Assembly (NCBI GenBank): GCA_016200045.1 | Contig: JACQFN010000002.1 | Coordinates: 1-64,000, forward strand | Source of the DNA: Nitrososphaerota archaeon | GTDB lineage: Archaea; Thermoproteota; Nitrososphaeria; Nitrososphaerales; Gagatemarchaeaceae | Reading direction: 5' to 3' | Length of the DNA: 64,000 nucleotides | Notes under the pieces: model-generated | Databases searched by the model: none | What the model was told of the DNA's origin: nothing | What the model saw: only the letters and a program-made list of their open reading frames with translations | Made by a program: the position numbers and the translations under genes | In this document: piece by piece, positions 1 to 64,000 of the stretch | How the letters are laid out: every line of letters begins with the position of its first letter | Position numbering within the stretch: position 1 is the stretch's first letter

Positions 1-794
1 GAGATGTCCTCGATGCTCGGGTCCCTCATGAACCCGTCCAGCTCCCCGAAGCCGACCACGTCTCTTTCCGTGAAGTAGAGTATCTTCGCCCATGGGAGGG
101 CGGGCAGCTCGATTGAGTACTTCGCCGCGATCTTTCTGGACTGCTGGTCGAAGTACTCCTTCGCGTTAACTTGCTTCCTGGGGACGGCCAGCTCGGTTTG
201 AAGGGCGCTCATGAGAAGAGTGTAAGTCTCAGCCTCAGAATCCGAAAGTGGGACCTCGTCAAGGAAGTAGGTCCTGTTTGTGCCCGTTGGATCCTCCGCC
301 ACTGTCGCGTACACGAAACCGCTGTAAAGAGGGTACCTCTCTAGAATTTTCCAGCTGGGGGGGACCGGCCTTCCAGTTCGCGGGAATGTCAGCTCCTGCC
401 CATCATCCTTGCGCCCGAGTATCCTGGCGAGTGTCGGCCTCTCGGGCTTGGCAATCATGGCTCTCCTCACCTTTTCGTCCTCCTTCCTGCCTTTTTCCCC
501 GCCTTCCTCACGCTCCTTCGTTTCCTTTGCGAGGGCCTTTTCCTTACTTCGACGCTTCTGTTCCTCTAGCTTTGCGCCTTCAATCTCTGCTTTGAGCTTC
601 TTCTCTGCTTCCTTGCGCGCCTGTTCTTGCTCCCTCCTCATCCGTTCTGCTTCTTCTCTGGACTTCCTCTCCACCTCTTCGCGCCTGGACTCCTCTTCCC
701 TTCGCTGACCTTCATGCTGTTTCTTGGTTAGCTGTTCGGCGTCCTTGCGGGCCTCCTCCATCGCCTTGCGTTTTGCTTCATCGTCATTCGACAA
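1..794 (-). CDS. Type IV pilus-like secretion ATPase (GspE/FlaI/TadA family), N-terminal part, cut by window edge
   Basis: Not in the ORF track because no stop lies inside the window. I translated the minus strand from a TTG at 794; the in-frame TGA four codons upstream fixes the start region. Residues 1 to about 115 are an E/K/R/A-rich predicted coiled coil (EEARKDAEQLTKK and similar), followed by a domain that matches the ATPase at 15592-17310 almost motif for motif: ILERYP, YFLDEVPLS, TELAVPR, KILYFTERDVVGFGELDG, DPSIEDIS. The Walker A region would lie to the left of base 1. The paralogue lacks such a long charged N-terminus, so this copy probably has an extra partner-binding or regulatory segment. 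It is the last visible gene of pilin locus A, 58 bp after the pilin-like gene ending at 853. The family powers assembly of type IV pilin filaments at the cytoplasmic membrane. Confidence 0.85.
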   Translation of the reverse strand, partial: MSNDDEAKRKAMEEARKDAEQLTKKQHEGQRREEESRREEVERKSREEAERMRREQEQARKEAEKKLKAEIEGAKLEEQKRRSKEKALAKETKEREEGGEKGRKEDEKVRRAMIAKPERPTLARILGRKDDGQELTFPRTGRPVPPSWKILERYPLYSGFVYATVAEDPTGTNRTYFLDEVPLSDSEAETYTLLMSALQTELAVPRKQVNAKEYFDQQSRKIAAKYSIELPALPWAKILYFTERDVVGFGELDGFMRDPSIEDI

Positions 795-852
795 ATTGGG
801 TCAGTCCACCTTCACATGTTCCCTATTGAAGTTAGTCATTTGGTTGTCCCAG

Positions 853-1980
853 CTAGGTCCAAGTTGTGACAACGAGTGGCACACTCTGGCCATAAATTCC
901 GATTGGGCAACTCAGACCGCCAGGCCCTCCTGAAGTCGTACCGACCAAGTACATGAAAACTGAGTATATATCTCCTTGACCAGGACCTGCGCCTCCTCCC
1001 GAAGCAGATAGGCCAGGATTGAAGGTAAAATAGATTGTTTGAAGGTGTAGGTACTGGATTGGGGGGTTCGAAAGAATCGTATCAAAAGTCGTCTTAGTGG
1101 TAAGGGTTGTCGCATTGACACTTAGGATAGAATAGACCAATGCCTTTGGCGATGTCGGGGAAGCAACATTCACATCAACCAGCTCCGTTCCTTGTTTGGT
1201 GCCGCCGCCCCCCCCATTGAACAGAGGGATTGCAGCTGAGAGTTGGATACTTCGCCTGCACGAATCAAAATTCTGTACTACAATAGAGAAAACTTCCGAA
1301 GAATAATCCGAGCTGGAAACATTATAGCCTGACTGACCCGGTCCTAGGGAGCAACTGGTTGAAGGCCCTGGAGTGCAGTTCCCCAAGCTGTAAGCTAGGA
1401 ATGTCGAGAATCGGATGGAAAGCAGACCTATCCCCTGACTGAGAAACGCTTGGTTCGCTAGGGGAACAGGGATTGGCGGGTAGGTCTGAACGAAAACGTT
1501 GCCTCTCGCCGTGATGACCTTCAACGTACAGTGCTGCGTTGCTGGATCCGCATTGCAAAGCACCGTCGTATTGTAGGGAACGACAGTAATCGTGCCCTGA
1601 GCTAGTGCGAACGGCAAGTCGGAACGCTGTATATCGCACCAAGGAGGAGTAGGCAAGGCCGGACACAGGGATTTTGTCTGACCGCCTTCATCGGTAACGA
1701 ATAGAGCAACAATGACCACGTTAACACCTCCGTCGTTCGCAGCTGTAAAGAGCAGTTGTGCATTGGTGTTTACACTAGTGTCTAATATGATATTCTCACT
1801 CAAAGCGTTCTGTCGATTGATGTTCTTGACATCGAGAGCCTGTGCAACCCTCGAGTTTATGGAGTTGACGTTGAGGAAGAAACCTAGCCCTACTGTGAAC
1901 AAAAGCGTGAACATGATAACTGCAGCTAGAATCCCCGCGATTCCCTTCCGCCTCTGGTTCTTCCTCTGTTCTAGCCGCAA
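853..1980 (-). CDS. Large prepilin-like surface protein (type IV pilin N-terminus)
   Basis: 375 aa. The N-terminus has a class III signal peptide: basic QRRKGIAG followed by a hydrophobic helix (ILAAVIMFTLLFTVGLGFF), so processing by an archaeal prepilin peptidase after the KG is expected. The rest is beta-rich, Ser/Thr/Asn-rich and contains paired cysteines, as in secreted domains. Its C-terminal half (GIGLLSIRFSTFLAYSLGNC) matches the end of the 1399-aa protein at 11264-15463 (GIGFIGFNFDHFIVYDLGSC), so the two are paralogues and the latter has gained repeats in the middle. It starts directly after the stop of the Thr-rich pilin upstream and precedes the ATPase. Probably a minor or tip pilin; the exact function is not known. 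Confidence 0.8.
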   Translation of the reverse strand: MRLEQRKNQRRKGIAGILAAVIMFTLLFTVGLGFFLNVNSINSRVAQALDVKNINRQNALSENIILDTSVNTNAQLLFTAANDGGVNVVIVALFVTDEGGQTKSLCPALPTPPWCDIQRSDLPFALAQGTITVVPYNTTVLCNADPATQHCTLKVITARGNVFVQTYPPIPVPLANQAFLSQGIGLLSIRFSTFLAYSLGNCTPGPSTSCSLGPGQSGYNVSSSDYSSEVFSIVVQNFDSCRRSIQLSAAIPLFNGGGGGTKQGTELVDVNVASPTSPKALVYSILSVNATTLTTKTTFDTILSNPPIQYLHLQTIYFTFNPGLSASGGGAGPGQGDIYSVFMYLVGTTSGGPGGLSCPIGIYGQSVPLVVTTWT

Positions 1981-2994
1981 TTACTTCACCTGAAAACTCA
2001 ATACTATTCTGCCTGCGTCTCCGAGGACCTGTACATAATACGTCCCGCCCTGGATAAAGGTCTGGCTAGGTGGGAGAGTCAAGGTGACTTTAAGGATTCC
2101 ACCAGGCGGGACTGTGGCAGGATTAGACGCCCCAGGTTGGAGTGTCGTCGTCATCGTGGCTTGGGACCCGGAAAATGCTCCGGTTTGGCACCCGGAAACT
2201 GTGCTCAAAGTATTGAGGTACAGGTTATTGACCTGTCCAAGCGTTGCAATGGAAGTCGAAGACGAGGTGGTAGTCCCACTGGAGGTGGTCGACACGGTGG
2301 TGGTGGAGGAAATCGTTGTTGTAGAAGAAATTGTGTCAGTCGTCTTTATGGTAGTCGTGGACGATATCGTGGTGGTCGAAGATATTGTCGTGGTGGAAGG
2401 AAGCGATATGGTTTGAGTTATCGTGGTGGTAGAGGACCTTGTGGTAGTGGACGAACTTGTTGTGACCGAGGTTCCTTGTGGCTGAGCGACACTAATCGTG
2501 GTCGAGGTCCTTGTGGTAGATGAGGTCGTTGTTGTCGATGAAGTGGTGGTCGTCCTGGTTCTCGTCGTTGTAGAGGTGGTAGTTGTCGCTGAGGTTGTAG
2601 TCGTTGAGGAGGTCACGCTAGTCTGAGCGCTGGTCGTAGAACTAGTGGTGGTTCCTGAAGAGGTTGTCAAGGGAAAGGTCGTAGTCGCAGAAGTCGTCGA
2701 GGTAGTCGATACGGCAGAATGTGCTTCGCCTGACAAAGTCACGCCCAGCACCCCCAGGTGTGTCTGACCCGTGTTCAATAACCATAGAGTAGCAGTAGTG
2801 TCACTCAAGGCAATGTTTACTATCGAGAACTGTTGATTCGCGCAGTTGATCCCTGCGTTGGCGGCCCGATTGTACTGAGTCTCGCTCAGAAAAGCCTGGC
2901 TGTTCACGATTGAGAATGTGATCGCACCTGCGACAAGTGTGACGCCAATCGTGATGATTGCCCCCAAAAGCTCTGAAATGGCGGGTCTTGTCAT
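1981..2994 (-). CDS. Thr-rich prepilin-like protein with mucin-like stalk
   Basis: The ORF opens at 3216, but I place the start at the ATG at 2994 (or a GTG at 3015), because MTRPAISELLGAIITIGVTL is a class III prepilin signal plus hydrophobic helix and the upstream residues look untranslated. About 337 aa. After the N-terminal helix and a small beta-rich head comes roughly 150 residues of nearly pure Thr/Ser (TTTTSSTTTRT type), then a short C-terminal domain rich in beta strands. Such Thr/Ser tracts are usually O-glycosylated and extended. The signal resembles that of the 10627-11259 pilin (RKAISELMGALLTI). The gene sits between two other prepilin genes. The long GTGGTGG-like strand opposite the Thr tract generates false plus-strand ORFs. 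Confidence 0.8.
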   Translation of the reverse strand: MTRPAISELLGAIITIGVTLVAGAITFSIVNSQAFLSETQYNRAANAGINCANQQFSIVNIALSDTTATLWLLNTGQTHLGVLGVTLSGEAHSAVSTTSTTSATTTFPLTTSSGTTTSSTTSAQTSVTSSTTTTSATTTTSTTTRTRTTTTSSTTTTSSTTRTSTTISVAQPQGTSVTTSSSTTTRSSTTTITQTISLPSTTTISSTTTISSTTTIKTTDTISSTTTISSTTTVSTTSSGTTTSSSTSIATLGQVNNLYLNTLSTVSGCQTGAFSGSQATMTTTLQPGASNPATVPPGGILKVTLTLPPSQTFIQGGTYYVQVLGDAGRIVLSFQVK

Positions 2995-3248
2995 GGGCCG
3001 TCTATTGAAATTCACGATTGCACGGTCGAAGGTAATCCATTCAAGATATGTTCTTAAGTTTTTCACAGTTCTCGAGTGCATTACCGGGTTTGTCCCATTA
3101 GCTCCGGCGAACGGTATCGACTGACCGTTCGTAAGTGTGAATAATCCAGTAAGGATTCCCAGTGTATGCCACGCCACTTGTACACGAACCCAAGGAGAAC
3201 GTTTTGCAAAAAGCATTCAGGAGCCGAGAGAAACTCAGCTTCGCTAGT

Positions 3249-3731
3249 CTAGTTGAAAGTGTTGGCGAAAGAAATGGACTGGCCACCGGTAAGGGTTGCA
3301 AATCCAGAGAAGGTATCTCCAGCAAACGCCGTCCCCGGCCCAACAGCAGTGAATGTTATGTACTTCGTAGCTCCAGCAATGAGAGTACACTCCACTCCTG
3401 TGACTGGAACGGGGCCCCCACCCGCATTAGACGAGATTGTCACCGACCTAATTGTACCTGTTCCTGTTCCAATATTGGTGAATTCCAACGACTGACCCGG
3501 TGTAGATGAAGCAGCGCAAGTAGCCGCAATTGCCCCGGGTGTCGCGAGGGTTCCCGATGATATCTTAAGCGTAATTGCTGAGTTGTAGCTAATTTGAGGT
3601 GGATTACCGAATATGCCAAAGAGGTTGAACACGAACGCCGCAATCGCAATCCCCGCAACTAGCGTGACCGCAATCAGGATGATGGTAGCAAGAATCGGTG
3701 TGATTGCTACCCTTCCGTGGCCTCTTTGCAT
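3249..3731 (-). CDS. Type IV prepilin
   Basis: The ORF extends to 3851, but the start is set at the ATG at 3731 (160 aa), because this places a class III signal (RGHGRVAITPILATIILIAV) at the N-terminus and puts a strong TATA element about 34 nt upstream. The hydrophobic helix ILIAVTLVAGIAIAAFVF is followed by GLFG-type residues and a small beta-rich C-terminal domain with two cysteines. It is very similar in plan to the prepilin at 20045-20458 (KRAISPVLATVILIAITLVA). Such proteins are inserted in the membrane, clipped by an archaeal PibD-like peptidase and polymerised. First gene of locus A. Confidence 0.87.
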   Translation of the reverse strand: MQRGHGRVAITPILATIILIAVTLVAGIAIAAFVFNLFGIFGNPPQISYNSAITLKISSGTLATPGAIAATCAASSTPGQSLEFTNIGTGTGTIRSVTISSNAGGGPVPVTGVECTLIAGATKYITFTAVGPGTAFAGDTFSGFATLTGGQSISFANTFN

Positions 3732-3757
3732 CTTCACAGACAGTCCGTAATTTTCGG

Positions 3758-3771
3758 GGAATATATACGTT
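3758..3771 (-). promoter_or_regulatory. TATA box of pilin locus A
   Basis: Minus-strand AACGTATATATTCC lies about 34 nt upstream of the ATG at 3731, the spacing expected for a nearly leaderless archaeal transcript. Confidence 0.6.
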
Positions 3772-4050
3772 TTCTCTCCAGGCGGCACGAAGCCTCTAGA
3801 GAACGGGCTCCTTGAACCTGAGGACAGTCCGAGGTCCGAAGCTAGTAGCACGAAGTGATAGGGGAAATCGACAAGACTTTGCTATGGGATTCGCGCTGAT
3901 CATAGACGCGATCTGGGCTCCACCTCTCCGGGAATTGCACCCTCGTCAAGGTATGCCAAACACTGGCATTCCTCCGTGGAGGACCGTCCCTGCGTTCTTG
4001 GCTTCGCTTTTTAGGGGCCGCTTCAGCACGAGGTGAAACAGGAGTAAGTC

Positions 4051-4365
4051 ATGGTTGTGGACACCAGTGAGAAGGCAAGGCGGATAAGCCTCGTCGTAGG
4101 AGGGGTAATCTTCTCCCTGATCATCCTTGGTTCTCTCATACTGGTCTTGCTGAATTCGTTCGACGGAACGAGAGGCACCACCACCGGCCAAAAGGAGGTG
4201 GTCGTCCTGGTGGTCATCTCCGGCAACAGTACCCACACGACTACAGTCACCACCGACCTGACTCACCAGGTAGGAGTCGAAGTCGTCGAGGAAATAATAG
4301 TGGCAATCAACGGCACGCAGACCTACACGACGACTTCTACATTCACCAGCACCTTCACCCGCTAG
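4051..4365 (+). CDS. Small membrane-anchored Thr-rich protein
   Basis: 104 aa. A short basic N-terminus (EKARR) precedes one membrane helix (ISLVVGGVIFSLIILGSLIL), then an extracellular segment with Thr clusters and several N-x-T sequons (GNSTHTTT, NGTQTYTTT). A purine-rich stretch (aggagtaag) precedes the ATG. It resembles the Thr-rich anchored proteins at 7061-7810 and 33289-33957 and faces the mannosyltransferase gene convergently. Function unknown; likely a glycosylated surface protein. Confidence 0.6.
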   Translation: MVVDTSEKARRISLVVGGVIFSLIILGSLILVLLNSFDGTRGTTTGQKEVVVLVVISGNSTHTTTVTTDLTHQVGVEVVEEIIVAINGTQTYTTTSTFTSTFTR

Positions 4366-4417
4366 CGTCTCAGCTGGAATGGAACTATCTCCCGGATTGC
4401 ACCGGAATGAGTTCCCA

Positions 4418-6043
4418 TCACTTGCCGATTAACGCCCGAAGCCACTCGGGAAGGAACCCCTTGTACGGGAAGTAGACGAAGAAGAAGACAAACGCAGCCG
4501 CCAGGTAAATGATGGCAATCTTTCTTGGGAACCAAGGACGAGTGATCAAGTATGCGGCTCCCAGTGCAAGGGCGGGGATGGCGGGGACGACGTAGAACGG
4601 GTAGCTCACTCTCCCGACGGCATAGAGAGAGACGTACGGAAGGAAGTTCCAAAGCAGCCAGATGAGGGCGAAGCCCGCAACATTGACCTGAGCCGAACGC
4701 GGCACGCCTGCGAAGTCCTTGAACCCAAAGCTGTCGAGGGAAGGCTGCCCTTTCGTAAACAATCTGAACTCCCTGCCGACGAGGTAGGCAGCAATCGGCA
4801 CCCATAGGTACAGCATCCAGGTGACCAGCAGGTTAGTTATTCCGTAGTAACCAATAGCAACATAGCTGTATTGCCCGGAGAGACAGGTTCCGTTGACTGC
4901 GTTGGGGCAGACGCTCACGCTGGTCCCGTAGTATGTCACGGGGGTGTAATACGTCAGCCAGTTCAGGGGCGTTATGTAGTTGTGGAAGGCGACGTCGGTC
5001 CAGGCGCCGCAGGAGGGGTCGTTCGCATAGAACGGCTTGCAGAGCAGGCTCCCGCCGTAGCTCAATATGAACTGGATGTGCTGGACGAAGGTCGGTATCG
5101 AGGTCGTAAGGGTATCATACACTTGAAGCCCACCGGCGAAGACGACGAAGGCCACGGAGATCATGACAGAAGAAGTCAGAACCCTCCTTCTCCGATTCCC
5201 GCTTCCGAACACCAGGTTGTAGGTGACCAGCGTGAGGGCTAGAAACGCGGCGGTCTCCTTGCTGAGAAGGGCGAGTCCCAAGAAGATTCCGGGTAGTACA
5301 TTCCTGTCAAACCTCCGAACCCTGGTCCCATAGAAGTACAAGACGAACGCGAGTAAGGCGAAGAAAACCATCTGGACATCTATCAGGGCTGCGCTTGAAT
5401 GAGAGAAGAACATGACGTCGAACGCAAGCAGCAGTGCGGCCGAGTAGGCGAGCCTCTTGCTGCCTGAGAGCTTCATCGCGAGGAGGAACAGCAGAGGTAT
5501 GCTGAAAGAGCCAAGGAGGGCCTGAAAGATTCTCCAGCCGAACGTATTGTTGCCGAAGGCCGCTATCCCCGCGGCAATGAAGGCCTTGCCGAGGAAAGGG
5601 TGCTCGACATTGCAGTTCGGTGCGAAGGGGGCGCAGCGGGTGCCGTTCACGATCGCCTGCGCGGACGGCACGTAGTAGACCTCATCCATGATGCAGCCGT
5701 ACGAGTTCTTGCTCGAGCTGTAACAATCAGATGTCGAGGGGGTATTGATGATGTATAGGTGGGCTGTCAAGGTGAATATCGTCAGCAGCGAGATGAACAG
5801 GATGGGTACCCTGAGGCTCGGATGCCTCAGGAATGAGTACGCAGTCCCCAAAATCAGGGCGGAAGCCGAAATCAACCCTAGCGATATCGCGAGGAACGCG
5901 ACTGGCGCGAGAAGACCAGGGCTTGGGACTGCGGCGTGATAGATTATGACCCCGAGCAAAAGCGCGAGGTCAAGTCCGACCGCCAGCAAGAGCATCCTTA
6001 CCACCCGGAAGAGGACCAACACGCGTTCGGATTTGGACTCCAA
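4418..6043 (-). CDS. GT39/ArnT-like protein mannosyltransferase (PMT_2 family)
   Basis: 541 aa, about a dozen predicted membrane helices. The first extracytoplasmic loop has the signature of GT-C lipid-linked mannosyltransferases: DEVYYVPSAQAIV with the catalytic-type Asp-Glu pair, followed by EHPFLGK. A large soluble loop near residues 320-400 carries cysteines (LLCKPFYANDPSC, VCPNAVNGTC). Family members transfer a hexose from a dolichyl-phosphate carrier to Ser/Thr of secreted proteins (PMT) or to other acceptors (ArnT, archaeal AglS). With at least four Thr/Ser-rich surface proteins in this window, O-mannosylation of those stalks is the likely role, by inference. The start is a TTG at 6043 with a TATA box 28 nt upstream. 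Confidence 0.82.
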   Translation of the reverse strand: MESKSERVLVLFRVVRMLLLAVGLDLALLLGVIIYHAAVPSPGLLAPVAFLAISLGLISASALILGTAYSFLRHPSLRVPILFISLLTIFTLTAHLYIINTPSTSDCYSSSKNSYGCIMDEVYYVPSAQAIVNGTRCAPFAPNCNVEHPFLGKAFIAAGIAAFGNNTFGWRIFQALLGSFSIPLLFLLAMKLSGSKRLAYSAALLLAFDVMFFSHSSAALIDVQMVFFALLAFVLYFYGTRVRRFDRNVLPGIFLGLALLSKETAAFLALTLVTYNLVFGSGNRRRRVLTSSVMISVAFVVFAGGLQVYDTLTTSIPTFVQHIQFILSYGGSLLCKPFYANDPSCGAWTDVAFHNYITPLNWLTYYTPVTYYGTSVSVCPNAVNGTCLSGQYSYVAIGYYGITNLLVTWMLYLWVPIAAYLVGREFRLFTKGQPSLDSFGFKDFAGVPRSAQVNVAGFALIWLLWNFLPYVSLYAVGRVSYPFYVVPAIPALALGAAYLITRPWFPRKIAIIYLAAAFVFFFVYFPYKGFLPEWLRALIGK

Positions 6044-6067
6044 AGCTGTTGGACGTTCAGACTCCCC

Positions 6068-6078
6068 CGCTTAAAGGA
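6068..6078 (-). promoter_or_regulatory. TATA box of mannosyltransferase gene
   Basis: Minus-strand TCCTTTAAGCG about 28 nt before the TTG start at 6043; it implies a leaderless mRNA. Confidence 0.5.
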
Positions 6079-6198
6079 CACGGGTCCAGGCAGTTTCTTC
6101 GAAGGGTTGGTCCCACTTTGCCGGGGTCGGCGGGTCTAGACTGCAAATCGACCAAGGCCAAACTGGGGAGCCTTCTGAGGAAGAAGGCCGCCGGCGTC

Positions 6199-6957
6199 CT
6201 AGAATTGAGTGAGCTTTCGCCCCGAAACGACCTGGCCCGAGGACAAGAGCTGTCTTCGTATTCGCCGTGACGTGACCTCGACAAGCCCCTTCCCTTCGAG
6301 GAGGACGGAAGTCTCAGCGGGATTCCCCCTGACCAGAGCGAAAATCCTGCCTCCCGGTTTCAACACTCTCACCGCCTCCTCCAGTTCGAATATCCTGTCC
6401 GCGAGCTGCCTGAACCGCTTCGCCCCGAAACCTGAAATCACCATATCAAACGCCTCCCCGCGCAGGGGCAGCGTCCTTCTGTCGGCGTTCGCGGCTCCGA
6501 CAATTGTTTCCCCCTTGACTGGATTCTCAATCATGGCTTTCAGATCTCTTGCCGTTCCGTTTGCAGTGCCGAGGGAGTCGACCCCGATCACGACTCCCCG
6601 GGTCATCCGCTGGGCGACACTCGACATTACCCACCCCTTCCCGCAGCCTACTTCAGCCACTATCTCGTCTCCTCCCCATGGAAATTCCCTGACGAGCCTT
6701 GCCGCCTCGCGGGTTTTCACTATTGCATTGTCCCAGAGCAACAGAAGTGCGCCGATAGTCATGACGGAGCCCGAGGTCGCCAAGGAGTAGATCATCAATC
6801 CCGTGACCAAGTCATACGGACTGAGGTAAACCGTCGCAATTACTCCTATGGCCAGGAGGGCTTGCCCGACAACGACGAGGAGAAAGAACGGCCGGGCCGG
6901 CTCCAGGACATAGGTCGAAGATGGCCGCTTTGCCTTTCTTGATGTCAAGCTAACCAA
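6199..6957 (-). CDS. Membrane-anchored class I SAM methyltransferase
   Basis: 252 aa from a TTG start. Two hydrophobic helices at residues 25-75 (FFLLVVVGQALLAIGVIATV and MIYSLATSGSVMTIGALLLL) precede a Rossmann methyltransferase domain with motif I EVGCGKGWVMSSVA, motif II GVDSLG, motif IV FDMVISGFGA and post-motif LKPGGRIFALV. It is paralogous to the 265-aa protein at 19057-19854, which has the same two-helix anchor and the same motif order. One copy borders each pilus-like locus. The substrate is unknown; a lipid, polyprenyl carrier or surface glycan precursor is possible given the membrane anchor and the nearby glycosyltransferase. Confidence 0.8.
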   Translation of the reverse strand: MVSLTSRKAKRPSSTYVLEPARPFFLLVVVGQALLAIGVIATVYLSPYDLVTGLMIYSLATSGSVMTIGALLLLWDNAIVKTREAARLVREFPWGGDEIVAEVGCGKGWVMSSVAQRMTRGVVIGVDSLGTANGTARDLKAMIENPVKGETIVGAANADRRTLPLRGEAFDMVISGFGAKRFRQLADRIFELEEAVRVLKPGGRIFALVRGNPAETSVLLEGKGLVEVTSRRIRRQLLSSGQVVSGRKLTQF

Positions 6958-7060
6958 CGAGACGTCAGGCGCCCCGTATTTCTGGATTATCGAAACGCCG
7001 CGGCTTGATTTCCGTCAAGGCTCCCCCATGGGTCAACAGTGGGACCCTCGTGCTTGCTCT

Positions 7061-7810
7061 TCAAGAGCTGGGAACAGTCACTGTCTCAGTGGATGTCTCC
7101 GTTACGGTCTCTGTCACCGTGACCGTGGGGGTGGTTGTCGCCGTCGCGGTTGTAGTCGTCGACACCGAGCTCGTCGAGGTCGTAGTGGCGGTTGTTGTGG
7201 CTGTGGTTGTGGTCGAGGCTACCGCGGTCGAGGTGGACGTCGTGGCTAAGGTCGTCGAAGAGGTGTGCGTTGTGGTGGTCGTGGTAGGCGTGACCGAAGT
7301 CGAGGTGGTTGTCGTGGTAGTCGAGGTGATGGAGGCGACTATCAGGGTCGTCGTGGAGGTGGAAGTCGTAGTAGTCACTTGTGTTGTAAGCGTGGTCTGA
7401 CTGGATGTAGTAACCTGCGTGGTTGAAGTTGTCGTGGTCTGCGTGACCGTCGTCGTCCTGGTAGGGGTCGAAATCCTCGTCGTGGTCGAGGTCGCAGTCA
7501 GCGTGCCCCCCTGGAAGACGGTCGAGGTTCGCACTGAGGTGAGAGTCTTCGTTGACGTCTGAGTCACTTCTGAAGTCTCTGAAACGAACGACGTAACGTT
7601 GTTCGTCACGGTCTCAGACAGGGTACTCGGGGAAAACGTAGTTAGCGTCGAGGTCGATGTCGTGGTGGTCGGCTCCAGGTTCGTGGTTGTCGAGGTTGCC
7701 GTCACAGTCTTCGGGACCGTGGGGACGACCACCAAGGCAGTGTAGGAAGCTCCCACCGTGAATAGAACGACTATCACCAGCATCGTCAGTGCGACGTTAC
7801 CGAACTGCAC
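7061..7810 (-). CDS. Thr-rich mucin-like membrane-anchored protein
   Basis: 249 aa from a GTG start. One N-terminal helix (VALTMLVIVVLFTVGASYTA) anchors an extracellular region that is almost entirely Thr, Ser and Val (TSTTTLIVASITSTTTTTTS and similar), ending in VTVPSS. No globular domain is visible. The composition fits a heavily O-glycosylated, extended surface protein, next to a putative mannosyltransferase and divergent from the repeat adhesin at 8105. The plus-strand ORFs 7005-7400 and 7028-7249 are Val- or Gly-rich shadows of this low-complexity tract. Confidence 0.68.
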   Translation of the reverse strand: MQFGNVALTMLVIVVLFTVGASYTALVVVPTVPKTVTATSTTTNLEPTTTTSTSTLTTFSPSTLSETVTNNVTSFVSETSEVTQTSTKTLTSVRTSTVFQGGTLTATSTTTRISTPTRTTTVTQTTTTSTTQVTTSSQTTLTTQVTTTTSTSTTTLIVASITSTTTTTTSTSVTPTTTTTTHTSSTTLATTSTSTAVASTTTTATTTATTTSTSSVSTTTTATATTTPTVTVTETVTETSTETVTVPSS

Positions 7811-8069
7811 GAAGGAGGATGAAGAAACGGCGTTGAAATAGTTTCAGGATTTGAGAATGTGTTGCGTCGCTAGTCGCCACCTTGCCCCTATTGCTGCGGC
7901 GGGGCCCGATTTGGCTGACGGCGGGGGTCGGAAGGTCCTCAAGATCGGTTGGTCTTGGTAAAGGAAATTCGGTCGAAGCCACGTCCAATCGAGGTGGACC
8001 GGTGTCGATGCGGCTTCGAAATTGAGATTTTGAGTTGCGAAGTCCTGCGCGCGTATTCCGGATTCCGAA

Positions 8070-8081
8070 AACGGATATATG
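8070..8081 (+). promoter_or_regulatory. TATA box of repeat adhesin gene
   Basis: ACGGATATATGG lies about 28 nt upstream of the TTG at 8105. It supports that start rather than the ORF-track start at 7949, which lies upstream of the promoter. Confidence 0.55.
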
Positions 8082-8104
8082 GGCGAGTCCGAGGCGGAAT
8101 CGGT

Positions 8105-10552
8105 TTGAGAGGTCACAAGGACCACGGGAGCGCCCTTCTGGCTGTCGGGCTTGTTCTCTGCTTCCTAATCTCTGTCGTTCTGAGTGGCATCCCAACGGCA
8201 TTCGCGGCGAAGAAGGTCACAGCCGCAGGGGTTCCCTACGCTCTCGGGCTGCAAGTCGTACCCTCCAAGCTTCCGTCAGACGGGGCGACGTACGCATCAC
8301 TGTTCGTCACGCTCCTTGACAGCACCTCTCGCCCTTCCATAGCGGCCTCCTACGTCTCAGTCTACCTGTCGTCATCTCAGGAAAACATAGCCACAGTCGT
8401 CCCGACCCTGATAATCCAGCCCGGGTCCAACTACGCAACTGCGAACATCACGACGACCGTGACCCCTGGCAACGCGGTCATAACGGCCTCATCTCCCGGC
8501 CTTCTCACTGCGTCCGTGGTGGCCTCCACGGCGGTACCCAGCGGCTTTCCTTCTCAACTCAAAGTCTTCCTGTCTCCGGCGACCGTACTCGCCCAGCCCA
8601 ACGTCCAAGGGTCATTGATCGTGGAGCTTTTGGACCAGAAAGGTCAACCTACGAAGTCGCCCACGGATATCATTGTCTCGCTGTCATCAAGCAACACGCG
8701 GGTGGTGAACGTCTCACAATCGTCCATCGTCCTCAAGGCTGGGAAGCTGGAAGTAGCCTCACTGTACACGTCTTCCTACATACCAGGCAAGGCCAGGATA
8801 ACGGCAGCATCTGCCGGCTTGGCCGCGGGCTCGGGGACCCTCACCGTCACCGGTCCTTCGCCTCAGATTCTCCATATGTACGCCCAACCCAACAAGATCC
8901 CTATTTCGACATCGGGGAAACTGTCGATAGTTCTCTCAGACTCGACTGGCAACCCGGCACGGGCCCCCAATGACATTACCGTTTACTTGAGCTCGACCAA
9001 CACGAGCGTCGCCAAGGTTCCGTCCTCTGTAGTGGTCCGCGGTGGAAGCATCTTGGTGGAGGCGCTCTTAAACACGACCGCCCACCCCGGGTCCGTGACG
9101 ATCACTGCTTCTTCGACAAATCTTGTGACGACCAGCACGACTCTAAGGTCTTTCGTGCCCGTCTTGACGCCTGCAAAACTGAAACTTGAGCTGTCCCCGC
9201 CAATCGTTCTTGCGGACGGAAGCAGCTACGACGCAGGAGTGTTGTCTCTTCAGAACTCCCTAGGGAGTCCAGCCGAGTCCGCTGCCGCGGTGACTGTCCA
9301 GCTCACCTCCTCCAACACCAAGGTCGGTACCGTCCCCCTGACCGTGACCTTTCCCCCGAACCGCAACTTTGTGAGGGTCGTCTTCTCAACAAGCTTTCTG
9401 TCGGGATCGACCGCAATCACGGCCTCAGGGAACAACTTGTTGACGGATCAAGTGTCGATATCCACCTTCGGACCGGTTCCTGTGAAACTCGCCCTGTCGG
9501 TATTGGCCTCGTCTAACAGCCTTCCCGCCGACGGACTAGCATACCAAGTCCTGCAGGTCGCATTGACAGACTCGGTAGGGGGGCCGGCGCCTGCTCCTGT
9601 CGACGTTTCCGTTCAACTCCTTTCAGCCTCATCGGGCGTAGTCTCGGTTGACTCGTCGATAACAATCCCGGCTGGTTCGTTTGCCGCCGTGGAAACGGTG
9701 TCGACGAGTCCACTGCCGGGCAAGAGCAACATCAGCTCCCTTGCCCAAGGCTTCTCCTCTGCCGGCGTCTCTATCACGACTCAGATTCCTGCCCCGTACA
9801 CTCTTGCTGGCCTCATCGCCCCGACTCCGAGCGTGCTCTCTGAAGTTGCGACCCCGCCAATGTTCGGCGTGCAACTCAGGGACTCCTTAGGCAATCCGAC
9901 TCGTGCGGCCCTGCCTACCCAAGTCCTTGTCACTTCATCGAACGCGAAGATGATTCCACTCCCGTTCATTCTGACCGTTCCACAGGGAGCGGATCACCTG
10001 CTGGTCCCGCTCAACGTCCCCGTGAATGGAACGACCATTCTAACGCTGTCTGCCCCCGGTTTGAAGACGTCCTCGGTGCACGTGGACATAAGAGGTCCGT
10101 CTCAGTCGGTCACTGTAACTCCCAAGACATCGAATATCTTCACTAATGGTTCCGTGAATCTTGTTGCCACAGTGAAAGTGGAAGGGCAGCCTATCTCGGG
10201 CGTGACCGTGTCTTGGAACGCCACCCTGGGGAGGCTTGACTCGAACACTTCTTTGACATCCACATTGGGGACAGCCACGAACGCCTTTCGGCCAACTCAG
10301 ACCGGTCTGGCGAAGATAACGGTCACGTTCAGCAGCCCTGCCATCGGAACAATAGTCTTGACGCCTACCGTCACCGTATCGGCGATTCCGCCAAGGGCTA
10401 CACCATCGCTCCTCCAAGTCTTGCTGGGCTATCTGATTTTCGTAGTCCCTGTCGTGGCCGTTGCGTTGGGAGTCTTCTTGTTCCTCCAGGTCAGGAAGCG
10501 TCGCCAGAAGGCCCGTGAGGAGCTCGAAGCGGGTTTCCAGACTCTCACGTAG
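8105..10552 (+). CDS. Large repeat-containing surface adhesin with C-terminal membrane anchor
   Basis: I choose TTG 8105 (815 aa) because a TATA element sits 28 nt upstream and the protein then begins with a proper signal peptide (basic RGHKDHG, then ALLAVGLVLCFLISVVL, ending near AFA). The mature part has six repeats of about 100 residues, each with a pattern like LSDSTGNPA..., VxLSSSNT and ITASS, resembling bacterial Ig-like (invasin/intimin type) folds, then a seventh domain close to Big_1 (GVTVSWNATLGRL). It ends with a membrane helix (YLIFVVPVVAVALGVFLFL) and a basic tail, so it is anchored at its C-terminus. The likely role is cell-surface adhesion or S-layer-associated structure. It precedes pilin locus B on the same strand with its own promoter. 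Confidence 0.78.
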   Translation: MRGHKDHGSALLAVGLVLCFLISVVLSGIPTAFAAKKVTAAGVPYALGLQVVPSKLPSDGATYASLFVTLLDSTSRPSIAASYVSVYLSSSQENIATVVPTLIIQPGSNYATANITTTVTPGNAVITASSPGLLTASVVASTAVPSGFPSQLKVFLSPATVLAQPNVQGSLIVELLDQKGQPTKSPTDIIVSLSSSNTRVVNVSQSSIVLKAGKLEVASLYTSSYIPGKARITAASAGLAAGSGTLTVTGPSPQILHMYAQPNKIPISTSGKLSIVLSDSTGNPARAPNDITVYLSSTNTSVAKVPSSVVVRGGSILVEALLNTTAHPGSVTITASSTNLVTTSTTLRSFVPVLTPAKLKLELSPPIVLADGSSYDAGVLSLQNSLGSPAESAAAVTVQLTSSNTKVGTVPLTVTFPPNRNFVRVVFSTSFLSGSTAITASGNNLLTDQVSISTFGPVPVKLALSVLASSNSLPADGLAYQVLQVALTDSVGGPAPAPVDVSVQLLSASSGVVSVDSSITIPAGSFAAVETVSTSPLPGKSNISSLAQGFSSAGVSITTQIPAPYTLAGLIAPTPSVLSEVATPPMFGVQLRDSLGNPTRAALPTQVLVTSSNAKMIPLPFILTVPQGADHLLVPLNVPVNGTTILTLSAPGLKTSSVHVDIRGPSQSVTVTPKTSNIFTNGSVNLVATVKVEGQPISGVTVSWNATLGRLDSNTSLTSTLGTATNAFRPTQTGLAKITVTFSSPAIGTIVLTPTVTVSAIPPRATPSLLQVLLGYLIFVVPVVAVALGVFLFLQVRKRRQKAREELEAGFQTLT

Positions 10553-10597
10553 GCACCCTCTCCAACGAGTAGGGAAACGCCTCGCACCAAGAAGAAT

Positions 10598-10621
10598 TGC
10601 CGATAAATAACCCATAAATAT
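10598..10621 (+). promoter_or_regulatory. Two AT-rich TATA-like elements before pilin locus B
   Basis: GATAAATAAC and CATAAATATC lie 7 to 26 nt before the GTG at 10627. The second is better placed for an internal TTG at 10657, so the exact start of the first pilin is uncertain. Confidence 0.45.
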
Positions 10622-10626
10622 CGCCC

Positions 10627-11259
10627 GTGAGACAAAACTTTTTCCGCACTGAGAAATTGAAAGTTACCTTAGGCAATCAAAGGAAAGCAATCTCCGAGTT
10701 GATGGGGGCTCTCCTCACCATTGTCATCACTTTGACTGCCGGGACGGCTATGTTCGGATACGTTTACAGCCAACTGGGAGTGAGCGAGAGCCAGTTGGGC
10801 GGCGCCATAGGCGGGAACATCAATCAGCTTAGAGAGTCGTTCGTCATCCCGTATGCCAGTTTTCCCGTAGGTAGCCGTGGAAACATTACACTCGGAATCT
10901 ACAACAACGGGAGGGCTGCCTTGAACCTCACGACCGTTCGGGTGTCCGGCAACATATCTAGCGTTTCGGCCTGGCAGATAGGGTCGGTGACCTTCACCCA
11001 CGCGAATGTGGTCGTGGCCAGCAATTCAGGAAGCCAGCTGTGTTCCACCAGCACGAATGTGCAAGCCTACGAATTCCAGAACGGCTCCCCCCTGACGCTT
11101 GGGTCCGTCCTCTACCCATTGGGAAACTTCACGAACCTGAGACTTTCTATTCCGGATCTATGCGGGTTTGACTTCGGACTGGGGTCGTTTTCGATTCTTG
11201 CGATAGGGTCGAACGGTTACACGCTGGTCCGACCCATTCAGAACAACGGGACTGGATGA
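10627..11259 (+). CDS. Type IV prepilin, first gene of locus B
   Basis: 210 aa from GTG 10627; an alternative TTG at 10657 keeps the whole signal. The class III signal is GNQRKAISELMGALLTIVIT with a hydrophobic helix, followed by YVYSQLGVSESQLG and a beta-rich C-terminal domain with two cysteines and several N-x-T/S sites. It corresponds to the Thr-rich pilin of locus A (RPAISELLGAIITI...SQAFLSETQ) without the Thr stalk. The next gene starts 4 nt after the stop, so the genes are probably translated from one mRNA. Likely a structural or minor pilin. Confidence 0.82.
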   Translation: MRQNFFRTEKLKVTLGNQRKAISELMGALLTIVITLTAGTAMFGYVYSQLGVSESQLGGAIGGNINQLRESFVIPYASFPVGSRGNITLGIYNNGRAALNLTTVRVSGNISSVSAWQIGSVTFTHANVVVASNSGSQLCSTSTNVQAYEFQNGSPLTLGSVLYPLGNFTNLRLSIPDLCGFDFGLGSFSILAIGSNGYTLVRPIQNNGTG

Positions 11260-11263
11260 GGAC

Positions 11264-14200
11264 ATGAAGTTCAAGAGGTCCGTCTGGAAACGAAAGGCCA
11301 TTTCTGGGATCGTCGCGGGCATACTGTTCTTTGCCTTACTCTTCACCGCGGGCGTGGGCCTAGTCCTGTTCGTCAACGACCTGGTAGGCAAGTACCAACA
11401 GGCTCAGCAACAATACCAGTCCGATACCACTCAGCGAAACGCGGAGGCCGCCGCCCTTTCCACTTCGGGCACCGCTTCAATCTTCGTAAGCGTCAACAAC
11501 ACCGGCAGGGTCCCGTTCCAGATAGTGGGGGCCTTCATCACAAACAAGTCTGGGTCTTCGGTGTCCGGGGGTAGCGGGGTCCTACCCAGTCCCAGGGTTG
11601 TCCCAATGAACGTCGAATTCAATTCGTCCTACCCCTACTCGCTCGACATCTGGCCCGGACCGTCAAGCGTGAACATAAGCACTGGCTTTTCTCCAGAATC
11701 CGGAGCCCCGTACGCGGTCGGCATCGTCACAAAAGCTGGAAACGTCTTCTACGCGAGGTTTCCGAGCCAGACTCCCATCGGGTCTGCGGCACATTCCCCC
11801 GTCCTGGCTGAAATCGTGACAACGCTCAATGCAAGCTTCATATTCCCGGGACAGAGTGTCTTCGATCAGGCGACTCTAACCGGAGTCACTCCCGCAGCAG
11901 GAGGAACGGTGACCTACAACGTTTGGGGGCTGGGGGAACCCTGCTCGAGCTTGACGACCCCTGATGCGTCATTCATCGTCCCCGTGACAAACGGGACGGT
12001 CCCTCCGTCCCCAAGTCGGCTCTTCAACAACACCGGCTTCTACAGTTGGGACGCGTTCTACACTGGAGATTTGCAAAACGACAACGCGACTAGCGCCTGC
12101 GAACCTTTGGTGGTGACAGCAACGACTGGGATAATCACGCAGGTGATAACCACGCTCTCGGCGAGCGTGATCGTCCCTCCCGGCAGCGCGTTCGATCAAG
12201 CCACCCTCACGGGGGTCACCATCAACGCCGGAGGAAACCTCACCTACTACTATTTCGCCGATGGCACCTGCGGCTCGGGCCGGACGGCGGTGAACCAGGT
12301 GGCCGTCAGCTTTGGCGCGGCCCCGCGTTCCGACTCGGTCAATTTTCCCCTTTCAGGGCTTTACAGTTGGGATGCGGTCTACGTTGGCGACTCCAACAAC
12401 CCCGGGACGTTCACCAGCCCATGCGAGCCCTTGCTCGTCACTTCCTCCAACATCTTACCAGCCCTCGTCACTATTCTCTCATCAAGCGTCATTACCCCAG
12501 GAGACTCCGTCTATGACCAGGCGACCTTGACGGGAGCCACAAAGGGAGCAGGAGGGAGCGTCACCTTCTACTACTATGCCAGCAGTGGCATCTGCCTGGG
12601 TCTGGCTACGCAGATAGGTTCACCTGTAGGCGTCCTTAACGGCACGGTACAAGGCAACTCGGATCCGATAACCTTTAGTGCCTCTGGGTCGTATTCGTTC
12701 TATGCCGTCTACTCCGGGGACCCCAACAACAACCCAGCCACGAGCGCGTGCGAACCTCTCCTTGTGTCTCCCAAAGTTGTTCCGGGGCTTGTCACGACGC
12801 TGTCCTCCAACTTCCTGCTGCCGGGTGGGTCTGTGTTTGATCAGGCGACCCTGATCGGGGTTACGAGCGACGCAGGAGGCGACGTGAGCTACTACAGATA
12901 CGTTGCAAGCGGGACTTGTCAGGGCTCCAGAAGTTTGGTGAGCACCTCCTCGGTTAAGAGTGGAAAGGTTGACGCAAACTCAAGCGCCGTGGGCTACCCC
13001 GGTGCCGGGTCTTTCAGCTGGGCAGCCGTCTATTCGGGGGACTCGAACAACAATCCGAGCACCAGTGCATGTGAGCCCCTGTACGTGTCGCCGAATTTCA
13101 TACGCTCGATTACGACAACGCTTTCTGCAAATGTCATCAACCCCGGAGACTCGGTATCCGACCAAGCCAATCTTACTGGTGTGACCACGACAGCGGGCGG
13201 GACTGTCACATACTACAGGTACAGCAACGGAATCTGCACCACAGGCAAAACCCAGGTGTCACAGGTGACCGTCACCAACGCGGTCGTACCGAAATCCGGT
13301 TCTTTCGCTTTCGCCTCCGCTGGGACTTTCAGCTGGAGTGCAACGTACTCAGGGGACGGAAGCAACGCCGGGGCTTCGAGCCCCTGTGAGCCTTTACTGG
13401 TTGAGCCGCGATACGTGACTCAGATGGTGACGACGCTCTCCGGTTCCGTCGTAACGCCCGGGACCTCTGTGTTCGACCAGGCCAGCCTGTCCGGAGTGAC
13501 TACGACGGCGGGCGGCACGGTGACATACTACAGATACTCTAACGGGGTCTGCGGTTCAGGACAGACGCAGGTCGGGTCTGTGAAGTCGGTGAGCGGCGGA
13601 AGCGCCCCAATTTCAGACACATTCACGTTCGGATCCTCGGGAGTCTTCAGCTGGAACGCCGTATACAGCGGAGACGCGAACAACGCAGGGGTGACAAGCC
13701 CATGTGAACCTCTTCTTGTGACCAATGTCAACTACATCGTATCGGTCATCACAACCCTCTCGTCGAGCTCCGTCGTTCCCAGCACTGCCGTCTACGACCA
13801 GGCGACGTTGACGGGCGTTACGACCTCTGCAGGGGGGACGATGACCTACTACAGGTTCACTGACTCCGCCTGCACAACGGGTCAGACTCAAGTGGGAGCG
13901 GTGAAGACAGTCGCGAGCGGGATAGCCCCGAAATCTGACTCCTTCACTTTCACTACGGCCGGATCATACAGCTGGGATGCGGTCTACTCTGGAGACTCGA
14001 ACAACGCAGCGGCCACCAGCGCATGCGAGCCTCTGACGGTCTCTCACACATTCATACCAGCGTTTACGACGACTCTTTCCGCCAATGTAATCAGCCCAGG
14101 AGGTTCGGTCTACGACCAGGCAAGCCTCGAGGGCGTCACGAGTGATGCAGGGGGGACTGTGACTTACTACAGGTACACTAACGGTCTATGCTCCACCGGG

Positions 14201-15463
14201 CAAGTCACGGTCGCTACGGTGGCGGTGACCAATGGAATCGCGCCATCTTCTTCGTCTGCCACCTACCCAACTGCAGGATCTTTCTCCTGGAAGGCGACGT
14301 ACTCCGGCGACGCGAACAACAACGCCGCGAACAGCCCCTGCGAACCTCTCCTTGTGGAAGCACCCCCCTGCGGCACCAGTGCAGTCTGCTCCTCTTCGAA
14401 CAGCCTAACCACTCAGGGAATCGGCTTCATCGGTTTCAATTTCGACCACTTCATTGTCTACGATTTGGGGTCGTGCGATGTATTTTCGTTCTCCGTGGCA
14501 CACCAAGGTTGTCCCTCACCACTCACCACTCCTTCACTAGCCACTAACCAATACTCAGGATACTTCGTGAAACCCCAACAACACTTCGAGGTGTTCATAG
14601 GTCTGCTTACTAACGTCGACCCGAGCGGCCGCACGCTAATCTTGATACCTCCTACTGTCACCGGCGTCGGAGGAGGAAGCGAGCGAAGCACGGGAGGTGC
14701 TGCCTTCATCGAGTTCGCTGAGCCAAAGACAGGTGGCGGCACAATCGCCGCATGGTCATACGGACTCGTGGTCCCTGTTAACGAAACCGGGAGCGGAGGA
14801 GGTAGTTGCCCGGCATCGGGAACCTGCATCGAGCCTTTGAGAACAAGCGGAGGTGTATCTCTGAACAGAGGCGGAGTCGCCCTGCCACCGATCACTTGCT
14901 ATGATGGTGCAGGGGGAACGGGCAACATTGTGGCGTGCGGTAGCTCTACAGCAGTGTCGTTCGTCACCCATCCGACGTGGGTGTATTTTGCTGCCGCATA
15001 CCAGGAAACTGCCAACAATGCGGAGCCGGGGGCAGGGGGAAGCTCCGCTTGCACAAGCCCATGTGCGGTGGGTAACTTCTTCTATCTTCAAGGAATAATC
15101 GGGGGCAACGTATATGGGCAGAACATCCCATTCTCAATCACTCTGTGGTCGACGCAGACGCTAACAACGACAGCACTATCATGCTCTCCCTCGACACAGG
15201 CTCACGGCTCCACAGTGACTTGCACCGCCACCGTTACTGGCACAACCCCGACCGGAACAGTCACTTTCTCAACGTCCCAAGCAACCGGAACGACTTGGAG
15301 CCCAACGTCCGCCACCTGCACTCTCGCTCTGAGCGGGGGCGTCTACAAGTGTTCGGTCACCTATACCCAGAGTGTTGCGGGCACACCGACAATAACCGCG
15401 TCCTACACCGGCGACGCCAGCAACACCGCAAGTGGAGTCACGAGCACGGTGACGTTCACGTGA
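11264..15463 (+). CDS. Giant prepilin-like protein with eight Ig-like repeats
   Basis: 1399 aa. The N-terminus is a class III prepilin signal (WKRKAISGIVAGILFFALLF). Residues 180-1030 comprise eight tandem units of about 106 residues starting VTTLSSxVxxPGxSVxDQAT and ending SACEPLLV; each has an internal GxC and a terminal CEPL cysteine, so one disulfide per repeat is plausible. A domain homologous to the end of the 853-1980 protein follows (GIGFIGFNFDHFIVYDLGSC), and a last Ig-like domain (TVTCTATVTGTTPTGTVTF) ends the chain. There is no C-terminal membrane helix, so it must be held by its pilin helix. This looks like a pilus-tip or filament adhesin. The gene sits between a pilin and the assembly ATPase. 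Confidence 0.82.
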   Translation: MKFKRSVWKRKAISGIVAGILFFALLFTAGVGLVLFVNDLVGKYQQAQQQYQSDTTQRNAEAAALSTSGTASIFVSVNNTGRVPFQIVGAFITNKSGSSVSGGSGVLPSPRVVPMNVEFNSSYPYSLDIWPGPSSVNISTGFSPESGAPYAVGIVTKAGNVFYARFPSQTPIGSAAHSPVLAEIVTTLNASFIFPGQSVFDQATLTGVTPAAGGTVTYNVWGLGEPCSSLTTPDASFIVPVTNGTVPPSPSRLFNNTGFYSWDAFYTGDLQNDNATSACEPLVVTATTGIITQVITTLSASVIVPPGSAFDQATLTGVTINAGGNLTYYYFADGTCGSGRTAVNQVAVSFGAAPRSDSVNFPLSGLYSWDAVYVGDSNNPGTFTSPCEPLLVTSSNILPALVTILSSSVITPGDSVYDQATLTGATKGAGGSVTFYYYASSGICLGLATQIGSPVGVLNGTVQGNSDPITFSASGSYSFYAVYSGDPNNNPATSACEPLLVSPKVVPGLVTTLSSNFLLPGGSVFDQATLIGVTSDAGGDVSYYRYVASGTCQGSRSLVSTSSVKSGKVDANSSAVGYPGAGSFSWAAVYSGDSNNNPSTSACEPLYVSPNFIRSITTTLSANVINPGDSVSDQANLTGVTTTAGGTVTYYRYSNGICTTGKTQVSQVTVTNAVVPKSGSFAFASAGTFSWSATYSGDGSNAGASSPCEPLLVEPRYVTQMVTTLSGSVVTPGTSVFDQASLSGVTTTAGGTVTYYRYSNGVCGSGQTQVGSVKSVSGGSAPISDTFTFGSSGVFSWNAVYSGDANNAGVTSPCEPLLVTNVNYIVSVITTLSSSSVVPSTAVYDQATLTGVTTSAGGTMTYYRFTDSACTTGQTQVGAVKTVASGIAPKSDSFTFTTAGSYSWDAVYSGDSNNAAATSACEPLTVSHTFIPAFTTTLSANVISPGGSVYDQASLEGVTSDAGGTVTYYRYTNGLCSTGQVTVATVAVTNGIAPSSSSATYPTAGSFSWKATYSGDANNNAANSPCEPLLVEAPPCGTSAVCSSSNSLTTQGIGFIGFNFDHFIVYDLGSCDVFSFSVAHQGCPSPLTTPSLATNQYSGYFVKPQQHFEVFIGLLTNVDPSGRTLILIPPTVTGVGGGSERSTGGAAFIEFAEPKTGGGTIAAWSYGLVVPVNETGSGGGSCPASGTCIEPLRTSGGVSLNRGGVALPPITCYDGAGGTGNIVACGSSTAVSFVTHPTWVYFAAAYQETANNAEPGAGGSSACTSPCAVGNFFYLQGIIGGNVYGQNIPFSITLWSTQTLTTTALSCSPSTQAHGSTVTCTATVTGTTPTGTVTFSTSQATGTTWSPTSATCTLALSGGVYKCSVTYTQSVAGTPTITASYTGDASNTASGVTSTVTFT
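11810..14360 (+). repeat. Eight tandem ~318-bp coding repeats
   Basis: In-frame tandem repeats inside the giant pilin-like gene. Each unit encodes a core of about 106 aa with GVTxxAGGxVTYYxY and WxAxYSGDxNN motifs. The DNA copies have diverged noticeably, so the amplification is not very recent. Confidence 0.85.
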
Positions 15464-15514
15464 CATCGGAATCAGGGACCCGCGATGCACCCCATGAGGA
15501 ACGGATCCAAGTCA

Positions 15515-15528
15515 CTCTTATATGCGAG
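15515..15528 (+). promoter_or_regulatory. Possible internal TATA box before the locus B ATPase
   Basis: CTCTTATATGCG occurs in the 128-bp gap between the giant pilin-like gene and the ATPase. It could give the assembly machinery its own transcript. Confidence 0.35.
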
Positions 15529-15591
15529 AATAGGCTAGACAAGCTCGAAGCGGGAGATTTGGAATTTCATTCAACGCGGGGATCCGGGTAA

Positions 15592-17310
15592 TTGTCCAAG
15601 ACCAAAGAAGGCCCACCTTCTGATGCTTCTTCGCAGGGATTCGAGACAGGCGAGGGCCCAGCGCACCCACCGCAGCAGACGACTCAGCCCACGCAGGCCC
15701 CAAGCACTTCCGAGGTGAAGAAACAGCAAGAGAAGCTGTCATCGCTCCTCAGAAAGACAAACCTTCGCTTCCCCATGACTGGAACCAAGATTCCCTCCGC
15801 CTGGCGCGTCCTGGAAAGGTACCCGGTGAACAGCCCTTTCGCGTATGCCGAAGTCTCTGAAAGTCCCCTCGGGGTCAAGAAGTACTTCCTAGACGAAGTT
15901 CCGCTGTCGAAGGCCGAGGCCGGGATTTACTCGTACATTTTGGATACCCTGGAGACAGAGCTTACGGTGCCTCGGGCCGAAGTAAACCCTCGTCAGTACT
16001 TCTCAGAACAGGCACGACGAATAGTCTTGAAGTACAGCATAAGAGTCCCTGCAACCTCTTGGTCCAAGATCATATATTTCGCGGAAAGAGACCTGGTGGG
16101 TTTCGGGGTATTGGACGGGCCGTTGAAGGATCCCCAGATAGAAGACATTTCCCTCGACGGGTCCAACAGGCCGATATTCATCTACCACAAGGGCCACGAG
16201 ACGCTGGAAACGAATGTCACGATACCTAACGACGAGGCGCTCGACAACATAGTCACCCGGCTCTCCCACATGGCAGGGAAGCACGTGTCGACTGCATTTC
16301 CCATCGTCCAAGGAACCCTCCCAGGAAGGCACAGACTCATTGCGACCTTCCGCAGAGAGGTGTCTCCGATGGGAAGCAGTGCGACCATCAGGAAGTTCAG
16401 GGAGGACCCTCTCACCATCATTGACATGCTCAACCTGAATCTGGTCGACCACAAGATTGCGGCCTATACCTGGCTGCTGATGCAGAACAGGTCAACAGCC
16501 ATAGTTGTCGGAGCGACAGGAGCGGGAAAGACCACTTTGCTAAATGCAATATTGACTCTCACTCGCCTGACCACAAAGCTCGTCACGATTGAGGAGGTCC
16601 AAGAGATCAACGTGCCGCATCAGAACTGGACGCCTTTGGTTTCGAGGGAGAGTTATGCCGCCACGGAAGAGAAGGCAGGTGAAGTCGACCTCTTCGAGCT
16701 CGTGAAGGCCGCCATGAGAATGAGGCCCGACATCCTCGTGGTTGGAGAGGTGAGAGGGCAGGAGGCGTATGTTCTCTTCCAGGCAATCAGCACCGGCCAC
16801 GGTGGCTTGTGCACCTTGCATGCCGACGATGAAACGTCGGCAGTTCAGAGGCTCCTCTCAGCACCCATGGACGTACCTGCCGCCTTCTTGCCGTTCCTCG
16901 ACATCATCTTCGTGGTAAGGCGGATCTCTATCCCTACGCCATCGGGTGGGTTCAAGTCAATCCGAAGAGTGATTTCCGTCGACGAGATCGTTAGTGCGAC
17001 CCAGTTTGAGAAGGTCTTCAAGTGGGATGCAAGAACCGACTCGTTCAAGTCATCGAACCTCGAGAAGAGCCCGAGGATTCAGAGGCTCGCAAGAGATGGC
17101 GGCTTCGAGGCGAGTCAGCTTGTTCAGGAGATTGACCGTAGGGCGCTGGTGTTGAAATGGATTCAGCAGAAGGGAATCAGGAATTTCAAAGAGGTCGCTC
17201 CGATTCTGGACTTCTATGTGACACGACCTGAAGAGACGTATCAAAGGGCTCTGGCTGAAGTAAACGCGATGGGAGCACATGCTCCAACCATTCAAGAGAT
17301 TCAGAAATGA
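15592..17310 (+). CDS. Type IV pilus-like assembly ATPase (GspE/FlaI/TadA family)
   Basis: 572 aa from a TTG start with GGGGATCCGGG upstream. An N-terminal low-complexity segment (about 60 residues) is followed by an N-terminal domain with YFLDEVPLSKAEAG and the secretion ATPase core: Walker A VVGATGAGKTTLLNAI, Asp-box region VTIEEVQEINVPHQ, Walker B ILVVGEVRGQEA, and the His box ISTGHGGLCTLHADD. All key residues are present. The length is typical for archaeal FlaI/GspE relatives. It overlaps the next gene (TadC/FlaJ-like) by 4 nt (ATGA), the usual ATPase-platform pair. It hydrolyses ATP at the cytoplasmic face to drive pilin polymerisation. Paralogue of the ATPase at 1-794. Confidence 0.92.
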   Translation: MSKTKEGPPSDASSQGFETGEGPAHPPQQTTQPTQAPSTSEVKKQQEKLSSLLRKTNLRFPMTGTKIPSAWRVLERYPVNSPFAYAEVSESPLGVKKYFLDEVPLSKAEAGIYSYILDTLETELTVPRAEVNPRQYFSEQARRIVLKYSIRVPATSWSKIIYFAERDLVGFGVLDGPLKDPQIEDISLDGSNRPIFIYHKGHETLETNVTIPNDEALDNIVTRLSHMAGKHVSTAFPIVQGTLPGRHRLIATFRREVSPMGSSATIRKFREDPLTIIDMLNLNLVDHKIAAYTWLLMQNRSTAIVVGATGAGKTTLLNAILTLTRLTTKLVTIEEVQEINVPHQNWTPLVSRESYAATEEKAGEVDLFELVKAAMRMRPDILVVGEVRGQEAYVLFQAISTGHGGLCTLHADDETSAVQRLLSAPMDVPAAFLPFLDIIFVVRRISIPTPSGGFKSIRRVISVDEIVSATQFEKVFKWDARTDSFKSSNLEKSPRIQRLARDGGFEASQLVQEIDRRALVLKWIQQKGIRNFKEVAPILDFYVTRPEETYQRALAEVNAMGAHAPTIQEIQK

Positions 17311-19016
17311 GCGAAGTAAAACTGACCGAGCTCGAAGGCAGGGTGAGGAGAGAACCGCTCCTGGGTTGGTTCGACCGTTTCGTTTCCTTTACCTTCAGGA
17401 TTTTCGCTGGACCCGCCGGGCGCATAGCCAACTCGATGCCTCAACTCCGATCCCAGATTCTCAAATCGAACCTCAGAACCTCACCTGAAGGGTTGGTCTC
17501 CATGGCCCTTTTTGCTACTATGGTTGCGGGAGTGACCACTGTTTTTCTCGCGGTCTATGGGTTCTTCACCCTTCATCAGGTCTTGTTTCTCTTCTTCCCG
17601 GTGGCCATTCCAATTGTGTACCTTGTCATAACCAGTCTGCCGAAGCTGAGCTCTTCGGGCCGTGCAGCCGCGATTGACACGGAACTGCCGTTCGTACTCG
17701 GGTACATGAGTGTCTTGGCAGGTGGGGGGGTCTCGCCGATCGAGACGCTCAGGAGAATCTCTCAGATGGATGTCCTCCCCGCGTCCAGAAAGGAGGCCAA
17801 GAGGATCCTCGTCGATACCGACGTCTTCGGGTTCGACCCCATTACGGCGATGGAGAACGCCTCGAAACAGAGCCCTAGCAGGTACTGGTCGGAGTTCCTA
17901 GCCGGATACACGGCCGTCCTGAAGTCCGGAGGCAGTTTCGAGAACTACATACAGATCAAGCTGAGGGACCTCGTGGCGAACAGGTCGGCGGTAGTGAAAA
18001 ATGCCTCCGACCTCACGGGGTCCGTCGCTGAGGCGTACCTTACGATCACAGTGGTCCTCGGAATGACTCTCTACACTCTGTACATGGTCCAGGCCATGCT
18101 TTCAGGTAATCTTGGTGCGTTGCAGAACCTGTATCTCTTTGCCTTCCTGGTCGTCCCCCTGATTTCAGCGGGTTTCGTCTATCTGATCGACGCCATACAG
18201 ACGAAATGGCCTTACACCGACTACCGGCCCTACAAGTTCTTCGCTGCCATGATCCCAGTGGCCCTGGTTGTTCTTTTCATACCGATCCCGATTCCCCTTT
18301 ACCTACACGTTTCAGTCGCGTTGGGGGTGGCATCGGGCCCGCCTGCCTCCTATTCCCTCAGGATTTCGAGGGAAAGGCGACGGTTGGAACGAGCCCTTCC
18401 CGACTTCATTGGAGATGTAACCGAGGGAAGGAAGACCGGACTCTCTCCGGAACAGAGCATCGAGAGGCTTTCGAGTCGGAACTACGGTGTCCTGTCCAGA
18501 CACGTGAAGAAGATGGGCGCCCAACTTTCTTGGGGAGTCTCCCTCTCCAAAGTAATCTCCACTTTCACCGGCGCGGTTGGAAGTTGGGTAACCCGTGCCA
18601 CCGGAGTGCTCCTCATAGAGGTCGTGGATGTCGGAGGAGGGACCGTGCGGAGCTTCACCGAGATGGCGGCATTCGCGAGGACGATTAACGACCTCGAGAC
18701 CCAGAAAAGATCTGCCCTAAAGCCCTTCGTCTTCATTACTTACATTGCCGGCATAATGGTGATCATGACGACGTTCATCCTTGTCTACATGCTGTCGGCA
18801 CCGGCTACCCTCGGCTACAAGGCTGCAACCGTCGATTCTCACACGATCGACCTCCTGCTCACCACGGCGGTGTTCGATTCGTTCGTCATTGGCCTGGTAG
18901 CAGGTAAGATGGGAGAGAGCAGCCTCTCGGACGGATTCAAACATGGATTCGCGCTTGTCATTGCCAGCGTAGTCTCCGTCGCAATCGCGAGGCTCTTCAT
19001 CAACATCCCTCTGTAA
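17307..19016 (+). CDS. Type IV pilus-like polytopic platform protein (TadC/FlaJ family)
   Basis: 569 aa with about nine predicted membrane helices arranged as two T2SF-type halves. Conserved features are LPFVLGYMSVLAGGGVSPIE in the first half and LPDFIGDVTEGRKTGLSPEQ in the second, both typical of the cytoplasmic loops of the TadB/TadC/FlaJ platform. The start codon overlaps the stop of the ATPase gene. This protein forms the inner-membrane base on which the ATPase acts. No prepilin peptidase is visible in the window, so that activity must be encoded elsewhere. Confidence 0.9.
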   Translation: MSEVKLTELEGRVRREPLLGWFDRFVSFTFRIFAGPAGRIANSMPQLRSQILKSNLRTSPEGLVSMALFATMVAGVTTVFLAVYGFFTLHQVLFLFFPVAIPIVYLVITSLPKLSSSGRAAAIDTELPFVLGYMSVLAGGGVSPIETLRRISQMDVLPASRKEAKRILVDTDVFGFDPITAMENASKQSPSRYWSEFLAGYTAVLKSGGSFENYIQIKLRDLVANRSAVVKNASDLTGSVAEAYLTITVVLGMTLYTLYMVQAMLSGNLGALQNLYLFAFLVVPLISAGFVYLIDAIQTKWPYTDYRPYKFFAAMIPVALVVLFIPIPIPLYLHVSVALGVASGPPASYSLRISRERRRLERALPDFIGDVTEGRKTGLSPEQSIERLSSRNYGVLSRHVKKMGAQLSWGVSLSKVISTFTGAVGSWVTRATGVLLIEVVDVGGGTVRSFTEMAAFARTINDLETQKRSALKPFVFITYIAGIMVIMTTFILVYMLSAPATLGYKAATVDSHTIDLLLTTAVFDSFVIGLVAGKMGESSLSDGFKHGFALVIASVVSVAIARLFINIPL

Positions 19017-19056
19017 TGCTTATGGAGCCCACGCAAGACGGTGGGTTCAACAGGGT

Positions 19057-19854
19057 TTGGCTGGACAGACGAAAAGCGAAAGTGCGATGTCGGAGCTTCG
19101 TGAAGGCGCCGTCCGGACTGCGAAGCCCGCGTACGGAGTTGACGAGCCGTACACAATCACATCATTGACTGTCATGGGGCTAGCCTCAATGAGCAGTGGA
19201 ATCATACTCCAGGCCTACCGTGGCAGCACGGGCCAGCTGGTCGCCCTGTTTGGCCTTGTGGCAGGGTTCGTTGTCGGTTTGATTTTTCTGGTTTTTGCCT
19301 TCTCACTACTCTACAGCAGCAGACGGTGGAAACTGACTGAACTCTCCGCAATGGCATCCCGATTGCCCTTGGGCGGGGAAGAGCGCGTGTTGGACATCGG
19401 GTGTGGACGGGGGGCGTTTTCCAACCTCGTCGCAGCTAGACTGTCAGCTGGCTTCATTGTCGGCCTGGATGTCTGGAATCCGAGGCAACTTTCTGGCAAC
19501 CATCCTGCCTCCATGCTCATGAATTCTGAAATCTGCGGGACCACCAGCAAGATACTACTCGTGAAGGCTCATCCGAGCGCACTTCCATTCGTCAAGAACA
19601 GTTTCGATGTGGCAATTTCTGGAATGGCTTTCAACCGTCTGGAGAGTGGCCGTGAGCTGCAGAATGCATTCAAGGACGTCATTTCCATTCTTAGGCAGGG
19701 AGGGAGGGTCAGTTTCCTAGTCGCTGGCAGATCAGGTCCCTATGTGGACGAAATCAAGCGGACCGGGATGACTGATGTTGAAGTTGAGCGATTCAGGTTG
19801 GGTCTTCTACCTCCGGCGCACACGATAACAGGCCGAAAGCCTTACAGACAGTGA
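19057..19854 (+). CDS. Membrane-anchored class I SAM methyltransferase
   Basis: 265 aa from TTG 19057 (an ATG at 19087 is an alternative). Two hydrophobic helices (around residues 34-85) precede a methyltransferase fold with motif I VLDIGCGRGAFSNLVA, motif II GLDVW, FDVAISGMAFNRL and LRQGGRVSFLVAG, ending ITGRKPY. It is the paralogue of the protein at 6199-6957: same anchor, same order of motifs, same xGRK near the C-terminus. It lies 40 bp after the platform gene on the same strand and probably belongs to locus B. The substrate is unknown. Confidence 0.78.
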   Translation: MAGQTKSESAMSELREGAVRTAKPAYGVDEPYTITSLTVMGLASMSSGIILQAYRGSTGQLVALFGLVAGFVVGLIFLVFAFSLLYSSRRWKLTELSAMASRLPLGGEERVLDIGCGRGAFSNLVAARLSAGFIVGLDVWNPRQLSGNHPASMLMNSEICGTTSKILLVKAHPSALPFVKNSFDVAISGMAFNRLESGRELQNAFKDVISILRQGGRVSFLVAGRSGPYVDEIKRTGMTDVEVERFRLGLLPPAHTITGRKPYRQ

Positions 19855-20007
19855 CCTCCTCTGCCGTGGTCGTACATAACCCGACTCACGCCGAAGGAAG
19901 AGCATTCAGTGGCCGGGCAAGACGAAACCCCTCGCGCGGACTCTGTTTTGGTCTTGTCAACCTATTTGATGCAATTTTTCGTATCATGTCAAAATCCAGC
20001 GTCCATA

Positions 20008-20020
20008 ATGGTTATAAGGC
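20008..20020 (+). promoter_or_regulatory. TATA box of stand-alone prepilin
   Basis: ATGGTTATAAGGC is centred about 30 nt before the ATG at 20045. The stretch between is A-rich (CCAAAAAAAATAC). Confidence 0.55.
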
Positions 20021-20044
20021 GATTTCGGACCAAAAAAAATACAA

Positions 20045-20458
20045 ATGGACATAAGAAGGTATACAAGAAAAAGAGCCATTTCGCCAGTTCTAGCAACAGT
20101 CATCCTCATCGCCATCACCCTAGTCGCAGCGGTAGCGATCGCAACATTCGTATTCGGTCTATTCGGGACCTCGATCTCCGGCCCCACCCTATCAATAATC
20201 TCCAGTTCAGTGGCTTGTAACGGAGGGACAGGCTCGGGCACCTGTGCCATGACCGTGCACAACGCCGGAGCCAGCGCAGGGACAATACTTACTGCAGGAC
20301 CCACCCAAACATTCAACTTTAACGGTTCAGAGCCATTCACGGTCCCAGCCAACGGGAACATCCTCGTCAACATGACTTATGCGGGAACAGGTCAAGCGAC
20401 AGGGTACCTTACCCAATCGAACGGACCAAACTTGGTCTTCTCAGTGACACTGTCGTAG
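20045..20458 (+). CDS. Type IV prepilin (major-pilin-like)
   Basis: 137 aa. N-terminus MDIRRYTRKRAISPVLATVI is a textbook archaeal class III signal with a long hydrophobic helix continuing through LFG. The small C-terminal domain is rich in Gly, Thr and Asn, has one Cys pair and ends NLVFSVTLS. The end is shared with the next prepilin (GPNLYFFISIP), and the pair also share TGYLTQSNGPN / SGFLIQSTGPN. Its own TATA box and a strong hairpin right after the stop indicate a monocistronic, possibly abundant transcript, as expected for a major pilin. It is close in plan to the prepilin at 3249-3731. Confidence 0.88.
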   Translation: MDIRRYTRKRAISPVLATVILIAITLVAAVAIATFVFGLFGTSISGPTLSIISSSVACNGGTGSGTCAMTVHNAGASAGTILTAGPTQTFNFNGSEPFTVPANGNILVNMTYAGTGQATGYLTQSNGPNLVFSVTLS

Positions 20459-20490
20459 GGACAACAATCGGCATAGGCGAAAACAGGAAC

Positions 20491-20533
20491 GCGCACTGCC
20501 CAATTCATGGGAAGTGCGCCTTCTTCATTTCTT
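20491..20533 (+). terminator. Hairpin with T-rich tail after prepilin gene
   Basis: GCGCACTGCCCA-ATTCA-TGGGAAGTGCGC forms an 11-bp stem with one mismatch, followed by CTTCTTCATTTCTTTA. It is placed 32 nt after the prepilin stop, and is a likely terminator or mRNA-stabilising 3' structure. Confidence 0.6.
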
Positions 20534-20575
20534 TATGACCTGAAGGGCCTCTCCGGACAGGACTGAAGGGAGAGG

Positions 20576-21091
20576 ATGTCATGTTCTAATAGCCCCGCAT
20601 TTGGTCAACGACCCGTGAAGGAACTAGGGAATTCCTCAAGTCGTGGAGTTTCCGAAATCCTTGCCACTGTTCTCCTGATCGCAATAACGTTGATTGCGGG
20701 GGCCACTCTGGCATCATTCGTCTTCACTCAATTCCAAACTACTGCCTCCATTCCTGTCATTTCGATAGTCCCAGGACCCACTCCCTGCTTCCCCAGCGTC
20801 CCGGGGACCGTCGTCTCGCCCGGGGGTCTTCCGGTAACGATACCACAGGGGGACTGTGCATTCATCGTGCAGAACTCGGGAGTAAGGGCGGGAACGATTG
20901 CTGGAGTAGGTCCAAGCCCGACCTTCGCGTTTGACCAGTGCAATGGTCTATCGTCAAGCAGTTGTGTTGTCCCGTTGAACGGCTTCTCAGTGGTGGCCAT
21001 AAGATATTCAGGTTCGACCAACCAGTATGTTTCCGGGTTCCTCATCCAATCGACAGGCCCGAACCTTTACTTCTTCATATCGATACCGTAG
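20576..21091 (+). CDS. Type IV prepilin
   Basis: 171 aa. An unusually long leader (about 23 residues, with cysteine near the start) precedes the cleavage region NSSSRGVSEILATVLLIAIT. The hydrophobic helix and the C-terminal portion (VAIRYSGSTNQYVSGFLIQS) are clearly related to the preceding prepilin; four cysteines could form two disulfides. GGGAGAGG lies just upstream of the ATG, so this is a leadered mRNA. Probably a minor pilin encoded beside its major paralogue. Confidence 0.83.
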   Translation: MSCSNSPAFGQRPVKELGNSSSRGVSEILATVLLIAITLIAGATLASFVFTQFQTTASIPVISIVPGPTPCFPSVPGTVVSPGGLPVTIPQGDCAFIVQNSGVRAGTIAGVGPSPTFAFDQCNGLSSSSCVVPLNGFSVVAIRYSGSTNQYVSGFLIQSTGPNLYFFISIP

Positions 21092-21185
21092 TTACGCGAC
21101 AGTCGAATCTCCAGCGGTTGGAATTCACACTATAACCCCTGTATAAGGTCATATACGGGGGACTTGAGACGGCCGTGGAAATACT

Positions 21186-21737
21186 TTGGTCGACTCCGAC
21201 ACCCTCGTAGGGAGGTTTGAGTGGGATCCAGAGAGCGGGACGATGGTGGACAAGACGCTTGGTGCTCGAGTGATGACGTTCACAGCCTATGGTTGGTCGG
21301 AACTCAAGAACGAGCTGGACAGCACATTCATGTCTGGCGCTTCCGTGATCTACCAGAGAATGGGCTACAGCTACGGCAGGTACGTTGCGAAAGTGGCCAA
21401 ACAGAACGCGGCAAAGGCAAAGAAGCATCTCACACCGAAGTCAATCTTCCAGATCTTGGCAGACTCAGCCAAGAATCAGGGTTGGGGAAAACTTGAGCTG
21501 AACAGCGGAGACTTTGAAACTGGCGTGGCCACAGTAGTGATGCGAGGATGCATCTTCTGCGCGGCCGACAAAAAAGGGACCGTTCCTCGCTGCAACTATC
21601 TCGTAGGCCTGGTTGGCGGTGCTGCGGACGAGATCACGGGTCTGTCTCACAGGGTAGTTGAGGGGAGATGCGCCGCAAAGGACGACGGAATATGTGAAAT
21701 CAGGCTTGAGAGGGTGACGGCCGCGACCACGTCCTAG
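21186..21737 (+). CDS. V4R-domain small-molecule-binding protein
   Basis: 183 aa from a TTG start about 32 nt after a TATA element (TCATATACG). The N-terminal half has ARVMTFTAYGWSELKNELDS and YSYGRYVAKV; the C-terminal half has the V4R signature with cysteines CIFCAA...PRCNYLVGLVGG and CAAKDDGICEI. V4R (4-vinyl reductase) domains bind small ligands, probably hydrocarbons, and often regulate aromatic or lipid metabolism. Two more V4R proteins occur in the window (25549-26328 and the broken gene at 41011-41510). Ligand unknown. Confidence 0.8.
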   Translation: MVDSDTLVGRFEWDPESGTMVDKTLGARVMTFTAYGWSELKNELDSTFMSGASVIYQRMGYSYGRYVAKVAKQNAAKAKKHLTPKSIFQILADSAKNQGWGKLELNSGDFETGVATVVMRGCIFCAADKKGTVPRCNYLVGLVGGAADEITGLSHRVVEGRCAAKDDGICEIRLERVTAATTS

Positions 21738-21809
21738 GCCTGACTTGAGAGTGAAGAACGATTCCAGTTCCATAAAGCATTAAAGGCCGGGGGGTCCGTT
21801 TTCTGCCCG

Positions 21810-22490
21810 TTGAACCCAGAGCAGAGAGAGGTAACCGAAGCCTCGCCAGACGCATTTACCGAGTGGCTAAGCTCGATGCATGCCGACTATCTCCAGCTTT
21901 CGGTCCTGGCGGAGAAGGAGAAAGACTACGCCAAAAAAATCGCCGATGTCCTAGCGATGCTCCAGAGAGAAGCGGACGGTTTGATCCCGCTGGACCGCAG
22001 AGCGTTTGAAGGTACCGCAATCAACGTTCATTCGGCCTCTTTGGTCCCGGACGCCATGCTGCTCCTGGTCGATTCGGCGGGGAACAAATCATCCATGCCA
22101 CTCAAAGAACTCCCACCGCAGACTGTCCTGAGGATCGTCCGCGAGTCGATACTCCAGATAAGGCGGTTGATGATAGAGAAGCGTAGGATACTTGCTCGAC
22201 GCATCCATGCGCTTGAGCGCGTCGCGGCGGAGCTTGAGAATATTCAGGAGATCCCTAGGGAACTTGACGACCATCCGACGCACGTGGTGGAGGAATCGCC
22301 CAGGGACGAGGCGGGGGTTCCTGAGAGCGACAAGGTCGCAACCGTCCTAGACCAGGTCATTGAAGTCCAAAGCAGCGACTTCTCTTTCAAAGGCACTTAC
22401 GAGGAACACCGGCAGGCTCTAGACGGGCACCAATATCCGTTCACCACTTCAGGCGGTCCGAGCAAAACAAAGAAGACCCCAGCGGGCTAG
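21810..22490 (+). CDS. Conserved-looking coiled-coil protein, function unknown
   Basis: 226 aa from TTG 21810, with CATTAAAGG about 33 nt upstream as a TATA-like element. Predicted helices with heptad-like charge spacing occupy residues 20-60 and 110-150 (LQIRRLMIEKRRILARRIHA); the last 70 residues are acidic, low complexity and probably disordered. No membrane helix, no cysteine motif and no recognised domain. The gene is followed after 15 bp by a DUF5658-like gene and may be cotranscribed with it. Confidence 0.62.
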   Translation: MNPEQREVTEASPDAFTEWLSSMHADYLQLSVLAEKEKDYAKKIADVLAMLQREADGLIPLDRRAFEGTAINVHSASLVPDAMLLLVDSAGNKSSMPLKELPPQTVLRIVRESILQIRRLMIEKRRILARRIHALERVAAELENIQEIPRELDDHPTHVVEESPRDEAGVPESDKVATVLDQVIEVQSSDFSFKGTYEEHRQALDGHQYPFTTSGGPSKTKKTPAG

Positions 22491-22505
22491 CCTCCAGGGA
22501 GGTGG

Positions 22506-22958
22506 GTGCGGCAGGTCATGCTTGACGAGTTCCGCAGGAGAGCGGCCGAGAGATACCACAAAGTCAAGAAACGAGATGAGGAATGGATCCTCAGGATCAA
22601 TCTCCCCTGGGTCCAGACCATGTTGTGGCTGCTCTTCGCGATACTCGTTGTACTTGAGTTCGTCGATGTTGTCTCGACTTTGGCCGCGTTGAATTTCCCG
22701 ACGATCTTCTCGGAGTTGAACCCAATCGCGGCTGGCCTCTTCCAATTGAAGTTCCTCGGATTCCTTCTCGCCTTGACGCTCAAGTATGCTCCTCTAATCC
22801 CAATAGGATACGGCGTCTTTCTCAGAGAGCCGCAGGCCAGGTCGGCTCAGGTAAGGGCGGTCAAGATTGGGACGTTGGTCGTATTGGTGACGGCGAACAT
22901 CATTTACATCGCGATCGCCACAAACAACCTGTCATACCTCGCCAGGCTCGTTGCGTAG
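22506..22958 (+). CDS. DUF5658-like small membrane protein
   Basis: 150 aa from GTG 22506 (ATG 22518 also possible, with GGGAGGTGGG upstream). A charged N-terminal amphipathic segment (FRRRAAERYHKVKKRDEEW) is followed by three predicted helices; LEFVDVVSTLAALN followed by ELNPIAAGL resembles the Asp- and Asn-Pro-containing motifs of DUF5658 proteins. Function of that family is unknown. It follows the coiled-coil gene closely. Confidence 0.68.
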   Translation: MRQVMLDEFRRRAAERYHKVKKRDEEWILRINLPWVQTMLWLLFAILVVLEFVDVVSTLAALNFPTIFSELNPIAAGLFQLKFLGFLLALTLKYAPLIPIGYGVFLREPQARSAQVRAVKIGTLVVLVTANIIYIAIATNNLSYLARLVA

Positions 22959-22988
22959 TTGCACCCAGCAATCGGACCGAATCAGAAG

Positions 22989-23000
22989 CAGTTAATACAT
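22989..23000 (+). promoter_or_regulatory. TATA-like element
   Basis: GCAGTTAATACA lies about 30 nt before the ATG at 23024. Confidence 0.4.
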
Positions 23001-23023
23001 CAAAGACGAGGGCCAAGGGTCGA

Positions 23024-23413
23024 ATGATTCCAGACGTTTCCTTCGACACTACAACGGCCATGCTAAGGTTTCAATCGGTGATAGACCTGAGGAGGCATCT
23101 GAAGAAGATGCTCGAGGACAACCTCAAGGAGCTCGACAAAGTCGGCAACATCACGGCAATGGTCATGAGGGACGAGAGCATCGACGTTTCCGAGCCGAGC
23201 GTCAAAGGATGGGTGAAGACTGGCACCGTTTTTGTGAACAAATCTGACCCGGAGAAGGCCACTCTCGACGTCTTGTTTGCGATGGTAAGAGAAATCAGGC
23301 CCAAGGTTGTGAAGATCACTGAAAGTCGGATGGGTTGGGTGCGAAATGCTCGGCATAAGAGTCCGGCTGGAGGCCGTCAATGCGAAGAAATTCTCGACCC
23401 CGGAGTCCCTTGA
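23024..23413 (+). CDS. Hypothetical protein, overlaps next gene
   Basis: 129 aa. Predicted alpha/beta small protein with an amphipathic helix (LRRHLKKMLEDNLKELDKVG) and strands (ITAMVMRDES, GTVFVNK). The last 25 residues (ARHKSPAGGRQCEE) look out of character and lie in the 68-bp overlap with the following gene in another frame, so the natural end may be earlier or the overlap may reflect a small indel. No family recognised. Confidence 0.55.
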   Translation: MIPDVSFDTTTAMLRFQSVIDLRRHLKKMLEDNLKELDKVGNITAMVMRDESIDVSEPSVKGWVKTGTVFVNKSDPEKATLDVLFAMVREIRPKVVKITESRMGWVRNARHKSPAGGRQCEEILDPGVP

Positions 23414-23714
23414 CCAAGAAGTCAATTTCAAGGTAAACGTGTCGCTTTCTGAAACCGCCAGAACCCCTGGGGATGTCACACTCGAATTCGTCCTAGAGAT
23501 GACATCGCAACCCAACGTCGCAAGAATCGTGATTTCCGGCAGCGCAGTGATGGAAGGGACCAAACAGGAAATCCAACAGATGCTCGTCTCGGAAGACCCG
23601 AAACGAGCTCCACCCGTTCTGAACAAGATCTATGAAAGGGTCTACGGAACCGTCTACCTGCTCTGCGATGCCATGATGGTCCCCCACCCCCTCCCGAATC
23701 TGCTCAGAGTTTAG
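23346..23714 (+). CDS. Hypothetical SecB-like alpha/beta protein
   Basis: 122 aa. Begins with an extended beta strand MLGIRVRLEAVNAKKF, then a second (VNFKVNVSLSE) and third (LEFVLEMTSQ), and ends with a helix YERVYGTVYLLCDAMMVPHP. This order and the C-terminal helix with a Pro-rich end recall SecB-like chaperone folds, but I cannot confirm membership. It overlaps the upstream gene by 68 bp in a different frame, consistent with an operon and coupled translation. Confidence 0.6.
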   Translation: MLGIRVRLEAVNAKKFSTPESLDQEVNFKVNVSLSETARTPGDVTLEFVLEMTSQPNVARIVISGSAVMEGTKQEIQQMLVSEDPKRAPPVLNKIYERVYGTVYLLCDAMMVPHPLPNLLRV

Positions 23715-23873
23715 CGCCCCGTGTTGGGGACCGCCCAGACCGCGCTCAAAGAATCTCATACAATCCCACAACATTCGCAAGAAATAGCGCAATTCGTGTG
23801 GAACGGCGCGGGGAGCGGAATTCACATAACGAACCCTTAAAAAAGGTCATGCCGAATCCAATGGCGAAGGCAA

Positions 23874-24209
23874 TTGGCTTCCACTCAGGTGTTCGAGCTG
23901 CAGGCTCACGAGCCCACGTCAAGGCGTTCCTCCATGGAAATCATGTGCGACATCCTGGAGGCAATTTCGTCAGGAAACGAAAGACCGACCCACATCCTTT
24001 ACAAGGCAAACATCAGCTGGAAAGTGCTGAACAATTGCATGAAGACGCTGCTCTCCCAACAATTGGTGACTAAGGAAGATGACGGGAAACGCGACATTTA
24101 CCGCCTGACGGACAGGGGTTATGCCGTCTTGCACCTGTACAGGGACCTGAAGACGAAGCTGCCCGGGACTGAAAAGATCATCCCGGTTGAATTCGCGCGC
24201 GGATTCTAG
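23874..24209 (+). CDS. Winged-helix transcriptional regulator (HTH_45 type)
   Basis: 111 aa from TTG 23874, 34 nt after a TATA-like ACCCTTAAAAAAGG. The fold is typical of archaeal single-domain winged helices: MEIMCDILEAISSG, then KANISWKVLNNCMKTLLSQQLV as helices 2-3, a wing with DDGKRDIYRLTDRG, and a C-terminal helix LHLYRDLKTKL for dimerisation. A second member lies at 46652-46897. Such proteins bind promoters as dimers; the target is unknown. Convergent with the next gene. Confidence 0.8.
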   Translation: MASTQVFELQAHEPTSRRSSMEIMCDILEAISSGNERPTHILYKANISWKVLNNCMKTLLSQQLVTKEDDGKRDIYRLTDRGYAVLHLYRDLKTKLPGTEKIIPVEFARGF

Positions 24210-24212
24210 TTT

Positions 24213-24569
24213 CTACCGCCCGCGGTATCCCAAGAGGAGTTTCTCGAGCCTAGGCTTCACGACATTGTGAGTCATTGACGCGATGAAATCGAGGTTCTGG
24301 ATCCGCAGATCTCCGGCAAGAGGCGAAGTCGCGGCGGCGCCGGTCGCAAGGTCCTCCTGCCTATCGCAGGCCGAGTGGATTCTTTGAATCGTCAGATAGA
24401 TGAACACGACTTCATCCGCCAACCCTTTCTTCAGCCTGAAGACGAATCCCTGACTCCTCAGGTTGTCGAAGGCAGTTGTATAGAATCGAGGAATTGACAG
24501 GGCGTACGGGCTGCCAGTCTTCTGAGTCTCTGCATACTCGATCATCTTCGAGGTGATCCCGAGGTTCAA
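24213..24569 (-). CDS. Hypothetical helical protein
   Basis: 118 aa from TTG 24569. The start overlaps the stop of the 59-aa membrane protein gene upstream (TTGA), so the two are translationally coupled. Predicted all-helical, basic at both ends, with a motif RIHSACDRQEDLATGAAAT; no cysteines in pairs and no membrane segment. An in-frame TGA lies upstream of the TTG. No recognised family; probably functions with the small membrane protein. Confidence 0.58.
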   Translation of the reverse strand: MNLGITSKMIEYAETQKTGSPYALSIPRFYTTAFDNLRSQGFVFRLKKGLADEVVFIYLTIQRIHSACDRQEDLATGAAATSPLAGDLRIQNLDFIASMTHNVVKPRLEKLLLGYRGR

Positions 24570-24745
24570 CCAATCTCATCGCGCAAAGCCGCCTTGGCAG
24601 AAGCGAATCTCCTCGCTCCCGAAACCTTTGCTCCGACCCAAATGACCGCCCCTAGAATCAGAATCGAGACTGCATACGGCTCGACGTAGACTTTCAAGAA
24701 ATCTAGGAAGCTTGAAACAATCGTCCCAGCTTCGATCTGAAGCAC
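24566..24745 (-). CDS. 59-aa single-pass membrane protein (missed by ORF track)
   Basis: Below the track's length cut-off. GTG 24745 to TGA 24566 encodes MLQIEAGTIVSSFLDFLKVY, then a membrane helix AVSILILGAVIWVGAKV and a basic amphipathic tail (ARRFASAKAALRDEIG). A TATA-like element GCTTAAATC lies 28 nt upstream, and the stop overlaps the next start by 4 nt. Both facts argue for a real gene. The layout, one helix with a charged tail, suggests a small regulatory or scaffold membrane protein. Confidence 0.68.
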   Translation of the reverse strand: MLQIEAGTIVSSFLDFLKVYVEPYAVSILILGAVIWVGAKVSGARRFASAKAALRDEIG

Positions 24746-24770
24746 TCTTCGCCGACCGCGGCCGGCTTCG

Positions 24771-24780
24771 ATTTAAGCAA
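24771..24780 (-). promoter_or_regulatory. TATA box for the 59-aa protein operon
   Basis: Minus-strand TTGCTTAAAT, about 28 nt before the GTG at 24745. The divergent gene at 24983 has its own element at 24946-24955. Confidence 0.5.
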
Positions 24781-24945
24781 GATTGGATTCTGAATCCTTG
24801 TTTTGTCTCGAAACCGCCCGAATTTGCAGTCGACGGGCGGTCGAATCGCCGCCGCATGACCCAAAGTTAGAATTAGCATAGCAAAGGCCCTCGTTGCAGC
24901 CTGCCCAATCGGATTGTCTTGTTGGTGCAAAACCGATTGCGAATC

Positions 24946-24955
24946 CTCTTAAATC
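24946..24955 (+). promoter_or_regulatory. TATA box
   Basis: CTCTTAAATC about 32 nt before the TTG at 24983. Confidence 0.5.
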
Positions 24956-24982
24956 AGATTTGGGAGGTGCTCGCGGCGATTA

Positions 24983-25483
24983 TTGCTGAGTGTAAGACGT
25001 CTTGCGCTCGCACTGGCGCCACTTGCTCTAACTTTGATCGCGGTGGTGCTCGGCTACTCGTCCTTCCTGACGCTGGTCCTGTCGTCGATTTTTTTCATGG
25101 GTACCCAGATGGACCTGGAGGGGCTCGCAAAGAAGTACATCGACGCGGGCTTTTTGGCAGCGGCCTCGACGAGCTTGTCGGGCATGTCCGGGATCAAGCA
25201 CATTTTCGCCTTTGCCGTTACCTCTTCCGAAGGCGTCGTCCAGATCGTCGCCGATACCGCGCTTTCTGTCTCGGAGGTCGACGAGGTAAAGGTGCTCGGT
25301 TTCTTCGCGAAAGTGTTCGACGTGAAACCCAGGGCTTCGGTCCTTTGCGTTTCCCCCAGGTTGAGCCCTGGAGCGGCCGAGCTGGCAAGGCAGTACGGGA
25401 TCGTCGTCCTTGAGAATGAGAAGCCCGCCGAGCTGCTCAAGATGCTTTCGAAGATAATCGACAAGACCCTGGGTCTAGTCTAG
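24983..25483 (+). CDS. Membrane-anchored protein with restriction-endonuclease-like C-terminal region
   Basis: 166 aa from TTG 24983. Two N-terminal hydrophobic helices (LALALAPLALTLIAVVLGY and LTLVLSSIFFMG) are followed by a soluble alpha/beta region: IKHIFAFAVTSSEGVVQIVA, EVDEVKVLGFFAKVFDV and ASVLCVSPRLSPGAAELARQ, then YGIVVLEN. The E-x-K (EVK) and the later strand-helix pair resemble the core of Mrr-type restriction-endonuclease folds, but the usual catalytic Asp context is not clear, so nuclease activity is uncertain. It may instead be a non-catalytic fold relative. The ORF 24919-25413 is a shadow in another frame. Confidence 0.6.
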   Translation: MLSVRRLALALAPLALTLIAVVLGYSSFLTLVLSSIFFMGTQMDLEGLAKKYIDAGFLAAASTSLSGMSGIKHIFAFAVTSSEGVVQIVADTALSVSEVDEVKVLGFFAKVFDVKPRASVLCVSPRLSPGAAELARQYGIVVLENEKPAELLKMLSKIIDKTLGLV

Positions 25484-25515
25484 GCAAGATTCCAGCATCC
25501 CGAGCCTACCGCAGA

Positions 25516-25525
25516 CATTTATAGG
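25516..25525 (+). promoter_or_regulatory. TATA box of ACT-V4R gene
   Basis: CATTTATAGG is only about 10 nt before GTG 25531 but 28 nt before the in-frame GTG 25549, which favours the latter start. Confidence 0.5.
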
Positions 25526-25548
25526 GTCAAGTGAAAGATTTTGCCGCA

Positions 25549-26328
25549 GTGAAGCGCGTCAAGAGGCATGAGTTTCCGTACGTTTACGCGAAGGGAAAGA
25601 GGCTCTTCCATATCGTCGCGACGCTTGAGGACGTGCCTGGAGCACTCGGTTCAGTGCTCGAGCTCCTGAGGAAAAGAGTCAACCTGATCGGGAGCGTCAG
25701 CTATTCTCTGAAGGGAGGAGAGGCCATCTGGAGCTCGTTCGGAGAATCTCTCTCTCCCGTCGAGACTGAGGAGAGCCTTTCTAGGCTAATCCAATCGTCG
25801 AACCTGACAAAGGAGTTCGAGGTGCATCAGAGCAAGGACGGCCTGCTGGTCGACGGCTTCCACAGCGGGATTCAGACAGAAACCGGGGAGTCCCTGGTCA
25901 TGCTCCCGAGGGAGGGCCTGTCCCACATGTTCGACCAGGTGGTTGCGGAATTCGGTAGCGGAGGTGAGCTACTGCTGTATAATCAGGGGACCCTGTTGGG
26001 GAGGGACGGAGCAGAGGTGTTCATTCGAATGCTGGGGGCGGAAGTTGCAAAGTCCAAAGTCGCCGACCTGAGGCCGGTCTTTTCTGCCAGCGGATGGGGG
26101 ATACCGACAAGACTCGCTGAAAATCCGCCGGGGACGTATACGCTCATGGTGGAGGACTGCTTCGAATGCTCATCCGGGCACGAAGTCGCGAGGACCTGCA
26201 GCTTTCTGCGTGGATACTTCGAAGGGTCCGGGACGGCCATACTGGGAATCCTAATAGCTTGTGAGGAGACAAAGTGCCGCCTTCGCGGCGACCCTCACTG
26301 TGAGTTTGTCATAGGCCCTAAGAAATAG
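25549..26328 (+). CDS. ACT-V4R domain protein
   Basis: 259 aa if started at GTG 25549, as the TATA position suggests (track start 25531 adds six residues). The N-terminal 80 residues form an ACT-like domain (FHIVATLEDVPGALGSVLEL LRKRVN region). The C-terminal 150 residues are a V4R domain: GWGIPTRL, CFECSSGHEVARTCSFLRGY and a Cys-rich end KCRLRGDPHCEFVIG. ACT domains bind amino acids and similar ligands; V4R binds small organic ligands. The protein is probably a ligand-sensing regulator or enzyme partner. It shares the V4R ending with the 21186 and 41011 proteins. Confidence 0.75.
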   Translation: MKRVKRHEFPYVYAKGKRLFHIVATLEDVPGALGSVLELLRKRVNLIGSVSYSLKGGEAIWSSFGESLSPVETEESLSRLIQSSNLTKEFEVHQSKDGLLVDGFHSGIQTETGESLVMLPREGLSHMFDQVVAEFGSGGELLLYNQGTLLGRDGAEVFIRMLGAEVAKSKVADLRPVFSASGWGIPTRLAENPPGTYTLMVEDCFECSSGHEVARTCSFLRGYFEGSGTAILGILIACEETKCRLRGDPHCEFVIGPKK

Positions 26329-26354
26329 GACTGGCTTCGGGTGAAAAGAGGAAC

Positions 26355-26515
26355 ATGAAGTGTGAATCCTGCGGTAGGGGCGAGACTATCCCCTTCGTCT
26401 GCAACTACTGCTGTGTGTCCACTGCGGCGACCATCTGACCCGGAAAGTCCGGGAGGCGCGGAAAAGTAGCATGCCTAGACGTGGTCGAGCCAGCGTGCCA
26501 GGGGCTGCGGTGTGA
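26355..26515 (+). pseudogene. Degenerate AN1-type zinc-finger fragment
   Basis: Starts MKCESCGRGETIPFVCNYCC. The first 56 nt match the start of the AN1-M50 gene at 27800 with only four differences. The copy then shifts frame, ending prematurely (CVSTAATI stop), while the +1 frame continues HCGDHLTRKVREARKSS. It looks like a partial duplication of the AN1 zinc finger that has decayed. The VapBC module lies between the two copies. I see no gene between this relic and the vapC stop at 26696. Confidence 0.7.
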
Positions 26516-26695
26516 GTGCTAGGCTCATGGTCTTTCTCCTCGTCCCGCACGGTGAGGAACGGCACTTGGGGGGTTGGACCCCGGGTCCAGAATCGGACCA
26601 CTCTCCCCGAGTCTCGTAGAAAATCCCCACTTCGTTTTCTTGTTTCAACTCCTGACTAGCCACCTTGAGTCTCTGCCCAGCCATCCGAAATCTTT

Positions 26696-27109
26696 CTACG
26701 ACGACTGTTTGCTGACTCCAGCCCTCTCTGACTCTCGCACCAACTCGACATCATAGGTAAGGAGCGGGAGGCCTGTCTTCAGCGCGGTTTCGAGCACCAC
26801 CTTGTCGTCGAAATTCATTAGACTCGTCCCCTCGGCGACAACGCGCGAGATGGCTCTGACAGCGAGGCGACCATCGTCGGGGAAGATTGTCACATTCGGG
26901 TCGTTTGCGATGGTTTCGACTGCACTTCTGACCTCCTCCGCCTTCACCCCTAGTCTCTTTAGGACCCAAACTAACTCGTAGAGGACTATGCTTGGGACAA
27001 CCATCCTGCTGAGACCTGAGAGCTGTTCCCTCGCGCGTGAGTGCTTCAGTGCCTCCGCTACGATCGCATCGACAAGGACGCTGGTATCAACGACCGACTC
27101 CGCTTTCAT
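26696..27109 (-). CDS. vapC: PIN-domain toxin, VapC family
   Basis: 137 aa. PIN-fold acidic residues are in place: VVDTSVLVDAI near the N-terminus, VLYELVWVLKRLG, NFDDKVVLETALKTG and a C-terminal TYDVELV. VapC toxins are Mg-dependent RNases that cleave tRNA or rRNA when freed from the antitoxin. The start overlaps the stop of the antitoxin gene by 4 nt (ATGA), the standard module layout. The gene is flanked by two copies of an AN1 zinc-finger segment, so the module may have arrived together with that duplication. Confidence 0.88.
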   Translation of the reverse strand: MKAESVVDTSVLVDAIVAEALKHSRAREQLSGLSRMVVPSIVLYELVWVLKRLGVKAEEVRSAVETIANDPNVTIFPDDGRLAVRAISRVVAEGTSLMNFDDKVVLETALKTGLPLLTYDVELVRESERAGVSKQSS

Positions 27110-27333
27110 CCTGAAATCTCCAACGCAGCCTCGCCTATCAGACGTTCGATTTCGGCGTCACTGACTTTCCTGCCTATCCTGACGACAGGAAGCTCGCTCT
27201 GAGATTTCTTCATGACTATGTTCTGGCCGACCAGGTCCACGGTCAGTATGTCACCTTCGCTAATATGGGCCACCTTGGCAATCTCCGCTGGAATGGTTAC
27301 CTGCCTGTTCCTAGTGACTCTTGTCCTCGGCAC
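27106..27333 (-). CDS. vapB: SpoVT/AbrB-family antitoxin, VapB
   Basis: 75 aa from GTG 27333. The AbrB swapped-hairpin DNA-binding motif is clear: RVTRNRQVTIPAEIAKVAHI followed by EGDILTVDLVGQNIVMKK. The C-terminal tail (SDAEIERLIGEAALEISG) is helical and would wrap around the VapC toxin. A TATA box (GCGTTTATTAGG) sits 29 nt upstream. VapB would neutralise VapC and autoregulate the promoter. Confidence 0.88.
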   Translation of the reverse strand: MPRTRVTRNRQVTIPAEIAKVAHISEGDILTVDLVGQNIVMKKSQSELPVVRIGRKVSDAEIERLIGEAALEISG

Positions 27334-27356
27334 CGTCCTAGTATGTGGGCTAGTCC

Positions 27357-27368
27357 CTAATAAACGCT
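27357..27368 (-). promoter_or_regulatory. TATA box of vapBC
   Basis: Minus-strand GCGTTTATTAGG, about 29 nt before the GTG of vapB. Confidence 0.55.
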
Positions 27369-27799
27369 CCTACTTGCCGTGCTAAATTGTTGAGAGAAGT
27401 GAAGTCACGCTCGCCAGGGGGTGGAAGGAAAAGGGCGCGCGAGAAGTGCACAACGATAAAGAGACTCAGAAACCCGTGGACGGACAGGGTGCTCTACATC
27501 CGACCGGACTCGGCCCTGACGGGGCAACTACTTGACGGTGAAAGGTATTGGGGGCTCCCTTCCGACTCAGGTTCATCTCTCATGTCACGCGAACAACCCA
27601 TCAAACTGGGAATGTTGTCTCCCAAAGGTTACGAGCCAGAATATTACTAGGCTATCTCCCCGGAGAGTTACGAGAAAACGGGAGCCACGCATTCAGTTTC
27701 CTTTCTGCTCGAGGGAGTCAGCTTTGGGGTCGACGCCCGGCAAGATTAAAAACTGGCCCAAGCGGCAAAATTCGCAGTTTTCATGGGTGCCTAGTTACG
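27369..27799. other. Intergenic stretch without a supported gene
   Basis: The ORF 27387-27650 has no recognisable features. Two similar segments (TCTCCCAAAGGTTACGAG and TCTCCCCGGAGAGTTACGAG) sit about 40 bp apart near 27618-27676. AGATTAAAAACTGG at 27743-27756 could be a TATA box for the downstream gene. No tRNA or terminator seen. Confidence 0.4.
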
Positions 27800-28618
27800 T
27801 TGAAGTGTGAATTCTGCGGTAGGGACGAGGCTCTCCCCTTCGTCTGCAACTACTGCGGGGGGGTCTTCTGCGGAGACCATCGACTCCCTGAGTCGCACCA
27901 GTGCAAGGGGAACCTGAGCCAGAGGAGGACCATAACGGCGCCTCCCCAGACCACCTACTCTCAGGGGGAATACTCGGGATTCTTCACGACTCCGCAGCCG
28001 CAGAGGTCGTCCAACGTCTTTTCCGTGGTAGAGATTAAGGACATTTTGATCGCCCTAGCAGGACTTGCGGTCGCGTTCTCTATCAGCCTGGCGGGAGGAA
28101 TCACCGAGCTGGGGGGTCTGCTGGCAGACCCGGTCGGAGCGTTCCTGCTCTTCTCCCTTTCGCTCGTGACGGTCGGGTCTGGGTTCGTCCTCCACGAGCT
28201 GAGCCACAAGTTCGCGGCCCAAAGATACGGGTACTGGGCCGAGTTCCGCATGTGGCCATTCGGCCTCCTGCTGGCGCTCGGGACTTCGCTGATAGGGTTC
28301 ATCTTTGCTGCTCCGGGCGCGACCTACATCTCGGGGACGAACATCACCCGAAGGGAGAACGGCCGGATTTCCATCGCTGGTCCGATCACAAATGCCCTGG
28401 TGGCCCTGATCTTCTTCCCCTTCCTTTACGCCGGAGGGGGCTGGCACTTGCTCGGCGAAATCGGCGTCAGGATCAATGTATTCCTCGCACTGTTCAACCT
28501 GCTCCCTGTCATGCCACTCGACGGTTCGAAGGTCTTCTCCTGGAACAAGGCCATTTGGGGAGTGATTTTCGTCAGCATGGTGGCGACCTACGCCTCGCTG
28601 TTCTACTACTTCCCTTGA
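27800..28618 (+). CDS. AN1-type zinc finger fused to site-2-protease-like M50 membrane metalloprotease
   Basis: I start at TTG 27800 (272 aa); the 84 upstream codons of the track ORF look non-coding. Residues 1-35 form an AN1 zinc finger (LKCEFCGRDEALPFVCNYCG, CGDHRLPESHQC). Residues 75-270 form a polytopic M50 peptidase with HELSHKFAAQRYG (HExxH zinc site) and NLLPVMPLDGSKVF (the second Asp-containing motif). Both catalytic motifs are intact. Archaeal proteins of this architecture are membrane proteases of unknown substrates; the AN1 finger may recruit a substrate. The 5' end is duplicated upstream at 26355. Confidence 0.85.
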   Translation: MKCEFCGRDEALPFVCNYCGGVFCGDHRLPESHQCKGNLSQRRTITAPPQTTYSQGEYSGFFTTPQPQRSSNVFSVVEIKDILIALAGLAVAFSISLAGGITELGGLLADPVGAFLLFSLSLVTVGSGFVLHELSHKFAAQRYGYWAEFRMWPFGLLLALGTSLIGFIFAAPGATYISGTNITRRENGRISIAGPITNALVALIFFPFLYAGGGWHLLGEIGVRINVFLALFNLLPVMPLDGSKVFSWNKAIWGVIFVSMVATYASLFYYFP

Positions 28619-28789
28619 TTCGCGAAGGTCGCAGAATCCACACCAATCCGTTAAGATAACTTGTTTCTCTTGGCTAACAGCGTCCTCTGCTTAGCTTAAC
28701 TGGGGTCAAGACTGCAAAAACTCGACGTCCTGTCTCTGGTTTCCGACTGGGCCGTCTCCAACCGCGCATTCAGGCGCAACAAGCTGGAG

Positions 28790-29257
28790 GTGGAGAAGAA
28801 GGTCGTCGCAGCCGCGCTGTGCAACGCCGGGTACTCATACCGGTCTGTCGCAGAAATGCTCGGGGGGATATCCTACATCGGCGCGAGGGACGCCTTCATC
28901 TCGCTGAACTCGAGCATGCCCCAAGAGTCGCAGAGGTTCAGGCGGGAGATCGCCATCGACGGGTGCGACGTAGTCCTTGGCGGCCGCAGGTTCTACCTCT
29001 GGCTGGCGCGCGACATCGACTCAGGGGAGGTGGTCTCGTTCTATGGGTCCCCGTCTGGCTCGGCGGAGGACGGGGCAAGGTTCCTAGCCTCAATCGGGAG
29101 GCAGTGCTCAAACCGTCCCCGTGTAAGGCTGGGGACTGGGTCGAACTTCCCGAGGGGGCTTCTGAACCTGGACCTGTACTTCGAGGAGAATGCCACCCCC
29201 TCGTTCATGGGCAGGATAGGGCGCCTCTTCCTGGGCTCCACGTCCCGGGTCCAATAG
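28790..29257 (+). pseudogene. IS6-like DDE transposase relic, possibly domesticated
   Basis: 155 aa from GTG 28790; the homologous frame extends about 25 codons further upstream (VSDWAVSNRAFRRNKLEV) but reaches a TAA with no standard start. It has the helical N-terminus (SYRSVAEMLGGISYIGARDA) and the first catalytic strand of IS6-type transposases (IAIDGCDVVLGGRRFYLWLA, RDIDSGEVV). The second catalytic Asp, expected in a TDGG-like motif, is replaced (LGTGSNFPRGLLNL), and no clear DDE Glu helix is visible. No terminal inverted repeats were seen. It is inactive as a transposase; whether it is retained for DNA binding is unknown. Confidence 0.6.
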
Positions 29258-29276
29258 CCTGTCCAGCGAAGGCGTG

Positions 29277-30053
29277 CTAACCATTTTCCTTCGGCTTCAT
29301 AGCCACGACTGCCTCGACGGCAACCCTTGAAGCAAGGACGGTCCGGTCCCTGACCCTCTTCTCATGGAACTTCGGCACCCACTTCTTGAGCCCGAGTAGA
29401 TCTGAAACCACCTGAAGGGATGCAATTTCGACCCCCCTGTGTTTGGCCACCGTGAATACCGCGGACGATTCCATGTTGACCCCCAGCGCGCCTCTCCCAC
29501 GGAACCTTCTGACCTTCGCTCGGGTCTCCCTATAGGGAGCGTCGGTGGTCCACACTCCTCCGACGGCAAATTCGAAGCCCTTTTTCCTGAGGAAATCAGT
29601 CAAGAAGGAAGTCGTCCTCCGAGACGGGGCAACGGGGCTCGCCGTCGGCCGGTAGTGCAGAGTGGTCCCCTCGTCGACGAAAGCCTCGTCCACGACGACG
29701 AAGTCCCCCGCCGTGAGTGACGGGTCCAGCCCTCCGCAGATCCCGACCTCGAGGATCATCCTTGCGCCCGACGCTATCATCTCCTCCAGCATCATCACCG
29801 ACGCGGAACCTCCAATGAACGATTGGATAACCCCGACAGGAATTCCTCGATACTCTCCGATGGCGAGACGTTTCGGGTAGTAGTGCTTTGAATACCTCCC
29901 TCTGATGCGACGCCTGACCGTCTCGAACATCCCCCTGTGGTAAGTGGCGAGGAGGCGGCTCGGGACCGACAGCTCTGCCAAGGTCAGGTTGTTGCGCTCG
30001 GCAAGATAGGCGATGAAGTCGTTAGGGGAGAAGATGGCTGGCTCCTGTTTCAT
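29277..30053 (-). CDS. Nucleoside phosphorylase (uridine / purine phosphorylase family)
   Basis: 258 aa from ATG 30053 (TTG 30065 adds four residues); a TATA-like TCTAAAGATG lies about 37 nt upstream. Family hallmarks are EVGICGGLDPSLTAGDFVVV, ALGVNMESSAVFTVAKHRGV (the MES substrate-binding motif) and VVSDLLGL. These enzymes split nucleosides with phosphate to a base and ribose-1-phosphate. Specificity cannot be assigned from the sequence; uridine phosphorylase is a reasonable guess. The gene is an intact enzyme on the edge of the accessory region. Confidence 0.8.
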   Translation of the reverse strand: MKQEPAIFSPNDFIAYLAERNNLTLAELSVPSRLLATYHRGMFETVRRRIRGRYSKHYYPKRLAIGEYRGIPVGVIQSFIGGSASVMMLEEMIASGARMILEVGICGGLDPSLTAGDFVVVDEAFVDEGTTLHYRPTASPVAPSRRTTSFLTDFLRKKGFEFAVGGVWTTDAPYRETRAKVRRFRGRGALGVNMESSAVFTVAKHRGVEIASLQVVSDLLGLKKWVPKFHEKRVRDRTVLASRVAVEAVVAMKPKENG

Positions 30054-30267
30054 GGCTCGGGGCAACAGCCAGGGTCATCACGTATCATCTTTAGACTTGG
30101 CGAAGGGCGCCGGTTCGGGAGGTTCTCCATGCTCGAGGGGCAAGGGTCAACATTGATATCAACATCGATAGGTGGCGGAAGCCCCAATCAAGACCCTCCA
30201 GGCGTGTCTAGTTGGCGTTGAATATCGGATATTATCAGCTGGGCAGGAAAGCGTTTGTCGTGCAGGC

Positions 30268-30487
30268 CGGGAAAAACGGTCGGGAAACGGTCGGGAAAAA
30301 AGCACAACCAACTTGAAAGGGGTCTACCTGACTGTTTCCCGACCTCTTTTCCCGAGTGTTTCCCGATTTTTCCCGAGCACGTTTCCCGCCCAAAAATGGG
30401 GCTGGACTAAGAGGAGGATTCGACTCGATGTCAACTGCCGACCGACACCGACCCAGCTCGGCGTTCCTTTCCCGGGCCCTTTTCCCG
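30268..30487. repeat. Phased cluster of ten CGGGAAA / TTTCCCG heptamers
   Basis: Three CGGGAAA copies start at 30268, 30281 and 30292; seven TTTCCCG copies start at 30335, 30348, 30359, 30369, 30382, 30468 and 30481. Spacing within each cluster is 10-13 bp, about one helical turn, and the two groups face each other. No gene is supported here. This is the pattern of an iteron array or operator bound cooperatively by one protein. Confidence 0.75.
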
Positions 30488-30559
30488 ACCTCGCCAACCC
30501 CCTGAAGACCCGTTGGTCTAATACCCCCTGCCTCCATCGGGTCAGTTCGAGGCGCTGAG

Positions 30560-30802
30560 GGTCGGGCTGAGAGGCTCGAAGGGAAGGAGAAGGACACCAG
30601 GGCCCTCGTCCAGCTCGCCTCGGCGTCCGAGGCGGTCCTGAAGGGCATCTCCACCACGGGCCAGAAGCCGGGGTGCCTCGCAGGGATGGCCCTCTACGTC
30701 GCAGGGAGGGGGTCCCAGTTCCGCCTGACGCACGGGAGGGTGGCACGGCTCTTCGGCATCAGCGAATACTTCCGAACCTTGAGGTCCGACGATGACTCAT
30801 AG
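30560..30802 (+). pseudogene. TFB C-terminal cyclin-fold relic
   Basis: An open frame ending at TAG 30800-30802 with no credible start encodes AERLEGKEKDTRALVQLASA, then GISTTGQKPGCLAGMALYVA and HGRVARLFGISEYFRTLR. This aligns with the last cyclin repeat of the intact TFB at 55641-56579 (ISAGKDPMGLAAAALYVA...VAEAAGVTEVTIRNRYKGLR). The zinc ribbon, B-reader and first cyclin repeat are missing. It could be a truncated TFB or the end of a small TFB-like factor. Similarity is moderate and based on eye alignment only. Confidence 0.5.
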
Positions 30803-31374
30803 GTGTTTGGTTTGAACAAGTCCATTTCGGAGGCGAAAAGAATCGAAGGGTCTCTGATGGTGCGGATCCCGTCGGCCACGAACCCGAGGGATTCCATTCC
30901 TTGACTCAAGAGTCCGAGTCACCCGCAGTCCGGCCTTTGATTTCGAGTCCGGTTCGAGCTGCGAAATTGGTGTGAGCCCCTTCCGGCCTATTGAATCCCC
31001 TCGGTTCCGAACCCTCGGTTCCGAATCCATCTCCAGCGGCAATAACGCCTTCGCGTCCCGGCGGAAGCAGCCCGAGAAGAAGGGATTCAAGAGGACGACA
31101 TGGTCGAACTTCAGTTCAAGAAGGCTCGCAAGTCCTGGTAGATGCGGGTTTCTGGGTAAAGACTGGAGGCATTGTGGCTAAAGCGGCGCCCGAGACTCCA
31201 CAGTCTAGGAAGGACAAAGAGGTCAAGGACTCCACCGGGGCGAAATTCGACCCCCAGATACCAATCCAGTACGTCATAACCGACCAGGCGAGCTTCGACC
31301 AGGTCCTTTCACCGGCGACCACTCCCCTTTCGTCCCTGTGGTCTTCGGGGTCGTACGGATTGGCGGGAGCAATC
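30803..31374. other. Low-confidence stretch in decayed region
   Basis: ORF 30991-31560 (plus) and 31116-31382 (minus) overlap and neither shows a recognisable domain. A plus-strand segment from GTG 31174 (KFDPQIPIQYVITDQASFDQ) could be the remnant of a small gene. The 13-mer CCTCGGTTCCGAA occurs twice near 30997-31024. No RNA gene seen. Confidence 0.35.
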
Positions 31375-31476
31375 TCAGACAACGAGCTCCCTCCGGTCGT
31401 ACTTCTCGAGGGCTTCGAGAATCCCGGCGTTCTTTCTCATCAGTTGGTCGACTATCCTTTCGATACCTGGCGTCAT
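31375..31476 (-). CDS. 33-aa ORF downstream of doc
   Basis: ATG 31476 to TGA 31375, directly after the doc gene on the same strand. It encodes MTPGIERIVDQLMRKNAGIL followed by EALEKYDRRELVV, an amphipathic helical peptide. It could be a short accessory or antitoxin remnant for Doc. Only the helical pattern and position support it. Confidence 0.35.
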   Translation of the reverse strand: MTPGIERIVDQLMRKNAGILEALEKYDRRELVV

Positions 31477-31492
31477 TGGACTATCTCTACCT

Positions 31493-31858
31493 TCACTCGG
31501 CGACTTTTAAATGCGTTTTCAGCCATGCTTCTAAGGAAATCCTATCCACTCGGCCGTTAGCCACGCCTGTGAGTTTGTCTATGACCTCTTGAGGCCACAT
31601 CCCTGAAAGGGTATAACCATTGAGCAGCAAGAACGTCTCTGCTATTTGATAGGCGCTTCTCTTGTTGCCGTCTAGGAAGGGGTGGTTTCTGATGACACAA
31701 TAAATCAAGAACGCAGTCTTTTCTGTCAACATCGTTCCTGTACTCCGCATGGCGTCCAAACAGTATCGAAGATTCCCAGAGCTGAGCATGCCTATCTTCT
31801 GACTTGAGAGAACACGCTTGTTGATGTAGACCGCATCGTCAAAGTCGGGATAGTTCAT
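31493..31858 (-). CDS. Fic/DOC-family toxin (Doc-like)
   Basis: I start at ATG 31858 (121 aa) because MNYPDFDDAVYINKRVL is the usual beginning of Doc proteins; the track ORF adds 59 unrelated codons. The Fic motif is intact: HPFLDGNKRSAYQ, with the C-terminal helix typical of Doc (SGMWPQEVIDKLTGVANG). Doc proteins phosphorylate EF-Tu/EF-1A-like targets; other Fic proteins AMPylate. No Phd-type antitoxin is found upstream, where only broken genes lie, so the toxin may be orphaned or inhibited by a distant partner. Confidence 0.82.
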   Translation of the reverse strand: MNYPDFDDAVYINKRVLSSQKIGMLSSGNLRYCLDAMRSTGTMLTEKTAFLIYCVIRNHPFLDGNKRSAYQIAETFLLLNGYTLSGMWPQEVIDKLTGVANGRVDRISLEAWLKTHLKVAE

Positions 31859-31939
31859 CGATTCCCTTTTATCAGGCAACCTAAAGAGCCTTCTCAGCCT
31901 TGGCTTGGCTTGAAAGACGGACAGGAATAACCCTCGCCT

Positions 31940-32111
31940 GAATGGACCGTCGGAACGTGCGACGTTTGCAGGATCCTCGACAACGACCAGCGCCCCAAGC
32001 GGGTGACGTTCTGCGACTTCCCGCGGGGCCAACATCTGCGAGAGCGACCTCTACTCGACACGGAGGGTGAAGGCGTTCCTTTCGGCTCTCGCTAGGGAAG
32101 ATGGTCTATGA
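31940..32111 (+). pseudogene. Frameshifted small zinc-finger gene
   Basis: The first frame reads WTVGTCDVCRILDNDQRPKR and continues VTFCDF; a one-base shift then gives GANICESDLYSTRRVKAFLS, ending ALAREDGL and TGA 32109-32111. Together they form a plausible CxxC...CxxC...C zinc finger split by one indel. No start codon with a promoter could be assigned. Zinc-finger genes of this size are common in archaeal mobile elements. Confidence 0.45.
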
Positions 32112-32588
32112 CCGACTACTGGAAGTGCGGGACATCTTCAAAGTCAAGAAGATGGTCGATGGTAAGGAGGTCGAGATCGACATCTGGGAGTACCGAGTTC
32201 AACAGAGAGGCCCAGCTCAAGACGACCGTGCCTGGTTGGAATACCTCTCGGGGTCGAACGCAGGAAAGCAAGTGAGCCGATATGTCGACGGGGGTAAGGT
32301 GTTCACGCACTTTGGTTTCCATAGCAGAAGTGGCTTCGAGACTCAAAGAGAGCGGGGAAGGACTACGCAATGGCGGTCGAAAGGATTTCCTCGCTATCCA
32401 GTGTTGTCGGCGGTGACAGGTCAGACGCCATGATGGCAGGGATCATCCATGCCGAGATTCGAAGGGAGGTGCCCAACTTCAGCCTCGCCGACGCTTTTTC
32501 CCTGCAGCTCGCGAGGAAGCTCGGAGGGATAGTAGTGACAGGAGATCCGGACTTCAAGGATGTCAAAGAAGCAGATTTCCTAGAGTAA
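32101..32588 (+). pseudogene. VapC-like PIN-domain gene broken by two frameshifts
   Basis: Three frames read in series rebuild a PIN domain. ORF 32101 supplies DDRAWLEYLSGSNAGKQVSR and YVDGGKVFTH; a shift near 32312 gives LVSIAEVASRLKESG; a second shift in GGGGAAGG near 32357 gives KDYAMAVERISSLSSVVGG and then SLADAFSLQLARKLGGIVVT GDPDFKDVKEADFLE. The C-terminal part alone appears in the track as ORF 32370-32588. The first 35 residues of ORF 32101 (FKVKKMVDGKEVEIDIWEYR) do not look like PIN and may belong to a fused or adjacent antitoxin. Confidence 0.65.
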
Positions 32589-32613
32589 CGCCAGAGGGCC
32601 AAACCGACGGGCT

Positions 32614-32623
32614 CGTTAAATGC
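32614..32623 (+). promoter_or_regulatory. TATA-like box of antitoxin relic
   Basis: CGTTAAATGC, 22-25 nt before TTG 32639. Confidence 0.4.
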
Positions 32624-32638
32624 CGCGAGCATGTTAGC

Positions 32639-32880
32639 TTGGTACGAACGAGAAAGTAATTGGCGATCTGGTCGCTCTGAAGGTCTACATCGATGAAGAT
32701 ACTCTGTTCAGGATGAAGCAACTGGGGGTGCGGCCCTCTAGGGTTGCAGAGGCATTCGAAAGACGCCTGAAGGCGAAATTGGAGGAAGAAGCCAGGGTGC
32801 AGGGGAGAAGAGATCTGTTGCGAGAGGATTACAAACACAGGCTCGAGAAGAGGGGTCCTTGGAGGCTTGAACGCCAGTAG
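32639..32880 (+). pseudogene. RHH/CcdA-like antitoxin with 5' frameshift
   Basis: Starting at TTG 32639 the frame is MVRTRK then a stop. Adding one A to the AAA run joins it to a long open frame: VIGDLVALKVYIDEDTLFRM and KQLGVRPSRVAEAFERRLKA, ending in a charged helix (GPWRLERQ). That is the ribbon-helix-helix pattern of CcdA-like antitoxins. If translation used the internal ATG 32713, 55 residues would remain without the DNA-binding strand. It follows the broken vapC. Confidence 0.55.
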
Positions 32881-33288
32881 CCAGGGCGGATAATTCGGGA
32901 ACAGGCACGGGAGGACGCTTGGCCCCGCACGAATTCTCGTCGCACCCGGCATTAATCGCTTCCTGACACCATGGTGTCACGGGACGAGAAATAGGTATCC
33001 AGAAAAAGAATTCATTCTTGCGTCGCTGCAGATGTCTGCCCGCGCGGACCCGGCACGAGCCGTTCCCCTGTGGGGTCACTGGCTGACCCGCAAAAAAGTG
33101 CTTTCCTGGGCAGGGTGCTGCTTTGCTCTCAGGGGGCTGTTTGTGTCCCCCCAGGATACACTATACAGTCAGAGGGAACGACTTTGAAAGTTCCCTCGAA
33201 GGGGAACTAAGTCCAATCAGTGACCAGCTGTCAAAGGCAGCCTTCGCGGGAAGGTGGAACCAGAGAAAGAAGGAATTGGTCGGGAGAC
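32881..33288. other. Gene-free stretch with one perfect palindrome
   Basis: No supported ORF. The only structured element seen is the 16-bp palindrome TGACACCATGGTGTCA at 32964-32979. The overlapping minus-strand ORFs 32563-32952 and 32738-33079 show no domain. Confidence 0.4.
32964..32979. promoter_or_regulatory. Perfect 16-bp palindrome
   Basis: TGACACCATGGTGTCA, a possible binding site for a dimeric regulator at the right border of the decayed region. Confidence 0.35.
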
Positions 33289-33957
33289 TTACGATGTCGT
33301 CGTCTCGTACGTCACCGTCTGAGTGTAGGTCGTTGCGGGTTGAGTCACCGTGTAGCTGTACGTGTATGCAGACTGAGTGAAGGTGTAGCTCCCGGTCTGA
33401 GTGTAGGTGACCGTCGTCCCGGTTACTGTGTACGTCTCTGGCGGATAGTACTCGCAGTCTATCGTCCCGCCCGACCAGGTGAACGTGGTCCCCGTTATCG
33501 TTTGGGTCGTGGTTATGGCCGAGACCGTGCGAGTGGTGGCGTTGACGGTGTAGTAGACTGTCTGCGTGGAGTTGGCCCTCGTCGTGGTAATCGTGGTGGT
33601 CACGCAGGTGGTGTAGACGGAGTTAGTGGTCACTGTCGTGGGGGTGGTCGAGGTGCTGTTCTCAGTGCTTGTAGCAGAAGAGTTCGAGAGAGTCGAGGTG
33701 GTCTCGTTCGACGTGGTCTCCTGCGTAGTTGGGCCTGTGGATGTCCCTGGACTTGTTGTGGTGCTAGTATGAGTCGTTGTCGTAGTGGGCCCTGTCGTGG
33801 AGGTGGGATGCGAGGAGGAGCTTCCCGCGATGGGGGTCGCCGAGACGAACAGGTAAGCTATGACGGCGGCTATCAGCACGAGCACGATAACAATCCCAGC
33901 GATGACAACAGTGGAAATCCCTGAAGATCGGCGGCCTTCGGCGGCGCCTATTTGCAA
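33289..33957 (-). CDS. Thr/Ser-rich surface protein with prepilin-like N-terminus
   Basis: 222 aa from TTG 33957; a TATA box CTTTATATGA lies 28 nt upstream. RRSSGISTVVIAGIVIVLVL looks like a class III signal followed by a membrane helix, so it could be processed as a pilin or simply anchored. The rest is a Thr/Ser stalk of about 110 residues, then a beta-rich C-terminal part (TFTWSGGTIDCEYYPPETYT) ending in Thr/Tyr repeats. It belongs with the other glycosylation-prone surface proteins of the window. Confidence 0.7.
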   Translation of the reverse strand: MQIGAAEGRRSSGISTVVIAGIVIVLVLIAAVIAYLFVSATPIAGSSSSHPTSTTGPTTTTTHTSTTTSPGTSTGPTTQETTSNETTSTLSNSSATSTENSTSTTPTTVTTNSVYTTCVTTTITTTRANSTQTVYYTVNATTRTVSAITTTQTITGTTFTWSGGTIDCEYYPPETYTVTGTTVTYTQTGSYTFTQSAYTYSYTVTQPATTYTQTVTYETTTS

Positions 33958-33980
33958 TTATGAAGGGCGGCCCCTGACGC

Positions 33981-33990
33981 TCATATAAAG
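33981..33990 (-). promoter_or_regulatory. TATA box
   Basis: Minus-strand CTTTATATGA, 28 nt before TTG 33957. Confidence 0.6.
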
Positions 33991-34024
33991 CGTTGCAACG
34001 GGTGAGGGGACTCTTCTCTAGTCC

Positions 34025-34387
34025 TCAGGCAGATGAATCGTCTGCGAACATGTTCGTCATGGCGGCCTGCTGCCTCGCGAGCGCCTCCTGTTCATCCAGC
34101 TCATCAAACCTCGTCAACCATGGGCCCCTCGTGTAGATCGCGTCTATCGCGTTGTCGTAACCCACCAGGGGCCACATCGACCCCCAGGTGTCCGACTCCC
34201 TTGAAGGGATGAGCGCGGCGAATAGGAGCGCGAACATCGCGACCGTCCCTGTAAGTGATAGGGCGAGGACGGCCACAGGACCGAGCGCGAAGTACAGCAG
34301 AGGATACATCGCGCCAGTGAGATTCGAGATCACCAGTAGAGCGACGCCGACCTGGGCAACACCTTTGCGGGACAAGGGCGGCCGCAA
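34025..34387 (-). CDS. Small membrane protein with acidic C-terminus
   Basis: 120 aa if started at TTG 34387. The track ORF (to 34516) adds an Arg-rich segment that overlaps the previous gene and looks like frame shadow. Two hydrophobic helices (VGVALLVISNLTGAMYPLLYF, VAVLALSLTGTVAMFALLFA) are followed by a conserved-looking cytosolic tail (RGPWLTRFDELDEQEALARQ). Upstream, another frame encodes SIVAGAIMIVGLVGF, a possible helix lost through an indel between this gene and 34471-35160. No family recognised. Confidence 0.5.
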   Translation of the reverse strand: MRPPLSRKGVAQVGVALLVISNLTGAMYPLLYFALGPVAVLALSLTGTVAMFALLFAALIPSRESDTWGSMWPLVGYDNAIDAIYTRGPWLTRFDELDEQEALARQQAAMTNMFADDSSA

Positions 34388-34470
34388 CAAGACTACCCTG
34401 AGGCTACCCGAGAGGCGCCTCGGAATCCGACTAACCCGACGATCATGATGGCGCCTGCAACAATCGAAAC

Positions 34471-35160
34471 TTAGGCTCCGACCCCGGCAGACGGGCCCAG
34501 AAGGGCCAGCATACATCCCCCCGCAACCACAGCGAGAGAGCCCGAGACGAGGGACAGCCGGCGCCTAACCAGGCCTACTGCACCCAGGGCGAGTGAGAAC
34601 GGGGGGAGGAACACTGCAAGCAAGGCCAGAACTACCTGCGCGGGTTGGATCGAAATCGCCGGGAGGCCGGAATGGCTCGCCAGGGCAATGTAGAATCCGA
34701 CGATAGAGATAGACGCGTCGGCTGTTGAGAGCCAAGGGAGGAGCATCGAGACCACCACTGCGAGGACTCCTGCAAACACCAGTATCCTGTAGTTCCTCGT
34801 TATGGGGACGGGAGGGTGCGCCGCCAGCTCCTCCGCGGTCTTCTTTTCCCCGAGAGTAGCCAGTATGACGATGTCAAGGAATAGGAAAGCGAGCACCGGC
34901 TGGAACAGGCCTCCGAACAGGCCCAGGATTGGGAGCTGCACTATGCCGTTGATGTAGAAGTACGCCTTGCGCTTGACGTTCTTCGCGACGAGGATGACGT
35001 CGACCAGTGAGAGGGGGAACAGGGGGGCCGCGAGCCCGAATACGATGTAAAAAATCGGGTCGTTCACCCACTTGCCGTACGAGGAACCGGCTATGACGAA
35101 GGAGAAAACCAGGAGCCCGACGTCCCTCACGGCCAGCAGGGCACGGGATACTCTTCTCAT
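34471..35160 (-). CDS. Polytopic membrane protein, function unknown
   Basis: 229 aa, about seven predicted helices in two groups separated by a cytosolic loop (LGEKKTAEELAAHPPVPITR). The second half (WLSTADASISIVGFY, SGSLAVVAGGCMLALLG) resembles archaeal putative membrane proteins with a DUF-type YSIVGFY motif. GTAATACCGATAAG about 35 nt upstream may be the promoter. The stop is followed by an open frame that adds another helix, so the original C-terminus may be longer. Confidence 0.65.
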   Translation of the reverse strand: MRRVSRALLAVRDVGLLVFSFVIAGSSYGKWVNDPIFYIVFGLAAPLFPLSLVDVILVAKNVKRKAYFYINGIVQLPILGLFGGLFQPVLAFLFLDIVILATLGEKKTAEELAAHPPVPITRNYRILVFAGVLAVVVSMLLPWLSTADASISIVGFYIALASHSGLPAISIQPAQVVLALLAVFLPPFSLALGAVGLVRRRLSLVSGSLAVVAGGCMLALLGPSAGVGA

Positions 35161-35294
35161 CTGGTTCCGACCTCAAGGGGGCCTTCCGACTATCTCTTAT
35201 CGGTATTACAACGACTGAAGACGACTCGCCGGCGGGCCACGCAGTCAGGTGGAGTCTAAGTTGAGCTTCTGCTGAAGGTTTTTGGCTCTCGCAC

Positions 35295-35304
35295 CAATTT
35301 AGAC
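35295..35304 (+). promoter_or_regulatory. TATA-like box
   Basis: CAATTTAGAC, about 25-28 nt before the GTG at 35325. Confidence 0.4.
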
Positions 35305-35324
35305 CCTGAAGGGGAACCGGCTCC

Positions 35325-35750
35325 GTGTCCTCCAAGAGCATCAAGCTGTGGTGGTCGGACAGGCTGATGAGCTCAGGGAACATCCTCGGCTTCCTTTACG
35401 GGGAGAGGAAGGACACGGTGGCGGCGGCAAACCTGATGGTAACGAGAATGAAAACCAGCCCGAACCTCTCCATGACGAAGCGAGAGATGAGGTTCTTCGC
35501 AAAGGACCTCGAAACCGGGAAGGCAGGGGTGAAGTACAGCTACCACAACTTCTACACCAAGCTTCTGCGGAAGCTCTTGGACATGGGGTTCGTAGAGAAG
35601 GACGTTCTGGTCTGGGACGCCAGGCGCAAGAAGACGGCGTCGGTCTATCAGCTCAAGATCCAGCCCGCGTCTGAGCGCGCGCCGCAGGGCGGGTTCGTAA
35701 AGCACGCCTGGCACATAGCGAAGGGTTGGAACGACCTGATACAGGGCTAG
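35325..35750 (+). CDS. Winged-helix-like basic protein
   Basis: 141 aa from GTG 35325. Predicted helices (TKREMRFFAKDLETGKAGVK, FYTKLLRKLLDMGFVEKDVL) followed by a wing-like hairpin (WDARRKKTASVYQLKIQP) suggest a DNA-binding winged helix. Highly basic, no cysteine. It precedes a C2H2 zinc-finger gene on the same strand by 37 bp with a separate TATA-like element. No named family recognised. Confidence 0.65.
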   Translation: MSSKSIKLWWSDRLMSSGNILGFLYGERKDTVAAANLMVTRMKTSPNLSMTKREMRFFAKDLETGKAGVKYSYHNFYTKLLRKLLDMGFVEKDVLVWDARRKKTASVYQLKIQPASERAPQGGFVKHAWHIAKGWNDLIQG

Positions 35751-35787
35751 GAAATCTAATACGGCTCCTCCCCCCGACGGAGAGGGC

Positions 35788-36174
35788 ATGATAGTCATAG
35801 ACTGCAAGGAGATGTCGACAGACGAGGAGATTGCGCTTGCGTCGACGATCTCGGACGGGCTCGAAGGCGTCGCGTTGGGCCTTATCCGGAACGGCGAAAT
35901 CGTCATCGACCCATTTCCGGGGTCCGAACCTGACTACAACAGGGTCCTGGAGATAGTAAGGGGGTTCGTTTCTCGGAGAAAGCGCCCTGAAGACTACGGG
36001 ATCGAAGAGGACGGCGAGACGATCACGGTGCACCCTCCGGTCCCGCTCCCTCGCAAGAGGGTCAGGAACCCCCAGGTGCTCCCCCCGAACCTGTTGAAGT
36101 GCCCGTATTGCGCGTTCGTCACGCCATACGAGGAGATGTACGTCGTCCACACGCGGGCGCATGTCCCGCCCTGA
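35788..36174 (+). CDS. C2H2-type zinc-finger protein
   Basis: 128 aa. The N-terminal 80 residues are alpha/beta with no recognised motif; the C-terminus is a single classical finger (CPYCAFVTPYEEMYVVHTRA H). CTAATACGG lies about 32 nt upstream. Archaeal single-finger proteins usually act in transcription or protein interaction. It ends 6 bp from a convergent gene. Confidence 0.7.
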   Translation: MIVIDCKEMSTDEEIALASTISDGLEGVALGLIRNGEIVIDPFPGSEPDYNRVLEIVRGFVSRRKRPEDYGIEEDGETITVHPPVPLPRKRVRNPQVLPPNLLKCPYCAFVTPYEEMYVVHTRAHVPP

Positions 36175-36180
36175 TGAAGC

Positions 36181-36513
36181 CTAGAGATACGTCCGGGTCT
36201 TCAGCGCCCCGATGATCAGGGCTATCCCGAGTATCACGAGCATGAGGGGGAGGAACGAAGGAGGTGGTATCCTGAAGAACACAATTGGCGCGTAGAAGAA
36301 AGTCACTATGACTCCCAGGCCCAGCGTTATCACCCCTATCCTGAGCCTGAGGAAAGACCTGACCAGGTTCAAGATCAGGAGCATCACTCCGGTCCCGAGT
36401 GCGAAGAACTGATCGTCAAGTGCCCCCTCGACGCTCCCCTGGAGGACGGATATCATCCCGAGCCATATGAAGAAGAGCCCCCAGAAGATGTTCGTTACAG
36501 TTTCATTCTGCAA
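36181..36513 (-). CDS. Small polytopic membrane protein
   Basis: 110 aa from TTG 36513 with CTTATAGAAC about 33 nt upstream. Four short hydrophobic segments (IFWGLFFIWLGMISVL, FALGTGVMLLILNLV, VITLGLGVIVTFFYAPIV, FLPLMLVILGIALIIGAL). The pattern is common for DUF-type envelope proteins; no catalytic motif seen. Confidence 0.65.
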   Translation of the reverse strand: MQNETVTNIFWGLFFIWLGMISVLQGSVEGALDDQFFALGTGVMLLILNLVRSFLRLRIGVITLGLGVIVTFFYAPIVFFRIPPPSFLPLMLVILGIALIIGALKTRTYL

Positions 36514-36563
36514 CTTCGACTCTCCTCGTGCTCAATTTCCGTTCTATAAGGTTGACACATGAA

Positions 36564-37274
36564 CTAGACGCGGAGGGGTCCTTCGCGAAGGACTCTGACA
36601 AGAACGTCCTCACCCCGGGACGCGACCTCTCCCAGATAACGCGTGCCGACTACGTATCCTATCATCGCGATGGCGGTCCCCAATCCGACCCCTCCGAGAA
36701 CGTCGGACGGGAAATGGACCCCTACGTAGACTCTTGAGAAGCACACCATGGCGGCCTCGATGGCGAGCACCCCTGCGAGCCACTTCCGACTGAACGAAAG
36801 GAAGCAGTACGAGGCGCAGATCGAGACGATCAAGGCATGTCCCGATGGGAACGACGAATCCAGATCGAGCGGGACCCTGACGACAAGGGCATCCGCCTGC
36901 GTGATCCCCTCGGTCCCGACGACACTGGCGAAGAGGGCGGGGGGCCTGTCGACGAGTATCACGGCCTTCGCTACGTCGCCCGCTGCCACCCCCAGGACTA
37001 TCAAGACAGCGAGGCCGAGGGCGACCCGCTTCGTCCTGCCGTCCCCGAGCAGGGCAAGTAAGATCGCGATTGCACCCCAGAAGTACTCCCTCCCAAAGTC
37101 GGAGGCGAGCACAAGCAGGGAATCGAGCGGCTTGCCGGGGTCGGAATGGTTTATCAGAATAGTCTCCTTCAGGTCCCATATTCTGAAGGCAAGGGATGAT
37201 TCTGACGCGGCTGCGAGTGCCAAAGACAGCGGGATGCCGACAAGGACGACGACGGCCATTGACCTCGACCTCAT
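36564..37274 (-). CDS. PAP2-family membrane phosphatase
   Basis: 236 aa, six predicted helices. All three PAP2 motifs are present: KAVILVDRP (KxxxxxxRP), FPSGHALIV (PSGH) and SRVYVGVHFPSD (SRxxxxxHxxxD). Such enzymes dephosphorylate lipid phosphates or polyprenyl pyrophosphates on the outer membrane face. A role in recycling dolichyl-type phosphates for surface glycosylation is possible, given the mannosyltransferase elsewhere in the window, but it is not shown by context. Divergent from pgk. Confidence 0.87.
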   Translation of the reverse strand: MRSRSMAVVVLVGIPLSLALAAASESSLAFRIWDLKETILINHSDPGKPLDSLLVLASDFGREYFWGAIAILLALLGDGRTKRVALGLAVLIVLGVAAGDVAKAVILVDRPPALFASVVGTEGITQADALVVRVPLDLDSSFPSGHALIVSICASYCFLSFSRKWLAGVLAIEAAMVCFSRVYVGVHFPSDVLGGVGLGTAIAMIGYVVGTRYLGEVASRGEDVLVRVLREGPLRV

Positions 37275-37448
37275 CCTCCCAGCCTCCGGGAAGTTCCTAT
37301 TTCTCCTTGTCCGGAGTCATATCGGCGCCGTTAGGATAGCGCGGACGACCGGTCGACTGCATCCGAACTTGTTATCTTAACACCTGAAGGCGACTCTGGG
37401 AACGATAGGATGGTGTCTTCGTCCGGACCGAAGGCCCGCATTGCGGAA

Positions 37449-37459
37449 GGCATATAATC
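37449..37459 (+). promoter_or_regulatory. TATA box of pgk
   Basis: GGCATATAATC about 33 nt before the ATG at 37487. Confidence 0.55.
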
Positions 37460-37486
37460 AATGGAAGGGGCGCGAAATCAAGCGCC

Positions 37487-38704
37487 ATGCCCATCAGGAT
37501 GCTGACGCTCGAAGACCTGGAGTTGGAAGGAAAGCGGGTCTTTCTGCGTGTCGACATAAACACACCCGTGCATCCTGAGACGGGCAAGCTAATCGAACAC
37601 GCCCGCCTCGAAGAGGCTGCGCTCACCATCAGGGACCTGACGGACTCAAAAGTGATAGTCGCGTCTCATCAGGGCCGGGTAGGGAGGCCTGACTACATCG
37701 GGCTCGCCCCTCACGCAGCAGCCCTTCAGCAGATACTCGGTAAGCCAGTGAAGTTCGTCGAAGACGTCTTCGGGCCGGCGGCACTTGAGGCTGCGGACTC
37801 CCTCGGCGAGGGCGAGGTCCTCATGATCGACAACCTCAGGTTCACGGCGGAAGAGAACCAGGAGTACAAACCCGCTGCCGCCCAGAGCACGCACCTGATT
37901 CGGAAGCTCTCCAAGCACGTCGACGCCTGCGTCCTCGATGCCTTTTCCACAGCCCACAGGTCCTCTCCCACCATAGTCGGGTTCGCCGAGCTCGTCCCCA
38001 CGTGCGCCGGCCGGACGGTCGGGAGGGAACTGAGGATGCTCGACAGGATCGTTTCGGTGGAGAAGGGACCATACGTCACTGTGCTGGGAGGGGCGAAGGT
38101 GAACGACAGGATGGAGGCCATCGACGCGCTGATCGCGAACAACCGGGCCGACAAGGTGCTTCTCTCCGGCCTGGTCGGGCTCGTCTTCCTGAAGGCACTT
38201 GGGAAGGTCAGGGGAGACCTTGGAGTTGACGGGGAGCAGAAGCTCGTATTGAAGGCGCGGCAGCTCATCGACGAGGACCCGGAGAGATTTGCGGTCCCTA
38301 TCGACGTAGCTATCAAGGTCGATAGTGGCAGAAGGGAGGTCTCTGTGTCAGACCTCCCCCCGAACGCGGCCGTCCTGGACATAGGCTCGAAGACGGTCGA
38401 GCGCTACGAGAGGTTCATCAAGGGAGCAGGGACGGTCTTCATGAGCGGGCCTCCGGGCGCGTTCGAGTGGGAGGAGTTCAGCTACGGGACGGAAAGGCTG
38501 CTGAAGGCGATGGGGAGCTCCCTCGGTACCACCATTGTCAGCGGGGGGCACCTCTCCTCGGCGCTCAAGAAGTACGGGATCCACGACCAGATAGACCACA
38601 TGAGCACAGCCGGAGGCGCGCTCGTCCAGTACCTGGCGGGAAAGCGGCTCCCGCTAATCGAAGCACTGGAGCGAGCAGCGGACAGATGGGGGGCCAAGCG
38701 GTAG
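37487..38704 (+). CDS. pgk: Phosphoglycerate kinase
   Basis: 405 aa, normal archaeal length. Conserved blocks: RVFLRVDINTPVHPETG (N-terminal domain, substrate loop), ASHQGRVGRPDY, RTVGREL, VTVLGGAKVNDR, FMSGPPGAFEWEEF and IVSGGHLSSALKK near the nucleotide site. It interconverts 3-phosphoglycerate and 1,3-bisphosphoglycerate in the cytoplasm. The next gene encodes the following gluconeogenic enzyme, GAPDH, 38 bp downstream with its own TATA-like box. Confidence 0.95.
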   Translation: MPIRMLTLEDLELEGKRVFLRVDINTPVHPETGKLIEHARLEEAALTIRDLTDSKVIVASHQGRVGRPDYIGLAPHAAALQQILGKPVKFVEDVFGPAALEAADSLGEGEVLMIDNLRFTAEENQEYKPAAAQSTHLIRKLSKHVDACVLDAFSTAHRSSPTIVGFAELVPTCAGRTVGRELRMLDRIVSVEKGPYVTVLGGAKVNDRMEAIDALIANNRADKVLLSGLVGLVFLKALGKVRGDLGVDGEQKLVLKARQLIDEDPERFAVPIDVAIKVDSGRREVSVSDLPPNAAVLDIGSKTVERYERFIKGAGTVFMSGPPGAFEWEEFSYGTERLLKAMGSSLGTTIVSGGHLSSALKKYGIHDQIDHMSTAGGALVQYLAGKRLPLIEALERAADRWGAKR

Positions 38705-38708
38705 GAAT

Positions 38709-38718
38709 CGTTTATGAG
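38709..38718 (+). promoter_or_regulatory. TATA box of gap
   Basis: CGTTTATGAG overlaps the end of the pgk intergenic gap, about 30 nt before the ATG at 38743. Confidence 0.5.
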
Positions 38719-38742
38719 CTCTCGGAGAGGCGGGTTTCTAGC

Positions 38743-39759
38743 ATGATCAAGGTTGGCGTCAACGGGTACGGGACCATAGGCAGGAGGGTCGCGGACGCAG
38801 TGATGAAACAGAAAGACATGGAGCTCGTGGGTGTCACGAAGACGAAGCCCGACTACAAGTCCGCGGTCGCCGAAGGCAAGGGGATACAGGTCTATGCGGT
38901 CGACATGAAGAGCCTCGAGGGGTTCAGGAGCACGGGAGCGAACGTGCGCGGGACCCTGAACGACCTGCTGCAACGGGTGGACGTGGTCGTGGACGCAGCC
39001 CCCGAAGACACTGGCCCGGTCAACAAGCCCGTCTACCAGTTGGCGGGGGTGAGGGCGGTCTTCCAGGGGGGCGCGGGGGACAACCTGGCCGACGTCTCTT
39101 TCGTCGCCCAGTGCAACTTCGAGGAAGCGGTCGGAAAGAGGATGGTCCAGGTCGTCTCCTGCAACACCACTGGACTCTGCAGGACCATACATGCCGTAGA
39201 CGAATCATTGGGGGTCTCGAAAGCCAGGGCGGTGCTCGCAAGGAGGGCCACCGACCCCGACGACGTCAAGAAGGGTCCCATCGACGCGATCGTGCTCGAC
39301 CCGACCACCCTTCCCTCGCACCACGGCCCAGACGTGCAGGCGGTCCTCAAGGGGATGAACATCGTCACCATGGCCTTCAAGGTTCCCACCACGCACATGC
39401 ACCTGCACAGCCTGATCCTGTCGCTGAAGAAGCCGGCCGGGAAGGACGACGTCGTCTCCGCCATCTCCAAGGCCCCGAGGATGTCCCTTGTCGACGGGAA
39501 GTCCGGGTTCAAGTCCACGGCTGCGATAATGGACTGGGCGAGGGAGATGGGGAGGCCGAGGAACGACGTCTACGAGGCGACCGTCTGGAGGGACTCCGTC
39601 ACGGTCGTCGACGGGGAGGCGTACATGTTCCTGGCCGTCCATCAGGAGGCGATCGTGGTCCCCGAGAACGTCGACGCGATACGGGCCCTGGCGGGAGGGT
39701 ACAAGCGGGAGGAGTCGATGAAGCTCACCGACGAGAGCCTGGGCATCAGGCACCGCTAG
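38743..39759 (+). CDS. gap: Glyceraldehyde-3-phosphate dehydrogenase, archaeal type II
   Basis: I use ATG 38743 (338 aa) because MIKVGVNGYGTIGRRVADAV is the family N-terminus; the track ORF starts inside pgk. The dinucleotide fold (GYGTIG), catalytic cysteine (VVSCNTTGLCRTIH) and HGPD and THMHLHSL substrate motifs are present. The archaeal enzyme uses NAD(P) and works largely in gluconeogenesis. Adjacent to pgk. The stop is 1 nt from the convergent gene's stop. Confidence 0.95.
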   Translation: MIKVGVNGYGTIGRRVADAVMKQKDMELVGVTKTKPDYKSAVAEGKGIQVYAVDMKSLEGFRSTGANVRGTLNDLLQRVDVVVDAAPEDTGPVNKPVYQLAGVRAVFQGGAGDNLADVSFVAQCNFEEAVGKRMVQVVSCNTTGLCRTIHAVDESLGVSKARAVLARRATDPDDVKKGPIDAIVLDPTTLPSHHGPDVQAVLKGMNIVTMAFKVPTTHMHLHSLILSLKKPAGKDDVVSAISKAPRMSLVDGKSGFKSTAAIMDWAREMGRPRNDVYEATVWRDSVTVVDGEAYMFLAVHQEAIVVPENVDAIRALAGGYKREESMKLTDESLGIRHR

Positions 39760-39760
39760 G

Positions 39761-40966
39761 TTACTGCAGTTCCTTCGGGGTCGACCTTAGGACGAACTTC
39801 GGCTCGTGGAACTGCCTGGTCAGGCTCTTCACGGACTTCGCCACGAGGTCGGCGGGCTTCTTGCCCAGCATGACGAGGCTCATCAGGTCTGCGACCTCGT
39901 CCATCTCCTTCGCCCCGTAGCCCATCCTCGTGAGCTCCGACGTCCCCACCCTCCCCCCGTTGTCCACGATGATGTTACCTTTCTCCAGCCTCTCCGCGAA
40001 CCCCCCGAGCCTTCCGAGGTCGTAGTCGAGGAGGACCTGGTGAGACTTCGTATAGCCGAGGTGGGCGCCGCGGACCTTTATTCCCCTCGAGGCCAGCCCC
40101 TTCGCGAGCGCCTGGGAGTTCTGGACGACCGCCTTCGCGTAGGCCTTCCCGAACTGCATCATCTCCACCAGGGCAACGGCCAAGGCGGCGACGCGGTTCA
40201 GGTGCACGTTGTCCACGATGCCGGGGTGTATCTTTCCGGCGACCTTCGAGAACACCTCATCGCTGTTCGAGAGGATGATCCCTCCCTGGGGGCCGGGGAG
40301 GCTCTTGTGCGTCGAGCCGATGAGGAGAGAGCAGCCTTCCCTCAAGGGGTCCTGGAACTCGCCGCCCGCTATGAGCCCGAGGACGTGGGACCCGTCATAG
40401 ACGCGCACCGCGCCCCCGCTCTGGGCCGAAAGCGACTTTGTGGGATGGGGGAAGGGGATGAAGCTCGACCCGAAGATGACGACCCGCGGCTTCTTGGCCT
40501 TCAGCGCCGCAGCGGCCAGCCTTGGGTCGATGTTCACCGCGTGGTCGTCGTAGGGGAAGTACAGGTTCTCGAGGCCCAGGAGCTTCCCGAGGCCCAAGTG
40601 GGTGACCCCCGGGTATCCGCCGTTGTCGGGCGACACCGACATTACCCTGTCCCCCCGTTCGGTCATGGATAGGAGGACCGCCATGTCGGCCGTGTGCCCC
40701 GAAAGCGGGCGGACGTCCGCGTAGCGCGCGTTGAACACCTTGCGGGCGATCTCCTCCGCCAGCGCCTGGAGCTCGTCGAGGTACCTGGTTCCTCTGTAGA
40801 ACCTGTCCGGAGCCGAGTACCTGTTTCCCAGGTCGGTCATGAACATTGATCGCATGAGCTCGCTCCCGCGGTTCTCGGAAGGGATCAGGTTCAGGCATTC
40901 CTTCGTCCGCCAGGTCTCGTGGTCCTTTACCGTCTTCTCCAGTCTTTCGAGGTAGCGGAACGACAA
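39761..40966 (-). CDS. Serine hydroxymethyltransferase-like PLP enzyme
   Basis: 401 aa from TTG 40966 with a TATA-like TAAAATACG 28 nt upstream. Fold-type I PLP motifs: ECLNLIPSENRGSELMRSMF (typical SHMT), NRYSAPDRFYRGTRYLDE, VRPLSGHTADMAVL, and the Schiff-base lysine in LLIGSTHKSLPGPQGGIILS. This fits glycine/serine hydroxymethyltransferase, linking serine to one-carbon carriers. It is shorter than many glyA products (about 420-440 aa) and some motifs diverge, so a specialised paralogue acting on another aldehyde cannot be ruled out. Confidence 0.8.
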   Translation of the reverse strand: MSFRYLERLEKTVKDHETWRTKECLNLIPSENRGSELMRSMFMTDLGNRYSAPDRFYRGTRYLDELQALAEEIARKVFNARYADVRPLSGHTADMAVLLSMTERGDRVMSVSPDNGGYPGVTHLGLGKLLGLENLYFPYDDHAVNIDPRLAAAALKAKKPRVVIFGSSFIPFPHPTKSLSAQSGGAVRVYDGSHVLGLIAGGEFQDPLREGCSLLIGSTHKSLPGPQGGIILSNSDEVFSKVAGKIHPGIVDNVHLNRVAALAVALVEMMQFGKAYAKAVVQNSQALAKGLASRGIKVRGAHLGYTKSHQVLLDYDLGRLGGFAERLEKGNIIVDNGGRVGTSELTRMGYGAKEMDEVADLMSLVMLGKKPADLVAKSVKSLTRQFHEPKFVLRSTPKELQ

Positions 40967-41010
40967 TCGAGTCCAGAGCCTCTAGAAATCGTATTTTAGC
41001 CTTGGAGCGT

Positions 41011-41510
41011 TCACTCGCGTTCCAGGGCGATGACGCACCTCGACCCACCCTTCCGCATGCATTCGTGCTCGCTCGCCTTGAATTCGGCGTTGAAGGCCTC
41101 CCCTGCGACCCCGGCCGTCACCCCGGCGATGAAGTGGCACCTGGACTCCTGGGACTGCTCCCCATCGGAGCAGAACGCGCAGTTCCTGATGAACACTTCG
41201 ATGACCTCTCCCTTCCTCAGGTCCCCCCTGACGTCGACCTGCCCCCACCCTGCGGCCGAAGCCAGCCCTTCGAGGACCTTCAGGACGATTTCAGGGTCCG
41301 GTGCCATCGACATCACTTCCTTCGCTATCATCCTCCCGTAGGACCTTCCCATCTCGCTGAGCATCACCGCGGCCCCGCTCGCGAAGACCCTGAACAGCTC
41401 CTTCTCGATGACCGCCCACCCCCTGGTCCCGAAGAAGAAGACCCGCGCCCCCGCTGCCCGGGTCTTGATGACCCCCCCTCCTCGAACTGGAAGAACTGTT
41501 CTAGTGTCAC
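41011..41510 (-). pseudogene. V4R-domain gene split by a frameshift in a G7 run
   Basis: Frame 1 from GTG 41510 (or ATG 41531) reads TLEQFFQFEEGG and then fails. After a run of seven Gs (plus-strand C7 at 41472-41478) the next frame continues without a start: VIKTRAAGARVFFFGTRGWA, then GAAVMLSEMGRSYGRMIAKE and the Cys-rich V4R end (CAFCSDGEQSQESRCHFIAG, GGSRCVIALERE). This aligns end to end with the intact V4R protein at 21186 (ARVMTFTAYGWSELKNELDS, MGYSYGRYVAKV). Eight Gs would restore one frame. It is either a sequencing error, a recent mutation or a slippage switch. A TATA-like GGATAAAGCC lies about 31 nt before GTG 41510. The track shows only ORF 41011-41367. Confidence 0.75.
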
Positions 41511-41564
41511 GATGAATCGCCCCTTCGGCATCGAGGCTTTATCCTTTCGGTGAATTTCGGCAGT

Positions 41565-43253
41565 TCAACCGAACTTGTACCTGACCCCGTGCCCGTCCTT
41601 TTCGTGCCCGAAGTCGACCATCGTGCCCGGTCCTATTGCTCCGCAGGTCCCGCAGGCCACGCAGGCGACGTGGTCGAACCTGAGCTCCCCCGCCGCCACG
41701 TCCTTTAGGGTCTGCGAGAAAGCCCTGTTCCTTTCCCTCCCGCCTTCTCCCGCCTTCAGGGACGACAGGTTGTGTTCGAAGAGGTCCCTGTAGGAAGCGA
41801 AGACCCCCTTCGGCGTCAGGATGGTATAGCAGTTCACCGGGCAGGTAGGGACCCACGGCTTGGTCAGGGACTTCGATGCGAGGGCCTGGTCGACCGCGAT
41901 GTGGGAGTAGGCCTCGTCTTCGTCGTAGTCCAGAGTGCTCGTCCCCTCCTGCACGCGCTGGATCGAATCCTTTGCCTCGGGACCCGGCGGGTTCGGCTTG
42001 AACCTGTAGGTGCGGGACATGAACCGTGTGCCGAAGATCAGCCTCGGGATTGTGTTGTACACGATAGAACTCTCTGAGAAGAACCCGTCCCTCCCGGACC
42101 GCCCGACGTCCTCGTAGACCGGGTTCAGGAGGTCCCTGTAGCGCGACAGGTTCTTCCCCCTGAATGAACCTGAGCCGCTTGCCTCGAAGAACGTCCTTGC
42201 CGCCATCATCCCCGAGGAGATGGCCCTCCTCATCCCGTCGATCATCGGCCCGATCTTTACGAATGCACCGAGGGCATCCCCGGTGACGAGAAAGCCGTCC
42301 GCATACGGCTTCTTCAGGATCGTCTTGTAACCCTTCGGGATGTTGTGCGCCGAGTACTCCAGGCACTGGGCGCCTTCGAGGAGCTCAGCCACCATCGGGT
42401 GGGCCTCGAACTGGTCCTGCAGGTCGAGGAGCTTGCCGACGCGGTCGAACCTCTCGGTGGTCGCCCGGATGAGCGAGTCCAGAGAGACCACCAGGCCTAC
42501 AGAAAGGGTGTCCCTGTTAGTGTAGATGAACGCCCCTCCCCCGACACCCTGCATGAAGTCCCCCAGGAAGAAGAGGGCCTTCCCCAGACCAGGCTTCGTC
42601 CTGAACCTCTTTTCGACCTCCGACTCCCCGAGCCTGTAGACCTTCTTGATCCCGTGGTAGAGCTGCCTGGGGACCAGGCCTCCCCTCAGGCCCGCCTGCT
42701 CCACCAGCTTTGACGTCACCCCCGAAGAATCCACGACCATCTTCGCCCTGAGGTCCTCCTTCGTGGTCCGGACGCCGACGACCGCGCCGCCTTCCATGAT
42801 GAGCGACTCGACAGTGGTCTCCGTGGAGAGCATCGCGCCCGCCTGGACGGCCTGGTTGGCGAACCACCGGTCGAAATGGCGCCTCAGCACGGAGTAGTCG
42901 TGCCCGGTGTCGAAGTCCAGGTAGAACATGCCGACCCGGGCGGGGAGGGACGTGTTGGACAGCCTGTAGTACCTGCTCGTCCCCTTCTTCATGTCGGGCC
43001 TGTCCAGCACCACGACCTCGTTGGTTGTGATCCTCCGCTGAAGCGGGGCGGTGACTTCGAAATCGGGCATCAGGTTGATGAAACCCCACTGACCGTCGTA
43101 GTCTCCGTACAGCACCCCTCCGGTCATGTTCCGTTCTCCGGGTATCTTCGACTTCTCCAGCATGAGTACGTTCGCGCCTTTCCTTGCGAGGGAGAGGGAG
43201 GCGGCGGAACCTCCTGGCCCTGCCCCTACCACGATGACGTCGAACTCAGGCAG
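41565..43253 (-). CDS. FixC-type ETF:quinone oxidoreductase with fused FixX ferredoxin domain
   Basis: The track start (GTG 43232) cuts the first beta strand of the FAD fold. The only in-frame upstream codon that keeps it is CTG 43253 (MPEFDVIVVGAGPGGSAASL), immediately after a TGA; that start gives 562 aa. FAD motifs: GAGPGGSAA, then GDALGAFVKIG-type second dinucleotide motif. The C-terminal 100 residues carry a FixX-like ferredoxin region: VPTCPVNCYTI and HVACVACGTCGAIGPGTMVD. The protein would take electrons from the ETF encoded upstream and pass them to quinone. It is the third gene of the operon, starting inside the stop of the ETF alpha gene. Confidence 0.87.
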   Translation of the reverse strand: MPEFDVIVVGAGPGGSAASLSLARKGANVLMLEKSKIPGERNMTGGVLYGDYDGQWGFINLMPDFEVTAPLQRRITTNEVVVLDRPDMKKGTSRYYRLSNTSLPARVGMFYLDFDTGHDYSVLRRHFDRWFANQAVQAGAMLSTETTVESLIMEGGAVVGVRTTKEDLRAKMVVDSSGVTSKLVEQAGLRGGLVPRQLYHGIKKVYRLGESEVEKRFRTKPGLGKALFFLGDFMQGVGGGAFIYTNRDTLSVGLVVSLDSLIRATTERFDRVGKLLDLQDQFEAHPMVAELLEGAQCLEYSAHNIPKGYKTILKKPYADGFLVTGDALGAFVKIGPMIDGMRRAISSGMMAARTFFEASGSGSFRGKNLSRYRDLLNPVYEDVGRSGRDGFFSESSIVYNTIPRLIFGTRFMSRTYRFKPNPPGPEAKDSIQRVQEGTSTLDYDEDEAYSHIAVDQALASKSLTKPWVPTCPVNCYTILTPKGVFASYRDLFEHNLSSLKAGEGGRERNRAFSQTLKDVAAGELRFDHVACVACGTCGAIGPGTMVDFGHEKDGHGVRYKFG

Positions 43254-44328
43254 TCACTCCGCCTCCGATCAGCTCAATCAGCTTGGGGAGCTCCTCGTAG
43301 AGGTCGCCCACAATCGGGTAGTGCGCTATCTTGAAGATCGGCGCGCTCGGGTCGGTGTTTATGGCGACAATCTTCTGCGACCCCCTCATCCCCACCCTGT
43401 GCTGGAGAGCCCCGCTTATGCCCACTGCAAAGTACAGCTGCGGGTTCACCGTCGTCCCGGTCTGGCCGACCTGGTTCGCCTTGTCGATCAATCCCTCCAG
43501 CTCCTTCACCTCTGCGTAGATGAGGGCGCGGGTCGCCCCGACTTCGACCTTCAGGTGGTGGCGCTTCTCGACGGCGTCCTTCAGCTTCAGGGCGTACTGG
43601 TACGCTTCTCGGGGGTCGCGAGGCCTCCCCGACCCATCCTTCAGTACCCCCAGTCCCAGGCTTATCACCACGTCGGCACCCCTGAGGTCGACTTCGGGGG
43701 GAGGAAGCTCCACGACTTCCTTCACCTTGGCCGGGTATTCCTTGACTGGGGGGACGAACCGTTCCATTTTCCCTCTCCTCTTCTGGTCGGGTCTCAGAGG
43801 AGCGAAGTTCCCGGCCCGGATTGTAGCCATCTGTGGCCTGTGCCTGGGGGTGTAGATCCTCGCAAGCCTCGTGCCGAAGTCCGGCCTCACCTGGATGAGG
43901 AGGTCCTTGAAACTTCCAAGCACAGGGTTGGTGTAGTCTTCGACTTCGAGCTGCACGTTGTCGGTGGCCAGCCCAGTCCCGGCACGGAATGCGATCCGCG
44001 CGGCGAGGTCCTTACCTAGCTCGTTGGCTACGAAGAGGAATGCGTACGGTCTCCTTTCGGCCACCATTGCGCTTATCGCGTCGATGTACCTGAGGTTGAA
44101 GTAGGTCTCGTACGCGGGGTCGTCCACGTAGAGCACTTCGTCGGACCCGTATGCGACCGCCTCCTTCGCCATCGACCCGACCTCAAGCCCGATGAGTATG
44201 GCGACGACCTTCTGACCTAGCTTGTCGGCCACCTTCCGGCCGGCAGCGAGGACCTCGTAGGAATCGGACGTCAGCCCTGATTTCGTGTGCTGCAGGTAGA
44301 CCCACACGTCCTTGGGCTCTGCGCTCAA
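43246..44328 (-). CDS. etfA: Electron transfer flavoprotein alpha subunit
   Basis: 360 aa. The N-terminal domain has VWVYLQHTKSGLTSDSYEVL; the C-terminal FAD domain has the family signature VISLGLGVLKDGSGRPRDP and VGQTGTTVNPQLYFAVGISG, ending KIAHYPIVGDLYEELPKLIE. With the beta subunit it forms an FAD-binding electron carrier that collects electrons from acyl-CoA or other dehydrogenases. Start overlaps the beta subunit stop by 4 nt; its own end overlaps the fixC start. Order ETF beta - ETF alpha - FixC/X as in fix-like operons. Confidence 0.92.
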   Translation of the reverse strand: MSAEPKDVWVYLQHTKSGLTSDSYEVLAAGRKVADKLGQKVVAILIGLEVGSMAKEAVAYGSDEVLYVDDPAYETYFNLRYIDAISAMVAERRPYAFLFVANELGKDLAARIAFRAGTGLATDNVQLEVEDYTNPVLGSFKDLLIQVRPDFGTRLARIYTPRHRPQMATIRAGNFAPLRPDQKRRGKMERFVPPVKEYPAKVKEVVELPPPEVDLRGADVVISLGLGVLKDGSGRPRDPREAYQYALKLKDAVEKRHHLKVEVGATRALIYAEVKELEGLIDKANQVGQTGTTVNPQLYFAVGISGALQHRVGMRGSQKIVAINTDPSAPIFKIAHYPIVGDLYEELPKLIELIGGGVTA

Positions 44329-45503
44329 GCGAAGATCTCCTCGACGAGCATTTCGTATGAGAAGACGCCCAATGCGCCGTCTGCCTTCAGGCCCGCCAAC
44401 ACCCCTTCTGGGAGCCCGTCAGCAAGGTCTCCCTTCTCGAACGGTCCGTAGTCCTTGCCTCCGAACTCGACCTTGGGGTTCTTCGTGATGAACACAATAC
44501 TCCTGCCGAGTGCCTTCTGGACTGGGGGCTTACCTACTTCGACTCCACTCCCCACGATGGTCGGAGAGCCGGCAAGCCCGAGCCTCTTCGGGTCTGCCCC
44601 GAGGTCCTCGGCTGTCCATTTCGACGCCTGAAGGGACTTGCCTCTGTAGCTGTTGCGCCTCGCCTCCTCCTGGCCCGACGCCACCGGCTCTCTGGGCCTG
44701 TAATCAGGGGAGATGGTAAGCAGGGCGGGGAGCTCCATTTCCAGCTTCTGCGACAGCTGCCCGATCCTTCTCTGAGAGACGACAGCCAGGGACGACGGCT
44801 CGATGTCGAAGTCTTCGACGTATGTAGCGTGCGGGACCGTCCTGCCCGTGAGCTCCGAAAGCCCTTCCGCGACCTGAGGTCCGACGCTCCCGGTCTCCCC
44901 GTCTGTAGTCTTCACCCCTGACACGACGATGTACCGGGATAGTTTTTCCTTTTCGTTCTCGAGCGACCTGATAGCCTCCCCCGCCGTTGTCTCCCCGCGA
45001 ATGAACCTCTGGACGACGCTGTCGGTAATGGCAGGGATCTCTGAGTAGACAGAATTCGGAAGTAGGTTCGCCCCGTAGAGCTCGGCAGCAAGGGACCGTA
45101 CCGAGTCAGAGTAGCCCGCCTTCTTCACCTGCGCGGTCAACTTGTCGATTGCGTCGACATGCCGCTTCACCACGTTCCTTACCCCTAGGGAGACCGCGTA
45201 GGAGGTGGCGAGGGTGTCCGAACCGGCCATCTTCCTGTCGCTCAGGACGTACTCCTCGTCGACCCCCAGCACTTCGGCGTCAAAGAGCGGTTTCATCAGG
45301 GGGATGAGCTTCATGTCGGGTCCCATGCTGAGTGCGACTATCTTGCCGCCGACCCTTCGCTTGAGGAAATCGGCCGCTTCGATCGCCTTGGAGTCGTGCG
45401 GGTTCAACACGAGGTCCATCGCCTCCCTGTTCAGGACCCCGCCGACCTGGGCGACCTGGGTAGTCCTTGCAGGCACGCCCTTCAGGAGAGCGATGATGAG
45501 CAA
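44325..45503 (-). CDS. etfB: Electron transfer flavoprotein beta subunit, with C-terminal extension
   Basis: 392 aa, about 130 longer than the usual ETF beta. The first 280 residues are a normal ETF beta core (VLNPHDSKAIEAADFL, ALSMGP, SDRKMAGSDTLATSYAVSLG, QVAEGLSELTGRTVPHATYV, AVVSQRRIGQLSQKLEMELP). The part from about residue 130 to 180 and the tail (VFITKNPKVEFGGKDYGPFE, ALGVFSYEMLVEEIF) are additions. TTG start with TATA-like ACCCTAAAAA about 30 nt upstream. First gene of the ETF operon. Confidence 0.88.
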   Translation of the reverse strand: MLIIALLKGVPARTTQVAQVGGVLNREAMDLVLNPHDSKAIEAADFLKRRVGGKIVALSMGPDMKLIPLMKPLFDAEVLGVDEEYVLSDRKMAGSDTLATSYAVSLGVRNVVKRHVDAIDKLTAQVKKAGYSDSVRSLAAELYGANLLPNSVYSEIPAITDSVVQRFIRGETTAGEAIRSLENEKEKLSRYIVVSGVKTTDGETGSVGPQVAEGLSELTGRTVPHATYVEDFDIEPSSLAVVSQRRIGQLSQKLEMELPALLTISPDYRPREPVASGQEEARRNSYRGKSLQASKWTAEDLGADPKRLGLAGSPTIVGSGVEVGKPPVQKALGRSIVFITKNPKVEFGGKDYGPFEKGDLADGLPEGVLAGLKADGALGVFSYEMLVEEIFA

Positions 45504-45530
45504 GAGAATTCGTCGGCCATCGATGTCTGT

Positions 45531-45540
45531 TTTTTAGGGT
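45531..45540 (-). promoter_or_regulatory. TATA box of ETF operon
   Basis: Minus-strand ACCCTAAAAA, about 30 nt before TTG 45503. Confidence 0.5.
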
Positions 45541-45635
45541 TGTGATTTGGAACGAGCCAGCGGCCCCGCTGCGGCTTGGCTAAACGAGCGAACGCCGGCA
45601 GAGTGTCGGTCGCAACCTCGACAAATTGGTCTTCG

Positions 45636-45652
45636 TCATCAGACACTGATGA
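45636..45652. terminator. Inverted repeat after mdh
   Basis: TCATCAG-ACA-CTGATGA, perfect 7-bp arms, placed 6 bp past the malate dehydrogenase stop. No T-run follows on either strand, so a terminator or protein site is only possible. Confidence 0.3.
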
Positions 45653-45657
45653 GAGTC

Positions 45658-46569
45658 TCAATGATTCAGGGACGAAATTGCTTCCCTGAGCGTGTCTGCG
45701 CCCTTATTGAACCAGTCTCGTTCCCGGTCGGAGAGTCTGAGCTCGTATACCTGTTCTACTCCTGCTGAACCCAGCTTGACCGGTACACCTATGCAGATGT
45801 CTCTGAGCCCGTACTCCCCCTCCAGAAGCGTCGAGGCAGCGAGGACCTCCTTGGTGTCGTTGACAATGGCGGCCGCCATCCTGGCTACCGACCTTCCCGG
45901 CGCGAATATTGTCGCACCCTTCTTCGTTATGACATCGGCCGCCACCTTGCGCGTGTCCTCGATGGCCTGCTGGACTTCTTCGTCGTTCAGGAGGTTCCCA
46001 AGAGGAACCCCGCCCACGTACGTGTGGCTCGCCACCGGAATCATGTTCTCCCCGTGCTCTCCCATCACAAGGGACGTTATGGATGACCTCGAGACCCCGA
46101 GCCTCTTGGCCAAGACGTACTTGAACCGAGAATTGTCCAGGACCCCTCCCTGTCCCACGACCTTCTGCTTCGGGAAACCCGATGCCTTCAGTGCGACGTA
46201 GGTCATCACGTCCATCGGGTTGGTCACCATCAGGATGACGCACCCGGGCGCGTTCTTGGCGACCTGCCTTGCCACGTCGCTGATGATCGACGAGTTCTTG
46301 GACAGGAGGTCCATCCTCGTCATCCCGGGCTTGCGGGCGAGGCCCGCGGTAATCACCACTAACTCCGCCCCCTGAAGAGCCGAGTAATCTGACGAGCCTG
46401 TCACCTGGACATCGATCCCCGCATCGGAAAGTCTGTGGCTGATGTCGAGTGCTTCCCCCTCTGCCAGACCTGGAACTATGTCGACGAGCGCCATGTCAGA
46501 GAGGCCCGCGGACGCCACTTCAAGGGCTGCCTGTGCCCCTACCTTCCCCGCTCCTACGAAGCCAATCAA
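45658..46569 (-). CDS. mdh: Malate dehydrogenase (LDH-like type)
   Basis: 303 aa from TTG 46569 with TATA GGTTTATACT about 26 nt upstream. NAD site MIGFVGAGKVGAQAALEVAS, substrate Arg motif ARKPGMTRMDLLSKN, NPMDVMTYVALKASG and catalytic His in SLVMGEHGENMIPVASH. The residue pattern (MTRMDLL rather than the Gln of lactate dehydrogenases) favours malate. It reduces oxaloacetate with NAD(P)H in the cytosol and links the TCA cycle with gluconeogenesis. The start codon is only 83 nt from the HTH gene at 46652. Confidence 0.92.
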   Translation of the reverse strand: MIGFVGAGKVGAQAALEVASAGLSDMALVDIVPGLAEGEALDISHRLSDAGIDVQVTGSSDYSALQGAELVVITAGLARKPGMTRMDLLSKNSSIISDVARQVAKNAPGCVILMVTNPMDVMTYVALKASGFPKQKVVGQGGVLDNSRFKYVLAKRLGVSRSSITSLVMGEHGENMIPVASHTYVGGVPLGNLLNDEEVQQAIEDTRKVAADVITKKGATIFAPGRSVARMAAAIVNDTKEVLAASTLLEGEYGLRDICIGVPVKLGSAGVEQVYELRLSDRERDWFNKGADTLREAISSLNH

Positions 46570-46590
46570 CTAAGAACGCCCCTCGGTCGG

Positions 46591-46600
46591 AGTATAAACC
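46591..46600 (-). promoter_or_regulatory. TATA box of mdh
   Basis: Minus-strand GGTTTATACT, 26 nt before TTG 46569. Confidence 0.55.
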
Positions 46601-46651
46601 GATTTCGGAGCTGACTGCATCCGGCACACTTTCGCCGGTATTCGTGTTGCT

Positions 46652-46897
46652 CTAGAGCCTGAGTCCGAAAGAAGTCGCGAAGTCCTCGAACTGGTAGTAG
46701 GCCGCCAGGAACTGCAGCCCCTTCGGTGAGATCGTGTACTTCGAGATCTTCTCGTTTGTAAGCTGCACCAGCAGCCCTGACCCCACCAGCTCTCCGAGGA
46801 GCTTGCTCATCCTGACATAGGACATGTTCCCCTTCCTTAGCAGGGTGGTGATGCCCACGCCGCTACCCTCCGTGTTCATGTCGCGCGCCGTGCTCAA
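46652..46897 (-). CDS. Winged-helix regulator (HTH_45 type)
   Basis: 81 aa from TTG 46897. The open frame extends about 15 residues upstream (RTQVRIIADVL, the normal first helix of this family) but has no ATG, GTG or TTG there, so the start may be non-standard. Recognition helices are GVGITTLLRKGNMSYVRMSK followed by LLGELVGSGLLVQL, and the wing is NEKISKYTISPKGLQFL. It lies 28 bp after a membrane-protein gene on the same strand and may be coupled to it. Same family as 23874-24209. Confidence 0.72.
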   Translation of the reverse strand: MSTARDMNTEGSGVGITTLLRKGNMSYVRMSKLLGELVGSGLLVQLTNEKISKYTISPKGLQFLAAYYQFEDFATSFGLRL

Positions 46898-46925
46898 GAC
46901 GTCGGCGATTATCCTGACCTGGGTC

Positions 46926-47570
46926 CTATATTGGGCCGTCTAGCTTCACTCCTACTCCTTTCCTCGCAAACCCTAGCACCGGTATGAACAGGATGAGCAA
47001 ACCGACTTCTTTGATTATAATCTGAAGTAGTGAAAGAACGTCCACTTGTATGTACAATAGTGATAACCACTGTACGAAGGTCCCGACCCCCAAGAGCGAC
47101 AACCCGATGGCTATTACCAATGTGTCAGGCTTTCTTGTCCTCGCGTAGGAGTAGACCGTCTCGACCACGCCGTAGAGAACGAAGTAGAACGAGAGAATCC
47201 CAAGAACGTTCGCCAACTGGGTGGCCGAGAGCGTGACAACCGGCAGCACGAGCAGAGCCGGACCCAGCCGTTTGGCCAGCATGACGTCGACCGCATGAGA
47301 GAAAGCCAGGAAAAAGTACCCTGTCGTCTGCAACAGGAGCCCGGCTATCACGACGGTCGCTAGGGCGGGGGAGGTGGCCAGGATTGAGTTCAGCCCTACT
47401 ACACCCTCCACCAGAAACCCGAACCCGAGGAAGGCGAAGGCGGTGGCGAGTCTGAGTAGAGAGGAGCTCTCGGTCTGCCTGACCCCGCGGTAGGAGACGT
47501 AGGCTATGGATAATGAGACGAAGACTCCTATGAACTGCAACATGACTTCTATGATAGCCGTATCTGTCAT
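46926..47570 (-). CDS. Seven-helix membrane protein, function unknown
   Basis: I place the start at ATG 47570 (214 aa) with GGAATTCCGGAACC upstream; the track ORF adds 35 residues. Seven predicted helices, regularly spaced, with short loops (LFVLYGVVETVYSYARTRKP is a typical loop-helix). Archaeal proteins of this size and topology often pair with a small winged-helix regulator, as here (46652-46897). Function unknown; a sensor role would be consistent with the pairing but is not shown. Confidence 0.65.
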   Translation of the reverse strand: MTDTAIIEVMLQFIGVFVSLSIAYVSYRGVRQTESSSLLRLATAFAFLGFGFLVEGVVGLNSILATSPALATVVIAGLLLQTTGYFFLAFSHAVDVMLAKRLGPALLVLPVVTLSATQLANVLGILSFYFVLYGVVETVYSYARTRKPDTLVIAIGLSLLGVGTFVQWLSLLYIQVDVLSLLQIIIKEVGLLILFIPVLGFARKGVGVKLDGPI

Positions 47571-47609
47571 CGCGGTTCCGGAATTCCTTTGACGACTTCG
47601 TTCATCTGG

Positions 47610-47621
47610 TATAAAAGCGTG
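47610..47621 (-). promoter_or_regulatory. TATA-like element
   Basis: Minus-strand CACGCTTTTATA, 40-50 nt before ATG 47570, leaving a short leader with a ribosome-binding site. Confidence 0.45.
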
Positions 47622-47855
47622 ATGCGGACTGAACGGAATTTGTCCACTCCATCGGAGATTCCCGGGTGCGTCCAAACGCGATCGACAGCCTAACCTTGAT
47701 CAGTCAAAATGGCAGTACGAATGACCAGTGTTCAAGTCGGGGCCATCCGCATCGCCGAACGGACGGCGGTCTTGACTCCATGGGCCTTCCTCGAAACGGG
47801 TTCAAGCAAGGCACTCTACTTCGCGGGGCCAATCTGCCTTGGACCGTCATCGGAT

Positions 47856-48953
47856 TCACTTTGTCACTATGGTGAGGACATCCTGATCCATGAGCTTGTG
47901 CGCTATGCCGACCCTCTGGCCCCCGAACCTGACGCTCTTGCCCCACACAAGCGCGTATCGAAAGTCCTCCTTCATCCCCCTGTGCACTTTGTCGCAAATC
48001 TGAAGGACGGTCGACCCGTTCTTCACTATCATCGGCTCCTCGAAATCGGTTTCCCCAGTCCTTCTGCGCATGTAGATTCTGACGAAGTCCAGCCGCTTGT
48101 AGATCTCCTCCTTGAGCGCCTCCACGTTGACGTTCCCCTCTGCCGAAATAGGTACGAACTTGTACTTCAGCTTCTTCGAAAGCTCTGTCGTGAACCCAGT
48201 GTTCACTAGGTCGATCTTGTTCATCACCGTGAGCGACGGGGCGTAGACCCGGTTTCCGAGAAGAACGTCGACGAGTCTCTCATCGTCGATGTCCTCCCTG
48301 ACCATCACCCGGGCGCTGTTGACGTCGTAGACTCTCAGGATCTCCTTGACAAGCTCCTCGGTCATCCTGGTCATCCTCGTCAGCTTGGTCACCGTGATGC
48401 CACCTCCGCTGGTCGGCTCGATGACCACGTTCGGGGGCTCCTGGTCGACCCGTATGCCCGTGGTCCTGAGCTCCCGTTCCAGGAGTCCCCGAGCTTCCGG
48501 CTGGAAGACGTCGACAATGAATAGCACGAGGTCCGCGCTCCTTGCAACTGCGAGGACCCTCTTGCCGAGGCCGCGGCCGGACGAAGCGCCCTTGATGATT
48601 CCGGGGAGGTCCAGCACCTGGATCCTCGCCCCGTTGTACTCCATCATTCCCGGTACCACTTCCAGAGTGGTGAACTTGTATGACGCTACCTTCGACTTCG
48701 CGTTGGTTAGACGGTTGAGGAGGGTCGATTTCCCCACGCTCGGGAGGCCGATCAGGACGACGGTAGCGTCCCCGGACTTCTTCACGTCGTATCCGACCGA
48801 GCTTCCGGAGCGCCTGGACTGCTGTTCTTCCTGTTCGGACTTCAGCCTCGCGAGCTTCGCCCTCAGCAGGCCCACATGATGCTCCGTCTTCTTGTTGACC
48901 TGGGTCTTCAGCAGGTCGTCTTCTATCTTCTTGATCTTCTCTGGAAGCCCCAA
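47856..48953 (-). CDS. DRG-family (Rbg) GTPase
   Basis: 365 aa with all GTPase motifs: G1 LIGLPSVGKSTLLNRLTNAK, G3 DLPGIIKGASSGRGLG, G4 VMNKIDLV, and a C-terminal TGS domain (GSTVLQICDKVHRGMKEDFR ... KLMDQDVLTIV). The N-terminal helix-rich segment (KIKKIEDDLLKTQVNKKTEH) is typical. DRG proteins bind ribosomes and help them progress through difficult sequences. A TATA-like CCTTAATAC lies about 36 nt upstream. Convergence with the 47700 region leaves no room for another gene. Confidence 0.93.
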   Translation of the reverse strand: MGLPEKIKKIEDDLLKTQVNKKTEHHVGLLRAKLARLKSEQEEQQSRRSGSSVGYDVKKSGDATVVLIGLPSVGKSTLLNRLTNAKSKVASYKFTTLEVVPGMMEYNGARIQVLDLPGIIKGASSGRGLGKRVLAVARSADLVLFIVDVFQPEARGLLERELRTTGIRVDQEPPNVVIEPTSGGGITVTKLTRMTRMTEELVKEILRVYDVNSARVMVREDIDDERLVDVLLGNRVYAPSLTVMNKIDLVNTGFTTELSKKLKYKFVPISAEGNVNVEALKEEIYKRLDFVRIYMRRRTGETDFEEPMIVKNGSTVLQICDKVHRGMKEDFRYALVWGKSVRFGGQRVGIAHKLMDQDVLTIVTK

Positions 48954-49005
48954 TGGCCGTTTCTTTGAAGACCGGGCCCCGCGCCAGTATTAAGGTGTCA
49001 GAGAG

Positions 49006-49779
49006 TCAAGGCGGGCACTGACCCGAGCAGTACTCGATGACTATGGTGTGCCCGGTCCCGAACGGGTAGCCGGTGCTGCCTCTCCAGGAAGGGTTTCCTA
49101 CAGCGGTCGGGGAACACGGTGTAGTTGTCGTCGAAGCGCTGCAGTAGTCGAGGGTGTCGAGGACGAGGTTTTCCCAGGCGCTGGAGTTCTGCCCGTCTAC
49201 CAGGAGCTCTATTTGATGCGTGGCGTCCGCCTTCAGGCCCAGGATGTCGGTGCTGTTGAACTCCACTGGGTGCTCCGACCCATTGAAGTTCGCCGTGTGG
49301 AAGGTCGCCTTCCAGATCGAGAAGAATTGGCCTAGTGTGAAGTTCTGGTAAGTGGACGTTTCGATGTGGATGATCCCGGACGAATCATGGGTGTGCATCG
49401 GCTCAAAACTCCCCCCCGAGCAGAGTCCGATGTTTCCCGGCACTGTGACGTCCTGTCCGTCCACTACTATCCGGAGGTAGGGGTGGATGTGCATGTAGGA
49501 ACCCTCTTCCCCGCACGGAAACGGGAACTGTGTGAAGGTAGGAGCAACGACGTAGTACATTCCTATCCCGAGCACAATCGCTACTACGGCCAGGCTTATC
49601 GCCACAGGGTGCCTGTTCTTCTTTCGGAGGCTCTTGGGCCTCGATTTCTGCTCTGGTGCAGGCGAGGTTCCTGAGGCCGCGTTGGCTTCGGACAGGGAGG
49701 TACCGTGCTTGTCCCTCATGTGCTGGGACAGCGCCTTATCTGTAGCAAACTCGTTCCCGCAAACGCCGCACTTTTGCAT
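49006..49779 (-). CDS. Membrane protein with cytosolic C2H2 finger and extracellular His-rich domain
   Basis: I use ATG 49779 (257 aa), 29 nt after TATA CGTTCTTAATG. Order: cytosolic classical zinc finger (KCGVCGNEFATDKALSQHMR), a low-complexity linker, one membrane helix (PVAISLAVVAIVLGIGMYYV), then an extracellular domain with the motif MHIHPYLRIVVDGQDVTVPG and PMHTHDSSGIIHIE, typical of thaumarchaeal surface proteins that may bind metals. Six cysteines could form disulfides. It is divergent from a cupredoxin gene, which supports a role in copper or redox biology at the membrane, by inference. Confidence 0.72.
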   Translation of the reverse strand: MQKCGVCGNEFATDKALSQHMRDKHGTSLSEANAASGTSPAPEQKSRPKSLRKKNRHPVAISLAVVAIVLGIGMYYVVAPTFTQFPFPCGEEGSYMHIHPYLRIVVDGQDVTVPGNIGLCSGGSFEPMHTHDSSGIIHIETSTYQNFTLGQFFSIWKATFHTANFNGSEHPVEFNSTDILGLKADATHQIELLVDGQNSSAWENLVLDTLDYCSASTTTTPCSPTAVGNPSWRGSTGYPFGTGHTIVIEYCSGQCPP

Positions 49780-49864
49780 TGTCCGAGCGCCCCCGGAGAA
49801 CACGCATTAAGAACGTTATCGTCCGGGTCCCGACCGCAAGACTAAAGTTCCACCAAAGGTCGCC

Positions 49865-50302
49865 GTGAGACAAATCGTGTCAACGCAAAGGAGGGGGATT
49901 GGAACCACTGCGACTGTTGCGATAGTGGTCGTCATTATCGCGGTTGCCGCGGTCGCGTACTATGCATACAAGCCAGTGCCACCGACGCAGCAGAGCTCGA
50001 CAACTCCAACGACCTCCGCCCACATCAAGACGGTGAACGTCAACATGCCCCTCGGTGCCGGAGGGACCCAACGGCTCAATTTCGTTCCAGAGAAGATCAT
50101 CGTCGTCGTCGGAGTAAACAATACCGTGAGGTGGACGAACCACGACTCGGCGGCCCACACCGTCACCGGCTCCACCTTCGATTCAGGTGGAATGGCCGTA
50201 GGGGCTAACTTTACCCACACGTTCGACGGGCAGGGGAACTACTCCTACCGCTGCTCGTACCATCCTTGGATGATGGGCTCAGTCCTCGTCAGGAACGGAT
50301 AG
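49865..50302 (+). CDS. Membrane-anchored plastocyanin-like cupredoxin
   Basis: 145 aa from GTG 49865. One N-terminal helix (TTATVAIVVVIIAVAAVAYY), a short Thr/Ser linker, then a cupredoxin domain: NFVPEKIIVVVGVNNTVRWT, the His ligand in NHDSAAHTVTGS and the C-x2-H-x3-M set CSYHPWMMGS. All type 1 copper ligands are present. Such proteins carry electrons on the outer face of the membrane in Thaumarchaeota and related archaea. It is divergent from the His-rich surface protein. Confidence 0.88.
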   Translation: MRQIVSTQRRGIGTTATVAIVVVIIAVAAVAYYAYKPVPPTQQSSTTPTTSAHIKTVNVNMPLGAGGTQRLNFVPEKIIVVVGVNNTVRWTNHDSAAHTVTGSTFDSGGMAVGANFTHTFDGQGNYSYRCSYHPWMMGSVLVRNG

Positions 50303-50348
50303 GCATCCATCCGGCAATTGTCTTCTTCGACCTCGACACCGTTGGGGC

Positions 50349-50358
50349 GCTTATATCT
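50349..50358 (+). promoter_or_regulatory. TATA box of dehydrogenase gene
   Basis: GCTTATATCT, about 37 nt before TTG 50389; it rules out the track start at 50266, which overlaps the cupredoxin gene. Confidence 0.5.
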
Positions 50359-50388
50359 CCCTGGATTCGGCAGCTCTCATGTGGACAG

Positions 50389-51423
50389 TTGAAGTCGGTC
50401 GTCCTCAGAGCGAATGCAAGGGGAAGAAGACCGAGGGCACTCCTCGTAGACGGAGAGGCCCCCATGCTCCATGACGGCGATGTCCTCGTCGAAATGCGGG
50501 CCTGTGGGCTCTGCGGTACAGACATCGAGAAGCTCAAAGGGGAGTACACTGCAGCGATGCCGGTCCTGGGCCACGAGGCTGTCGGGGTGGTCGCGCGTTT
50601 GGGGCCCAGAGTCAAGGGGTTCCACGTCGGAGATAGGGTCTTCCCTCATCACCACGTTCCTTGCGGTAGGTGCGGCTATTGCCTTCGCGGCAGCCTGACG
50701 ATGTGCGACGACTACAGGAAGAGCAATCTGTCCCCGGGAGGATTCTCCGAGTTCTTCAAGGTCCCTGGCCGGAACGTCCTGAAGGGCGGGGTTCTGGCTC
50801 TTCCTCCCGGACTGTCCTTTCAGGAAGCGGCGCTGATCGAGCCGGTAGCGTGCTGCCTGAGGGCGATCGACAGATGCGGGGCGAAGCGTGGTGATTCAGT
50901 CCTGGTAGCCGGGGCGGGCCCGGCAGGGATGGCTCATGCGCTGCTCCTCCGGTCGATGGGCGCAAAGGTGATGATCAGCGACGTGAGCGAGTGGAGGCTC
51001 TCGTTCGCCAGGAGGCTTGGGTTCAGGCATGCACTCGACGCGAAGTCAGAGGTCGAAGAGAGCGTCATGCGCGAGACCGAGGAGAGGGGAGCGGACGTCG
51101 TCATCGTGGCTTCGGGAAGCCCGAATGCCGTGGTCCAGGGCATGAGATCCGTCAGGAAAGGGGGTACAGTGTGCCTGTTCGGGATACCTGTTGAGGGCTC
51201 CTCCCTGGAATACAGCCTGAGTGCAGTCTACAACAGAGAGGTCTCCATCATCCCGAGCTATGGGGCCACGGAGGCCGACACCAGGCGGGCCCTGAAAATC
51301 GTCGCATCAGGACGGATCAACTTCAGGTCTTTGATAACAGGGCGCTACACCCTGGACCGTTTCGACCAAGCGGTTGAGGCCGCGAGCGGGGGCGGTCAGA
51401 TGAAAGTGATAGTCCTTCCTTGA
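50389..51423 (+). CDS. Zn-dependent medium-chain alcohol/polyol dehydrogenase
   Basis: 344 aa from TTG 50389. Catalytic zinc: CGLCGTDIEKLKG, GHEAVGVV, and EPVAC; structural zinc: CGRCGYCLRGSLTMCDDYRK with four cysteines. Rossmann motif VLVAGAGPAGMAHALLL with ISD (Asp at the strand end, NAD preference). The family includes sorbitol, threonine and glucose dehydrogenases; the substrate cannot be set from sequence. The next gene is an LsrF/DhnA-like aldolase, 360 bp downstream on the same strand, so a sugar-alcohol or ketose pathway is plausible. Confidence 0.85.
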   Translation: MKSVVLRANARGRRPRALLVDGEAPMLHDGDVLVEMRACGLCGTDIEKLKGEYTAAMPVLGHEAVGVVARLGPRVKGFHVGDRVFPHHHVPCGRCGYCLRGSLTMCDDYRKSNLSPGGFSEFFKVPGRNVLKGGVLALPPGLSFQEAALIEPVACCLRAIDRCGAKRGDSVLVAGAGPAGMAHALLLRSMGAKVMISDVSEWRLSFARRLGFRHALDAKSEVEESVMRETEERGADVVIVASGSPNAVVQGMRSVRKGGTVCLFGIPVEGSSLEYSLSAVYNREVSIIPSYGATEADTRRALKIVASGRINFRSLITGRYTLDRFDQAVEAASGGGQMKVIVLP

Positions 51424-51523
51424 TGGCGTCGTGCGGGGATTTCGGTCTGGGCGGCGTTGCGCGCGATAGTGGCGAGGCTGACTGTCTTCCGCGTGACTTT
51501 TTAGTCCTGCGCGAAGTCGTTGC

Positions 51524-51652
51524 TCATCTTATGGGCCACCCGAGCACCATGAAGATGTAGACCGCGACGAGGACGAACGCTCCCCAGAGGGCGATGCCCA
51601 CCCACCAGTAGCGGCCCTTGACACGGTGTACGCGCTTCGTCAGGAGCGTCAT
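51524..51652 (-). CDS. 42-aa single-pass membrane protein (missed by ORF track)
   Basis: ATG 51652 to TGA 51524, preceded by a strong ribosome-binding site AAGGAGGCGCAGGC. Encodes a basic N-terminus (LTKRVHRVKGRYW) and one helix (WVGIALWGAFVLVAVYIFMV), ending LGWPIR. An 8-codon ORF overlaps its stop (ATGA). The 62-aa track ORF in another frame is the shadow. Function unknown; size and topology suit a small membrane subunit. Confidence 0.6.
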   Translation of the reverse strand: MTLLTKRVHRVKGRYWWVGIALWGAFVLVAVYIFMVLGWPIR

Positions 51653-51737
51653 GCCTGCGCCTCCTTGGGGAGGAGCCCTTCAAGAACATTGAGGGCTTCC
51701 TCCGTGGGGAAATGAAGAACCGCTAACGCGCGGGGTC

Positions 51738-51748
51738 AGGCTTAAAAC
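51738..51748 (+). promoter_or_regulatory. TATA box of aldolase gene
   Basis: AGGCTTAAAAC, about 40 nt before ATG 51784. Confidence 0.45.
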
Positions 51749-51783
51749 GCCACCTCAGGCCGATTGAACCTCGAGGGAAAATA

Positions 51784-52563
51784 ATGGACTTCGGGATGGG
51801 CAATCGGCTCTCAAGGGTGATGGGGAAGGGTCGTACCGTAATGCTCGCGGTAGACCATGGGTACTTCCAGGGCCCGACGACCGGGCTTGAGAATCTGAAA
51901 AGGAGCCTCGCGCCCCTGATCCCGTTCGCAGACTCCTTGATGCTCACGAGGGGGGCCCTGAGAAGCTCGGTGGACCCCGCGGAAAAAGTCCCGATCGTAC
52001 TTCGCTCCTCTGGGGGGACCAGCGTCCTGAAGGAGCTTTCCGACGAGGGCGTGACGACCTCGATAGAGGAGGCCGTCCGGCTGAACGCCTCCGCCGTCGC
52101 GGTGTCGGTTTTCGTCGGGTCCGAGAGGGAAAAGCAGACCCTCCTGAACCTCTCGAGTACAGTCGACGAGGGGGAGAGGTACGGGATGCCCGTCCTTGCA
52201 GTCACCGCCGTGGGGAGGGAGATGAACAGGGACTCTAGGTATCTGGGGTTGGCCTGCAGAATCGCCGCTGAGCTTGGCGCCCGGGTGGTGAAGACCTACT
52301 ACTGCGAGGACTTCGAGAAGGTGGTGGATGCCTGCCCCGTCCCGGTCGTGATAGCGGGGGGGAAGAAGGTCCCCGAAAGGGACGCTTTGCAGCTCGCCCA
52401 TGACGCCGTTTCGAAGGGGGCGGCAGGGGTCGACATGGGAAGGAACATCTTCCAGTCGGCGGACCCTGTCGGGATGATAAAGGCCGTGAGGGCCGTGGTG
52501 CACGAGGGGGCGGACGTTGAGTCTGCTCTAGCCATGGTCAGGCAAATCGCAGCCGGACGCTAG
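51784..52563 (+). CDS. DhnA/LsrF-family class I aldolase
   Basis: 259 aa. TIM-barrel class I aldolase; the C-terminal half is strikingly like LsrF: VVKTYYCEDFEKVVDACPVP with the Schiff-base Lys in VKTYY, VVIAGGKKVPERDALQ and GAAGVDMGRNIFQSADPVGM. Candidates are archaeal fructose-1,6-bisphosphate aldolase (DhnA type), an aromatic-pathway ADH synthase, or an LsrF-like thiolase. The sequence alone does not decide. It overlaps the stop of the convergent gene by 4 nt (CTAG). Confidence 0.82.
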   Translation: MDFGMGNRLSRVMGKGRTVMLAVDHGYFQGPTTGLENLKRSLAPLIPFADSLMLTRGALRSSVDPAEKVPIVLRSSGGTSVLKELSDEGVTTSIEEAVRLNASAVAVSVFVGSEREKQTLLNLSSTVDEGERYGMPVLAVTAVGREMNRDSRYLGLACRIAAELGARVVKTYYCEDFEKVVDACPVPVVIAGGKKVPERDALQLAHDAVSKGAAGVDMGRNIFQSADPVGMIKAVRAVVHEGADVESALAMVRQIAAGR

Positions 52564-52994
52564 CCGCCTGGGGCCGACCCATAGAAAGACGCCGACGAGC
52601 CGTTGTCAAGATACAGAACGCCGGTGAAACTGGCCCCGGCGGGAAGAGAGAAGTTGTCCACCGTGCAGATTACGCTTTGGGGCCCGTCCCCCGCCGCCAA
52701 GGTCGAAGAGCCTGAAATTTCGCAGTGTACAGTATTCCGCGTCTGAGGGGTCTCGTACGTGATGGCGCAGTCAATGACAGCTACACTAGCGGTCCCGGTG
52801 TTCAGGGCTTGCACGGTGCACACGAGGTTCCCCCGGACTTCCGCGCACTCAACCCCCGAAACGGACACCTGTGCGGTGCCACAGAATCCTTCGCAGAATG
52901 GTTTGGTCGTCGATTGGACCGTAAGAAAGAAGATTCCCACCGCCGCCGCACAACCGAGGGTGAGAATCGCCGCGGTCAATCTCGAAGACATCAT
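52560..52994 (-). CDS. Membrane-anchored extracellular beta-rich protein
   Basis: 144 aa from ATG 52994 (track start 53021). N-terminal helix (RLTAAILTLGCAAAVGIFFL), then CEGFCGTAQVSVSGVECAEV and a beta-sandwich-like segment (NTGTASVAVIDCAITYETPQ). Six to eight cysteines suggest disulfides. The pattern is like the CARDB/TM-anchored head domains seen in archaeal surface proteins. Function unknown. Confidence 0.6.
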   Translation of the reverse strand: MMSSRLTAAILTLGCAAAVGIFFLTVQSTTKPFCEGFCGTAQVSVSGVECAEVRGNLVCTVQALNTGTASVAVIDCAITYETPQTRNTVHCEISGSSTLAAGDGPQSVICTVDNFSLPAGASFTGVLYLDNGSSASFYGSAPGG

Positions 52995-53086
52995 GACTCT
53001 TCTACACTGGAGCGGCGCCACGTTCCTAATTGAGGGTGTCGGGGGAACCTGATTTGCCCCCTCTAGTCGTTCCTGACAACTGGCTC

Positions 53087-53096
53087 AAACTCATAA
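53087..53096 (+). promoter_or_regulatory. TATA-like element
   Basis: ACTCATAAGC, about 30 nt before ATG 53120. Confidence 0.4.
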
Positions 53097-53119
53097 GCCG
53101 ACGATGGGAACCCCATGTC

Positions 53120-53563
53120 ATGGACCCGAAGACGCCTTCCGCAATGGTCTTCTTCGCAAGCGGCCTGTATCTTATGTTCGGATTCCTTTCTGTCGGAGCC
53201 CTTGCAACCATGACTACTTCGTACTACTACTTCCCCACCGTTTCGGCTGCAACCTGGGTCGAGGTAGGCCTGTCCGTTATCTTGTCCTTCTTAGTGCTGG
53301 TCTCGGGCCTCCTGATAGGGTCCAAGAGCCCCGGCAGGATTCAGAGGGGGAGCATCCTTGGGTTCGTCGCGTCGACCGCCGGGGTCCTGGACGCGATGGC
53401 TTTGATGTCGATCAACCTCGGCTACACGGGGATTCTGATCCAATTCCTTCCAATAGGCGGGTTCGCCCTGTTCTTCCTCGGGTATCCGCTGACGGTTACG
53501 GGGTCCATCGCCTCGCTGCTGACCATCAGCAAGCCCGAGGAGCCCTCTACTAACCCGCCCTAG
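53120..53563 (+). CDS. Four-helix membrane protein, function unknown
   Basis: 147 aa from ATG 53120 (the track start at 53030 lies before the TATA-like element). Four predicted helices (VFFASGLYLMFGFLSVGALA, LSVILSFLVLVSGLLIG, SILGFVASTAGVLDAMALM, LPIGGFALFFLGYPL), with short loops and a polar C-terminus. No domain recognised. Divergent from the extracellular protein upstream. Confidence 0.62.
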   Translation: MDPKTPSAMVFFASGLYLMFGFLSVGALATMTTSYYYFPTVSAATWVEVGLSVILSFLVLVSGLLIGSKSPGRIQRGSILGFVASTAGVLDAMALMSINLGYTGILIQFLPIGGFALFFLGYPLTVTGSIASLLTISKPEEPSTNPP

Positions 53564-53584
53564 GTCTTCCTTGACGGTCCCCGG

Positions 53585-53707
53585 TCACAGAGGAAGCCCC
53601 GACACGTCCTCGCAGTCCAGCAGAGCCCCACAGTTCGGGCACCTGTACTTGCAAACCTGGATTTCCACCATTTTCGACCCGCACGCGTAACACATCTCCT
53701 CCGGCAA
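53585..53707 (-). CDS. 40-aa zinc-ribbon protein (missed by ORF track)
   Basis: TTG 53707 to TGA 53585, or ATG 53695 for 36 aa. Encodes MCYACGSKMVEIQVCKYRCP followed by NCGALLDCEDVSGLPL: CxxC, CxxxC and CPxC sites for one or two zinc ions. A TATA-like ATTCTTTAGA lies 28 nt upstream of the TTG, the leaderless spacing used elsewhere in this window. Tiny zinc-ribbon proteins of this type are common in archaea and act in transcription or ribosome biology. The track ORFs 53550-53792 and 53560-53763 are shadows. Confidence 0.7.
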   Translation of the reverse strand: MPEEMCYACGSKMVEIQVCKYRCPNCGALLDCEDVSGLPL

Positions 53708-53730
53708 CAGTCAACCCCGAATCCACGAAG

Positions 53731-53740
53731 TCTAAAGAAT
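53731..53740 (-). promoter_or_regulatory. TATA box of 40-aa zinc-ribbon gene
   Basis: Minus-strand ATTCTTTAGA, 28 nt before TTG 53707; it faces the TATA of the divergent gene at 53764. Confidence 0.45.
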
Positions 53741-53763
53741 CTAGCGAACAAGTAAGACGGCAT

Positions 53764-53773
53764 CGTTTAAAGC
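53764..53773 (+). promoter_or_regulatory. TATA box of zinc-ribbon/CPBP operon
   Basis: CGTTTAAAGC, about 27 nt before GTG 53796. Confidence 0.5.
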
Positions 53774-53795
53774 CACTTCGAAGGGCTGGCAACTT

Positions 53796-54020
53796 GTGAA
53801 GCCAGAGGAGAACCCGGAGGACACTGGGCTCCGTCTGACCCGCAAGAGCCCCCTTGCACTCTCTCGAAAGTTCTGCCCGCGATGCCTGACCCCTTTGCAG
53901 GCCGGGAGCAAGCTCGGGGGCTGGCTGGTCCCCCAGGACTACTACTGTCCGAATTGCGGATACCAGGGGACCGTCTTCCTAGAGAAGGAGCCAGAAAAGC
54001 GAAGCGGTGACCAGCCGTGA
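53796..54020 (+). CDS. Small zinc-ribbon protein
   Basis: 74 aa from GTG 53796. One zinc ribbon: CPRCLTPLQAGSKLGGWLVP and DYYCPNCGYQGTVFLE, CxxC...CxxC. Charged N-terminus. Overlaps the CPBP-protease gene start by 4 nt (GTGA), so the two are coupled. Function unknown. Confidence 0.72.
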   Translation: MKPEENPEDTGLRLTRKSPLALSRKFCPRCLTPLQAGSKLGGWLVPQDYYCPNCGYQGTVFLEKEPEKRSGDQP

Positions 54021-55072
54021 GCGACTTGGCTCCGCCAGCGCCGACGCGCGACTGGTTTCAGGTCACCCTCGTGGTAGCATTCCTGTTCCTGCTCACCCTG
54101 ACCGCCTACCTTGTCATCCTTTCGTTCCCTGCGGGCGTTTACGCAGTCTTCTTCACCCATCTCTCCAACACATCGTCTGCGGTGACCGTGGTCCATTGGT
54201 ATCTTTGGATTGGTCCAATCGCCGTGACGACCCCATTTCCGGCTTCGCTGGGCGCAATTTTCCTCGCGATGACTGCCGTGTACGTCGCCATGTTCGTTTA
54301 TGCGGCAAAGCAGGGGAGGAGCATACCTTCTTCCCTCGTCTCGGCCGTCAGAGAGGACATCCTGTCCGTCTTCTCCAACAGGGCGCTTCTCACTCTAGTC
54401 TCAATTGCGTTCCTCCTGTACACCGCGAACACGCTCGACTCCTTCGTCGAGGCGACCGGCTCATCGATCGGGGACCCGTTCACCCATGCCGACCCCCTTT
54501 GGACCTTGGTGGGCTTCTCCGTCGCCCCCATCAGGGAGGAATTCGGTTTCAGGGTCATGCTGGTCGGCGTGGCTGCCGTCCTGGTCTCGAGGGCCAGCGC
54601 CAGGGCCGCGCTGAAGTCTCTCTGGAGGCCCTCGGCTTCATTCATGTCCGGAGGGGCCGTTGCGATGTACGCGGTCTGGGGGGTCGCCGTAGGGAGCTCC
54701 CTACTCTTCGGCGCCTGCCACGTCGGAATCGGCTGCGGGGGAGGCTGGGACCTCGGGAAGCTCCCGGAGGCGACCTACGGGGGCCTGTTCCTCGCGTTTC
54801 TCTATGTGAGGTACGGGTTCCATGTGGCAGTCCTCGTGCACTGGGGGGTGGATTACCTTACGAGCGTTTTCGCCTTCTTCGGCCAAGGGGCCGCAGGAGT
54901 CCCTTGGCTCTCGGGCAACGCGTACGCTCTGCAGGAACTTCTGGTGCTTGACGTGTTCCAATTCTTCGGAATCGCGACTTTCCTTCTTGTGATTTACGCA
55001 GGCATCCGCAAGGTCCAGGACAGGCGCAAGATCAAATCGGCTCCGCTCGGACCTGTAGCGTTGGCCTCCTGA
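54017..55072 (+). CDS. CPBP/CAAX-type intramembrane protease homologue
   Basis: 351 aa, eight predicted helices. The Abi/CPBP motifs are present: REEFGFRVMLVG (EExxxR), FGACHVGIG (FxxxH) and VHWGVDYLTSVF (HxxxD), all within helices as required. These are glutamate-type intramembrane proteases, related to the Rce1 CAAX protease; the archaeal substrates are unknown. A two-helix N-terminal region and a charged C-terminus are extra. Translationally coupled to the zinc-ribbon gene. Confidence 0.84.
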   Translation: MSDLAPPAPTRDWFQVTLVVAFLFLLTLTAYLVILSFPAGVYAVFFTHLSNTSSAVTVVHWYLWIGPIAVTTPFPASLGAIFLAMTAVYVAMFVYAAKQGRSIPSSLVSAVREDILSVFSNRALLTLVSIAFLLYTANTLDSFVEATGSSIGDPFTHADPLWTLVGFSVAPIREEFGFRVMLVGVAAVLVSRASARAALKSLWRPSASFMSGGAVAMYAVWGVAVGSSLLFGACHVGIGCGGGWDLGKLPEATYGGLFLAFLYVRYGFHVAVLVHWGVDYLTSVFAFFGQGAAGVPWLSGNAYALQELLVLDVFQFFGIATFLLVIYAGIRKVQDRRKIKSAPLGPVALAS

Positions 55073-55113
55073 AGTTCTTAAGCCCCCTACCAAGAGCGAC
55101 GGGGCGATAAGAT

Positions 55114-55644
55114 TTGACGGTCCTGGGTTCCTCGGTCCTCAAACAGCTCGTCGAGAAGTATCGCGTCATCCATCCCATCGATCCTGGAGCCTTCGACGGG
55201 GACGGCTACGTCCTGACAGTCAGAGAGGACAGGACTCTGCACTACCTCGAGCACAGGAACATGGTGTCCCGGGAGATCGTATTCACCCCGCCCGACTGCG
55301 TGGCGCATCTCACTTCGAAGAGCAAGTTCGGGAGGCTCGGACTGTCATTCCTGAATTCTGTCAAGGTGCACAGCGGGTTCGTCGGGCGGCTTGCCCTGGA
55401 GCTCGTCAACCTGAGCAATGAAAGGACCCCCATAACCATCCGCCAGGGGGACCCCCTGATCCACATAGAATTCCTGAGGAGGGAAGGGGAGCCGGCCCCG
55501 TACGCGGGGAGGTACATGTTCCAGTTCATGGATGACTCCGAGAGCCAGATGTACGTAGGCATCCTCTCCGAGGGATTCCCGACTCTCTTCCCCAGAGAGA
55601 AGCTCGAAGCGATTAGGAACGAACGGCTGCTGAAGGAAGACTAG
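55114..55644 (+). CDS. dcd: dCTP deaminase / dUTPase-fold protein
   Basis: 176 aa from TTG 55114. Family motifs: TPPDCVAHLTSKSKFGRLGL and VHSGFVGRLALELVNLSNER (catalytic Glu and Ser region), then a C-terminal ISEGFPTLF-like lid. dCTP deaminase makes dUTP; some archaeal versions also hydrolyse it. TATA-like GTTCTTAAGC about 34 nt upstream. Convergent with tfb, sharing 4 nt (CTAG). Confidence 0.87.
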   Translation: MTVLGSSVLKQLVEKYRVIHPIDPGAFDGDGYVLTVREDRTLHYLEHRNMVSREIVFTPPDCVAHLTSKSKFGRLGLSFLNSVKVHSGFVGRLALELVNLSNERTPITIRQGDPLIHIEFLRREGEPAPYAGRYMFQFMDDSESQMYVGILSEGFPTLFPREKLEAIRNERLLKED

Positions 55645-56579
55645 ATTCCGAGGGCCGACCTTAGGCCCTTGTACCTGTTCCTGATCGTGACTTCGGTGAC
55701 ACCCGCGGCCTCTGCGACGTCCTTCTGGGTCTTGTCCTCCCCTTCGAGGGTGCAGGCCACATAGAGCGCCGCAGCCGCCAGACCCATAGGGTCCTTCCCG
55801 GCCGAGATGCGCGTCTCCTCTGCCCTCTTCAGGATCTCGAGCGCGCGCCTCTTCGTCTTCTCGGATAGCCCTGCCTTCGAGGCGATCCTCGAAACGCACT
55901 TCGTCGGGTCGACCACAGGCATCTTGATGTCCATCTCCTTCAGGAGGAGCCTGTAGCACCTTGCGATGTCCTTCTTCTTGACGTTGCTGACCGCGGCTAG
56001 GTCCTTCAGCGTCCTGGGCGTCTGGGTGTCTCTGCATGCGGCATAAAGTGAAGCAGCGATTATCGCCGATATCGACCTACCTCTGACGAGGCCCCTCTCC
56101 AATGCCTTCCTGTATACGTACGCCGCCTTCTCCACCACGGCGTCCGACACCGAAAGCTTGTCCGACAGCCTGTCGAGCTCGCTGAAAGCCTGCCTCAGGT
56201 TCCGGTCGACCGGCTCGTGCACCTGGCTCCTGCTGTCCCACGTCCTGAGCCGCTCCACGGTCGCCTTCATCGAGGCCGAAAGCGACTTCCCGGAAGCGTC
56301 CTTGTTGACCCCCCCAATCACAGTGGCCAGGCCCATGTCGTGCATCGCGATAGAGGTAGGAATCCCTCCCCTGCTCCGGTCGTCCTTCTCCTCCTTGGAG
56401 AATGCCCTCCACTCAGGCCCTATCTCCTCGATCTTCTCCTTGACCACGAACCCGCAGTTCCCGCAGAACAGCTCTCCGCCAGCCGTGTCGACGATCATCG
56501 GTCCCTTCGCGCAGCGAGGGCACTTGTCCAGAGCCTTTTGCAACCGCATTAGTCTTGAGTAATCTTTGTCTGAAAACAT
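55641..56579 (-). CDS. tfb: Transcription initiation factor B (TFB)
   Basis: 312 aa. Zinc ribbon CPRCAKGPMIVDTAGGELFC and GNCGFVV, B-reader WRAFSKEEKDDRSRGGIPTS, then two cyclin repeats (YVYRKALERGLVRGRSISAI, KDPMGLAAAALYVACTLEGE) ending GVTEVTIRNRYKGLRSALGI. TFB recruits RNA polymerase to TATA/BRE promoters. Multiple TFBs are usual in this group. Its upstream region carries three partly conserved GCRAYYTCTAC elements that may be autoregulatory (see findings). An eroded TFB C-terminus lies at 30560-30802. Confidence 0.95.
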   Translation of the reverse strand: MFSDKDYSRLMRLQKALDKCPRCAKGPMIVDTAGGELFCGNCGFVVKEKIEEIGPEWRAFSKEEKDDRSRGGIPTSIAMHDMGLATVIGGVNKDASGKSLSASMKATVERLRTWDSRSQVHEPVDRNLRQAFSELDRLSDKLSVSDAVVEKAAYVYRKALERGLVRGRSISAIIAASLYAACRDTQTPRTLKDLAAVSNVKKKDIARCYRLLLKEMDIKMPVVDPTKCVSRIASKAGLSEKTKRRALEILKRAEETRISAGKDPMGLAAAALYVACTLEGEDKTQKDVAEAAGVTEVTIRNRYKGLRSALGI

Positions 56580-56580
56580 A

Positions 56581-56690
56581 GCAATCTCTACCTAAATTGC
56601 AACTTCTACAACTAACGATTTCCTTTCTCCTAATTAAGCGTTGTGGCGATTCCTCTCTCATCGGAGTCCATATTGCGATTTCTACAACTG
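56581..56690. repeat. Three related 11-mers upstream of tfb
   Basis: GCAATCTCTAC at 56581, GCAACTTCTAC at 56599 and GCGATTTCTAC at 56675, consensus GCRAYYTCTAC; the latter two extend to a common ATTGCRAYTTCTACAACT. They lie between the tfb start and its likely TATA box region. Confidence 0.5.
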
Positions 56691-56834
56691 TTCTTGTAAG
56701 TATTGAGGGGCCATCTCCTCGTCCGCCTACGAAATTCGAGGACTGACCCGGGACTCCTAGGACTTGAAACGTATCGATCGCAGGTGAATGCCCGAATCAA
56801 TTGGGCAGCTAATTGACAGAACGAGCACATCAAT

Positions 56835-56844
56835 GGTTTTATCC
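56835..56844 (+). promoter_or_regulatory. TATA box
   Basis: GGTTTTATCC, about 28 nt before ATG 56868. Confidence 0.5.
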
Positions 56845-56867
56845 AGTCCGGGGGTTTCCGCCCGACA

Positions 56868-57866
56868 ATGCTAGACGCTGCACCCGCGGCTTCAGTACTC
56901 AGGCCCCTCCTTGACCAGTACAGAAACGCCCCGGTCGGCCTCTTCGGATGCCACTCTGTCGGCCTGCAAAGGCAGGGGTGCGAGCTCGACGTGCTCGTGA
57001 TAACAGAGGAAACAGAGCGCCCAACTTCGGTCAGGTTCGGAGATACCTACGCCGACATAATGTACTTCCGCGAAGCCGACCTGATGGCTCCGGCGAGCCC
57101 TGAATTCGCCCTTGCGATATCGACCGCCAAGCCTATCCGTGACAATTCGCTGGCGATTTCCACGGCAGCAGCCGCGAGCGCCGCGATGTCTGACGCAAAC
57201 TCCCGAAAGAGCGCCCAGGCCCGGCTCTCCTCAGCCGTGAAGGCTCTGGGGAGGGCCGATGAATCACTTGGAAGGAAGGCAGCGGCGGACGCCGACTTCT
57301 GGCTGCTGCGGGCCTCCTACGACTTCGCCTTCGCCTGGCTGTATTCCGGTGGAACCGTCCCTGCACCGAGCCATATTCTTCGACAGCTGAGGGACAGGTC
57401 CGCAGGGGCTTCGAGCGCGTTCGAGGCCTTTTCGAAGGGTAGCGGCCTGCAGATGGCCTCGAAGTCATCATGCTCGACCAGACTCGAGGGGATATCGCTC
57501 CTGCACGACGCTCTTCGTTCGAGGGAACCTGAGCCCGGGACCAAGGTCTTCCAGTGGTCGGTCGCCCAGCACGACATCCTCAAGGGAAAGGCGGAAGTGC
57601 TGATATCTTCCTCGGACACGGCCGGCTGCTACGCTTTTCTCGGACTCGAAGCCGTAAATGCGCTCGACGCCGCATCTCCCCTCGAACCCGGGAGAGGAAG
57701 CCTTGGGGACAAGGTCCTGCCCATATCGAAGATGACAGGAGGAAAGGAACGGATCCTCGGCGAGCGGCTCGTAGCCGGTCTCGGGCTCGCTCGAAGCAGC
57801 ACATCAATGGAGGGTGCGCTTAGGCCCTTGAAGGACCAGGTAGCAGGTCTAGCCAAGACCATCTGA
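56868..57866 (+). CDS. Nucleotidyltransferase-fold protein with helical C-terminus
   Basis: 332 aa. The N-terminal 60 residues look like a minimal nucleotidyltransferase: VGLFGCHSVGLQRQGCELDV with a GxxS and a downstream Asp, as in GSx...DxD proteins, though the pattern is degenerate. The remainder is helix-rich and Ala/Ser-rich (ISTAAAASAAMSDANSRKSA). Conserved-looking but not assigned. It sits in the tfb - XRE regulator interval and has its own promoter. Confidence 0.6.
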   Translation: MLDAAPAASVLRPLLDQYRNAPVGLFGCHSVGLQRQGCELDVLVITEETERPTSVRFGDTYADIMYFREADLMAPASPEFALAISTAKPIRDNSLAISTAAAASAAMSDANSRKSAQARLSSAVKALGRADESLGRKAAADADFWLLRASYDFAFAWLYSGGTVPAPSHILRQLRDRSAGASSAFEAFSKGSGLQMASKSSCSTRLEGISLLHDALRSREPEPGTKVFQWSVAQHDILKGKAEVLISSSDTAGCYAFLGLEAVNALDAASPLEPGRGSLGDKVLPISKMTGGKERILGERLVAGLGLARSSTSMEGALRPLKDQVAGLAKTI

Positions 57867-57887
57867 ATTTCGAATTGCATCGACAAA

Positions 57888-57897
57888 GGCTTAAAGG
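57888..57897 (+). promoter_or_regulatory. TATA box
   Basis: GGCTTAAAGG, about 31 nt before ATG 57924. Confidence 0.5.
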
Positions 57898-57923
57898 CAA
57901 TTAGTCAAGAGGCGAACATTCTG

Positions 57924-58622
57924 ATGGAATCCGGTTCGGTTGACGCGCTCGAGAAGATTGCCGGAAACATCGTGGCCGGCTCGGACCCCGGCAGGTCGAT
58001 GAAGGCCTGGAGGGAGAAGCTGGGAATCAAGCAAGTGCTGCTCGCCAAGACGCTCAAGATTTCTCCGTCAGTCCTGAGCGACTACGAAAGCGGCAGGAGG
58101 CCGTCTCCGGGCGTCCAGTTCGTCCGCAAGTACGTCGACGCCTTGGTGAGGCTCGACGAGGGGAAGGACAGGGTCGTCTCGAAGCTTGTGTCGAGCGAGA
58201 AAGACGAGGCAATCCTTTCGATAGGGGAGTTCCAGACCCCAGTACCAGCGTCCCGGATCCTGGAGGCGGTGGGAGGGTCTGTACTCATCGGGGACGAGAA
58301 ACCAATCAAGCTTTACGGCTACACGGTGGTCGACAGCATCAAGACCATCTACGCGCTCTCTGGCTACGACTTCTACCGCATCTTTGGCGCAACTACCGAG
58401 AGGGCCCTGATATTCACGAAGGTCGGCATGGGTAGGAGCCCCTTGGTCGCGATCAGGGTTTCTCAGCTGAAACCCAGGGTCGTGGTCATCCACGGACCGA
58501 AGGAGGTGGACCCTCTGGCCGTCGACCTCGCTAGGAGGGAGGGGATCGTCCTGGCCCTTTCCAACGCTCCGGACGAAGAATCGCTCATTTCCGCGCTCAA
58601 CGCGGTTCGTCCGCACTCCTAG
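57924..58622 (+). CDS. XRE/cro-type transcriptional regulator with C-terminal ligand domain
   Basis: 232 aa. Residues 25-75 form a canonical lambda-type HTH: REKLGIKQVLLAKTLKISPS and VLSDYESGRRPSPG. The rest is an alpha/beta domain (VDSIKTIYALSGYDFYRIFG, PRVVVIHGPKEVDPLAVDLA) with a Rossmann-like character. This architecture is widespread in archaea. The target is unknown. Convergent with the glycosyltransferase gene, sharing 4 nt. Confidence 0.83.
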   Translation: MESGSVDALEKIAGNIVAGSDPGRSMKAWREKLGIKQVLLAKTLKISPSVLSDYESGRRPSPGVQFVRKYVDALVRLDEGKDRVVSKLVSSEKDEAILSIGEFQTPVPASRILEAVGGSVLIGDEKPIKLYGYTVVDSIKTIYALSGYDFYRIFGATTERALIFTKVGMGRSPLVAIRVSQLKPRVVVIHGPKEVDPLAVDLARREGIVLALSNAPDEESLISALNAVRPHS

Positions 58623-59674
58623 GACGCAGCGTCCGCGGCTCTCCTCAGGAGGGAGGCTATCAGGTCGGCTGCCTTCGCCCCCCCGTCACCTGTGCGCGGC
58701 TCCGTTCGGGAACCGAGCCGGGCAGATATCAGTTCGCCGATCCTGTCGATGTCGTCGGGACGGGTACCGTTCCCTGCTGCGTTCCTCTCCTGCTCCGCGT
58801 GATGCCTGATGGGTATCGGGACGACCGGAGTGCCGTACCTCTCCGCCTCGTCGATGGTGCTCTTCCCGGCGGTCGAGACCACTACGTCCGCCGCCGCCAC
58901 CAGGTCCTGGTTGTCGAGGACGACTCCGAGGTCGTAGACTCCCTCCCCCGAGACTCTCTCGCCCCGGTTTCCTGTGATGACCAAGTGCGCTTTGTCCGCA
59001 CCTAGGCCCGTGACGGCCGCCACGGTTCGTTCGACGAGATGTCCCCCGACCCCGCTCCCGCTCATGCTCAGGAGGACCATGTTGCCAGAAGCCGGCAGCC
59101 CGTGTCTCTGTAGGACAGCAGTCCTGTCTCCTGCAAGAGGTCTCACCACCGGACCGACGAATCGGATGTTGCCCCGATCTGTTCCCCCTGATGGTACGAT
59201 TAGGATAGACACTTCAGATTGAAGCCTCCGGTACCATCTTAGTATCCGCGCCTCGACCTTCCTCGCCGCCCAGGTTCTCGCGAACCCGAGCTCGAGTTCG
59301 TCCGTTATCATTGTGGTCGGGAGCCCCATTTCCAGTCCGACGGAAATCGTCGAGAACTCCTCGTCCCCTACGACGAGGTCCGGCCGTAACTCTCGGGTCA
59401 GAGCCCTCACCCGTCGCTTCGCCGTCCTGAAGGACAACCATGAGCGGAGATACCACCCCAGGACCCCCCGCATTTCCCCGTCAACGACTTTCGGCGCTGG
59501 GTCTGGGACGAGGTCAACGACCTTGGCACCCGCACTCCTCATGAAATCGGCAGCCTTTCCCCCCGAGACCACCGTGACGTCGAAGCCTCGGTAGACCAGG
59601 AGCCGGGTGATCACAATCGAGCGGGTGGCGTGCCCGAGGCCGATGGGACTGACGCCGTAGACGATTCTGGGCAC
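58619..59674 (-). CDS. Glycosyltransferase, GT-B / MurG-like superfamily
   Basis: I use GTG 59674 (351 aa) since VPRIVYGVSPIGLGHATRSI is the family N-terminus and a TATA box lies 29 nt upstream; the track ORF adds 19 residues. GT-B motifs: SPIGLGHATR (donor/acceptor loop), VVSTAGKSTIDEAERYGTPV and PIPIRHHAEQERNA. The similar archaeal protein of Methanocaldococcus (MJ1255) shares this layout. Such enzymes transfer a nucleotide sugar to a lipid or glycan acceptor, here probably for surface glycan synthesis. Confidence 0.8.
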   Translation of the reverse strand: MPRIVYGVSPIGLGHATRSIVITRLLVYRGFDVTVVSGGKAADFMRSAGAKVVDLVPDPAPKVVDGEMRGVLGWYLRSWLSFRTAKRRVRALTRELRPDLVVGDEEFSTISVGLEMGLPTTMITDELELGFARTWAARKVEARILRWYRRLQSEVSILIVPSGGTDRGNIRFVGPVVRPLAGDRTAVLQRHGLPASGNMVLLSMSGSGVGGHLVERTVAAVTGLGADKAHLVITGNRGERVSGEGVYDLGVVLDNQDLVAAADVVVSTAGKSTIDEAERYGTPVVPIPIRHHAEQERNAAGNGTRPDDIDRIGELISARLGSRTEPRTGDGGAKAADLIASLLRRAADAAS

Positions 59675-59697
59675 GGACCAGGTGCATCGGAGGAGAC

Positions 59698-59708
59698 CGT
59701 ATTTATCG
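59698..59708 (-). promoter_or_regulatory. TATA box of glycosyltransferase
   Basis: Minus-strand CCGATAAATAC, 29 nt before GTG 59674; one of the best TATA/start pairs in the window. Confidence 0.6.
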
Positions 59709-59731
59709 GAGCGAGGGCACCTCTCACTCAA

Positions 59732-59741
59732 GGTTTTTTAC
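59732..59741 (+). promoter_or_regulatory. TATA box of DUF92 gene
   Basis: GGTTTTTTAC, about 31 nt before TTG 59768; back-to-back with the glycosyltransferase promoter. Confidence 0.5.
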
Positions 59742-59767
59742 GGTAGTGCGGACGGCGAGGCAAGACC

Positions 59768-60598
59768 TTGCTCCCCTTCCTTTCCTACTTCGGGGAGTTC
59801 GCCCTTGTCGTCCTGGTGGCACTCGCAGCGGTGCTATTGAAGACGATAGACGGACGTGGTTTCCTCGCCAGCGTCGGTGTAGGTCTGGCCATCATCTTCG
59901 GCGGAGGGCTGAGCTGGTTCGTCCTGGTAGCCGTCTTTTTCATCACGGGGGTCGCGTTCACTCTCTACAGGTACGGGTACAAGAGACATCTAGGAGGCGC
60001 CCAGGAAAAAGGGGGCGCGAGAAACTGGCCGAACATACTCGCGAACGGGGGGCTTCCCAGTCTATTCGCAATCGGCCAGCTCGTGGCGCCCTCCCCCTGG
60101 TTCGTGGCCCTGTTTCTGGGTTCTATATCGGCTGCAGCGGCTGACACCGCGGCGACGGAACTCGGGCTCCTGAGTCGCTCCAAGCCTAGGCTGATCACGA
60201 ACCCTTCCCGGGAGGTGTCTCCGGGGACGTCCGGAGGGGTAACCTCCCTTGGCTTCGGGGGCGCCTTGCTGGCCGCGGGAATAATGGGAAGCATGGCCTT
60301 CCTGCTTGGGATCGCCGAGATGCAAGGGAGAGGCCTCTTCGGTTTCGCCACTGTCATGGCAGGATGCCTGGGAGCGGGGTTGGGGGGTGCGCTGGTCGAC
60401 AGCCTGATAGGCGCCGTGGTGCAGAGGAAGGGCTACTGCCCGGCGTGCCTGAAACCGACGGAAGCGACCAGGCATTGCGGCGAGAAGACCAGAGTGGTCG
60501 GAGGGACCTTCTTCATAGAAAACAACACTGTGAACGTGGTGGCCACATTCGTCGGAGGGCTCGCGTGTCTTTCTGTGTTCGTCCTTGGCTCTTCCTAG
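59768..60598 (+). CDS. DUF92 membrane protein (VTE6 / prenyl-phosphate kinase-like)
   Basis: 276 aa with about six helices. DUF92 signatures: AAADTAATELGLLSRSKPRL, SPGTSGGVTSLGFGGALLAA and CLGAGLGGALVDSLIG; a Cys-rich loop (KGYCPACLKPTEATRHCGEK) is an extra and could bind metal. The plant homologue VTE6 is a phytyl-phosphate kinase; archaeal members are thought to act on isoprenoid phosphates. Convergent with glycyl-tRNA synthetase, sharing CTAG. Confidence 0.85.
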   Translation: MLPFLSYFGEFALVVLVALAAVLLKTIDGRGFLASVGVGLAIIFGGGLSWFVLVAVFFITGVAFTLYRYGYKRHLGGAQEKGGARNWPNILANGGLPSLFAIGQLVAPSPWFVALFLGSISAAAADTAATELGLLSRSKPRLITNPSREVSPGTSGGVTSLGFGGALLAAGIMGSMAFLLGIAEMQGRGLFGFATVMAGCLGAGLGGALVDSLIGAVVQRKGYCPACLKPTEATRHCGEKTRVVGGTFFIENNTVNVVATFVGGLACLSVFVLGSS

Positions 60599-62064
60599 CC
60601 CTCTAGGAGGAGCCTGGGAAAGGAAATGGCGCCTGCGATGACCCCTCTCAGGTCTGATATCTGGACCCGCTCCTGTCCACTCGTGTCTCTGCTCCTGAGC
60701 GTCACGCTGTTGTCCTTCAGGGAGTCGTAGTCGACGGTGATGCAGACTGGGACCCCAGCCTCGTCTGCCCTCGCGTACCTCCTCCCGATCGACCCGGAAT
60801 CATCGTAGAACGAGTCGAAGTCCTCCTTGAGCGACCGCTCAATCTTCTCAGCCAGCTCTGGCAGCCCGTCCTTGTTGACAAGAGGGAAGACTCCTGTCGT
60901 CCGCGGGGCGAGATAGGGTTTCAGGCGCAAAGTCCTCCTTTCGCCGTCGACCGCCATCGAAGTTTCCAGCAGCGCGTAGAGGCTCCTGTCGACCCCGAGG
61001 GAAAGCTCGAAGATGTGAGGGACCACCTTCTCTCCTTCGTCGTCCACTGAGAAGTCTGTTCCGCTGATCCGGGAGTGCCTTGAGAGGTCGTAGTCTCCCC
61101 TGTAGTTGCAGGCGACCAGCTCGACCCATCCCACCGAGAGCTCCACTTCGAGGTCGAAGGCTCCGAGAGAATAGAACGCGCGGTCCTCCTCGGCGAGCAT
61201 CCTAAACCTCACTCTGTCCGGGGGGAGGCCGGCCCTCGCATAGAACGAATTGACTAGCGCGAGGTAGTATCCCACAAGCGCGTTCGGGACTAGTCCCTGC
61301 TCGACTGCCCCCACCACGGTAGCGGTGGTCTTCTTCCCGTCAGGCGCGACAAAGTTCAGCACGACTTCCTCCGCCCTTTCGAATCTCTTTCCGTCAATCT
61401 TCTTGGGGTTGAAGAAGACCTCCACTTCTGCCTGGTTCAGCTCCCGAAGCCTGAGGAGGCCCTGTCTAGGGGCGATTTCGTTCCGGAAGCTTTTCCCCAC
61501 CTGGGCGACCCCTATCGGCAGCTTCACCCTCTGAGTCTTGAACAGCAGAGGAAAGTCCACGAATATGCTCTGACAGGTCTCCGGCCTCAGGTACGCCTCC
61601 TCCTGCTGCGGCCCAACTCCGACCCGAAACATCATGTTGAACCTCCCGGTCCCGGACAGCTTCGACCCGCACTTCGTGCACTTCACTCCTTCTTTCTGCA
61701 TCAGTTCGTCGTATTCTCCGTCTGTGAGCTTTTCAGGGACGGGCCGCTTCGATTTTTCTTCGATCAGTTTGTCTGGCCTGAACACCGATCCGCAATTGCC
61801 GCATTTGACAAAAGGGTCTGTGAATCCCGAAAGGTGGCCGGATGCCTCGAAGACTCCTTTGGGGAGGATCTGGGCGCCGTCGATCTCAAGCATCCCGTCT
61901 CTCTTCACGACCTCTCTCCGCCAGAGCTCGACGAACTTGTTCCTCATCGACACGCCAAGGGGACCGTATTCCCAGAACCCAGCGGGAGAGTTGGGATAGC
62001 TCTCGGCCGACTTGAAGAAGAACCCCCTCTGCTGGGCGAGCCTCATCGCGTCTTCGAATTTCAT
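60595..62064 (-). CDS. glyS: Glycyl-tRNA synthetase (eukaryote/archaeal type)
   Basis: 489 aa. Class II motifs: motif 2 SFRNEIAPRQGLLRLRELNQ and motif 3 LSLGVDRSLYALLETSM; N-terminal FFFKSAESYPNSPAGFWEYG and GHLSGFTDPFVKC zinc-like region; C-terminal anticodon domain (FPLVNKDGLPELAEKIERSL). Charges tRNA-Gly. Its TATA box (GCATTTATGG) lies 31 nt upstream. Length and layout normal for the archaeal enzyme. Confidence 0.94.
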   Translation of the reverse strand: MKFEDAMRLAQQRGFFFKSAESYPNSPAGFWEYGPLGVSMRNKFVELWRREVVKRDGMLEIDGAQILPKGVFEASGHLSGFTDPFVKCGNCGSVFRPDKLIEEKSKRPVPEKLTDGEYDELMQKEGVKCTKCGSKLSGTGRFNMMFRVGVGPQQEEAYLRPETCQSIFVDFPLLFKTQRVKLPIGVAQVGKSFRNEIAPRQGLLRLRELNQAEVEVFFNPKKIDGKRFERAEEVVLNFVAPDGKKTTATVVGAVEQGLVPNALVGYYLALVNSFYARAGLPPDRVRFRMLAEEDRAFYSLGAFDLEVELSVGWVELVACNYRGDYDLSRHSRISGTDFSVDDEGEKVVPHIFELSLGVDRSLYALLETSMAVDGERRTLRLKPYLAPRTTGVFPLVNKDGLPELAEKIERSLKEDFDSFYDDSGSIGRRYARADEAGVPVCITVDYDSLKDNSVTLRSRDTSGQERVQISDLRGVIAGAISFPRLLLEG

Positions 62065-62090
62065 GTGCGCTTGCGAGCCCCGTCACTCGG

Positions 62091-62100
62091 CCATAAATGC
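62091..62100 (-). promoter_or_regulatory. TATA box of glyS
   Basis: Minus-strand GCATTTATGG, about 31 nt before ATG 62064. Confidence 0.55.
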
Positions 62101-62103
62101 TGT

Positions 62104-62214
62104 TTGAGGAGCCAAACGGCCGCCTACAGAGCGTCGGAGCAGCGAAGCTTCAAGTACGAACCCGAGGTCGAGTGCCGGTTTTGCGTCTATAGGCACGAAC
62201 CGTCGTCCCCTTAG
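62104..62214 (+). CDS. Possible 36-aa CxxC protein
   Basis: TTG 62104 to TAG 62212-62214 encodes MRSQTAAYRASEQRSFKYEP and EVECRFCVYRHEPSSP, with one CxxC. No promoter of its own was found and the CxxC alone is weak evidence. The stop overlaps the antiporter stop by 3 nt. Confidence 0.35.
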   Translation: MRSQTAAYRASEQRSFKYEPEVECRFCVYRHEPSSP

Positions 62215-63455
62215 CCTGTGACTTCGTCCTGATTCTCGCTCCCTGTTTCAGTCTTTGCCGCACCTCTCGGTGGCGCGGGCTCTGGGACCAGCGAGAACGC
62301 CCTCCACCCTGCCTTGACCACGAAAGCGGACAGGAAGGTCGTTATCAGCGTGACCACCCCTATCAGGGGAAGGAGGGCAGTGCTGGCCGGTTGCACGTCT
62401 GCTCCCCCCTTTGCCACGACAAGACCCACCTCACCGCCGGAGGCGGACAGTCCGAACGCAGTCCGCAGCGAGACCGAGCTTCCGTATTTCACGGCCCTGG
62501 CCGAGCTGAGCACTGTGAATAGCTTCATCGAAATCGAGATCAGCGAAAGAATCACGGCAGGGATGATGAAGACCGGGATCAGGGTCACGTCCATCAGCGC
62601 ACCCATGGATACGAAGAAGAGGGCCGCGAACATGTCCCTGAGAGGGGTCGCAAGAATCTTGAGGGTCTCGTGGTAGCTGGACCTGGCCACGAGGACCCCC
62701 GCGAGGAAGGCGCCGGTTGCGACCGAGATGCCGATCACAGTGGCGACTATCGACAGGCCGAACGCGATCGCCAGCATGACGAGGATCAGGAGCTCGTCGT
62801 TCCGGTAGTCGCCGACCAGGTTGATCGCCCGCGGAACAACCCTCGAGCCAAGGACGAGAGTCCCGATTATGAAGAAGAGGGCCAATCCAAGCGACCAGGC
62901 CAAGTCGAAAGGCTCCAGGGTCCCGACCGAGACGACGGACTGCAGTATGGCAAGGAACGACAGCACAATGACGTCTTCCACTATCGACACGGAAATGATC
63001 AGGGCGGAAGCTTCATGGTCGATGAGCTCCATCTCACTGAGAAACTTCGAGGCGACGACCGTGCTCGTCACCGTGATGGCGAGCGCTATGAACAGGCTGT
63101 CGAACAAGGTGAAACTGAGGAACGTCGTCACCGCCAGCGCCACTACAAAGGTCCCGGCCACCTTGAACGACGCCATCGTGAGGACCTTGCGGAGGGTTCC
63201 CTCCAGCCGGTCGGCAGGAAACTCGAGCCCCACGACGAAGAGGAGCATCGCCACTCCGACCTGGGCCAGAGAATTGACGACCGGCAAGTCCAGGATGATG
63301 GCGCCCGGCCAAGTGCTCGGGCCTAGTATTATTCCAGCGAGGAGGTAGCCTATTATCAGCGGTTGCTTCAGCTTGTGGAACAGGATTGCCATCAGGCCTG
63401 AGACGATCATGATCACGGCCAGGTCCTGGATCAGCTGGTAGGCCTGAATCGCCAA
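62211..63455 (-). CDS. CPA2-family cation/proton antiporter (Kef-type)
   Basis: 414 aa from TTG 63455 with a TATA-like GAATTATAATC about 26 nt upstream. Twelve or so helices with the CPA2 hallmarks: HKLKQPLIIGYLLAGIILGP, LAQVGVAMLLFVVGLEFPAD, and VATVIGISVATGAFLAGVLV. No C-terminal NAD-binding (TrkA-N) domain, so it is a short CPA2 antiporter such as NapA/KefB type. It exchanges Na+ or K+ for protons. Convergent with the 36-aa ORF. Confidence 0.87.
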   Translation of the reverse strand: MAIQAYQLIQDLAVIMIVSGLMAILFHKLKQPLIIGYLLAGIILGPSTWPGAIILDLPVVNSLAQVGVAMLLFVVGLEFPADRLEGTLRKVLTMASFKVAGTFVVALAVTTFLSFTLFDSLFIALAITVTSTVVASKFLSEMELIDHEASALIISVSIVEDVIVLSFLAILQSVVSVGTLEPFDLAWSLGLALFFIIGTLVLGSRVVPRAINLVGDYRNDELLILVMLAIAFGLSIVATVIGISVATGAFLAGVLVARSSYHETLKILATPLRDMFAALFFVSMGALMDVTLIPVFIIPAVILSLISISMKLFTVLSSARAVKYGSSVSLRTAFGLSASGGEVGLVVAKGGADVQPASTALLPLIGVVTLITTFLSAFVVKAGWRAFSLVPEPAPPRGAAKTETGSENQDEVTG

Positions 63456-63475
63456 CGGGAAGGTAGCGAAATGCG

Positions 63476-63486
63476 TGATTATAATT
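63476..63486 (-). promoter_or_regulatory. TATA box of antiporter gene
   Basis: Minus-strand GAATTATAATC, about 26 nt before TTG 63455. Confidence 0.5.
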
Positions 63487-63521
63487 CATCCGCGCAAGCC
63501 GGTTTCCCGTCGGGCTTGGGG

Positions 63522-63911
63522 TTACCTGTCTACGACGAACTTGTACCCGTAGATTATCTGCCCTGACTCTCCGTCCACCTTCATCCTCCTTACCGTCGCC
63601 TTTACCCTTGCGCCGGTCTTCACCGATTCGTCCGGGGAATCGACGACCTGGCTCAGCACCCGGGCGCCGTTCTTCAGCTCGACGACCGCAAGGTAGAACG
63701 GGGCCTGCGCCTCAAAGCCCGGGAGGGGTTCGTGCAGTCGAGTGTATGTGACGATCTTGCCGCTCTTGGGCATCTCCTTGTCAACTATCTTCTCCGACCC
63801 GCATCCCCTGCACCTGTATACGGGAGGGAAGAACTCGTCACCGCAGTTCTGACACCTGCTCCCTATCAGCCTGTAGTATCTGTCGCGGTTCCTCCAGTAC
63901 TCTATTGCCAA
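63522..63911 (-). CDS. DUF35 OB-fold zinc-ribbon protein (thiolase-associated)
   Basis: 129 aa from TTG 63911, immediately after the thiolase stop. N-terminal rubredoxin-like zinc ribbon (SRCQNCGDEFFPPVYRCRGC) and a C-terminal OB fold (GKIVTYTRLHEPLPGFEAQA, FYLAVVELKNGARVLSQVVD). In archaea such proteins join thiolase and HMG-CoA synthase in a channelling complex that starts the mevalonate pathway. The direct coupling to the thiolase gene supports that. Confidence 0.88.
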   Translation of the reverse strand: MAIEYWRNRDRYYRLIGSRCQNCGDEFFPPVYRCRGCGSEKIVDKEMPKSGKIVTYTRLHEPLPGFEAQAPFYLAVVELKNGARVLSQVVDSPDESVKTGARVKATVRRMKVDGESGQIIYGYKFVVDR

Positions 63912-64000
63912 CTATGACGCCCTCCCCAGGACCTGAATTGCGCTCGTCGTGTCCACCCCTCCCACGTTCTGGGTGACTGCATACTCTACCCCCTCCACCT
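63912..64000 (-). CDS. Thiolase (acetyl-CoA acetyltransferase), C-terminal end only
   Basis: Runs in from the right edge. The last 28 codons read VEYAVTQNVGGVDTTSAIQV and LGRAS, matching the thiolase C-terminus (AVTQNxGG). The stop TAG 63912-63914 is followed without a gap by the TTG of the DUF35 gene. The bulk of the gene is outside the window. Confidence 0.75.
   Translation of the reverse strand, partial: VEGVEYAVTQNVGGVDTTSAIQVLGRAS

Follow-up and report, generated by a model that had tools for sequence, protein, structure and literature searches.

Several described systems resemble the locus analysed here. The iterons of theta plasmids and phage origins (the lambda O sites, the RepA iterons) are near-identical short direct repeats with a unit of ~22-24 bp, gathered in clusters of ~200 bp, and the array described below shares these features. 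The ORB and mini-ORB elements of archaeal origins served by Orc1/Cdc6 likewise carry repeats in both orientations, and the ORB half-site CTGGAAAC is one base off the CGGGAAAC of the array. Multi-site operators, the direct-repeat boxes of regulators, consist of short exact boxes spaced by roughly one helical turn in front of an intact gene, as is also the case here. Finally, intergenic heptamer tandem repeats in bacteria share the heptamer itself, CGGGAAA, with forward copies facing reverse ones; in the three intergenic-looking bacterial examples (L258 at 6951, L173 at 350 and L184 at 3411), tandem CGGGAAA faces tandem TTTCCCG and the two are able to form hairpins.

The window, the whole 64-kb stretch of DNA that was analysed, is the beginning of a 290-kb contig (C22) from a 1.54-Mb archaeal genome. 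It contains ten exact copies of CGGGAAA/TTTCCCG spanning exactly 30268-30487 (220 bp), arranged as follows:

30268-30298, + strand: left group, three CGGGAAA at 30268, 30281 and 30292, making one full 24-bp unit (CGGGAAAA-N5-CGGGAAAC-N3) and a half unit
30335-30388, - strand: core right group, five reverse heptamers at 30335, 30348, 30359, 30369 and 30382, with a unit at 30354-30335 and a shortened unit at 30375-30359
30468-30487, - strand: outer pair, reverse heptamers at 30468 and 30481, 13 bp apart, forming the unit CGGGAAAA-GGGCC-CGGGAAAG

The preliminary description had reported ten copies in 220 bp, in two facing groups with 10-13-bp steps, phased at one helical turn and with no assigned gene. 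Both the copy number and the span were confirmed. The facing orientation also holds, but the outer pair is a third group, oriented like the second. Successive steps are 13, 11, (43), 13, 11, 10, 13, (86) and 13 bp, such that the 10-13-bp spacing is correct within groups but not between them, where two long gaps of 43 and 86 bp occur. Phasing is true in a weak sense: at 10.5 bp there is no coherence (R=0.10), and the best-fit period of 11.1 bp (R=0.86, step-permutation p=0.008) was chosen post hoc and gives p=0.10 when the long gaps are jittered. The lack of an assigned gene was upheld, as no conserved ORF runs through the array and the heptamer spacing is not a multiple of three; a protein-coding repeat was ruled out because the spacing is out of frame.

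That such a cluster is very unlikely to arise by chance, as also claimed, was borne out when the 64 kb were resampled 40 times under a first-order (dinucleotide-frequency) model: no 7-mer exceeded a maximum of 3-4 copies in the same span, compared with the ten observed. The background of CGGGAAA is 0.04 exact copies per 280 bp, and nine further copies are scattered through the rest of the window. Within 407 kb scanned (contigs C22 and C3) the array was the sole cluster with at least six copies of a 7-mer in 220 bp, the overlapping TCGGGAA belonging to the same array. A genome-wide count of the heptamer, proposed earlier as a check, found that all seven CGGGAAA-N1-30-CGGGAAA pairs in the 1.54-Mb genome lie inside the array. 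The sequence TCGGGAAA occurs 84 times genome-wide, seven of them in the array.

The base immediately 3′ of the heptamer (on the CGGGAAA strand) alternates between A and not-A in seven of seven neighbouring pairs (permutation p=0.017), and the step that follows an A-type site is usually 13 bp. Because of this alternation and the usual 13-bp step, the repeated element is a two-site unit of ~24 bp, CGGGAAAA-N5-CGGGAAAC-N3, from which the array is built by repetition and inversion. There are three full units (30268+, 30348- and 30481-) and one shortened unit, the rest being half units, and the extended heptamer consensus is GGTCGGGAAA[A/C].

Comparison of the three full units showed that none of the 14 heptamer columns varies, while 8 of the 10 linker columns do (Fisher p=6e-5). 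Since the heptamer columns are invariant and the linker columns vary, the array looks like a still-intact set of protein-binding sites, which suggests that the heptamers are under constraint, now or until recently; the copies compared were picked for being exact, so degraded ones could be missed. A single one-mismatch heptamer, at 30244, lies near the array (0.9 expected by chance). The same comparison bears on whether the array is a non-functional expansion, in which a 24-bp sequence was recently duplicated, in tandem and inverted, where no constraint acts, and is not maintained by selection. The duplication structure is clear (the 24-bp unit, the inverted arms that share linkers), no relative conserves the array, and it lies in a turnover region with broken genes. 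However, the linkers have diverged in both sequence and length and the heptamers have not, a pattern that simple recent duplication would not predict; we regard selection-free expansion as unlikely.

The facing groups create an inverted repeat:

30268-30354, no strand assigned: inverted repeat with 28-nt arms (30268-30295 and 30327-30354), 86% complementary, around a 31-nt loop; the + strand would fold into a long hairpin

This raises the alternative that the hairpin is transcribed from the + strand as a structured RNA, an attenuator or a terminator. As RNA, a 97-nt core folds at -47.8 kcal/mol, with z=-5.5 relative to shuffles on the + strand (-5.2 for the opposite strand), and two of the four differences between the arms become G-U pairs on the + strand. 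However, facing repeats fold by construction, the five further right-hand heptamers cannot all pair, and the whole 246 nt reaches a z of only about -2. Rfam returned no match for the array, a covariation test has no homologue to draw on, and a terminator would be out of place where the neighbouring genes are divergent rather than convergent. An RNA element at this position is very improbable.

The surroundings of the array were compared with those in related genomes. The conserved frame comprises V4R, an AN1/M50 protease and an IS6-like gene (28700-29254), followed by the gene at 35310-35747 and onward to PGK (37487). Several congeners share these flanks, but the intervening 4-8 kb or more differs. 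Because the congeners keep the flanks while the sequence between them differs, the array lies in an islet of gene turnover. The genes nearest to it are:

29277-30065, - strand: PNP_UDP_1 nucleoside phosphorylase, accessory, frame intact, starting ~200 bp left of the array
30536-30799, + strand: TFIIB C-terminal-repeat fragment, N-terminal part missing (PF00382, E=0.0047, below gathering)
30806-31138, + strand: what remains of a VapB-like antitoxin, split into 30806-30898 and 31049-31138, ~150 bp apart
31493-32035, - strand: Fic/Doc (death-on-curing) toxin-like gene, between the vapBC pieces
32221-32582, + strand: what remains of a VapC PIN toxin, its reading frame disrupted between 32310 and 32343

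The preliminary description had put the array on the left border of a cluster of decayed genes, and the TFIIB fragment and broken vapBC do come next. Open-frame homologues of vapBC occur at the corresponding islet in two congeners (G002 and G024). The heptamers are exact although these adjacent vapBC and TFIIB pieces are broken.

The IS6-transposase-like gene (28700-29254, + strand) encodes a DDE domain that matches NF033587 at E=4e-6, far below the cut-off. Genes ~58-65% identical to it adjoin the AN1/M50 protease at most of the congener loci compared, and one catalytic acidic residue is apparently missing (by eye), such that it is possibly a domesticated transposase. Its position 1 kb from the array, together with 79% inverted complementarity between the outer ends of the array (30264-30287 and 30468-30491), could indicate that the heptamers are transposase-binding sites at the ends of a small inverted-repeat element, bound by a transposase or recombinase. 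Against this, the array is single-copy in the genome, no target-site duplication was seen at its ends (by eye), and congeners without the array still have the IS6-like gene as a conserved neighbour of the islet. We consider such an origin highly improbable; a MITE was ruled out because the array is single-copy.

We tentatively favour a reading in which the array is a set of predicted binding sites for one DNA-binding protein, operator-like and acting on the adjacent accessory gene, and place this reading somewhat short of an even chance. Each heptamer would be one site for one sequence-specific protein, and two sites ~13 bp apart make up the ~24-bp unit that is multiplied head-to-tail and inverted. 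So arranged, the array would load many copies of the protein and would most likely control the phosphorylase (29277-30065) or the whole islet. In support, there are ten exact copies, the heptamers are invariant relative to their linkers, and the array lies upstream of an intact, divergently read gene: the phosphorylase gene is transcribed away from it, with the sites ~200-430 bp from its start, and is the nearest possible regulatory target. Uniqueness in the genome is as expected of a local, gene-specific site. On the other side, none of the islet genes was recognised as a regulator, and the phosphorylase homologues of G012 and G024, which are only 53% and 43% identical, lack an array of this kind upstream. 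Ten boxes, lying 200-430 bp from a gene start, are unusual for an archaeal operator, and archaeal repressors seldom have sites so far upstream. Two other features precede the phosphorylase gene (30147-30170 and 30220-30237): TTGATATCAA, a perfect palindrome accompanied by a 12-bp direct repeat, and an inverted repeat that is AT-rich; the palindrome and the inverted repeat are possible operator sites of the ordinary kind.

The array was absent from 30 congeners and from 399 other genomes of the same class, among which G185 has an unrelated 12-bp tandem only. In the homologous islet of the congeners no counterpart was present in the sequence compared, the islet being partly covered for some. Searches with the array DNA gave chance-level scraps only in 300 genomes of the order and no match in plasmid and phage collections. 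A collection-wide scan for three heptamers matched 102 stretches in viral sequences and at least 119 in genomes, most of them repeats in tandem or at regular spacing. Among the matches listed, only two IMG/VR contigs, L159 and L096, carry irregular clusters like the array, with homology to it not established. The L096 cluster (1478-1700) has 11 irregularly spaced CGGGAAA and the L159 cluster (10264-10400) has eight. In the latter, the copies fall within an ORF that separates RecT from a DnaB-like helicase in the replication module of a phage, like an origin within an initiator gene. The more specific alternating heptamer pattern matched no viral contig. Relatives of the phosphorylase were not found in viral contigs (pattern scan), and those on plasmids were all <60% identical. 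The literature searched held nothing relevant on a matching archaeal element or heptamer motif. Under the preferred operator-like reading, the array would have been acquired by this species alone, within a turnover islet between conserved genes (28700-29254 and 35310-35747), and would not be a core chromosomal element. It is improbable that it represents a new type of cis element in archaea, in which direct repeats of a 24-bp, two-heptamer unit are recognised by a predicted, undescribed binder that would maintain, silence or replicate accessory islets in the lineage.

The resemblance to iterons raised the question of replication. On contig C3, cdc6-1 (C3:52731-53906) has upstream ORB-type boxes (TGTTTCCACTGGAACC and CTCCACTGGAAGCACAGGGG), as does cdc6 in several congeners, and the cumulative GC skew of C3 reaches its maximum at 52177, beside cdc6. 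The skew extremes of C22, at 161585 and 279343 (161.6 and 279.3 kb), do not coincide with the 30-kb position of the array, and genome-wide searches found no orc1/cdc6 on C22, the two genes found being on C3 and C19. The chromosomal origin is thus very probably elsewhere than the array, on C3 near cdc6-1, the probable site being L058 10909-11216 (G000:C3 about 53.9-54.3 kb), and with the origin placed there by cdc6, the ORB boxes and the GC-skew maximum, the array was ruled out as the chromosomal oriC. The ORB dyad TTTCCA-N-TGGAAAC with its G-string was sought in the array copies, and the dyad is absent from them. A single CGGGAAAC in the C3 oriC was dropped as a link to replication because it is not conserved in congeners.

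Integrated elements with Cdc6/Orc1 are documented in Thaumarchaeota (PMC6563490), and the second Orc1/Cdc6 locus of this genome, on C19, is apparently one of them. The region (L381, G000:C19:219000-228000) encodes a divergent Orc1/Cdc6, a XerA-like tyrosine recombinase, a Dcm-type methylase (by sequence), a large ATPase-like gene and a TFIIB-like gene. It contains no heptamer, and no ORB-type box lies next to its initiator. The array was therefore rejected as the origin type of this second initiator, and the second-cdc6 genes of congeners have no such array alongside.

A further possibility is that an extrachromosomal element integrated here and was then mostly lost, leaving behind as the array its iteron-type site for replication or partition, the heptamers of which a Rep or centromere-binding protein would have bound. 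Consistent with this are the large number of exact short sites, in either orientation, within 220 bp, the toxin-antitoxin remnants and Doc gene of the accessory islet, and the other integrated element of the genome, on C19, which brings its own Orc1/Cdc6 and recombinase; the CGGGAAA cluster in the replication module of L159 offers an analogous, though unrelated, case. However, while clustered identical direct repeats are present as in a plasmid iteron origin, neither a cognate Rep initiator gene nor a ParA or an integrase was found nearby among the 28 window ORFs scanned (Pfam and NCBIfam, mainly short of 41 kb), and the genes scanned held no adjacent ParA-type ATPase and binding protein of the kind that accompany a partition centromere (parS/parC array). 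No AT-rich unwinding element lies within 1 kb of the array, where the maximum is 56% AT per 50 bp compared with 64% at the C3 cdc6 origin. Plasmid and phage DNA gave no match, the C19 element lacks the heptamer, and a dead relic should have decayed, yet the heptamers are intact. We therefore consider a lost-element origin doubtful. The preliminary description had seen a resemblance to a plasmid replication or partition origin or to an operator, and had suggested the relic origin of an integrated element, to be refuted if relatives carrying the locus did not conserve the heptamer. An array of protein sites fits the exact heptamers, the diverged linkers and the intergenic position, but the relic origin gained no support, and the refuting condition came out against it: congeners with the same flanks lack the cluster in the islet sequence compared.

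Were a protein to bind it, the array would offer a clean single-locus target with which to isolate a sequence-specific DNA-binding protein not described before, in a lineage of uncultured archaea that probably belongs to Nitrososphaerales. Moreover, cdc6, ORB boxes and GC skew allow a striking repeat cluster to be separated from the probable true origin. A relic replication origin would be of minor importance and is not what the evidence favours.

Set against the known systems, the array differs from iterons in that no initiator gene was found, there is no AT-rich unwinding element, the orientation is mixed with long gaps, and it has no plasmid or phage relative. ORB elements have a longer dyad with a G-string and are present at the probable oriC on C3, whereas the array, on a different contig and remote from the two Orc1/Cdc6 genes found, has no such dyad. 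Relative to multi-site operators, no regulator was recognised, the boxes number ten, and they stand 200-430 bp from the gene start. The bacterial heptamer repeats are mostly back-to-back 7-bp copies, while those of the array are separated by linkers of 3-6 bp. Arrays of this sort are already known, and the present one adds a sequence that is new and so far exemplified by a single genome.
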